From Gammaproteobacteria bacterium (GTDB lineage: Bacteria > Pseudomonadota > Gammaproteobacteria > Steroidobacterales > Steroidobacteraceae): a DNA stretch of 37,975 nt. Shown in pieces: positions 1 to 37,975 of this stretch. The stretch is from positions 8,133 to 46,107 of the forward strand of contig VEPJ01000075.1 of the NCBI GenBank assembly GCA_012026925.1. Direction: 5' to 3'. Under the pieces are notes generated by a model. That model made no database searches. It saw nothing but the letters and a program-made list of their open reading frames with translations, and was not told where the DNA came from. How positions within the stretch are numbered: position 1 is the stretch's first letter; every line of letters starts with the position of its first letter. The position numbers and the translations under genes are program-made.

Positions 1-63
1 GTCGAACGCACCCGCGGCCGTCAGGTCGATGACGAGCGCAGGCGGGGGCGCGCGCGCCACGGC

Positions 64-80
64 CCGGGATGTGATCCCGG
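64..80 (-). terminator. Possible terminator hairpin downstream of the CDGSH gene (no clear U-tract)
   Basis: Perfect inverted repeat ccgggat-gtg-atcccgg just past the CDGSH stop codon (86-88 on minus strand). Confidence 0.35.
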
Positions 81-85
81 CGGCC

Positions 86-325
86 TCAGGGCTTCTTGTG
101 CGATCCGTCGCACAGCGGCGGGCCGGCCGTTCGCTTGCAGGCGCAGAACCAGGCCGTCTTCGATTCCGTCGCCACGTACTGGACGGGCGCCAGGCCCGAT
201 CCCTTGTGCGAACCGTCGCAGAACGGCTGCTTCGAGCTCCTGCCGCAGGCACACCACCAGTAAGTCCTGCCCGCCTCGACGTCCACCGGCATCGGTGCAC
301 GGCCAGCCAACACCGCCTCCGTCAT
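86..325 (-). CDS. CDGSH iron-sulfur domain protein with two tandem CDGSH motifs
   Basis: Protein MTEAVLAGRAPMPV...YWWCACGRSSKQPFCDGSHKG...WFCACKRTAGPPLCDGSHKKP; two CxC...CDGSH motifs. Start taken at internal ATG (325), not the ORF-track start. Confidence 0.92.
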   Translation of the reverse strand: MTEAVLAGRAPMPVDVEAGRTYWWCACGRSSKQPFCDGSHKGSGLAPVQYVATESKTAWFCACKRTAGPPLCDGSHKKP

Positions 326-395
326 GTCACGCGCTCCTAGACAGCCCGTCGCCGGGTGAGGGAATGCTAGCATCGGGCAAGGTCGATAGTGAGCG

Positions 396-2378
396 GTGAT
401 GGCGGGCACGGTCCTTTCGCAAATCCTGATCCTGCTCGCGGGCTCGGTGCTGGTGCTGAGCCTGGTGCGGCGCTTCGCATTGCCGCCGATCCTCGGCTAC
501 CTCCTGGTGGGCATGCTGCTCGGGCCGCACGCGCTCGATCTCGCCTCCGATGCCGCGGCGGTCGCCCTCCTGGCCGAGATCGGCGTCGTGTTCCTCGTCT
601 TCACGCTCGGGCTCGAGTTTTCGCTCGCGCGGATGATCGCGATGAAGGCGGAGGTGCTGGGCGTGGGCGGCCTGCAGATGCTGCTAACGACGGCGCTGTT
701 CGCCGTCGCCGCATGGGCGGCCGGCATCGATCCCGCCGTGGCCATAGTCGTCGGCGGCGCACTGGCGATGTCGTCGACCGCCATCGTCCTGCGCCAGCTG
801 GGTGACCAGCTCGAGCTGAACCGCACGCACTCGCGGCTCGCGCTCGGCATCCTGCTCTTCCAGGACCTGGCGTTCGCCCCCCTGCTCGCCCTGGCGACGT
901 CGATCAGCGAGGCCGGCCAGGCGCTCGGCCCGGCCTGGGTCCTCGGCATGGCCGGGCGCGCGGTGGCTGCCCTGCTGGTCGTGCTCGTGCTCGGGCGATG
1001 GATCCTGCGGCCGCTGTTCCACGAGATCGCGCGGCACCAGAGCACCGAGACGTTCACGCTCACCGTGCTGTTCGTCGCGCTGGGCGGTGCCTGGGCCACC
1101 CACGGGCTCGGCCTCTCGATGGCGCTCGGCGCCTTCCTGGCCGGAATGCTGCTCGCGGAGACCGAGTTCAAGTACCAGACCGAGGCGGTCATCAAGCCGT
1201 TCCAGGACATCCTGCTCGGGCTGTTCTTCATCTCGGTCGGCATGCTGCTCGACCTGCGCCTGCTGCTCGCGCAGCTGCCGCTCGTGCTCGCGCTGCTGGC
1301 CGCGCTGCTCGTCGTGAAGGCGGCCGTGGTGCTCGCCGTCGTGCGCTGGTTCGTACCGAACACGCGCAAGGCGCTGCGCACGGGCATCGTCGTCTCGATG
1401 GGCGGCGAGTTCGGCTTCGCGCTGCTCACGCTGCTGCTCAAGGGACGCGTGGTGGACGCTGCGCTGGTCCAGCCACTGCTCACCGTCATCGCGCTCAGCC
1501 TGCTGCTCGGGCCCCTGCTCGTCCGCTACAACGGCCGCATCGCGGACCGTATCCAGCGGCGGCGCACCGTCGAGCCCTCCGAGGTCGCGCTGGAGACGGC
1601 CGCCACCCGGCAGCTTGCGGAGCGCGAGCACGTGATCATCTGCGGCTTCGGGCGCGTGGGACAGAACCTGGCGCGCGTCCTCGAACGCCGCGGCATCGAG
1701 TTCATCGCGCTCGACCTCGATCCTTTCCGGGTGCGCGACGCCCGGCAGGCCGGCGACCCCGTGGTCTACGGCGACGCCTCGGAACCGGAGGTACTGCGCG
1801 CGCTGGGGCTCGAGCACGCCAGCGCGCTGGTGGTCTCGTTCGACGACACCGCGACCGCGCTGCGCATCGTGCGGCGCGTGCGGCGGCTGCGGGCGGACCT
1901 GCCGGTGCTGGTACGGACCGAGGACGACTCGAGGCTCGACGCTCTGCAGGCAGCGGGCGCGACCGAGGTGATCCCGGAAACGTTCGAGACGAGCCTGTCG
2001 CTGGTCGCGCACGTGCTGCTCGTCCTCGACGTGCCGGCGCCCGAAGTGCTCGAGACGACCGAGGACATCCGGCACGACCGCTACGCGATACTGCGCAGCG
2101 TGTTCCGCAAGCGCGACGCGCGCCCCCTGGACGAAGCCCATGCGCTGCGCCAGCAGCTGCGCACGGTCGTGCTGCCCCCCGGGGCCTGGGCGGTGGGACA
2201 GTCGATCCGGGACCTCGGGCTGCACGAAGGCAAGGTCCTGGTGAACGCGATCCGCCGCGACGGCATCGTCGGTCGCAATCCCGACCCGGCGATGAAGCTG
2301 CGGGAGGGCGACGTGCTGATCCTCTGGGGCGTTCCCGAGGACCTCGAGCAGGAGGAGAGCAGGTTGCTGACGGGGTGA
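396..2378 (+). CDS. CPA2-family monovalent cation:proton antiporter (KefB/KefC/YbaL-like) with TrkA-N and TrkA-C domains
   Basis: Multi-TM N-terminus (GYLLVGMLLGPHAL, TLGLEFSLARM), Rossmann motif HVIICGFGRVGQNLARVLE, C-terminal TrkA-C-like segment. GTG start. Confidence 0.92.
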   Translation: MMAGTVLSQILILLAGSVLVLSLVRRFALPPILGYLLVGMLLGPHALDLASDAAAVALLAEIGVVFLVFTLGLEFSLARMIAMKAEVLGVGGLQMLLTTALFAVAAWAAGIDPAVAIVVGGALAMSSTAIVLRQLGDQLELNRTHSRLALGILLFQDLAFAPLLALATSISEAGQALGPAWVLGMAGRAVAALLVVLVLGRWILRPLFHEIARHQSTETFTLTVLFVALGGAWATHGLGLSMALGAFLAGMLLAETEFKYQTEAVIKPFQDILLGLFFISVGMLLDLRLLLAQLPLVLALLAALLVVKAAVVLAVVRWFVPNTRKALRTGIVVSMGGEFGFALLTLLLKGRVVDAALVQPLLTVIALSLLLGPLLVRYNGRIADRIQRRRTVEPSEVALETAATRQLAEREHVIICGFGRVGQNLARVLERRGIEFIALDLDPFRVRDARQAGDPVVYGDASEPEVLRALGLEHASALVVSFDDTATALRIVRRVRRLRADLPVLVRTEDDSRLDALQAAGATEVIPETFETSLSLVAHVLLVLDVPAPEVLETTEDIRHDRYAILRSVFRKRDARPLDEAHALRQQLRTVVLPPGAWAVGQSIRDLGLHEGKVLVNAIRRDGIVGRNPDPAMKLREGDVLILWGVPEDLEQEESRLLTG

Positions 2379-2406
2379 GGAGGGGAGCGGAGGGTGGTTA
2401 ACGGTT

Positions 2407-2479
2407 AGCGGCTAGCGGTTAGTAAGAGGCCGGCAATGCCGACCGGTGGACCTGCTTACCTTACTATCCGCTATCCGCT
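2407..2479. repeat. Imperfect inverted repeat, 'AGCGGTTAG' family copy 1
   Basis: Left arm agcggctagcggttagtaag (2407-2426) and reverse complement of right arm (2460-2479) agcggatagcggatagtaag match 18/20; the segment after the right arm (ctgatcactgatcac) also matches copy 2. Confidence 0.8.
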
Positions 2480-2510
2480 GATCACTGATCACCAATTCCG
2501 TTTCCCTCCC

Positions 2511-3701
2511 ATGTCCACCATCGGCACACCGCTTTCTCCCTCCGGCACGCGCCTGCTGATGCTCGGCGCCGGCGAACTCGGCAAGGAAGTCGTCATCGAG
2601 GCGCAACGCCTCGGCGTCGAGGTGGTCGCCGCAGATCGCTATCCCAACGCGCCGGCGATGCAGGTCGCGCACCGCTCGCACGTGCTCGACATGCTGGATC
2701 CGCAGGCACTGCGGGACCTCGTACTGCGCGAGCGGCCGTCGCTGGTCGTGCCGGAGATCGAGGCGATCGCGACGACCGCGCTGCTCGAACTCGAGCGCGA
2801 GGGATTCAGGGTGATCCCGACGGCGCGAGCCGCGCGACTCACGATGGATCGCGAGGGCATTCGCCGGCTCGCCGCGGAGGAGCTGGGGCTACGTACCTCG
2901 CCGTATCGCTTCGCGGACGACGAGGCGACCTACCGCGAGGCCGTCGCGGCGCTCGGGATGCCGTGCGTCGTGAAACCCGTGATGAGCTCGTCCGGCAAGG
3001 GGCAGAGCGTCGTGAAGAGCGCGGCCGACGTGCAGCACGCATGGGATTACGCGCAGAGGGGCGGCCGCGCCGGCGCCGGGCGCGTCATCGTCGAGGGGTT
3101 CATCCGCTTCGACTACGAGATCACCCTGCTCACCGTCCGGCACGCGGGCGGCACGAGCTTCTGCGACCCGATCGGGCACCTGCAGATCGACGGCGACTAC
3201 CGGGAGTCGTGGCAGCCGCAGGTCATGAGCGCCGCGGCGCTCGCGGAATCGCAACTCATCGCGCGGGCCATCACCGACGCCCTGGGCGGCGCCGGAATCT
3301 TCGGCGTCGAGCTCTTCGTATGCGGCGACGAAGTCTGGTTCAGCGAGGTCTCGCCGCGGCCGCACGACACCGGCCTCGTCACGCTCGTGTCGCAGGATCT
3401 CTCGGAGTTCGCGCTGCATGCGCGCGCGATCCTCGGCCTGCCGGTTCCGGCGCTTCGCCAGCTCGGGCCGTCGGCTTCCTGCGCGATCCTGCTCGAAGGG
3501 GAATCGGCCGACGTCCGCTTCCACGACGTCGAGCGCGCGCTCACCGAGCCCGGCACCCAGCTCAGGCTCTTCGGCAAGCCCGAAGTGCGCGGCAAGCGAC
3601 GGATGGGCGTCGCGCTCGCCAGTGACGCGACGATCGGCGCGGCACGCGAAAAGGCGCGCCGGGCGGCGGCTGCGATCGTCGCCGGAGCCGAGCTGCGCTG
3701 A
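2511..3701 (+). CDS. purT: Formate-dependent phosphoribosylglycinamide formyltransferase 2
   Basis: [63 protein letters not shown]...; ATP-grasp segment [27 protein letters not shown]; typical PurT throughout. ATG at 2511 preferred. Confidence 0.95.
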
Positions 3702-3705
3702 ACAG

Positions 3706-4188
3706 TCAGCGATCGGCCTGCAGGTGCGCCTCGAGCAGCCAGAGGCTCTTGTCCGCGGCGCGTGAGATGCCGGTGAAGAGGTCGCTCGAGTCCGCGTCAC
3801 CCGCCTTCGCCGCTTCGTCGATCGCCTTGCGCACGCCCTTGCCGAAGCGGGACAACCCGGCTGCGAGCGCGTCGAGGTGCGCACGCCCGTCCGCGATCTC
3901 GATCGGATAGGGGTCGAGGCGCGAGCGACCGGCGATCGCCTGGAGGGTCCCCTCCGCGATTCCACCGAGTGCGGCGATTCGTTCCGCCATCTCGTCCGAG
4001 TGGCCGCCCATCTCGCCGGCGATCCTGTCGAACAACTCGTGCAGTGCGATGAACGACGGTCCCTTCACGTTCCAGTGGGCCTGCTTGGCCTGCAGTTGCA
4101 GGTCGAGCGCGTCCGCGAGGCGTGCGTTCAGCAGGGCAATCATCTTTGCCCGCGTCTTCGCGGCCAGGTCGATTCTCGTGCTGTGCAT
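3706..4188 (-). CDS. dps: Dps-family DNA starvation/stationary-phase protection protein
   Basis: KQAHWNVKGPSFIALHELFDRIAGEMGGHSDEMAERIAALGG is the Dps ferroxidase-region signature; ATG at 4188. Confidence 0.93.
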   Translation of the reverse strand: MHSTRIDLAAKTRAKMIALLNARLADALDLQLQAKQAHWNVKGPSFIALHELFDRIAGEMGGHSDEMAERIAALGGIAEGTLQAIAGRSRLDPYPIEIADGRAHLDALAAGLSRFGKGVRKAIDEAAKAGDADSSDLFTGISRAADKSLWLLEAHLQADR

Positions 4189-4425
4189 GGCGTCTCCTGA
4201 TGGTCCGGGGGCCTTTGAGGCTGGGATTGCATTGTTCCCCCCGGAGCCCGGGCGGCCAACAGGACCCTTCGATGGGGCCGATACCCGCGGTCGATCAACT
4301 GGCAGCGCCTCGGGCGTGGCCGGCTCCGGCACGCGGCGCCGGCCTGCAAAACGCTTTTGATACATGAGGTTAGCCTGGCATGCATCTGCCCGACGGGGCA
4401 GCGCGAACAGTATGCCAGACAAAGT

Positions 4426-4467
4426 TTCAGAATCTGCACTGCTGTGCATAGATTGACATAGTGTCAA
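4426..4467 (+). promoter_or_regulatory. Putative promoter with overlapping TetR-type operator
   Basis: TTCAGA (4426-4431), 17-nt spacer, TAGATT (4449-4454); perfect inverted repeat TTGACA-TAG-TGTCAA (4453-4467), followed by another half-site TGACAC (4471-4476). Confidence 0.5.
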
Positions 4468-4487
4468 TCCTGACACACGATTTGCGC

Positions 4488-5132
4488 ATGTCGTACATCG
4501 CCGAACGCCGACAGGAAGAGCGCGACCGCCGCCGCGCCGAAATCGTGGACGCTGCCGAGGCCCTTTACGCCGAGGCCGGCTGGGACTCCGTCACCATGGA
4601 CCAGGTCGCCCGGCGGGCCCGGCTCAGCCGCGCACTGGTCTACGTCTATTTCAAGGACAAGGCCGACCTGCACCTGGCGCTGGTCGAACGCGCGCTCGCC
4701 ACCCTGCGCGAGCGCTTCGAGGCCGCCCGTGCAGGCAAGGCGCGCGGCATCGACGAGATCGAGGCGATCGGCCGCGAGTACCTCGTCTACGCCCGCGAGT
4801 TGCCGCACTACTTCGACGCCTGCGCGCGCTACCAGTCGCACGCGTGCAGCGGCGCCGACGCCGAAGTGCCGGCGAACGAACTCGCCTGCATGGCGGCCGG
4901 TCATCACGTCCACGAAGTGCTGGTCGACTCGCTCAACCGCGGCGTCGCCGATGGCTCCATTCGCGCCGACCTCGGCAATCCCTACGTCACCGCACTCTCG
5001 CTCTGGGCCTTCTCGCACGGGGTCATCCAGATCCTGTCGAGCAAGGGAGGCCAGATCGAGCACGAGGGCGTGCCGGTGCAGCAGCTCCTCGACCACTCGA
5101 TGGCGCTGATCCTCGGCGCGCTGCAGGCCTGA
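4488..5132 (+). CDS. TetR/AcrR-family transcriptional regulator
   Basis: RRRAEIVDAAEALYAEAGWDSVTMDQVARRARLSRALVYVYFKDKADLHLALV helix-turn-helix; first gene of an efflux operon. ATG 4488 preferred because GTG 4461 lies inside the palindrome. Confidence 0.92.
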   Translation: MSYIAERRQEERDRRRAEIVDAAEALYAEAGWDSVTMDQVARRARLSRALVYVYFKDKADLHLALVERALATLRERFEAARAGKARGIDEIEAIGREYLVYARELPHYFDACARYQSHACSGADAEVPANELACMAAGHHVHEVLVDSLNRGVADGSIRADLGNPYVTALSLWAFSHGVIQILSSKGGQIEHEGVPVQQLLDHSMALILGALQA

Positions 5133-5147
5133 TTGGAAGGGTTCGCC

Positions 5148-6647
5148 GTGGCCGCGCTTGCCTCACGTCGTCTTGCCCGCCGCGTCGGCTGCCTGGCCGT
5201 GATAACGGGCTCGCTGCTGGCCGTCTCCCCGCCCGCCGTGACGGCGGCCGCACCGGAGCCGACGATCGAGCCGGCCGGCACGGTCGAGGATGGCCTGCGA
5301 CAGGTGCTCGACGACGCACTCGTTGCGAATCTCGAGCTCAAGGCGGGCGCCGCGAGCGTGCAGCAGCGCGTCGCGGCGCTCGATCGCGCGCGCGCGCGTT
5401 ACCGGCCGGTGCTCGACTTCGACGCCCGCTACTCCGTGGCCGACGGCGGGCGCACGATCGACTTTCCGGTCGGCGACCTGCTGAATCCCGTCTATGCGAC
5501 GCTCGACGAACTGCTGGTGCAGTCGGGACAGCCGCCGCAGTTCCCGCGAGTCAAGAACGAGCAGATCCGGCTGCTTCTCCCGCAGGAGCAGAACACGCGC
5601 CTGGTCATGGCGCAGCCGCTCTACGAGCCCCGCATCGGTCCCGCCGTCGAGGCATCGCGCCAGGACCTGAACCGCGCGGCGGCCGACCTGTCGGGACTCC
5701 GCGCGCGCGTGGTCCGCGACACGAAGCAGGCCTACTACGAATGGCTCGCCGCGCAGCAGCAGTCGCTCGTGCTCGACGCCACGCTCGAGGTCGCGAGGTC
5801 GAACGTAGCTGCCACCGACAGCCTCTATCGCAACGGCAAGGTGACGCGCGACCTCGTGTACCGCGCCGAGGCCGACCTGCTCGAAGTCGAGCAGCAGCGC
5901 CTGGCCGTGTCGAGCCGCGTGAACATCGCGCGGAGCTACGTGAACCTGCTGCGCAACGTGCCACTGTCCTCGCCCGTGCCCGGCGCGACGATCGACGCCG
6001 CGACCGTCGAGCGTTTCCGCGTGCGTCTGCTGCAGCGGCTCGCGGGCCGCCGCCTGGAGGTGCCGCAGCTGCAGCAGGTGGCGACCGAACGGCGGGCGGA
6101 GCTCGAGAGCCTCGACGCCGCCATTGCCGCCAGCCTCGCGCAGCAGGATCTCGCGCGCGCGGCATTCAAGCCGACGCTCGGCGTCGGCGCCGAGGCCGGG
6201 ATCCAGGGCGAGGACTATGGGGTCGGCGCGGACGAGCGCTATGTCCTCGCCTCCGTCGTGCTGCGCTGGAACGCCTTCCGCGGCGGCGCCGACCAGGCCG
6301 CCCTCGCGGAGGCCAAGGCGGTGACCGACGAGCTGCGCGCGACGCGCGACCTCGCCGCGCAGCAGGTCCGCCTCGAAGTCCAGCGCGCCCTCGAGCTCTT
6401 CGCGGTCGCCGATGCCTCGCTCGAGACCGCCCAGAAGCGCTCCGACGCCGCCGAGGCGGCATTCCGAATCGCCACGAAGAAGCGCGACCTCGGGCAGATC
6501 AACCAGACCGACTTCATCGATGCGCGTCGCACGCTGACCGACGCGCAGCTGAACCTGAACCGCGTGCGGACCGAGTTCCTGGCGCGTCTCGCCGAGCTCG
6601 AGTTCGCGATCGGCGACTCCCGGACGACCGGGAAGGAGCTGTTGTGA
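5148..6647 (+). CDS. TolC-family outer membrane efflux protein
   Basis: OEP-type helical repeats (ARYRPVLDFDARYSV..., FKPTLGVGAEAGIQGEDYG..., KKRDLGQINQTDFIDARRTLTDAQLNLNRVRTEFLARLAELEFAIG); followed by adaptor and RND pump. GTG 5148 likely start (TTG 5133 possible). Confidence 0.88.
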   Translation: MAALASRRLARRVGCLAVITGSLLAVSPPAVTAAAPEPTIEPAGTVEDGLRQVLDDALVANLELKAGAASVQQRVAALDRARARYRPVLDFDARYSVADGGRTIDFPVGDLLNPVYATLDELLVQSGQPPQFPRVKNEQIRLLLPQEQNTRLVMAQPLYEPRIGPAVEASRQDLNRAAADLSGLRARVVRDTKQAYYEWLAAQQQSLVLDATLEVARSNVAATDSLYRNGKVTRDLVYRAEADLLEVEQQRLAVSSRVNIARSYVNLLRNVPLSSPVPGATIDAATVERFRVRLLQRLAGRRLEVPQLQQVATERRAELESLDAAIAASLAQQDLARAAFKPTLGVGAEAGIQGEDYGVGADERYVLASVVLRWNAFRGGADQAALAEAKAVTDELRATRDLAAQQVRLEVQRALELFAVADASLETAQKRSDAAEAAFRIATKKRDLGQINQTDFIDARRTLTDAQLNLNRVRTEFLARLAELEFAIGDSRTTGKELL

Positions 6648-7696
6648 ACCGCCTTGCGATTCTCCTCCTCGCGAGCTTTGCGCTCGCATCCTGCGGCAAG
6701 TCGCAGGCGCCCGGCCCCGCCCCGGCCGCGGCCACTCCCGTTCGCACGGCAATCGTCGAGAGCGTGGACGTGGGCAACGCGGTGCGCTCCGTCGGCGTGC
6801 TTGCGCCGCGCGACGAGTTCCGGCTGTCCTTCAAGGTCGGCGGCGTCATAGACAGCATCGCGGTGGATGCCGGCGACGCCGTCCGCAAGGGACAGGTGCT
6901 CGCGCTCATCAAGCGCGCGGAAGTGGATGCCGCGGTCGCGCAGGCGTCCGAAGCGACCGAGAAGGCACGCCGCGACCTCGAGCGCGGTCAACGGCTGCGC
7001 GCGGACGAGGTCGCCACGGAGGAGCAGGTACAGGACCTCACCACGGCCTACAACGTTGCGCGCGCAAACCTCGAGGCCGCGCGCTTCAACGCGCGCTTTG
7101 CACGCATCGAGGCGCCGGGGGACGGCGTCGTGCTGCAGAAGCTCGCCGAGGCAAACGAACTCGTGCAGGCTGGCCAGCCCGTCCTGGTCCTCGGCGGCAC
7201 GGGCGCGGGCTGGATCGTGCGCACGGCGCTTGCGGATCGCGACGCGGTGCGCGTCAACGTCGGCGACGTCGCGCGGGTTGCATTCGACGCCTTCCCCGGG
7301 CGCGAGTTCGCGGGCAAGGTGACTCGCGTCGGCTCGAGCGCCGACCCGTTGACGGGCACGTTCGAGGTCGAGATCGACGTGGCCCCGGATGGCGCGCGCT
7401 TCGTGCGGGGCCTCGTTGCCAAGGTGTCGCTCGACATCAGCGACGGCGACGCGGCTGGCATCCGCACCGTCGTGCCGGTAACCGCGATCGTCGAGGCAAA
7501 CGGCGCCGTCGCGACCGTGTACCTGCTGGATGCACAGGCCGGCGTCGCCCGGCGCAGGCAGGTCACCGTCGGGCCGCTCGTCGGCGATCGCGTGATCGTC
7601 ACCGCCGGCCTTGCGGCGGGGGACCGGGTGGTCACGGACGGCGCCGCCTGGCTCGCGGACGGCAAGCCCGTCCACGTCGTCGGGCAGCAGGGCTGA
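6644..7696 (+). CDS. RND efflux periplasmic adaptor subunit (HlyD/MFP family), lipoprotein
   Basis: Lipobox LLASFALASCGKS; GGVIDSIAVDAGDAVRKGQVLALIKRAEVDAAVAQASEATEKARRDLERGQRL... and FARIEAPGDGVVLQKL adaptor motifs; overlaps the tolC-like stop by 4 bp (GTGA). Confidence 0.9.
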   Translation: MNRLAILLLASFALASCGKSQAPGPAPAAATPVRTAIVESVDVGNAVRSVGVLAPRDEFRLSFKVGGVIDSIAVDAGDAVRKGQVLALIKRAEVDAAVAQASEATEKARRDLERGQRLRADEVATEEQVQDLTTAYNVARANLEAARFNARFARIEAPGDGVVLQKLAEANELVQAGQPVLVLGGTGAGWIVRTALADRDAVRVNVGDVARVAFDAFPGREFAGKVTRVGSSADPLTGTFEVEIDVAPDGARFVRGLVAKVSLDISDGDAAGIRTVVPVTAIVEANGAVATVYLLDAQAGVARRRQVTVGPLVGDRVIVTAGLAAGDRVVTDGAAWLADGKPVHVVGQQG

Positions 7697-7706
7697 GGCC
7701 GCGGCC

Positions 7707-10700
7707 GTGCGCATCTGGGCCTTCAGCGTCCAGCGCTGGCAGTTCACGCTGGTGCTGTTCGGCCTGCTGATCGCGGTCGGCATCAACTCGCTGGTCAACA
7801 TTCCCCGCTCGGAGGACCCCGAGTTCCACGTGCCGATCCCGACCGTGGTGGCCGTGTACCCGGGCGCGGACCCGGTCGACATCGAGCGCCTCGTCGTGGA
7901 CCCGATCGAGGACGCGATCAACGAACTCGACGACATCAAGCGCATCGACAGCCGTTCGCTCGACGGCGTGGGCGTCATCCAGCCCGAGTTCCACTGGGAC
8001 ACGGACCCGGACGAGAAATACGACCAGGTCGTGCGGGAGGTCAACCGGATCCGCGCGCAGCTGCCAGCGGACCTCGCCTCGCTCGAGGTGCGCAAGGCCG
8101 GGTCCGGACTCGTCAACATCGTGCAGGTCGCGCTCGTGAGCGAGGACGCGAGCTATCACGATCTCAAGGAACTCGCCGAGGACCTGCGCGACTCGATCGA
8201 GACGGTGCCGGGCGTGCGGCGCGGAGCGTACTGGGCGGTGCCGGAACCGGAGGTGCGAGTCGCGATCGACCTCGAGCGCATGGGGCGCGCGGGCGTCACG
8301 CTCGGCCAGGTCGAGAACGCGATCCGCGGCGAGAACGCGACCGTGCCCGGCGGCTCCGTCGACGTCGGGCTGCGGAAGTACAACCTGAAGACGTCGGGCG
8401 GCTACGACTCGCTGGATGAAGTCGCCGAGACCGTCGTCGCCAGTCGCGAAGGCAAGCTCGTGAAGGTGCGCGACGTCGCCGACGTCGGCTGGGAGACCCA
8501 GGAGGAGCGCTATACCGGCCGGTTCAACGGCAGGCACGCGGTGTTCGTCACTGCGAACGCCAAGGACGGCAGCAACGTGTTCAAGGTGCGCAACGGCATC
8601 TACGCGAAGCTCGACGCGTTCGAGCGCAGCCTGCCGAAGGGGGTCACGCTCGAGCGCGGCTTCGACCAGAGCCGCAACGTGAGCCACCGCCTGACCCGTC
8701 TCGGCATCGACTTCATGATCGCGATCGCGCTCGTGGTGCTCACGCTGCTGCCGCTCGGCTTCCGCGCGTCGGCCGTCGTGATGATCTCGATCCCGCTGTC
8801 GCTCGCCATCGGGTTGTCGCTGCTCTACTTCACCGGCTTCTCGCTCAACCAGCTGTCGATCGCGGGCTTCGTGCTCGCGCTCGGCCTGCTCGTGGACGAC
8901 TCGATCGTGGTGGTGGAGAACATCGCGCGGTATCTGCGCGCCGGCTTCTCGCCGATCGAGGCCGCGATCGCCGCGACCGACCAGATCGCGCTCGCGGTGC
9001 TCGGCTGCACGGCCACGCTGCTGTTCGCGTTCCTGCCGCTGCTGTTCCTGCCGGAAGGCGCGGGGATCTTCGTGCGATCGTTGCCCGCGGCCGTGCTCTA
9101 CACGGTCCTGGCGTCGCTGCTGGTCGCGTTCACCGTGGTCCCCTTCCTGGCGAGCCGCATCCTGAAGCCCGAGGGCGAGGCCGGCGAGGGCAACAGGTTC
9201 CTGAAGGGCGTCATGGCCATCATCCACCGGGTGTACGGCCCCGCGCTGCGCGTTGCACTGGCGCGGCCGGCCCGGACGCTCCTGGCAGCCCTCGGCTTCG
9301 TGGCCGCCTCGGCGACGCTCGTGCCGCTGATCGGCTTCAGCCTCTTTCCGCCGGCCGACATCCCGCAGTTCCACGTCACGATCGAGACGCCCGACGGCGC
9401 CAGCCTCGCGGACACGGACCGCGCGCTGCGTTTCGTCGAGGACGAGCTGGCCCGCCACCCCGAGGTCAAGCACTACTTCGCCAACCTGGGCCACGGCAAC
9501 CCGCGCGTCTTCTACAACACGTTCCCCGAGGAGACCAATGCGAACGTCGCCGAGGTGTTCGCGGAGTTGCACGAGTTCGACCCGCGCCGCAGCCCGGAAC
9601 TCTACGAGGAGCTGCGCAGGAAGTTCGCGCAGTATCCCGGGGCACGCATCCTCGCGGAGCCGTACCAGAACGGGCCACCGATCGACGCGCCGATCGAGAT
9701 CGCGATCACGGGCCCCGATCTCGGGCAGCTCCGCGAGCTGGCCGCGAAGGCCGAGGCCATCATCGGGGGAACGCCCGGCACGCGCGACGTGGACAATCCG
9801 TTGCGACGGCTGCGCACGGACATCGACCTGCGCAGCGACTCGCAGAAGGCGGCGCTGCTCGGCGTCGCGCCCATCGAGGCCGATCGCACGGTCCGCGCGG
9901 CCGGCGCCGGCGTGAGCGCCGGCAAGTTCCGCGAACCGGACGGGGACGAGTACGACATCGCGCTCCGCCTGCCGATGCAGGGTCGCCAGACCCTGGACGC
10001 GCTGAACCTCATCGAAGTTGCCTCCGCCACCGGCAAGCCCGTGCCACTGCGCCAGATCTCGTCGCCGGAGTTCTCGGCCGGCGTGAGCGTGATCGAACGC
10101 CACGACCGGGAGCGCCAGGTCCTGCTGAGCGCGTACCCGGTGGACGGCTACAACACCGGCAAGGTCACGATGGACATCCTGAAGCGGCTCGATGCGATGG
10201 GGCTGCCGGCCGGCTACAGGCTGCGCGCCGGCGGCGAAGTCGAGGCGCGCCAGGAGAGTTTCGGCGGCATCGGCACGGCCGTCCTCGTGGCGGTGTTCGG
10301 CATCCTGGCCGTGCTGATCCTGGAGTTCGGCAGCTTCCGATCGATGCTGATCGTCGCGGGAGTCATCCCGCTTGGCGTCGCGGGCGGCCTCGTCGCGCTG
10401 CTCGTGACGGGCTACTCGCTCTCGTTCACGGCGATGATCGGGTTCGTCGCGCTCATCGGCATCGAGATCAAGAACTCGATCCTGCTGGTCGACTTCACGA
10501 ACCAGCTGCGCGAGCAGGGCGTGGCGCTCGACGAGGCCATCACGCGGGCGGGTGAGATCCGCTTCCTGCCGATCCTGCTCACGTCGGCCACCGCGATCGG
10601 CGGCCTGCTGCCGCTGGCCGTGCAGGGCTCGGGGCTCTACTCCCCGCTCTCGATCGTGATCATCGGCGGGTTGCTGTCCTCGACGCTGATCGGGCGGCTC

Positions 10701-10781
10701 GTCACGCCGGTGATGTACAAGATGCTGCCGCCGTCCATCACGCCCAAGGGGCCGGAGCAGCGCGATGCGGCGATGGCGTAG
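7707..10781 (+). CDS. RND efflux transporter permease subunit (AcrB/HAE1-like)
   Basis: VRIWAFSVQRWQFTLVLFGLLIAVGINSLVNIPRSEDPEF..., GLLVDDSIVVVENIARYL, GFVALIGIEIKNSILLVDFTNQLREQG; 1024 aa from GTG 7707. Confidence 0.94.
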   Translation: MRIWAFSVQRWQFTLVLFGLLIAVGINSLVNIPRSEDPEFHVPIPTVVAVYPGADPVDIERLVVDPIEDAINELDDIKRIDSRSLDGVGVIQPEFHWDTDPDEKYDQVVREVNRIRAQLPADLASLEVRKAGSGLVNIVQVALVSEDASYHDLKELAEDLRDSIETVPGVRRGAYWAVPEPEVRVAIDLERMGRAGVTLGQVENAIRGENATVPGGSVDVGLRKYNLKTSGGYDSLDEVAETVVASREGKLVKVRDVADVGWETQEERYTGRFNGRHAVFVTANAKDGSNVFKVRNGIYAKLDAFERSLPKGVTLERGFDQSRNVSHRLTRLGIDFMIAIALVVLTLLPLGFRASAVVMISIPLSLAIGLSLLYFTGFSLNQLSIAGFVLALGLLVDDSIVVVENIARYLRAGFSPIEAAIAATDQIALAVLGCTATLLFAFLPLLFLPEGAGIFVRSLPAAVLYTVLASLLVAFTVVPFLASRILKPEGEAGEGNRFLKGVMAIIHRVYGPALRVALARPARTLLAALGFVAASATLVPLIGFSLFPPADIPQFHVTIETPDGASLADTDRALRFVEDELARHPEVKHYFANLGHGNPRVFYNTFPEETNANVAEVFAELHEFDPRRSPELYEELRRKFAQYPGARILAEPYQNGPPIDAPIEIAITGPDLGQLRELAAKAEAIIGGTPGTRDVDNPLRRLRTDIDLRSDSQKAALLGVAPIEADRTVRAAGAGVSAGKFREPDGDEYDIALRLPMQGRQTLDALNLIEVASATGKPVPLRQISSPEFSAGVSVIERHDRERQVLLSAYPVDGYNTGKVTMDILKRLDAMGLPAGYRLRAGGEVEARQESFGGIGTAVLVAVFGILAVLILEFGSFRSMLIVAGVIPLGVAGGLVALLVTGYSLSFTAMIGFVALIGIEIKNSILLVDFTNQLREQGVALDEAITRAGEIRFLPILLTSATAIGGLLPLAVQGSGLYSPLSIVIIGGLLSSTLIGRLVTPVMYKMLPPSITPKGPEQRDAAMA

Positions 10782-10784
10782 GGG

Positions 10785-10877
10785 AAGCGGTTAGTGATCA
10801 GCGGTTAGCGGTCAGTGGTCAAGCGCCCGCCGCGGCGCTTCTTCACTTACCGCTAACCGCTAGTCACGAACCGCTTT
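10785..10877. repeat. Long imperfect inverted repeat, 'AGCGGTTAG' family copy 2 (probable bidirectional terminator)
   Basis: 43-nt arms (10785-10827 and 10834-10876), 6-nt loop cgccgc, 36/43 matching positions, core agcggttagcggt identical. Lies between convergent genes and overlaps the GntR 3' end. Confidence 0.88.
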
Positions 10878-11225
10878 CGTGCTGCGCAGCAGCTCGTCGG
10901 CGTCGAGCCCGAGTCGTTCGATCGTCGCCGCGACGCGCGGCCATTCCTGCTCGAGGAAGCGCTGCCGCTCGCCCTTGAGCAGCTGCGTGCGAGCCCCGGC
11001 CGACACGAACATCCCGCGGCCGCGTCGCTTCTCGACCAGCCCCTCGTCCACCAGCTGCTGGTAACCCTTGAGGACCGTGAGTGGATTCAGCGAGAAGTCC
11101 GCGGCGACGCTGCGCACCGACGGCAGCGCATCACCGTCCGCCAGCACGCCCTCCAGGATCATCGCCACGACCTTGTCGCGGAGCTGGCGATAGATCGGCT
11201 GGGTGTCGTTCCAGTGTGAGTCCAT
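10860..11225 (-). CDS. GntR-family transcriptional regulator, YtrA-like subfamily
   Basis: PIYRQLRDKVVAMILEGVLADGDALPSVRSVAADFSLNPLTVLKGYQQLVDEGLVEKRRGRGMFV wHTH with short C-terminal helical region only (121 aa). Confidence 0.92.
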   Translation of the reverse strand: MDSHWNDTQPIYRQLRDKVVAMILEGVLADGDALPSVRSVAADFSLNPLTVLKGYQQLVDEGLVEKRRGRGMFVSAGARTQLLKGERQRFLEQEWPRVAATIERLGLDADELLRSTKAVRD

Positions 11226-11288
11226 GCGACCGGACGGCAAGGTGATTGGCTGCTTTACTGTAGCAGAACACCCGGTATCGACCCGGGG

Positions 11289-11444
11289 TCAGTGACCGAG
11301 CTCAACGGCGCACTTCACAGCCGCATCCAGGAACGCTGGCGTCATGGCAGTTTGTGCGAGCGGACCCGGCGCGACCGAGAAGCCCGCATAGATCCAGACG
11401 ACCCCCGCGAGGACCGTGGCCGCAATCCTGCTCGCCGCGCGCAT
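11289..11444 (-). CDS. Small ORF (51 aa) with a hydrophobic N-terminal segment, upstream of the GntR gene
   Basis: Reverse complement reads ATGCGCGCGGCGAGC...CACTGA = MRAASRIAATVLAGVVWIYAGFSVAPGPLAQTAMTPAFLDAAVKCAVELGH*; purine-rich agggggtaaaaggcg before ATG. Below the ORF-track length cutoff. Confidence 0.5.
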   Translation of the reverse strand: MRAASRIAATVLAGVVWIYAGFSVAPGPLAQTAMTPAFLDAAVKCAVELGH

Positions 11445-11480
11445 CGCCTTTTACCCCCTCGGTCTATCGTTAAGAACTAC

Positions 11481-11515
11481 TGTTGTAGTTAACTACAACA
11501 CCAAACCAATGTCAA
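11481..11515 (-). promoter_or_regulatory. Perfect 20-bp palindrome overlapping a putative promoter for the small ORF/GntR unit
   Basis: tgttgtagttaactacaaca (11481-11500) is self-complementary. On the minus strand TTGACA (11510-11515), 17-nt spacer, TTAACT (11487-11492), so the weak -10 lies inside the palindrome. Confidence 0.7.
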
Positions 11516-11650
11516 CGCTGACCGTGGCGGACATCGGGAGACCCTTACCGGCCGCGGCGAACGACCGCTGTAATATCGCCATTCGACCGGGTCTGGCCCT
11601 CCCCAGGGTCGACGCCGGGCACGCAACCAGGCACACAGCGGAGAGACTCC

Positions 11651-12628
11651 ATGAAGACCCCTGTCAACGTCGCGATCACGGGCGCGGCGGGCCAGATCGG
11701 CTACGCCCTCGCCTTCCGGGTGGCCTCGGGCCAGATGCTCGGCCCGGACACGCCCGTCAACCTGCACCTGCTCGAGATCACGCCGGCGCTCGCGGCGCTG
11801 CAGGGCGTCGTGATGGAACTGAACGACTGCGCGTTCCCGACGTTGAACAGGATCGTTGCGACCGACGATGCGCGGGTCGCCTTCAAGGACTGCAACGTCG
11901 CGCTGCTCGTCGGCGCGCGCCCGCGCGGCCCGGGCATGGAGCGCAAGGACCTGCTGCTCGCCAACGCGCAGATCTTCTCGGCGCAGGGCAAGGCGCTCGA
12001 CGCCGTGGCCGACCGCAACGTACGCGTGCTCGTCGTGGGCAACCCGGCCAACACGAATTCGCTGATCGCGATGAAGAATGCGCCGAGCCTCAACCCGCGC
12101 AACTTCACCGCGATGGTGCGCCTCGACCACAATCGCGCGCTGTCCCAGCTTGCCGAGAAGACCGGCGCCCACACCACGGACCTGCGCAAGGTCATCATCT
12201 GGGGCAACCACTCGGCGACGCAGTATCCCGACCTGCACCACGCGACGGTCAAGGGCAAGCCGGCCCTCTCGCTCGTGGACGACGCCTGGTACAAGGAACA
12301 GTTCATCCCGATCGTGCAGCAGCGCGGCGCCGCCATCATCAAGGCACGCGGCGCTTCGTCGGCGGCATCGGCGGCGTCGGCGGCGATCGACCACTTCCAC
12401 ACGTGGCTGCACGGCACGCCGGAAGGCGACTGGGTCAGCATGGCCGTTCCCTCCGACGGAAGTTACGGCATACCGGCGGGCGTGATCTACGGCTACCCGG
12501 TCACCTGCAAGGGCGGCGACTACCAGATCGTGCAGGGCCTCGCGATCAACGATTTCAGCCGCGGCAAGATGGATGCCACGCACAAGGAGCTCCTCGAGGA
12601 GCGCGACGGCGTGAAGGACCTGCTCTGA
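11651..12628 (+). CDS. mdh: Malate dehydrogenase
   Basis: [61 protein letters not shown]..., [30 protein letters not shown]. Confidence 0.97.
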
Positions 12629-12643
12629 CCTGAGCGAGCGGAC

Positions 12644-12669
12644 GGGCGGCGGTCGGGGAACCGCCGCCC
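12644..12669 (+). terminator. Hairpin downstream of mdh (terminator or attenuator)
   Basis: gggcggcggt-cgggga-accgccgccc, perfect 10-bp stem between the mdh stop and the permease start; no long T-tract. Confidence 0.5.
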
Positions 12670-12688
12670 GGTCCCAAACCACAAGACC

Positions 12689-14701
12689 ATGACCGGTGAG
12701 CAGAAGCGTCGCCTGAGCGACGTCGTGTTCGGTCCGCCGCGCGACCCGATGTCGCCGGAGACGCGCAAGCACATCGCCCTCGCCGCCTTCCTCGCGTGGA
12801 TCGGCATCGGCGCCGACGGCCTCTCCTCGTCCGCGTACGGCCCCGCCGAGGCCTACATTGCGCTGGGCGCCCACAGCCAGCTCGCGCTCTACCTCGCGTT
12901 CGCGACGGCATTCACCGTGTTCGTGATCTCGCTCGCCTACAACCAGGTGATCGAGCTGTTCCCGAACGGGGGCGGGGGCTACAAGGTCGCGACGCGCCTC
13001 GTGGGCCCCTACGCCGGGCTCGTGGCGGGCTCCGCACTGATCGTGGACTACGTGCTCACGATCGCGATCTCGGTCGCGGCCGGCGTGGACGCCCTGTTCA
13101 GCCTCGTGCCACCGGTCCACCAGTCGGTGAAGCTCGAGGTCGAGGTGGCCGTCATCTGCGTGCTCATCTACCTCAACCTCCGCGGCATGCGGGAATCGAT
13201 CAAGGTCCTCGCGCCGATCTTCATCGGCTTCGTGATGACGCACTTCGCGCTCATCGCCTACGGCATCGTGAGTCACGAGGCAGGCATCGGGACCGAGGTG
13301 CAGCAGACGTTCCAGGAGACGGCGCAGCTCGCCGGCCAGGCCGGCTGGTTCTTCGTCGTCGCGATCTTCCTCAAGGCCTACTCGCTGGGTGGCGGCACCT
13401 ACACCGGCATCGAGGCCGTCTCGAACAACGTCAACATGCTCAAGGAGCCGCGCGTCCGTACCGGCAAGTGGACCATGCTGCTCATGGCGCTCTCGCTGAG
13501 CATCACGGCGGCCGGCATCATACTGCTCTACCTGCTGTGGGACGTCGTGCCCTCGCACACGGGCGAGACGCTCAATGCCGTGGTGTTCGGCAGCATCATC
13601 GACAGCCTCGGCTTCCACGGCACCGCGAGCCACGCGCTGCTGACGGTCGTGCTCTTCTTCGAAGGCGCGCTGCTCTTCGTCGCGGCGAACACGGGCTTCC
13701 TCGGCGGGCCGGCGGTGCTCGCGAACATGGCGGTGGACCGCTGGGTGCCGAACCAGTTCAGCGCGCTGTCCTCGCGCCTCGTGACCCGCAACGGCGTGCT
13801 GCTGATGGGCCTCGCGGCGCTCGCGATCCTGGTCTGGACCGGGGGTTACGTGAGCCTGCTGGTGGTGCTCTACACGGTGAACGTGTTCATCACCTTCACG
13901 CTCTCCCTGCTCGGCCTCACTTTCTACTGGTGGCGTCAGCGGCGCGACGTGGACGGCGCGCCGCGCAGGCTGCTGCTGTCGGGCCTCGCGCTCCTGATCA
14001 CCGCCGGCATCCTCGTCGTGATCATCATCGAGCGCTTCCTGCAGGGCGGCAGCGTGACGCTGGTGATCACGTCGGTGGTGGTCGGGATCGGCCTCATGAT
14101 CCGCCACCACTACGCGCGGGTGCGCAAGCTCACCGAGAAATTCGAGCGCGAGCACCGCTGGCGCATGCGTGACCTGCCTTCTCCGCCGGCGCCGCCCGAC
14201 CCGTCGCAACCGACGGCCGTGTTCCTGGTGAGCGCCAACCGCGGCATCGGCCAGCACATGGCCGAGCGCGTGGAGGCGCTCTTCCCCGGGCACTTCCGCG
14301 CGTTCGTCTTCCTCAGCGTCGGCACCGTCGACAGCGAGTCCTACGGCAGCGAGCAGGCCCTGCGCACGATGCAATACGAGACGCGAGCCACGCTGGACGC
14401 GCTCGTGAACTACGCGCAGTACTGCGGCAAGTCGTCGGTGTGGCGGGACGCGTACGGCAGCGACCGCCTGGCCGAGCTCGAGCAGCTCGCGCTGGCGGTG
14501 CGCGAGGAGTTTCCGCAGAGCGTGTTCTTCGCGAGCCGGCTCGTGTTCGAGAAGGACTATCCCTGGAACCGCTGGCTGCACAGCCAGACGCCGCTCGCGA
14601 TCCAGCGCCTGCTGAACGAGCGGGGCGTCGAACTCGTCATCCTGCCCGTTGCGCTCGAGGAGACGCCCAAACCCGGTGGCGCCGCGCCGGCCCCGGCCTG
14701 A
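12689..14701 (+). CDS. APC-superfamily permease with C-terminal cytosolic domain
   Basis: AFLAWIGIGADGLSSSAYGPAEAYIALG, NGGGGYKVATRLVGPYAGLVAGSALIVDYVLTIAIS; C-terminal ~190 aa hydrophilic (TAVFLVSANRGIGQHMAERVEALFPGHFRAFVFLSVG...). Confidence 0.85.
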   Translation: MTGEQKRRLSDVVFGPPRDPMSPETRKHIALAAFLAWIGIGADGLSSSAYGPAEAYIALGAHSQLALYLAFATAFTVFVISLAYNQVIELFPNGGGGYKVATRLVGPYAGLVAGSALIVDYVLTIAISVAAGVDALFSLVPPVHQSVKLEVEVAVICVLIYLNLRGMRESIKVLAPIFIGFVMTHFALIAYGIVSHEAGIGTEVQQTFQETAQLAGQAGWFFVVAIFLKAYSLGGGTYTGIEAVSNNVNMLKEPRVRTGKWTMLLMALSLSITAAGIILLYLLWDVVPSHTGETLNAVVFGSIIDSLGFHGTASHALLTVVLFFEGALLFVAANTGFLGGPAVLANMAVDRWVPNQFSALSSRLVTRNGVLLMGLAALAILVWTGGYVSLLVVLYTVNVFITFTLSLLGLTFYWWRQRRDVDGAPRRLLLSGLALLITAGILVVIIIERFLQGGSVTLVITSVVVGIGLMIRHHYARVRKLTEKFEREHRWRMRDLPSPPAPPDPSQPTAVFLVSANRGIGQHMAERVEALFPGHFRAFVFLSVGTVDSESYGSEQALRTMQYETRATLDALVNYAQYCGKSSVWRDAYGSDRLAELEQLALAVREEFPQSVFFASRLVFEKDYPWNRWLHSQTPLAIQRLLNERGVELVILPVALEETPKPGGAAPAPA

Positions 14702-14759
14702 AGCCGTGCCTCGCTTCCGGTGGTCTCCGCCGGCGGCACGGAGACGTTAAGATCGGCGC

Positions 14760-15164
14760 GTGTCCCGGGCCCTTCGCATCGTTCTCATCGCGCTCGCGGC
14801 GTTCGCGCTGTTCGAGTGGTGGTCCACGACGAACAGGCCGGCGCCGGCTACGGCCGCAGCACGCGCAACGGACGCCAGGGCAGGCCGTTATCCGACATTC
14901 CTCCCGCCCGAGGCGATCGGGACGCTGCACGCGATCGAGCGCGGCGGGCCTTACCCGTATGCGCGTGACGGCGTCGTCTTCCAGAACCGCGAGCGACGAC
15001 TGCCCGGGCGACCGCGCGGCTATTATCGCGAGTACACGGTGGAGACGCCGGGCGCGGGCGACCGGGGTGCGCGGCGCATCGTCGCCGGCGGCGACCCGCC
15101 GGAGGTGTTCTACTACACCGACGATCACTACCGGACGTTCCGGCGCGTGGAGATCGAACGATGA
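14760..15164 (+). CDS. Barnase-type (guanyl-specific) ribonuclease, N-terminal signal/anchor
   Basis: LPPEAIGTLHAIERGGPYPYARDGVVFQNRERRLPGRPRGYYREYTVETPG...RRIVAGG...FYYTDDHYRTFRRVE; E/R/H catalytic positions appear present. GTG start. Confidence 0.85.
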   Translation: MSRALRIVLIALAAFALFEWWSTTNRPAPATAAARATDARAGRYPTFLPPEAIGTLHAIERGGPYPYARDGVVFQNRERRLPGRPRGYYREYTVETPGAGDRGARRIVAGGDPPEVFYYTDDHYRTFRRVEIER

Positions 15165-15586
15165 GCGGCGTGCCGACTGACGGCGCAGGCGCCAGCGACG
15201 CCGTCGTGCGCGTCTCGAGTCTCACCGACGAGGCGACGGACGCGATCTGCATGCTGGCGGATTCGCTCGGCCTCGACTGCGTGCGCATCGACCTCGCGGG
15301 CTGCACGAGCAAGGGCGACCTGCTCGAGCGCGTGTCGCGCGCCCTCGGATTTCCGTCCTGGTTCGGCGGCAACTGGGACGCGCTCTTCGACTGCCTCGCC
15401 GACCTGGGCTGGCGCGCGGCGCCGGGTTACGTTCTCATCCTCGAGCATGCCGGGGAACTCCGGGCGACCGCGCCCGAGGTGTTCGACACGGCGGTGGCCA
15501 TCCTCGAGGACGCGGCCCGGGCGTGGCACGACCGCGGAGTCGCGTTTCGCGCTTTCGTGAGCGCGCCGTCCGGCCCGACTCCTTGA
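15161..15586 (+). CDS. Barstar-family ribonuclease inhibitor
   Basis: CTSKGDLLERVSRALGFPSWFGGNWDALFDCLADLGWRAAPGYVLILEHA; overlaps the RNase stop by 4 bp (ATGA). Confidence 0.88.
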   Translation: MSGVPTDGAGASDAVVRVSSLTDEATDAICMLADSLGLDCVRIDLAGCTSKGDLLERVSRALGFPSWFGGNWDALFDCLADLGWRAAPGYVLILEHAGELRATAPEVFDTAVAILEDAARAWHDRGVAFRAFVSAPSGPTP

Positions 15587-15599
15587 TACCCTTGCGTGC

Positions 15600-17063
15600 G
15601 TGAGCGAGATCCTGCCGAGCGACGGCCACGTGATCTACGAGGTGGACCTCGAGGCAGAAGCCGCCATCGAGGGCCCCTTCGACACGTGGCTGCGCGACCA
15701 CATCGCCGACCTGCTGCAGTTCCCGGGGTTCCTCTCCGCGGAAGTGCTCGCGGACGCGGGCAGCGTGCCCGGCAGGATCCGGCGCACCGTGCAGTACCGC
15801 CTGCGCGACCAGGCCGCGCTCGACGACTATCTGAAGAACCACGCCCCGCGCATGCGGGAGACCGGGGTTCGCCTGTTCGGCGACCGCTTCACGGCCGAGC
15901 GCCGGGTGCTCCTGCACCGCGAGGTGTTCATCCGTGGCAAGGTCTCCACCGAGAACTGCCTGAACTGCGGCGAAGTGCTCACCGGCCAGCACTGCTCTCA
16001 CTGCGGACAGCGTGCGAAGGTGCGCGTGCTCTCGCTGTGGGGCATGACGAAAGACGTCGTCGGCGACGTGCTGAACTGGGACTCGCGCCTCTGGCGCACG
16101 CTGTTCCCGCTCGCGTTCCGTCCCGGGCTCCTCACGCAGGAATACCTGCGCGGCCGCCGGGCGAGCTACACGCCGCCGTTCCGCATGTACCTGCTGCTGA
16201 GCGTCGCGTTCTTCCTGCTCGCGTCGGTCGGCAACGACGTCGGCAGCGCCTTCAAGTTCGAGATCGACAAGGACGGCGGCGCGAGCCTCGGCATCAAGGT
16301 CGATGACGGAAGCTCCACGGCGACGCCCCCGGCCGCTGGTACCGGGCCCTCGGCACCCGCGGCACCGGCGAAGCCGCCCGTCGCACGCAAGCTCGATGCG
16401 GAGACGGAGCGCATGATCGACTCGGTCGTGAAGCGCGTCGACCAGAAGGATCGCGAGCGGGTGCGGCAGGAACTGCGGACGAAGCTCGCCACCATGCCGG
16501 AGGCCGACCTCGCCCCGGTCAAGCAGCTGATGAACGACCCGTGCAGCTCGCAGAACTTCAAGGTGCAGATCGGTGCCTTCGGCAAGGACTTCGAGCCGCG
16601 CCTGCGCCAGGCCTGCCGGAAGATCTGGGCCGACACGCCGAGCTTCGGCCGCGCACTGTTCGAGAACACGCCGAAGATGATGTTCATCTTCCTGCCGCTC
16701 ATCGCCGCGGTCATGTACCTGCTCTACATCGGCTCCGGCCGCTACTACGTCGAGCACCTGCTCTTCGTGGTGCACTACCACGCGTTCTTCTTCCTCGGCG
16801 GGCTCGTCATCCTCATCGTCGAGCGCGGCGGAGGGCTCGCACCGGGCACGGCCTTCGAGAAGGGCGCGACGGCGGCCGGCGGGCTTCTCACCGCCGCCTT
16901 CGTCATCTACGCGCCCATCTACCTCTACCTCGCAATGCGGCGCGTCTACGGCCAGGGGTGGTTCGTCACGCTCCTCAAGTACTCGACGCTCGGCGTCGCC
17001 TACCTCTTCTGCATGACCATCACCGCCGTCGGACTCCTGTTCTACACGGCGCTGACCCTCTGA
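15600..17063 (+). CDS. DUF4286-like / zinc-ribbon / DUF3667-like membrane fusion protein
   Basis: N-term VIYEVDLEAEAAIEGPFDTWLRDHIADLLQFPGFLSAEVL (DUF4286-like); ENCLNCGEVLTGQHCSHCGQRA (paired CxxC); FRPGLLTQEYLRGRRASYTPPFRMYLLLSVAFFLLAS (DUF3667-like), several TM segments. GTG start. Confidence 0.78.
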   Translation: MSEILPSDGHVIYEVDLEAEAAIEGPFDTWLRDHIADLLQFPGFLSAEVLADAGSVPGRIRRTVQYRLRDQAALDDYLKNHAPRMRETGVRLFGDRFTAERRVLLHREVFIRGKVSTENCLNCGEVLTGQHCSHCGQRAKVRVLSLWGMTKDVVGDVLNWDSRLWRTLFPLAFRPGLLTQEYLRGRRASYTPPFRMYLLLSVAFFLLASVGNDVGSAFKFEIDKDGGASLGIKVDDGSSTATPPAAGTGPSAPAAPAKPPVARKLDAETERMIDSVVKRVDQKDRERVRQELRTKLATMPEADLAPVKQLMNDPCSSQNFKVQIGAFGKDFEPRLRQACRKIWADTPSFGRALFENTPKMMFIFLPLIAAVMYLLYIGSGRYYVEHLLFVVHYHAFFFLGGLVILIVERGGGLAPGTAFEKGATAAGGLLTAAFVIYAPIYLYLAMRRVYGQGWFVTLLKYSTLGVAYLFCMTITAVGLLFYTALTL

Positions 17064-17079
17064 CGGCGCGGGCACGCCC

Positions 17080-18273
17080 TTGGCCGCAACCGAGCGCTGG
17101 ATCCTGCACGTGGACATGGATGCGTTCTACGCGTCCGTCGAGCAGCGCGACGATCCGGCGCTGCGCGGCCGGCCGGTGATCGTGGGCGGCACCGGCGGGC
17201 GCGGGGTCGTCGCCGCCGCGAGCTACGAGGTGCGGAAGTTCGGCGTCCACTCGGCGATGCCGATGCGCGAGGCGCTCCGCCGCTGTCCCGACGCCGTGTG
17301 CGTGCAGCCGCGCATTTCGCATTATGCCGGGGAGTCGCGCCGCATCTTCGACGTCTTCCACGAGTTCACGCCGCTCGTGCAGGGACTGTCGCTCGACGAG
17401 GCCTTTCTCGACGTCACCGGCAGCATCGGCGCACTCGGTCCGGCCGAGGAGATCGCCGTCGAGATCAAGCACCGCATCCGCGAGCGTACGCAACTCACCG
17501 CTTCGGTGGGCGTCGCGCCGAACAAGCTCGTCGCGAAAATCGCATCCGACCTCCGCAAGCCCGACGGAATCGTGGTCGTGCGGCCCGGCGAGGTGCGCGC
17601 GCTGCTCGATCCGCTGCCGATCCGCCGGCTCTTCGGTCTGGGCGCGAAGACGGCACCGAAGGTCGAGGCGCTCGGCATCCGGACGCTCGGCGAATTGAGT
17701 CGGGCGAACCCCGCGAGCCTGCGACCGATCTTCGGCCGCTACACCGAGCGCGTGCAGCAGCGCGCCGCGGGCATCGACGACCGGCCGGTCGTGCCCGACC
17801 GCGACGAGAAGCAGGTCAGCGCCGAGGAGACCTTCGACACGGACATCGCGGACCACGCACGCCTGCGTGCCGAGATCGTGCGCCTGGCGGACAAGGCGTG
17901 TGCACGCCTGCGCGCCCGCGAGCTCACGGCCGGATGCGTCACCGTCAAGATCCGTCGCAGGGACTTCACGACCTACACGCGACAACGGCATTTCGAGCCG
18001 CCCTCGCAGGAGACGCGCGTCGTGACCGCGATCGCGCTCGAGCTCCTCGACGCGTGGCTCGCGGCGCAGCCGCGCGCTGCACTGCGCCTGCTCGGCGTCG
18101 GCGTGAGCGAACTGTCGCCGGCCGCGCAGCTCGACCTGTTCACCGCGCCGCAGACCGTCCGCAACCGGGAGCTGGACGCGACGGTGGACCGCATCCGCGA
18201 GAAGTTCGGCAAGGTCGCCCTGAAGCCGGCGAGCGCGCTGGAACCGCGGCCCAAGAGAGGTACGGGGCCGTGA
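17080..18273 (+). CDS. dinB: DNA polymerase IV (Y-family)
   Basis: RWILHVDMDAFYASVEQRDDPALRGRPVIVGG, YEVRKFGVHSAMPMREALRRCPDAV, SLDEAFLDVTGS, ASVGVAPNKLVAKIASDLRKPDG. TTG start. Confidence 0.95.
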   Translation: MAATERWILHVDMDAFYASVEQRDDPALRGRPVIVGGTGGRGVVAAASYEVRKFGVHSAMPMREALRRCPDAVCVQPRISHYAGESRRIFDVFHEFTPLVQGLSLDEAFLDVTGSIGALGPAEEIAVEIKHRIRERTQLTASVGVAPNKLVAKIASDLRKPDGIVVVRPGEVRALLDPLPIRRLFGLGAKTAPKVEALGIRTLGELSRANPASLRPIFGRYTERVQQRAAGIDDRPVVPDRDEKQVSAEETFDTDIADHARLRAEIVRLADKACARLRARELTAGCVTVKIRRRDFTTYTRQRHFEPPSQETRVVTAIALELLDAWLAAQPRAALRLLGVGVSELSPAAQLDLFTAPQTVRNRELDATVDRIREKFGKVALKPASALEPRPKRGTGP

Positions 18274-19121
18274 GCGCACGGCCCGATACGGGCGCGCTGC
18301 TGCGCCCTCGCAGGGATGCGGCAGGTGTCGCGCTCATGGGCGTGCCGCTCGACCACAACAGTTCGCACCTGCGCGGGGCGCGCAAGGCACCCGCAGCGAT
18401 CCGGCAGTACCTCAATGCCGGCAGCATGAACTGGACGAGCGAGTCGGGCGTGGACCTCGGGACGCACGCCGGCTGGAGCGACTGGGGCAACGTCGATTGT
18501 CGTGGCGACGCCGGCGACATGGGCCGCGTCGAGGCCTTCGCGGCGGACGCGTGGCGCTGCGGCCGAATCCTCGCGCTCGGCGGCGATCACTCGATCACGG
18601 CGCCGCTGCTGCGCGCCCGGCCGGCCCAGGGGCGCGCCCTGACCGTCGTGCACTTCGACGCGCATCCGGACCTGTACCCGGAGTTCGAGGGCAACCGCGA
18701 CTCGCACGCGAGTCCCTTCCACCGGGTCATGCAAGAAGGGCTCGCCGGGCGACTGATACAGCTCGGCATCCGGACGCTTAACGCGGCCCAGGCGGACGCA
18801 GCGCAGCGTTTCGGCGTGGAGATCGTTCGCCCGGAGGCGGTGGCGGACTGGCCCGGTCTGTCCGGCCCGGACCCGGTGTACGTCTCGTTCGACATGGACG
18901 CCCTGGACCCCGCCTTCGCGCCCGGCGTCTCGCATCACGAGCCCGGGGGTCTCACGGTCCGCGAGGTGCTGCAGGCGCTGCGCCGGGTTCGGACCCCGAT
19001 CATCGGAGCCGACATCGTCGAACTGAACCCGGACCGCGACGCGGACGGCCGCACCGCCGCCGTGGGCGCGAAGCTCGTGAAGGAACTGCTTGCCCGCCTC
19101 GTCGCGAACGATCCCGGCTAG
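18270..19121 (+). CDS. Agmatinase/arginase (ureohydrolase) family protein
   Basis: GGDHSITAPLL, VVHFDAHPDLYPEF, SFDMDALDPAFAPGVSHHEPGGLT metal-binding motifs; GTG start overlaps the dinB stop (GTGA). Confidence 0.9.
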   Translation: MSARPDTGALLRPRRDAAGVALMGVPLDHNSSHLRGARKAPAAIRQYLNAGSMNWTSESGVDLGTHAGWSDWGNVDCRGDAGDMGRVEAFAADAWRCGRILALGGDHSITAPLLRARPAQGRALTVVHFDAHPDLYPEFEGNRDSHASPFHRVMQEGLAGRLIQLGIRTLNAAQADAAQRFGVEIVRPEAVADWPGLSGPDPVYVSFDMDALDPAFAPGVSHHEPGGLTVREVLQALRRVRTPIIGADIVELNPDRDADGRTAAVGAKLVKELLARLVANDPG

Positions 19122-19187
19122 CCACCCGGCGCCCGGGCTGCCATCATTGACGGCCCAGCCAGCCCACCTGGAACCGCCTAACTCCGC

Positions 19188-20855
19188 ATGTACACGAGCT
19201 TTTTCGGACTCCAGGAAAAGCCGTTCGCGATCACGCCGGACCCCCGCTACCTGTACCTCAGTGAGCGGCACGCGGAGGCGCTCGCGCACCTGCTGTACGG
19301 CATCAACGAGGCGGGCGGCTTCATCCAGCTCACGGGCGAGGTGGGCACCGGCAAGACGACCGTGATTCGCAGCCTGCTCGAGCAACTGCCCGGGCACGCG
19401 GACGTCGCCCTGATACTGAACCCGCGCGTCACGCCGGCCGAGTTCCTGCTCACCATCTGCGAGGAGCTGCACATCCCGGTGCCCGAGGCCGGCCGTGGCA
19501 GCACGAAGACGCTGATGGACCTGCTCGGCCGCCACCTGCTCGACACGCACGCGCGCGGGCGGCGCGTCGTGCTGATCGTCGACGAGGCGCAGAACCTGAG
19601 CACGCAGACGCTCGAGCAGGTGCGGCTCCTCACGAACCTCGAGACCGCCACGACCAAGCTGCTGCAGATCATCCTGATCGGGCAGCCGGAACTGCGCGAC
19701 CTGCTCGACAAGCCGGAGCTGCGGCAGCTCGCGCAGCGCATCACCGGGCGCTATCACCTGAACCCGCTCTCGGCCGAGGAAAGCGCGGGATACGTGAAGC
19801 ACCGCATGCGGGTCGCGGGTTCGACGGCCGAGGTGTTCACGCCGGCCGCACTGCGCGAGATCCATCGCCTGAGCGGCGGCGTGCCCCGCGTCATCAACGT
19901 GATCTGCGACCGCGCGCTGCTCGGCGCTTTCACCCAGGAAGATCATCGCGCCGGCGGGGCGCTCGTCCGGCAGGCCGCCTCCGAGGTTTACGGCCGGCCG
20001 GTCCCGGCGCCGTGGCTCAAGTGGGCGACGGCCGGCTCGGTCGCCGCTGCGGTCGCGCTCGTCGCGGTCGGCATCGCGAGCCTCATCTCGGCGAGACAGG
20101 GTGACAAACCTGCGCCCGTGGCCGCAGCCCCTGCATCCGCGCCGCCAGTTGCAGCCAGTGCGCCGGCAACCTCACCGCCGCCTGCAGGAACGCCCGCGTC
20201 GGCGCCGGCACCCGAGCCCGTCGTGCCGATCGACGAACTGCTGGCCCGGCACGCAAACGACACCACGACCGAGGCCGCGCTCGCACGGCTCTTCACGCTC
20301 TGGGGCGTGACCTACGACCCGACGAAGGGCAAGGGCTGCGACCAGGCCGCGCGGCAGGGCCTCGAGTGCCTCTTCCAGAAGGGGTCGTGGGCGCAGCTCC
20401 GCACGTTGAACCGGCCGGCGATCCTGACCCTGACCGACGACCTCGGCCGCACCCACCAGGTCCTGCTCACCGCGCTTTCCGACGACTCGGCGACGTTCGA
20501 GTTGGGCGGCGAGTCGCGCAAGGTCCCGATCGCCACCGCGTCGCGGTACTGGTTCGGCGACTTCCTGCTGCTCTGGCGGCCACCGATGGCCGTCGCCAAG
20601 TCGCTCGCGCCCGGCATGCGCGGTGACGACGTGCGCTGGTTGCGGGACAGCCTGCGCACCGCCCAGGGCCTGCCTGCCGTCAAAGGCGGCAGCGACGCTT
20701 ACGACGAAGACCTCACGCGTCTCGTGCAGGACTTCCAGCGCCAGCACCGCCTCACCGTGGACGGCGTCGCCGGCGTGCAGACGCAGATCGTGCTCGACAC
20801 CGCAATCGGCGCGACGGGTTCACCGACGATCGTGTCGCAGGTCGCGGGAGGCTGA
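19188..20855 (+). CDS. gspA: GspA/ExeA-like AAA ATPase with C-terminal peptidoglycan-binding domain
   Basis: MYTSFFGLQEKPFAITPDPRYLYLSERHAEALAHLLYGI, Walker A GEVGTGKTT, VLIVDEAQNLS; C-term MRGDDVRWLRDSLRTAQG...VQDFQRQHRLTVDGVAGVQTQIVLD. Confidence 0.9.
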   Translation: MYTSFFGLQEKPFAITPDPRYLYLSERHAEALAHLLYGINEAGGFIQLTGEVGTGKTTVIRSLLEQLPGHADVALILNPRVTPAEFLLTICEELHIPVPEAGRGSTKTLMDLLGRHLLDTHARGRRVVLIVDEAQNLSTQTLEQVRLLTNLETATTKLLQIILIGQPELRDLLDKPELRQLAQRITGRYHLNPLSAEESAGYVKHRMRVAGSTAEVFTPAALREIHRLSGGVPRVINVICDRALLGAFTQEDHRAGGALVRQAASEVYGRPVPAPWLKWATAGSVAAAVALVAVGIASLISARQGDKPAPVAAAPASAPPVAASAPATSPPPAGTPASAPAPEPVVPIDELLARHANDTTTEAALARLFTLWGVTYDPTKGKGCDQAARQGLECLFQKGSWAQLRTLNRPAILTLTDDLGRTHQVLLTALSDDSATFELGGESRKVPIATASRYWFGDFLLLWRPPMAVAKSLAPGMRGDDVRWLRDSLRTAQGLPAVKGGSDAYDEDLTRLVQDFQRQHRLTVDGVAGVQTQIVLDTAIGATGSPTIVSQVAGG

Positions 20856-20858
20856 ACC

Positions 20859-21671
20859 ATGTCGTTCATCCTCGATGCCCTGCGCAAGTCCGAGCACGAA
20901 CGCCAGCGACAGACGGGTCCGGCACTCGCGGAAGTCGCCGTCGCACCGCCGAAGCCGCGCAGCAACGTGTGGGCGACCGCGGCGATCGCGCTGCTGCTGG
21001 TGAATCTCGTGGCGGTCGGGGTGCTCCTGATCCGCAAGGCCACGCGCGAACCAGCAGCTGCGTCAGCGGTCGCGACCGAGCCCGCGCCGGCGGCGCCGGC
21101 ACCTGCGGCTGTGCCCCCGGCACAGGTTTCGATGACCCGGACTGCGCCCGCGACGAGTTCGGCACCCAGTCCGCCGCCCATGCTGCAGCCTGCGCGCGAG
21201 GCCGAGCCAGCCGGGGCTGCGAACAATCGCAATCCGCTCGAAGACGAGGTTTCGGGCGGCCAGCCCTCCCTCGACCCGCGGATGGCCGCGCAGGCGTCGG
21301 CCGTGCCGCCGGGGCCGCCCGCCGTCACCCGTGCGCCGAGTGGAAGAGGCACGGTGGTCTACGAGTCGTTGCCGGACTCGTCGGCCGTCGGGTCGCCGCG
21401 GTACGAGGCGGAGCCGCGTTCGAACCCCGCACCGTCAGCGGGCCCGAAGCTGCCGACCGCCGACGAGGTGTCCGCGGCCGGGGGCGTGCCGGCGCTCAAG
21501 CTCGAGCTGCACGTCTATTCGAACAAGCCCGCGGACCGGATGGTCTTCATCAATGCACACAAGTACCGCGAGGGCGACACGATGGTCGAGGGACCCGTCG
21601 TGCGCCAGATCACGCCGGACGGCGCGATCCTCGAGTACCGGGGCCGGCAGTTCGTCCTGACGCGGGACTGA
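20859..21671 (+). CDS. gspB: GspB-like general secretion pathway protein
   Basis: MSFILDALRKSEHERQRQTGP N-terminus; C-term LKLELHVYSNKPADRMVFINAHKYREGDTMVEGPVVRQITPDGAILEYRGRQFVL; adjacent to gspA-like gene. Confidence 0.88.
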   Translation: MSFILDALRKSEHERQRQTGPALAEVAVAPPKPRSNVWATAAIALLLVNLVAVGVLLIRKATREPAAASAVATEPAPAAPAPAAVPPAQVSMTRTAPATSSAPSPPPMLQPAREAEPAGAANNRNPLEDEVSGGQPSLDPRMAAQASAVPPGPPAVTRAPSGRGTVVYESLPDSSAVGSPRYEAEPRSNPAPSAGPKLPTADEVSAAGGVPALKLELHVYSNKPADRMVFINAHKYREGDTMVEGPVVRQITPDGAILEYRGRQFVLTRD

Positions 21672-21687
21672 CCAGGGAGCAGCAGCG

Positions 21688-23502
21688 GTGAACTCGGCAG
21701 TCGTGGTCGCGGACAGCCTCGACGGATTGCGCCTCAATCGCGCGTTCAAGGCCGGCATCCTGCGGCTGCTCTCCCGCCAGGAGCACCTGAACAAGATCAA
21801 CGTATTCCCGGTGCCCGACGGCGACACCGGCACCAACCTGGCACTCACGATGAGCGCCGTGCTCGGCTCGCTGCAACGCTGGCCCGACAGCCACGCGGGC
21901 AAGACCCTCACGCGCGTGGCGGACGCCGCGCTCGACGGCGCGCGCGGCAATTCCGGCGCGATCCTCGCGCAGTTCTTCCTCGGCGTGTGCGACCGCCTCG
22001 GCCACCTGCGCCACCTGAGCGCCGACGATTTCGTGGAAGGCGTCCACGGCGGCGCGGCCTACGCGCGCGAGAGCCTGAGCGAGCCACGCGAGGGCACGAT
22101 ACTCACCGTGCTCACCGACTTCGCGCACGAAGTCCAGCGCGTGCGGCGCGAGGGGGTGCGGGACTTCCGCGCGCTGCTGCGCCGGGGCGTGGACGCGGCG
22201 CAGCGATCGCTCGAGCGCACGCCGCTGCAGCTCGAGGCACTGCGCAGGGCGAACGTGGTGGACGCCGGGGGACAGGGTTTCGTCGAATTCATCGCCGGCG
22301 TCACCGACTACATCGAGAGTGGCGCCGAGGAGGAACCGGTCACGCCGGTGCCCGCGGTCATCGACTCGGCGAGCGAGGTCACGGCCGGCGGCGAGGAGGA
22401 CCTCGCGTACCGCTACTGCACCGAGTGCGTCGTGACGGGCGATCGCATCGACCGGCGCCACCTGCGCGAGGAACTCTCCGCCGTGGGCGGCAGCCTCGTC
22501 GTGGCGGGACTGCAGAACAAGGTCCGCGTCCACATCCACGTCAACGATCCCGCCGAGGTCTTCCGCATCGCAGGGCGCTACGGCGAGGTCTCGGGCGAGA
22601 AGGCGGACGACATGCAGCGGCAGCAGCACGCGGCACACGTCGTCGGCCGCAAGGTCGCCGTGGTGGCCGACTCCGGCGCCGACATCCCCGAGGACGAGAT
22701 GGACCGGCTCGACATCCACATGGTGCCGATCCGCGTCCACTTCGGCGAGCAGAGCTACCTCGACAAGGTGGGCATGACGCCCGAGGAGTTCTACGAGGAA
22801 CTGCAGCGCAACCCGCACCACCCCAAGACCTCGCAGCCGCCGCCCGGCGACTTCCGCCGCACCTTCGAGTTCCTGGCCTCGCACTATCCGTCCGTCGTGT
22901 CCGTGAACATCTCGCGGCTGGTGAGCGGCACCTGCGGCGCCGCGGAGAGCGCTGCAGCGCGAATCACGGCGCACGGCAAGGTGACGGTGCTCGATTCCGA
23001 GAACGCCTCGCTCGGCGAAGGGCTGGTCGCGATGTACGCGGCGGAATGCGCGCAGGCGGGCTACGACGCCGAGCGCGTGGTCGAAGCGACCCGCGCGATC
23101 CTGCCGAAGACGCGGACGTTCGCACTCGTGGGTTCGCTCGAGTGGGCCGTGCGCGGCGGACGCGTCCCACGCTGGGTGAAGAACTTCGCGGACGCGATCG
23201 GCATCATGCCGATCCTGCATGCCCACAAGGGGCGCGTGACCGTGGGCGGCGCGCTGTTCGGGCGCCGCAACCTGAAGGAGAAATTCGCCCGCTTCCTGCG
23301 GCGACGGATGCACTCGGGCTGCAGGTACCGGCTGCTCGTCGGCCACGCGAACTGCGAGGCCGACGCGAAGTGGCTGCTCGGGCGCCTGCGTTCCGACAAC
23401 GTCGTCTACGACCGCGTGCTGCCGGTCGGCAGCGCGTTCGGCGTCCACGGGGGGCCCGGGCTGATCGTGGTCGCGATGCAGGAGTACGAGGGTCCACCGT
23501 GA
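21688..23502 (+). CDS. DAK2-DegV fusion (FakA-like kinase domains plus FakB/DegV fatty-acid-binding domain)
   Basis: DAK2: NKINVFPVPDGDTGTNLALTMSAVLGSL, GARGNSGAILAQFFLGVCD; FakA middle domain: YRYCTECVVTGD...VRVHIHVNDPAEVFRIAGRYGEVS; DegV: VAVVADSGADIPEDEM...SRLVSGTCGAAESAA...GSLEWAVRGGRVPRW. GTG start. Confidence 0.9.
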   Translation: MNSAVVVADSLDGLRLNRAFKAGILRLLSRQEHLNKINVFPVPDGDTGTNLALTMSAVLGSLQRWPDSHAGKTLTRVADAALDGARGNSGAILAQFFLGVCDRLGHLRHLSADDFVEGVHGGAAYARESLSEPREGTILTVLTDFAHEVQRVRREGVRDFRALLRRGVDAAQRSLERTPLQLEALRRANVVDAGGQGFVEFIAGVTDYIESGAEEEPVTPVPAVIDSASEVTAGGEEDLAYRYCTECVVTGDRIDRRHLREELSAVGGSLVVAGLQNKVRVHIHVNDPAEVFRIAGRYGEVSGEKADDMQRQQHAAHVVGRKVAVVADSGADIPEDEMDRLDIHMVPIRVHFGEQSYLDKVGMTPEEFYEELQRNPHHPKTSQPPPGDFRRTFEFLASHYPSVVSVNISRLVSGTCGAAESAAARITAHGKVTVLDSENASLGEGLVAMYAAECAQAGYDAERVVEATRAILPKTRTFALVGSLEWAVRGGRVPRWVKNFADAIGIMPILHAHKGRVTVGGALFGRRNLKEKFARFLRRRMHSGCRYRLLVGHANCEADAKWLLGRLRSDNVVYDRVLPVGSAFGVHGGPGLIVVAMQEYEGPP

Positions 23503-24623
23503 AGATCGAGACACTGGCCGTGCACGCCGGCCGCGAGCCCGACCCGGCGACGGGCGCTCTGCGCGAGCCGATCCATCTATCGACGACGTTCGAGCGCAAC
23601 GCGGACGGCTCCTATCCGCACGGCCACTACTACACGCGGGCCGGCAATCCGAATCGAAGCTCGCTCGAGCGCGCGATCGCTGCGCTGGAAGGAGGCGCCG
23701 ACGCGGTCGCGTTCGCGTCGGGCTCCGCCGCCACGCTCGCGGCCTTTTCGCTCGCGGCCCCCGGCGGGCGGGTCGTGTGTTCCTCCGACTGCTATCACGG
23801 CACGGCAAAGCAGCTGCGCGAGCTGCTGCCGAAGTGGGGCCTCGGGGCCGAGTTCGTGGACACGACGGACCCGGGCGCGGTGGCGCGGGCGCTCGAGTCG
23901 CCGACCGCGATGCTCTGGATCGAGACGCCGTCGAACCCGCTGCTCCGCGTGAGCGACATTGCCGCCCTGGCCGCGCTCGCGCTCGCGCGCGGCGCGCTCG
24001 TGGCCTGCGACAACACGTTCGCGAGCCCGATCCTGCAGCAGCCGTTCACTCTCGGCGCGGACCTCGTCATGCACAGCACGACCAAGTACCTCGGCGGGCA
24101 CAGCGACGTGCTCGGCGGTGTGCTCGTCGTCCGCGAGCGCGGGTCGATGCTCGACCGGCTGCGGGAATTCCAGGCGACGGCGGGCGGCGTGCCGTCACCG
24201 TTCGACTGCTGGCTCGTGCTGCGCAGCCTCGCGACGCTGCCGCTGCGCGTGCGCGCGCAGTCCGCGAACGCGGCCGCCGTCGCGCAGTTCCTGAGCCAGG
24301 ACCGCCGCGTCGAGCGTGTCTACTACCCCGGTCTCGTCGATCACACGGGACACGCACTGGCGGCGCGGCAGATGAGCGGGGGCTTCGGCGCCGTCCTGTC
24401 GTTCCAGGTGCCGGGAGGCGCGAACGAAGCGATGCTGGTCGCAGCGCGGGCGAAGATTTTCACGCGTGCCACCAGCCTCGGGGGCGTGGAGAGCCTGGTC
24501 GAGCACCGTGCGTCCATGGAGGGGCCGCTGAGCCGTACACCGCAGAACCTGCTGCGGGTCGCGATCGGCCTCGAGGCTGCCTCCGACCTGATCGCGGACC
24601 TCGACGTGGCGCTCGGCGCCTGA
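23499..24623 (+). CDS. Trans-sulfuration enzyme family PLP protein (cystathionine gamma-synthase/lyase-like)
   Basis: ETLAVHAGREPDPATGALREPIHLSTTFER...HYYTRAGNPNRSSLERAIAALEGG; PLP lysine region MHSTTKYLGGHSDVLGG. GTG start overlaps upstream stop (GTGA). Confidence 0.93.
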   Translation: MKIETLAVHAGREPDPATGALREPIHLSTTFERNADGSYPHGHYYTRAGNPNRSSLERAIAALEGGADAVAFASGSAATLAAFSLAAPGGRVVCSSDCYHGTAKQLRELLPKWGLGAEFVDTTDPGAVARALESPTAMLWIETPSNPLLRVSDIAALAALALARGALVACDNTFASPILQQPFTLGADLVMHSTTKYLGGHSDVLGGVLVVRERGSMLDRLREFQATAGGVPSPFDCWLVLRSLATLPLRVRAQSANAAAVAQFLSQDRRVERVYYPGLVDHTGHALAARQMSGGFGAVLSFQVPGGANEAMLVAARAKIFTRATSLGGVESLVEHRASMEGPLSRTPQNLLRVAIGLEAASDLIADLDVALGA

Positions 24624-24630
24624 GCCCGCC

Positions 24631-25095
24631 TCAGCCGCCGGGCTTGGTCTCCGCAGCCGCCTCGACCGGCCGACCGTCCTTCTGCCAGGCCTGCATGTCG
24701 CCCTGCAGGTGCAGGAGCCGCTTGTAGCCCGCCTTCTCCAGCGTCTCGGCCGCGAGACCGGCGCGACGCCCGGAGTGGCAATAGACCACGACGTCCTTGT
24801 CCTTCGGAATCTCGCCCAGGTGCGCGGCGACCTGGTCGTAGGGAATGTTCACGGCCCCCGGCACGTGGCCGGCGGCGTACTCCTGCGGCGTGCGTGCATC
24901 GATCAGGAAGAGCGTCGGATCGTGCTTCGCCTGCCGCTCGAGCAACTGGTCCTGGGTGATCGGCGGGGGCATCGACTTCGCGGCGGCCGGCGGGGCAGCG
25001 GCCGGGGCCGCGGGCGCCGTGGTGGACCACTGCGCCGCAGCGAAACCGGGGAAGGCGAGCAGCCCGAGCAAGCAGACGAAGGCCTTGTGGTTCAT
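24631..25095 (-). CDS. Periplasmic rhodanese-like domain protein
   Basis: Signal peptide MNHKAFVCLLGLLAFPGFAAA; LFLIDARTPQEYAAGHVPGAVNIPYDQV; active-site loop VVYCHSGRRAGLAAE. Confidence 0.92.
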   Translation of the reverse strand: MNHKAFVCLLGLLAFPGFAAAQWSTTAPAAPAAAPPAAAKSMPPPITQDQLLERQAKHDPTLFLIDARTPQEYAAGHVPGAVNIPYDQVAAHLGEIPKDKDVVVYCHSGRRAGLAAETLEKAGYKRLLHLQGDMQAWQKDGRPVEAAAETKPGG

Positions 25096-25144
25096 GACCG
25101 ATCTCCTCGAGAGTCGATGGGGAGGCCCGGCCGCAGCGCCCGGC

Positions 25145-25669
25145 TCACCAGCGCTGCGGGACCTTCTGCAGCCTGCTCGTATCGTACCCCAGCTCGGCCG
25201 CGATCCTGACGAGCCGTGCGTAGTCCGCCTCCGGCAGCACCGGCTTGCGCGCCATGATCCAGACGTAGTCGCGCTTGCTGCGGGCGATGATCGTCTCCGT
25301 GTAGTCGGGATCCACGTGCGCGATCACGTACTCCGCCTTGATCGGCCAGACGAACTGCATGCCCCACACGGCATTCGACTCGTGGTCGCGCACGAAGCCG
25401 CGCGGGTGCATCACCCGCTCCGGCCCGTCGAAGCCGCCCTGGCGGAACGTGAACGTGGTCGCGATGGAGCCGTCCTTGTCGAGGCGGTAGGACTCGACGG
25501 CGTTGTACGCGTCCTTCTCGGCGAAGGTCGGGATGTTGGCGATCACGTACCAGTCGCCCATGAAGCGCGGGAGGTCCACGCTCTTCGCGGTCGGGATGGT
25601 CGGGGCGGACGAGCAGGCTGACAGCATGGCGGCGACGGCGATCACGCCAGCGGATCGGGCGATGACCAT
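25145..25669 (-). CDS. Lipocalin family lipoprotein (Blc-like)
   Basis: Lipobox VAAMLSACSS; VDLPRFMGDWYVIANIPTFAEKDAYNAVESYRL; DPDYTETIIARSKRDYVWIMAR. Confidence 0.92.
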   Translation of the reverse strand: MVIARSAGVIAVAAMLSACSSAPTIPTAKSVDLPRFMGDWYVIANIPTFAEKDAYNAVESYRLDKDGSIATTFTFRQGGFDGPERVMHPRGFVRDHESNAVWGMQFVWPIKAEYVIAHVDPDYTETIIARSKRDYVWIMARKPVLPEADYARLVRIAAELGYDTSRLQKVPQRW

Positions 25670-25717
25670 GGAAGTTCCTCCGGGCCCACCACATTCGCGG
25701 CGCCGGAGCCGCTGGTT

Positions 25718-26110
25718 TCAGTCCGGCACGCAGGCGTCGGCCTCGATCTCCACCAGCATCGCCGGATCCACGAGACCGCTCACCTCCACCATCGCGGTCG
25801 CGGGGCGGATGTCCCCGAAGAACTCGCCGTGTACGCGCCCGATCGCTTCCCAGTCGCGGATGTCACGCACGTAGATGCGCGTGCGCACCACGTGCTCGAG
25901 CTTCGCCCCGGCGCGCTCGAGGGCGGAGCGGACGTTCGCCAGGACCTGCCGGGTCTGCGCCGCGGCATCGCCTGGCGCGACGATCCGGCCATCGGGGCCG
26001 GTCGCGGTCGTGCCCGCCACCCACACGAAGGACCCGACGCGCACCGCCCTCGAATAACCGACGATCGGTTCCCAGGGCGTCCCGGTCGAGATGTTCCGTC
26101 GCTCGCTCAT
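25718..26110 (-). CDS. RidA family protein
   Basis: [76 protein letters not shown]...; ATG 26110. Confidence 0.92.
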
Positions 26111-26610
26111 GTCATGGCCCCCTTGCTCGCGAGTCTTTCGAGTGCATCGCCGGCGACCCGGTAGACCGTCCAGTCGTCCATCGCAACGGCACCGAGCTTG
26201 CGGTAGAACGCGATCGCCTTCTCGTTCCAGTCGAGCACGGACCACTCGAGACGCCCGCAGCGTCGCTCCACTGCGAGTGCGGCGAGGTACCGCAACAGTT
26301 CCTCGCCGTAGCCGTGACCGCGATACTCGGGCCGGACGTAGAGATCCTCGAGGTACAGGCCCGGGCGGCCGACGAACGTCGAGTAGTTGTGGAAGAAGAG
26401 CGCGAAGCCGACGGTCTCCGCGCCTACCCGCGCCATGATCGCCTCGGCATAGGGGCGCGCGCCGAACAGGTGCTCGTTGAGCGGACCAGGCTCGATCTGC
26501 ACCTCGTGCGCGAGGCGCTCGAACTCGGCGAGCTCGCGGATCAGCCCGATGATGGAGGGCACATCCTCCGGCCGGGCGGGCTCGATTCTCAGGTCGCCGG
26601 GCTGCGCCAT
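26107..26610 (-). CDS. GNAT family N-acetyltransferase (diamine acetyltransferase-like)
   Basis: [72 protein letters not shown] 26610; 4-bp overlap with RidA. Confidence 0.92.
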
Positions 26611-26681
26611 GGCGGCTCCTTTTTTCAGATTCCCTCGAAAGATCGGATGCACGAGCCTTGCACACAAGGCCCACGATCCGT

Positions 26682-26694
26682 ATTGTTAATCAAT
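26682..26694. promoter_or_regulatory. Candidate LysR-type binding site in the divergent GNAT/LysR intergenic region
   Basis: ATTG-ttaat-CAAT dyad 22 bp before the lysR ATG, in an AT-rich patch unusual for this GC-rich window. Confidence 0.35.
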
Positions 26695-26715
26695 AGTTTA
26701 CTCGAGGCGGAGCTG

Positions 26716-27639
26716 ATGTCAGCGGAATCCGGTCGCCTGCCCCTGAACGCGCTGCGCGTCTTCGAGGCCGTCGCGACCCACCTCAGCTTCACGGCTGCGG
26801 CCAAGGAGCTCGGGGTCACGACCGCTGCCGTGAGCGCGCAGATCAAGTCGCTAGAGGCCGACATCGGCGTGCCCCTGTTCCGTCGTCACACGCGCGCCGT
26901 CGCGCTGACCCAGGAAGGCGCCGAGCTGCTGCCGGGCGTCCGGCGCGGCCTCGACGAGTTGCGCCGCGCGGTGGATCGACTGCGACGCGAGCGCGTCGGC
27001 GGCATGCTGAACCTGAGCGTGCCGAGCGAGTTCCTGCAGCGCTGGCTCCTGCCGCGGCTCGGCGAGTTCACGCGCCGCCATCCCGAGATCGAGGTCCGCT
27101 TCGGACCGGCGCGCGCGGGCCTCGACTTCAGCCGCGACGACTTTCACGCCGCCATCCTCTACGGCTCCGGCAACTGGGCAGGCCTCAAGTCCGAGCGCCT
27201 GCTCGACGAGTGGGTCTTCCCCGTCTGCAGCCCGGCGTTGCTCGCGAAGCTCGGGCCGATCGAGACGCTGAACGATTTCTCGCGCTACCCGCTGATCCAC
27301 AGCCGCGCCGAGCCCTGGGTGGACTGGCTGCGTCGCGTCGGTGGCGACACGACGCGGGCCGAGACCGTCCCGATGGCCGAGGACTCGGCCGCAACGCTGG
27401 CCGCCGTCGAGCAGGGCAAGGGCGTTGCGCTCGCCCGCTGGTCGCTGGTCGCGGCCGACCTCGCCGCAGGCCGGCTCGTGCGCCCGATGATGCCGAGCGT
27501 GCAGCAGCGCAATGCGTGGTATCTCGTCGCGCCGCCCGAGCACTTCTCGCTGCCCAAGGTCGTGCGCTTCCGCGGGTGGCTCATCGAGTGCTGCCGCGAG
27601 TTTCCGCCGCCGACGGGGGAGACGCTGGCGGCGGAGTGA
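26716..27639 (+). CDS. LysR-family transcriptional regulator (GcvA-like)
   Basis: RLPLNALRVFEAVATHLSFTAAAKELGVTTAAVSAQIKSLEADIGVPLFRRHTRAVALTQEGAELLPGV; ATG 26716. Confidence 0.94.
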   Translation: MSAESGRLPLNALRVFEAVATHLSFTAAAKELGVTTAAVSAQIKSLEADIGVPLFRRHTRAVALTQEGAELLPGVRRGLDELRRAVDRLRRERVGGMLNLSVPSEFLQRWLLPRLGEFTRRHPEIEVRFGPARAGLDFSRDDFHAAILYGSGNWAGLKSERLLDEWVFPVCSPALLAKLGPIETLNDFSRYPLIHSRAEPWVDWLRRVGGDTTRAETVPMAEDSAATLAAVEQGKGVALARWSLVAADLAAGRLVRPMMPSVQQRNAWYLVAPPEHFSLPKVVRFRGWLIECCREFPPPTGETLAAE

Positions 27640-27663
27640 GCGCACACGTCGGCTCCGTCGTCT

Positions 27664-27972
27664 TCAGGCGGAGAGGACGTCCCGCCATTCCGCGTGATGC
27701 TCGAACTGCGCCTTGGCGAATGGACAGAGTGGAATGATCCTGAAGCCTTCGCGCCGCGCGTCCTCGACCGCGCGCCGGACCAGCGCCTGTCCGACGCCAC
27801 GGCCACGAAGCGCGTCCGGCACTCCCGTGTGGTCGACGATGATGAGCGCCGCCGACGCCCGCGAATAGGTCATTTCGGCTTCGTGTCCCTCCACGACCGC
27901 GACCCACCGCCCGCCGGATGCGCCGTGCTCCTCGCGTCGCACGTCCTCTGTCGAGATCCTGTCGTCACCCAC
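27664..27972 (-). CDS. Small GNAT-like N-acetyltransferase (YjdJ-like)
   Basis: AEMTYSRASAALIIVDHTGVPDALRGRGVGQALVRRAVEDARREGFRIIPLCPFAKAQFEHHAEWRDVL. Confidence 0.88.
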   Translation of the reverse strand: MGDDRISTEDVRREEHGASGGRWVAVVEGHEAEMTYSRASAALIIVDHTGVPDALRGRGVGQALVRRAVEDARREGFRIIPLCPFAKAQFEHHAEWRDVLSA

Positions 27973-28021
27973 GGGGCGCTCCTCTGTTCGTCGAGCGTGG
28001 TCGGAAGGAATTGGCCTGCGA

Positions 28022-28975
28022 TCAGCTCGTCACGGGCGCAGCGAGCCGCAGCCGCGCAATCACCGGCCGGTGATCCGACCCGATCGACGGCCCGACCTCC
28101 GTACTCTCGACGCACACGGCGGGTGACACGAGCACGTGATCGATCCGGAGCGCCAGCGGCCAGAAACCCGCCATCCACGTAGGCCGCCACCACGCGCCGT
28201 GCATCGAGTCCCGCAACCCGCTTGCGGTCAGGAGGCGTGCGAATTCCGGCGAGTACACCGTCAGGTTCAGGTCGCCCAGCGCGACTGCCGGACCCTGTCC
28301 GGACCGCAACAACTCCGCCGCGGCCCCGAGCGACTCGTCGCGGGCCCTCGCGAGGCTCGGCACGATCGGCCAGTGAGTGTGGAGCGCGAGGAAGCGGAGC
28401 GGCGCCCCGCCGATGGCGACGCGACCAGAGAGCGATGGCAGGCCGTCGCCGGCAAAGTCCTCCGGCTCGATGGCTTCCAATGGCCAGCGGCTCAGGACGC
28501 CGATGCCGTAGGGATCCTCGCGAACGAGGAGCTCCTGGTGCGGATAGGTTGCGACGCGCGACAGCTCCCCGGCCCAGGCCGTAGTGACCTCCTGCACGAC
28601 GACCAGGTCGGCCGGATGCGCCGCGAGCCAGGCCAGGAAAGGCCGTGTGTCGTGGTTGCTGAACTGCAGGTTCGCGGTGATGACCGTGAACTCCGGCCCC
28701 GAACAGGCAGCGACCGGTTCGTCCGCGACGGTCCGCTGCATCGCCGGCAGCGCGTGGAAAACCGCGAGCAGGCCCGCCAGTACTGCAGGCCAGGGCCTGC
28801 GCAGCAGCACCAGGAGCAGCGCAAGAATCAACGCCGCAGCCGCGTACTGCGGCCGGAAGTGGCTGAAGAGCTCGAACGGCCAGCCGAGGGGAGCCGCCAG
28901 CGCGAACAGCGTCGCCAGGCACAGTCCACCCAGGGCGATCCGGACCCACTCGCGAACATCGAGACGGCGGATCAT
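28022..28975 (-). CDS. Membrane-anchored endonuclease/exonuclease/phosphatase (EEP) family protein
   Basis: N-terminal TM segments; FTVITANLQFSNHDTRPFLAWLAAHPADLVVVQEVT, VALGDLNLTVYSPEF, IGSDHRPVIARL. Confidence 0.9.
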   Translation of the reverse strand: MIRRLDVREWVRIALGGLCLATLFALAAPLGWPFELFSHFRPQYAAAALILALLLVLLRRPWPAVLAGLLAVFHALPAMQRTVADEPVAACSGPEFTVITANLQFSNHDTRPFLAWLAAHPADLVVVQEVTTAWAGELSRVATYPHQELLVREDPYGIGVLSRWPLEAIEPEDFAGDGLPSLSGRVAIGGAPLRFLALHTHWPIVPSLARARDESLGAAAELLRSGQGPAVALGDLNLTVYSPEFARLLTASGLRDSMHGAWWRPTWMAGFWPLALRIDHVLVSPAVCVESTEVGPSIGSDHRPVIARLRLAAPVTS

Positions 28976-29034
28976 TCGTGCATTATGGGCCGCAAATCGC
29001 CGCGCGGCGCCGATGGCGATCGCCCAACGGACGA

Positions 29035-29916
29035 TCAGTCGAGTCGCGCGAGGAATTGCTCGATCGCCTGCACGCTCTCCGGCTCGTCCAGCATCGGCGG
29101 ATGCCCGCGGCGCGGTACGGTGACGCGCACGAGGTCCGGCTTCTCGCGGGCCATGCGATCGAACGTCTCCCGCGAGAGGACGTCCGACAGCTCACCCCGC
29201 AGCGCGAGCGTCGGAATCGGCCTGAGCGCCGCGAAGACGGGCCACAGGTCCGGCGCGGCACCGGCCGGCGCGGCACGCACGGCCTCTCCGATCATGGGAT
29301 CCATCGCGAGCCGCGGCACGCCGTCCACTTCCTCGTAGCTGCGTCGGGCGAAGCTCATCCAGTCCTCGTCGGTCGCATCGGGCCAGGCCAGGCCGTACGT
29401 CGCGCGCGCCTGCGCGGCGGCCTCCTCCCAGGTTCGGACCGCCGGGCTCTTGCCGACGTAGGTCGAGATTCGCTCGAGCCCTTCCGGCGCGACCTCGGGC
29501 CCGACGTCGTTCAGGATCACGCCCGCGAGCAGCTGCGGTGCGGTGGCCGCGACGATCATGGCCAGGATGCCGCCGAGCGACGTGCCGAGGACGATCACTC
29601 GTGGCACGACCGCATCCGCAAGCAGCCGTGCGACATCGGCGACGTACGTGCCCGGATGGTAGTTCCGCCAGTTCGGGTCGTGCTGCGAGCGGCCGCGACC
29701 GCGCAGGTCGGCGCTCAGGACGCGGCGGCTGCGCTGGATGCGGAGCGCAATGGCCTCGAAGTCGCGGCTGTTCCGGGTCAGTCCGGGCAGGCACAGCACC
29801 GGCACGGGGCCGGATTCCGCGGCCGGATAGTCGCGGTAGTAGAGCCGCAGCCCGTCGGCCGACGCAAAGTAACGATCCTGCCAGGCGTTCGCACTCAAGG
29901 GGTCCCCGTCCCGCAC
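29035..29916 (-). CDS. Alpha/beta hydrolase
   Basis: VPVLCLPGLTRNSRDFEAIALRI, LSADLRGRGRSQHDP, VIVLGTSLGGILAMIVAA, PRRGHPPMLDEPESVQAIEQFL; GTG 29916 preferred start. Confidence 0.9.
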   Translation of the reverse strand: MRDGDPLSANAWQDRYFASADGLRLYYRDYPAAESGPVPVLCLPGLTRNSRDFEAIALRIQRSRRVLSADLRGRGRSQHDPNWRNYHPGTYVADVARLLADAVVPRVIVLGTSLGGILAMIVAATAPQLLAGVILNDVGPEVAPEGLERISTYVGKSPAVRTWEEAAAQARATYGLAWPDATDEDWMSFARRSYEEVDGVPRLAMDPMIGEAVRAAPAGAAPDLWPVFAALRPIPTLALRGELSDVLSRETFDRMAREKPDLVRVTVPRRGHPPMLDEPESVQAIEQFLARLD

Positions 29917-30134
29917 CTCTTGGGTGCGCGTGTATTGCGCGCGGAATCGGCGCTCCGGGATCTTGCCATCCGCGCCACGCGTCTGCGAGCAGCCCGACTT
30001 GCGACTGCGTCGGTCTCTCCCGCGGTCGCGTTGCAGCCAACGCCCTGCGTGCCCAGAATCGCTGCCGATCGATCCCGTCCGAAGAGCTGCACGATGGTCC
30101 ACTCGAGAACCCTTTTCGCATCGAGGACGGTGCG

Positions 30135-31154
30135 ATGAGCCGCCGGCTCGCAGCCGTGGCTGCCCTCCTGCTGCTCGCTGGCTGCAGCAGGCCCTCGCAG
30201 GACGACGGTCGGCTGGCGGCCCTGCCGATCGACCCCGCTTCGGTGACGGTGTCGGGCCTCTCTGCGGGCGCGAACATGGCCGTGCAGTTCCACGTCGCGT
30301 ATTCCGCCCTCGTCCAGGGCGCGGGCCTGGTCGCGGGCGCGCCGTACTACTGCGCAGCCAATTCGATGGCCGACGCGCTCGGCCGTTGCATGAAGGGCGA
30401 CGAGGAGATCCCGGTCGGCGACCTGGTCGGGCTCACGAGCCAGCTCGCGCTCGACGACGCCGTCGATCCGATCGCGGAGCTGGCGCAGGACCGCGTCTGG
30501 ATCTTCCACGGCGCCAACGATCCATACGTCGCGCCGCCGGTGGCCGACGCGCTCGAAGCGTATTACCAGGCACTGGTCAACCCGGCGAATGTGGCGAGAG
30601 TCGAGCACCCCAGGGCCGGGCACAACTTCCCGAGTGCGAACACCGCCGCGAAGGCCTGCGAGGGAAGCGAGCCGCCGTTCGTCGGCAACTGCGGGTTCGA
30701 CGGCGCCGCGGCCCTGCTCGGCCACCTGTACGGAAAACTGCGGCCCGGGCGTGCGCCCGAGCGCGGCGAGCTGACGGAGTTCGACCAGGGACCGTACGCC
30801 CGGGCCTCCGGCAGCGCGGCGCTTTCGAAGCGCGGCTGGATCTTCGTGCCGAAGACCTGCAGGGGCGGGGGGAAGCCGCACTGCCGGCTGCACGTCGTGT
30901 TCCACGGCTGCAAGCAGGGAGCCTCCCTGGTCGGCAGGGAGTTCATCCTGGAGTCGGGCTTCCTGGAGGCCGCCGCGGGCAACGACACCGTGCTGTTGTT
31001 CCCGCAGATCGAGGCGAGCTACCAGCCGCTGAACCCGATGGGCTGCTGGGACTGGTGGGGCTACGAGGGCGAGAGCTACGCGGTGAAGGCCGGGCCGCAG
31101 ATGGCGGCCGTGCGGCTGATGATCGGGGACCTGCTCGGCGAACCGCGCGGCTGA
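30135..31154 (+). CDS. Poly(3-hydroxybutyrate) depolymerase-like esterase, lipoprotein
   Basis: Lipobox LLLLAGCSRP; lipase box SGLSAGANMAVQFHVAYS; HVVFHGCKQGASLVG; NPMGCWDWWGYEGESYAVKAGPQMAAVRLMI. Confidence 0.88.
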   Translation: MSRRLAAVAALLLLAGCSRPSQDDGRLAALPIDPASVTVSGLSAGANMAVQFHVAYSALVQGAGLVAGAPYYCAANSMADALGRCMKGDEEIPVGDLVGLTSQLALDDAVDPIAELAQDRVWIFHGANDPYVAPPVADALEAYYQALVNPANVARVEHPRAGHNFPSANTAAKACEGSEPPFVGNCGFDGAAALLGHLYGKLRPGRAPERGELTEFDQGPYARASGSAALSKRGWIFVPKTCRGGGKPHCRLHVVFHGCKQGASLVGREFILESGFLEAAAGNDTVLLFPQIEASYQPLNPMGCWDWWGYEGESYAVKAGPQMAAVRLMIGDLLGEPRG

Positions 31155-31601
31155 TCAGGCCTGGGCGCGGACGCGCTGCGTGCCGTAGTGCACGCTCAGG
31201 CGCCGGACGCCCTTCATGCGCTTCGACGAGCGCCGGATCTCCTTCATGAGCCGGAGCAGGAGGTTGAGACTCTCGCGCTCACCTCCCGCGCAGAACTCCT
31301 CGGCCAGGCCGACGTGCAGGACCGTGATGTGCTCCAGGTCCGCGCGGGTATAGACCGCCACGCCGATCGGCAGGCCGGTGGCATTGTCCACGACGAAGAG
31401 CGACTGCACCTCGGGCAAGCCGGCGACCTTGACCCGGAGCCACCCATTGTCGTCGTGGATCTCCGGCGGCCCGTACTTGTCGATCGCGTCCACGATGCCG
31501 CTCGCAACGCGGCTCTGGCAGGCGTTGAAGAACAACAGCTGCTCGAGCGTGACGCGATGCTCGACGGCGATCCGCGAGGTGAAACTGACCGGTGTCCTCA
31601 T
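31155..31601 (-). CDS. Conserved hypothetical protein, possibly GNAT-like fold
   Basis: 148 aa from ATG 31601: MRTPVSFTSRIAVEHRVTLEQLLFFNACQSRVASGIVDAI...LFVVDNATGLPIGVAVYTRADLEHITVLHVGLAEEF...LLLRLMKEIRR. Stop codon abuts the previous gene's stop (tga|tca). Confidence 0.72.
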   Translation of the reverse strand: MRTPVSFTSRIAVEHRVTLEQLLFFNACQSRVASGIVDAIDKYGPPEIHDDNGWLRVKVAGLPEVQSLFVVDNATGLPIGVAVYTRADLEHITVLHVGLAEEFCAGGERESLNLLLRLMKEIRRSSKRMKGVRRLSVHYGTQRVRAQA

Positions 31602-31783
31602 GCTCCGTCGGGGCCGGTGGACCGGCCTTCTGCGGGACTGCCGGCGATCATGCTCGCGGGCACGGGTTATGTCGAGCCCGGCCGTCCGGGGCCGCCTGCT
31701 GCGAAGCCTCATTGGACCCGGTCCAGAACGACGACCGTTCGTTCTCTGAACTTTGAATTGCTTCAGGTTTTTGATCGCTGCTC

Positions 31784-33367
31784 GTGGACCTTGACGCGCG
31801 ACTGGTGCGCAATCACGCCGTGGCCAGCCCAGCACTGCAGCGACGACCCTCCCCCGTTCCCGAAGACCGCGATGCCGCGGTGCTCGTGGACGTGGTCGTG
31901 CTGTCGTCTGACATGGTCCTGTTCGACGCCATCAAGGCCGCCATCGGTGAGCGCAACCCCGTGTGGCGAGCGCGCTCGGCCGAGGAATCCGTCGATCTGC
32001 TGCTGACCGGCCGCTGCGGCGTCCTCCTGATGGACCTGGCCGCTGTCTCGACGCGTCCCGCGACGCTCGTGCAGCAGATCGCGGAGCAGTTCCCGGACGT
32101 CGTGGTGGTGGTCGCCGGCCGGCGCGAGGACGAGGCCCTGCTCGCCCAGCTGATCAGCGAGGGGCTCGTCTACCGGTTCATGCACAAGCCGCTGACGGCG
32201 AAGCGCGCGGGCATGTTCCTGAGCGCGGCGACCCGTTGTCATGTGGAACGCCGCGAGTCCCGCACTTCCCAGCCGCTGCTGCCGCTCTCGAGCGTGTTGC
32301 CCACGCGCGCCGACCCGCGGAAATGGCTGTTCGTCGCGGGCGGCCTCGCGATCTTCCTGGGGCTGGGCTGGCTGCTTGCAGGGGGCCCGTCGCGGAATGC
32401 GCATACGGTTTCCCCGGAAACCGGGTCGCGTACGCCGACCCCGGCCGTCGTGGCCGACACGGCTCGAGCCGACCCCGTGCTTGCTCGCGCCCGCGCTGCG
32501 TTGGCCGCCGGGCGCTATGAAGCACCGGCCGGCAACAACGCGCTCGACCTGTACGCTGCGGTGCTGCTCGCGCAGCCGTCGCAGGCAGAGGCGCGTGCCG
32601 GCCTCGACAAGACCGTCGCGCACCTCGTGACCGCCGCGGAGAGGGCGGCGGGCACCGGTGACCGGACGGAAGCCGAACGGCTGCTGAAGCGCATCCGCGC
32701 CGCGGATCCATCGAGCGCCGCGGCGGATCACCTGGCCGCCATGCTCGCCCCGCACGCGCCACCGGCGGCCGCGCCTGCCGCTGTCACGGCGAATGCGGAA
32801 GCGTCACGCGCGACCGCGGCCCCTGCTGCGGCGCCGACCGGGCAGGCGCCCGTCGCCAAGGTAACGGTCCGGCCGGCTGTCGCTCCCGATCCTCTGAGCC
32901 CCCACTACAGCAACGCCGCTGATCTGCATGCAACGAGCCGTCACGGGGCCGGCCGTGTGCGGAGCTACGGCGCGCCGATTTCCACGGGCCTGCCCATCGC
33001 GGGCTACGTGAAGAATGCAGCCCCGGAACCGGCGCCCGCTCCAGCCACCGCGCCTGCCACGGACGCCGGCGCCGTCGCCGCCCTCGCGCTGCCCGCGGAC
33101 GCGAACGACCGCATCTTCGCCACCGACCCGGTGTACCCGCCCGCTGCCCTGGTGAACCGCATCGAGGGCTGGGTCGAGCTGATGTTCACGATCACCGAGA
33201 CGGGCGCCGTGCGCGACATCGAAGTCGTGGATGCGCAGCCGCGCGGCGTGTTCGAATCGGCGGCGACACAGGCGCTGGGCAACTGGCGCTTCAGGCCGCG
33301 GCTCGCGAACGGCCAGCCGGTCCCGCGCCGTTCCGTCGTCACGCTCCGCTTCAACGTCGACGGCTGA
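31784..33367 (+). CDS. Receiver-like domain / TM / TonB C-terminal domain fusion protein
   Basis: N-term VVVLSSDMVLFDAIKAAI...GVLLMDLAAVS...VVVVVAGRRED...YRFMHKPLTA (REC-like); TM WLFVAGGLAIFLGLGWLLAG; Pro/Ala-rich linker; C-term PVYPPAALVNRIEGWVELMFTITETGAVRDIEVVDAQPRGVFESAATQALGNWRFRPRL (TonB_C). GTG start. Confidence 0.85.
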   Translation: MDLDARLVRNHAVASPALQRRPSPVPEDRDAAVLVDVVVLSSDMVLFDAIKAAIGERNPVWRARSAEESVDLLLTGRCGVLLMDLAAVSTRPATLVQQIAEQFPDVVVVVAGRREDEALLAQLISEGLVYRFMHKPLTAKRAGMFLSAATRCHVERRESRTSQPLLPLSSVLPTRADPRKWLFVAGGLAIFLGLGWLLAGGPSRNAHTVSPETGSRTPTPAVVADTARADPVLARARAALAAGRYEAPAGNNALDLYAAVLLAQPSQAEARAGLDKTVAHLVTAAERAAGTGDRTEAERLLKRIRAADPSSAAADHLAAMLAPHAPPAAAPAAVTANAEASRATAAPAAAPTGQAPVAKVTVRPAVAPDPLSPHYSNAADLHATSRHGAGRVRSYGAPISTGLPIAGYVKNAAPEPAPAPATAPATDAGAVAALALPADANDRIFATDPVYPPAALVNRIEGWVELMFTITETGAVRDIEVVDAQPRGVFESAATQALGNWRFRPRLANGQPVPRRSVVTLRFNVDG

Positions 33368-34622
33368 GCCCGACGTGCTGCCCGCCGAGGGCCCAGGCGA
33401 CGACCGCCCAGGCGGCCGCGATCACGGCCCCGCACCAGGCGATCCCGCTGACGCCGAGGTCGAACGTGGACTTCACCAGGGCGTGCACGGACGCCGCCGT
33501 CGCGTCGCCGCCCCGATACACGAACGTGTCGATCAGGCTCTTCGCCTTGTACCGCTCCTCGCGGCTTACGACCGTGTAGAGCGCGTCGCGTGAGGGCCGC
33601 GTGATCGAGTATTCGCCGATGCGCCGGATCATCATCACGCCGACCAGCACGACGAAGGTGGGGGCGCTCGCCAGCACGCCGTAGCCCAGGGTCATGAGCA
33701 GGGGAATGCTCACGATCAGCGCGCGGAAGCCGAACCAGCGGTAGAGCCTGCCGAACAGGAAGAGCTGCATCACGAGCGAGCCGGCCTGGGTCCAGAAGTC
33801 GATCGTGCTGAAGAAGGCGGTGCGGGCGTCACGGTCCTTGAACACTTCCGCCACCATCGCCTGCTGCTCGAGGTACAGGAACGTCGAGACCCACGTGAGC
33901 AGGAAGACGAAGAGGGCGATGAGCGCGAGGTAGCGCGACTGCAGCACCTGGCGGAAGGCGGCAAGTGCCGTTCCTCCGAGCTTCGCATCACGATCGGCGC
34001 CCTCGGCGGTGTTCTCGCCATGGTGCCGGTGCCAGTGCAGCACACGCAGCATGAAACCGAGCGCGATCGCGAGCAACGCGGCCGAGACGAGCAGCAGGTT
34101 GATGGTGCCGAGCGGCCTCGCGAGTCGTTGCGCCAGGAAAGGACCGTTCAGCCCGCCGAGGCTGAGCCCCGCGGCGATGAATCCGAACAGCCGGCCGGCC
34201 TGCTCGCGCGTGAACACGTCGGCCATCAGGCTCCAGAACACGGCCACGACGAACAGCACGAACACGCTCACCCAGACGAAGTACGCGCGCGCGATCCAGG
34301 CGTGGTCCTGCTGCAGGTTGAACCAGGCGTGGAAGCCGACGATGTTCAGGATGAAGAACAGGTACACCCAGGGCAGGAACGCCGAGCGCCGGTAGCGCGA
34401 CGTGAGCCAGCCGTACAGGGGTTGCACGAGCAGCATCCCGGCAAACGTGCCCCAGAAGAGCGCGGGCAGCGTCTCGACGCCCGAGGTAAGGCCCATCGTC
34501 TCCCGGATCGGGCGCAGGATGGCGTACGCCGAGAACATGAAGAAGGCGCAGCAGAATGCAGCGAGTGCGCCGCCAAGCTCGTGCGGCCTGGCGTTGATCG
34601 CTCCCGCGAGAGCGCGCCTCAC
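33351..34622 (-). CDS. MFS-type transporter, NTP/NDP exchange transporter-like
   Basis: Multi-TM; FFMFSAYAILRPIRETMGLTSGVETLPALFWGTFAGMLLVQPLYGWLTSRYRR, RPSRDALYTVVSREERYKAKSLIDTFVYRGGDATAA; GTG 34622 overlaps upstream stop. Confidence 0.85.
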   Translation of the reverse strand: MRRALAGAINARPHELGGALAAFCCAFFMFSAYAILRPIRETMGLTSGVETLPALFWGTFAGMLLVQPLYGWLTSRYRRSAFLPWVYLFFILNIVGFHAWFNLQQDHAWIARAYFVWVSVFVLFVVAVFWSLMADVFTREQAGRLFGFIAAGLSLGGLNGPFLAQRLARPLGTINLLLVSAALLAIALGFMLRVLHWHRHHGENTAEGADRDAKLGGTALAAFRQVLQSRYLALIALFVFLLTWVSTFLYLEQQAMVAEVFKDRDARTAFFSTIDFWTQAGSLVMQLFLFGRLYRWFGFRALIVSIPLLMTLGYGVLASAPTFVVLVGVMMIRRIGEYSITRPSRDALYTVVSREERYKAKSLIDTFVYRGGDATAASVHALVKSTFDLGVSGIAWCGAVIAAAWAVVAWALGGQHVGLSRRR

Positions 34623-36019
34623 GCCACCGTTCCCAGGTCGACTCGCGCCCCGCGCTGGGCGATCTCCGCGCGGACACCCTGCTGCTGCAGCTTGTCCCGC
34701 AGCCCTTCGGACGCCTCGCGCTCGCCGTGCACCAGCCACACCGGGGGCTTGCCCTGCACTCCCGCGTACCAGCGCAGGAGATCCGCCTGGTCGCCGTGCG
34801 CGGAAAAGCCGCCGAGCGTGTGGACCTGCGCCCGCACCGGGATCGGCGCCCCGTTGACGCGGACCTGCTCGCGGCCGTCCACGATCGCGCGCCCGAGCGT
34901 GCCCTGGGCCTGGAACCCCGAGAACACCACGTGGCATTGCGGGCGCGACAGGTTGTGCTTCAGGTGGTGCACGATGCGACCGCCCGTGCACATGCCGCTG
35001 CCCGCGATCACGATCGCGCCGCCCGCCATCCGGTTGATCGTCATCGACTCATCGACCGTCCGGCAGAGCGTGAGGTTCGGCAGCAGCGGCATGCGCTCGG
35101 AACGGGTGCGCCACTCGCGAGCTTCCTCGTCGAAGAGCTCGGCGTGGCGCCAGTACACGCCCGTCGCCTCGATCGCCATCGGGCTGTCGAGGAATATCCG
35201 CCAGTCGGCAAGACGCCACGCGTCGAAGTGCGCGCCGAGCTCGTAGAGCAATTCCTGGCTGCGCCCGACGGCGAACGCGGGAATGAGTACGTTGCCGCCG
35301 TCCGCGCGCGCGGCGCGCAGGATCTCGCCGAACTCGACCAGCGTCGCCTCGCGATCGCGGTGCAGGCGATTGCCGTAGGTGCTCTCCATGACGACGGCGT
35401 CGGCTGCGAGCCCGGCCTCCGGATCACGCAGGATCGGGGTGTCGTACTGGCCGAGGTCGCCACTGAACACGAGCCGCCGCTCGATCCCGCCTTCGCCGAG
35501 GCGAAGGCAGACGCACGCCGAGCCGAGGATGTGCCCGGCATCGCGGAACGTGAGCTCGACGCCCGGCACCACTTCGAAGGCCCTGCCGTACTGGACCGCG
35601 CGGATCGTGCGCAGCGTCGCCTCCGCGTCCTCCGGCGTATAGAGCGGCTCGACGCGGCCCTTCATCCCGTCGCGCTGGCGGTGGCGGCTTTCGCGCTCGG
35701 CGTCCCGCGCGGCCATCGTCGCGCTGTCCATGAGCAGGATGCGGGCCAGCTCCCGGCAGGCAGTCGTCGCGTACACCGGCCCGCGGAAGCCGCGCTTGCG
35801 CAGCAGCGGCAGGCGGCCGCAATGATCGATGTGCGCGTGGCTCAGGATGACCGCGTCGATCGCGGCGGCATCGAAGGGAAACGGCGCGCGATTGCGCTCG
35901 TCGGGCGCGGCGCCGCCCTGTATCAGGCCGCAATCGAGCAGCAGGCGCCGCCCGCCAACGTCGAGTATGTGGCAAGAGCCGGTGACTTCACCGGCCGCGC
36001 CGAAGAACTCCAGGTGCAT
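34619..36019 (-). CDS. Metallo-beta-lactamase fold / beta-CASP (Ysh1/CPSF73-like) RNA-metabolism hydrolase
   Basis: VILSHAHIDHCGRLPLLRKRGFRGPVYAT, FRDAGHILGSACVCLRL, VFSGDLGQYDTPILRDP, IVIAGSGMCTGGRIVHHLKHNL, HTLGGFSAHGDQADLLRW. Confidence 0.94.
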   Translation of the reverse strand: MHLEFFGAAGEVTGSCHILDVGGRRLLLDCGLIQGGAAPDERNRAPFPFDAAAIDAVILSHAHIDHCGRLPLLRKRGFRGPVYATTACRELARILLMDSATMAARDAERESRHRQRDGMKGRVEPLYTPEDAEATLRTIRAVQYGRAFEVVPGVELTFRDAGHILGSACVCLRLGEGGIERRLVFSGDLGQYDTPILRDPEAGLAADAVVMESTYGNRLHRDREATLVEFGEILRAARADGGNVLIPAFAVGRSQELLYELGAHFDAWRLADWRIFLDSPMAIEATGVYWRHAELFDEEAREWRTRSERMPLLPNLTLCRTVDESMTINRMAGGAIVIAGSGMCTGGRIVHHLKHNLSRPQCHVVFSGFQAQGTLGRAIVDGREQVRVNGAPIPVRAQVHTLGGFSAHGDQADLLRWYAGVQGKPPVWLVHGEREASEGLRDKLQQQGVRAEIAQRGARVDLGTVA

Positions 36020-36028
36020 CCGCTCGCC

Positions 36029-37975
36029 TCAGGCGATTCGCTGGCCGGCCGGAGCTTCTGGCTCCGGCTGCGTCTGCCGGTCCCGAAGGACCCGGACGCA
36101 GGCCTTGACCACCCTCGCATCGTAACGGCGACCGGCCTGCGATTGCAGTTCCTCGAGGCAGGCGGCGAGCGACAGGGCCGCGCGCTGCGGCCGGGGGGAG
36201 AGCATCGCCTCGACCGCGTCCGCGACCGCGACGATGCGCGCTTCGAGCAGGATCTCTTCGCCCTTCATTCCGCGCGGATAACCCGAGCCATCGAGGCGCT
36301 CGTGGTGCTGCCGTACGGCCTCGGCGACCGGCCATGGGAATTCGATGCGTCGCAGCGTCTCGTAGCCGCGCTCGGCGTGCGACTTCACCAGCTCGAACTC
36401 GGCCGGCGTCAGCGTGCCGGGCCGCCACAGGATCTCCCGCGGGATCTGCAGCATGCCGACATCGATCAGCTGGCCGGTGACACGCAGGCCGCGCACCGAG
36501 TGCCCGGGCAGGCCCATCGCCGTCGCGCTGCCGGCGGCGCGTTCGCCCACTCGCTTCGCACGCCCCGTCGTGCAGGTGTCCTGTGCATCCGACAGCGCGC
36601 CGATCGCGTCCACCGCGCCCAGCATGACGCGCTCCATGTGATCCATGGCGCTCACGACCTCGGCGTCCGAGCGCCGGCGGCGCAGCACCCTGGCCAGCGT
36701 GTCCGTGACCTGCGTCGCGTGGCGGTGATCGTCGTCGTCGAAGGGCTCCTTCTTGTTCGCGAGCACCAGCGCACCCGCGAGGCGCCCGCCATCGAGCATC
36801 GGCACCGCCAGCTGGCGCCGCAGTGCGCCGGGAAGCCCCGCCTGCCGCAGGCTGCCGGTGCCCTCTTCGCCCTCGCGGACGATCGGGCGCTGCGAGCTCA
36901 GGCACTCGTAGAGCGCGGTGTCGGCGGGGGGCAACCCACGCCAGCGCGTGAGCGGGGAAGATTCCCTGGCGGTGGATTCGCCGTCGCGCCGCGCAGCGAG
37001 CTCGATCTGCCCGGCCTCGTGCGTCGCGATGAACAGGTAGCCGGAGTCGCTGCCGGTGAGCTGCTGCAGCAGGTCGAGCGCGTGCATCAGCGTCTCGGAT
37101 TCCGTGTACGAATGCGCGTGCTGGGCGAGGTCTAGCAATCCGAGTGCGCGCCGCAGGTCGCGATCGGCCCGCTCCTGCGCCCGGCGCCGAGCCGAGGCAT
37201 CGCGGACCGCGAGCATGCGATTTCCGCCCGGGCCGCCGACGAAGGAGCTCGCGACTTCGACGTCGAACACCGAGCCGTCGGGCCTGCGCCAGCGCGTTTC
37301 CTGCAGGACCTGGCCTGCGCTGCCGAGCGCGACGCTGCGGATCGTCGATTCGCCGGCGGCGCCCTGCTCGAACTGCTGGACCGGGAGCCCCTCCACCTTG
37401 CCGGCCTCGAGTCCGAGCAGCGCGTGGAACGCCGCGTTTGCGTACTGGATGTGGCCCGAGGGGTCGACGATGCAGGCCGGAATCGGCGCATCCTCGAGCG
37501 CCGACGCGTGCGCGACCGCGATCTGTTGCGCCGCGCGCTCCGATCGCTCGGCCGTGACGTCGCGCCCCGTCGTGAGCCAGCAGGCGCGGCCGGCGTATGA
37601 CACCGAGACGCGGCGCAACTCGAGGATCGCCGGCGTGCCGTCCGGTCGGGCAAACGCGAGGTCCACGGCGCGGGCGGGGTCCTCGCCGGGCGCGTAACCC
37701 GGCAGCAGTTCGACGATCGAGCGGCCCTGCAGCTTCCCGGGTGCGATCCCGAGCAGCGCCGCCGCCGAGTCGCTGACCGCGCGCAGCTCGTGCGTCTCCA
37801 TGTCCGAAAGCAGCGTCGGCAGCGGGTGCGCGCGCAATGCCCGCTCGGCGTCCGTCGCCGCAGCCTGCGCCTGCGCGCGGCTCGCCTGCAGCTCCGCGAG
37901 GCGCGACTCAAGCACGCCGCCCCGCGCCAGTTCTGCGCGCGATTCCTCGGCCGCGCCACGCGCCTGGGGCTCGGC
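36029..37975 (-). CDS. PAS-PAS-GAF-degenerate HD-GYP protein, 5' end beyond window (partial)
   Basis: PAS segments (DAPIPACIVDPSGHIQYANAAFHALLGLEAG), GAF-like (SDSGYLFIATHEAGQIELAAR...LAVPMLDGGRLAGALVLANK), C-term LIDVGMLQIPREILWRPGTLTPAEFELVKSHAERGYETLRRI...VRQHHERLDGSGYPRG. Frame stays open (AEPQARGAAEESRAELARGG) to the window edge. Confidence 0.88.
   Translation of the reverse strand, partial: AEPQARGAAEESRAELARGGVLESRLAELQASRAQAQAAATDAERALRAHPLPTLLSDMETHELRAVSDSAAALLGIAPGKLQGRSIVELLPGYAPGEDPARAVDLAFARPDGTPAILELRRVSVSYAGRACWLTTGRDVTAERSERAAQQIAVAHASALEDAPIPACIVDPSGHIQYANAAFHALLGLEAGKVEGLPVQQFEQGAAGESTIRSVALGSAGQVLQETRWRRPDGSVFDVEVASSFVGGPGGNRMLAVRDASARRRAQERADRDLRRALGLLDLAQHAHSYTESETLMHALDLLQQLTGSDSGYLFIATHEAGQIELAARRDGESTARESSPLTRWRGLPPADTALYECLSSQRPIVREGEEGTGSLRQAGLPGALRRQLAVPMLDGGRLAGALVLANKKEPFDDDDHRHATQVTDTLARVLRRRRSDAEVVSAMDHMERVMLGAVDAIGALSDAQDTCTTGRAKRVGERAAGSATAMGLPGHSVRGLRVTGQLIDVGMLQIPREILWRPGTLTPAEFELVKSHAERGYETLRRIEFPWPVAEAVRQHHERLDGSGYPRGMKGEEILLEARIVAVADAVEAMLSPRPQRAALSLAACLEELQSQAGRRYDARVVKACVRVLRDRQTQPEPEAPAGQRIA

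Follow-up and report, generated by a model that had tools for sequence, protein, structure and literature searches.

A pseudo-receiver domain fused to a TonB-type protein in the Steroidobacteraceae and the signalling genes adjoining its relatives

The analysed stretch of DNA (the window; 37,975 nt from a member of the Steroidobacteraceae) contains an uninterrupted open reading frame of 527 codons, which starts with GTG and encodes a 527-aa product (Table 1), hereafter the REC-TonB protein. The GTG start is plausible, as residues 1-30 align with the N-termini of the congeners' proteins. No strong ribosome-binding site is visible upstream of it, and scanning for promoters and terminators gave nothing useful. 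The upstream neighbour has no Pfam match. The REC-TonB gene is monocistronic with no co-directional upstream partner, and an operon within the window was rejected because the flanking genes are divergent or convergent and unrelated. In agreement with the first-pass annotation, genes for ExbB/ExbD, a histidine kinase or a TonB-dependent receptor did not turn up when about 30 window ORFs were scanned with Pfam.

Table 1. Features of the REC-TonB gene and its neighbours (window coordinates)
Feature	Position	Strand	Basis
Whole gene: pseudo-REC, TM, TPR-like block, linker, TonB_C	31784..33367	+	Open frame; architecture conserved in relatives; domains under purifying selection
Pseudo-receiver domain, residues 33-165	31880..32278	+	AF2 pLDDT 93.4; profile vs PDB receivers E 8e-13
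S41-S42-D43 in beta1, where the metal-binding acid pair is missing; T/S-x-D as consensus	31904..31912	+	Alignment count
D84, Asp at phospho-acceptor position (beta3)	32033..32035	+	Alignment count
A111, where beta4 Thr/Ser is expected	32114..32116	+	Alignment
K135 of the beta5 K-P motif (K135-P136)	32186..32188	+	Alignment count
Single TM helix, about residues 181-203	32324..32392	+	Hydropathy peak; full-length AF2 model
Helical TPR-like block, residues 229-323, predicted to be periplasmic	32468..32752	+	AF2 pLDDT about 96; weak TPR_14 match
Pro/Ala-rich disordered linker, residues 326-438	32759..33097	+	pLDDT mostly <50; fast evolving
TonB C-terminal domain, residues 449-524	33128..33355	+	PF03544 E 1.2e-16; TIGR01352 E 2e-12
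Divergent upstream neighbour, small protein of unknown family	31155..31601	-	Conserved in genus and four loci beyond
Convergent downstream neighbour, MFS transporter	33351..34991	-	Pfam scan

Elsewhere in the window, a PAS-GAF-HD signalling protein is encoded at 36029-37915 (-), and at 15161-15586 a Barstar-family gene precedes one for a DUF4286/DUF3667 protein. At 19188-21671, about 10-12 kb upstream of the REC-TonB gene, the gene for an ExeA/GspA-like AAA protein precedes one for a type II secretion B (T2SSB) protein. This pair recurs upstream of the gene in several relatives, at a distance, and was not adopted as a functional partner.

The first-pass annotation described one ORF with a receiver-like N-terminus, a single TM segment, a Pro/Ala-rich linker and a TonB_C terminus, and ORF analysis, Pfam, profile comparison and AlphaFold2 bear this out. 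The TPR-like block between the TM segment and the linker was absent from that description. The TM peak has the sequence WLFVAGGLAIFLGLGWLLAGG; a second hydropathy peak corresponds to beta1 of the receiver domain, leaving one real TM segment. PF03544 scores 61 bits against a cut-off of 24.6, and the full-length AF2 model places the receiver domain at about residues 34-165, the TM helix at about 178-199, the TPR-like block, confidently helical, at 231-321 and TonB_C at about residues 440-525. Two other traits of the TonB family are present, namely one TM anchor and an extended Pro-rich linker that is periplasmic by predicted topology.

From the single sequence, Response_reg (PF00072) matches the N-terminus below threshold (E 0.017 for the full length and 0.0012 for the domain alone). 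With a 29-member profile of relatives, the best PDB matches are receivers (3kcn, E 8e-13; 3hv2; HupR). AlphaFold2 models the domain confidently with (beta-alpha)5 order, and the top folds returned by Foldseek against the PDB are all receivers (HupR, 3hv2, NtrX, FrzS). Since the profile of relatives and the structure model agree, the receiver fold proposed for the N-terminal domain at first pass is beyond doubt; the same profile match and model rule out a chance hydrophobic ORF in its place.

Active-site residues were counted in an alignment of 78 receiver domains, made up of 74 pseudo-REC domains and 4 canonical ones for comparison. None of the fused, HK-operon or tandem copies retains the beta1 acid pair, which is mostly replaced by T/S-x; at position 41, T or S stands in 68 of the 70 fused or tandem copies and D in none. 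Asp occupies the D84 position in 72/74 copies (36/38 fused, 9/9 HK-operon, 23/23 tandem and 4/4 split), the two exceptions being Asn, both in family f9. At beta4, every tandem copy and the majority of the fused ones have Ala, only 2/38 fused copies have Thr, and the HK-operon clade shows Phe, Val or Leu instead. K135 is kept in 28/38 fused and 23/23 tandem copies and is lost in the HK-operon clade. Thus, from the full receiver set (acid pair, Asp, Thr/Ser and Lys), the window protein keeps Asp and Lys alone, and the residues had been read correctly at first pass.

A pseudo-receiver is a receiver fold without the residues required for phosphotransfer (PMC12632262). Judged by its residues, the N-terminal domain is a pseudo-receiver in this usual definition, and the label given to it earlier holds by both fold and lost residues. 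It is not classed as an aspartate-less receiver (ALR, PMC4395418), because D84 is present and conserved. Direct phosphorylation of the domain looks unlikely. Gating of a TonB-type protein by a pseudo-receiver had been suggested to proceed through phosphorylation or protein contact; the former is disfavoured by the loss of both metal ligands and the beta4 Thr/Ser, while protein contact as the means of phospho-signalling control is supported by the gene context in relatives described below.

An orthologue of the REC-TonB gene was found in all 8 congeners searched. Within the genus, the receiver domain is the slowest segment at the protein level (dN 0.14-0.15; dN/dS 0.17-0.23), and constraint on the TM segment and its flanks is weak (dN/dS 0.57-0.99). 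TonB_C is missing in three of the 8 congeners (G004, G005 and G008; loci L012, L011 and L042), where no recognisable domain or remnant occurs and the receiver and TPR block are still under purifying selection. Genomes G035 and G352 and those of family f9 also lack TonB_C. This pattern suggests that the receiver part can serve without a TonB_C of its own, perhaps together with a paralogue.

Many genera of the family share the full architecture, which also occurs in families f2, f7, f11, f12 and f15 of the order; the relatives compared include Pseudomonadota MAG ZC4RG24. In f7, two receivers stand in tandem before the TM segment, the first without the Asp and the second keeping it (L086-L109; e.g., L055:9513-12392). 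In f3, f4 and f5, a canonical receiver followed by a pseudo-receiver on one protein is encoded directly beside a separate TonB_C gene. Such a split of the fusion is seen at L135, L136, L139 and L140. Outside the order, no further case was found in about 140 genomes of the class searched with the full profile or in about 300 genomes of the phylum searched with the REC profile; the class- and phylum-wide matches were rejected as TonB_C-type, linker-region or ordinary receiver matches. A plasmid search gave TonB_C matches only. Lineage-wide conservation and the dN/dS values rule out a chance fusion or frameshift. The fusion noted at first pass is thus real, and it is a lineage-wide architecture rather than a rare one-off.

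In relatives, the gene is repeatedly found beside a phospho-signalling cassette. All 14 assessable HK-CheY-CheX cassettes in the family adjoin a TonB protein of the REC-TonB kind; the 14 include G014 and G022, where the contig reaches no further into the TonB gene than its TonB_C end, and the G035 copy without TonB_C, whereas G008 (split over two contigs, consistently) was left out, contig ends truncate the cassettes of G001, G002, G009 and G015, and G030 has a weak CheX match outside such a cassette. In G011, G035, G019 and G024, the order is histidine kinase (Hpt and HATPase_c), CheY-like regulator, CheX and then the REC-TonB gene, with overlapping gene ends at the junction of cassette and TonB gene in G011 and G035. 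The CheX and TonB genes overlap at L044 and L048, and the TonB and kinase genes at L050. In a second clade, the gene directly precedes kinase-CheY-CheX (G005, G010, G012, G013, G017, G018, G026 and G029), with a Ser/Thr kinase gene in between in G010 and CheY not picked up in G013. The more degenerate N-terminus of this clade is the same domain by profile comparison (98.8% probability, E 8e-17) and is likewise matched by PDB receivers.

The partner CheY is canonical, with all active-site residues (DD, D, S, K) kept, and the partner CheX keeps the E-x-x-N motif. In the linked kinase, two TM segments accompany a small extracytoplasmic region, which gives a PilJ-type match in G051. In the family, no gene other than that of the REC-TonB family joins the cassette consistently. 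In a tree of 45 proteins, those linked to a kinase fall in several separate clades and need 5 changes, a number that none of 500 shuffles matched or undercut, which suggests that the kinase link is either old or was made repeatedly. Another, six-member clade (100/100 support) has a receiver-Ser/Thr kinase gene directly downstream of the REC-TonB gene, overlapping it in G022. A receiver-like domain fused to a Ser/Thr kinase was noted directly downstream at L036, L047, L050, L127, L129 and L130.

No TonB_C or pseudo-REC gene was found near seven HK-CheY-CheX cassettes outside the order (G660, G710, G144 and G647) or near the f16 cassette (G051). Loci L197 and L242-L247, in other families of the class, carry a kinase-CheY-CheX cassette without a TonB gene. 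The cassette was found neither in the window's own genome (72% complete) nor in congeners G003, G006 and G007. In the congeners that have it, it is adjoined by a different paralogue and not by the orthologue of the window gene.

Signal transfer across the cell envelope is the probable role of the REC-TonB protein, because its relatives' genes in many genera adjoin phospho-signalling genes. It may be an inner-membrane-anchored trans-envelope adaptor, in which the pseudo-receiver docks a phospho-signalling partner and TonB_C acts at the outer membrane; we infer the docking, the direction of the signal and the outer-membrane target, and regard this adaptor as evenly poised between right and wrong. 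The cytoplasmic head would be a disabled receiver serving as a docking surface. Its partner could be the phosphorylated CheY-like regulator of the HK-CheY-CheX cassette or the kinase itself and, in the sister clade, the receiver-Ser/Thr kinase. Binding would alter the state or oligomerisation of the head, and this change would be passed through the TM helix, the TPR-like block and the extended linker to alter the action of TonB_C at the outer membrane. The switch would be reset when CheX dephosphorylates CheY. For the window protein, the partner would have to be encoded elsewhere or be a different receiver, since no partner gene is linked to it.

Against such docking stand the monocistronic window gene and the missing cassette in its own genome and in G003, G006 and G007. 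Furthermore, TonB_C would not always be the output, because three congeners keep REC-TM-TPR without it, and adjacency leaves the direction of the signal undefined. Taken a step further, and only tentatively, docking could be part of an undescribed route, in which a chemotaxis-like cascade of membrane kinase, CheY and CheX has a TonB-type trans-envelope protein as its direct output via the pseudo-receiver, so that a phospho-signal would be conveyed mechanically to the outer membrane.

As adjacency alone is compatible with either direction, the signal might instead run inwards, with TonB_C and the TPR block sensing the state of the periplasm or outer membrane for the pseudo-receiver to report to the kinase/CheY cassette. 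The TM segment and linker are nearly unconstrained, as expected of a tether, and, because it is found elsewhere with no TonB gene beside it, the cassette may have a different output. This outside-in sensor is nevertheless unlikely, as the linked kinase has a small extracytoplasmic sensor of its own (the PilJ match in f16) and nothing but the TonB protein is consistently added to the cassette.

The protein could also be an ordinary ExbBD-powered TonB, whose head serves only for dimerisation or cellular placement. Its TonB_C is intact, and the window genome has five MotA/ExbB matches and 13 TonB-dependent receptors. In TonB, the TM segment carries a motor-binding SHLS motif with its His (PMC12204202). 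This His is absent from 41/45 family members, the window protein included, and is present in three other TonBs of the window genome (L001, L002 and L004); its loss is not exclusive to the REC-TonB family, as it is likewise missing from short TonBs elsewhere in the class. Since the His is missing so widely and the TM segment with its flanks is weakly constrained, an energy-coupling (ExbBD) role appears doubtful. Moreover, the exbB-type genes of the genome lie on other contigs, and an ordinary TonB would leave the signalling linkage without explanation, so this alternative is improbable. That D84 is still phosphorylated, as the first-pass annotation suggested, making the domain a slow or metal-independent receiver that switches TonB coupling, is very improbable despite the prevalence of the Asp and, in most copies, of the Lys, for the acid pair and the Thr/Ser of beta4 are gone, as is the Lys in the HK-operon clade, the cassette brings its own fully canonical CheY, and the Asp could be retained for fold or surface.

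The adaptor reading bears on the cytoplasmic control of outer-membrane events, which is poorly understood in bacteria. The mode of action of pseudo-receivers is likewise an open question (PMC12632262). The REC-TonB family would be a tractable case, with a clear candidate partner (canonical CheY and CheX) that relatives encode in the same operon and a TonB_C output that is assayable across the envelope, and it would bring a signalling class into a family of proteins known chiefly for energy transduction.

Similarly to TonB energy transducers (PF03544, TIGR01352), the REC-TonB protein has a single TM segment, a Pro-rich periplasmic linker and TonB_C. Unlike them, it carries a cytoplasmic receiver-fold domain of about 130 residues and a TPR-like block, its TM segment lacks the motor-binding His, and no exbBD linkage occurs in the window. 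With pseudo-receivers and atypical receivers (PMC12632262; ALR, PMC4395418; FrzS, PMC1974792), several of which are thought to act through protein contact, it shares a receiver fold with missing active-site residues; it differs from ALR domains in keeping the Asp and in being fused to a TM segment and TonB_C. The word 'TonB' is absent from the main text of PMC12632262 and PMC4395418. SjdR of Anabaena is likewise TonB-like, with a putative cytosolic extension at its N-terminus, and has a non-uptake role; in contrast, it is a cyanobacterial septum protein with an incomplete TonB part, and the passages on it that were consulted name no receiver domain (PMC8262864).

Term searches of the open-licence PMC literature found no description of a receiver-TonB protein and no TonB type with such a head, so nothing there shows the architecture to be a common, already characterised one. 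The receiver and TonB families are both known; their fusion, undescribed in that literature, has a chance of being a new signalling route. New here is the family-wide pairing of HK-CheY-CheX cassettes with a protein of the REC-TonB kind. Myxococcus GltJ carries cytoplasmic regulatory domains. These differ from the REC-TonB head, and GltJ belongs to the gliding machinery; its TonB-like C-terminal part (NCBIfam NF033761) nevertheless gives a weak match for 2/22 REC-TonB members.
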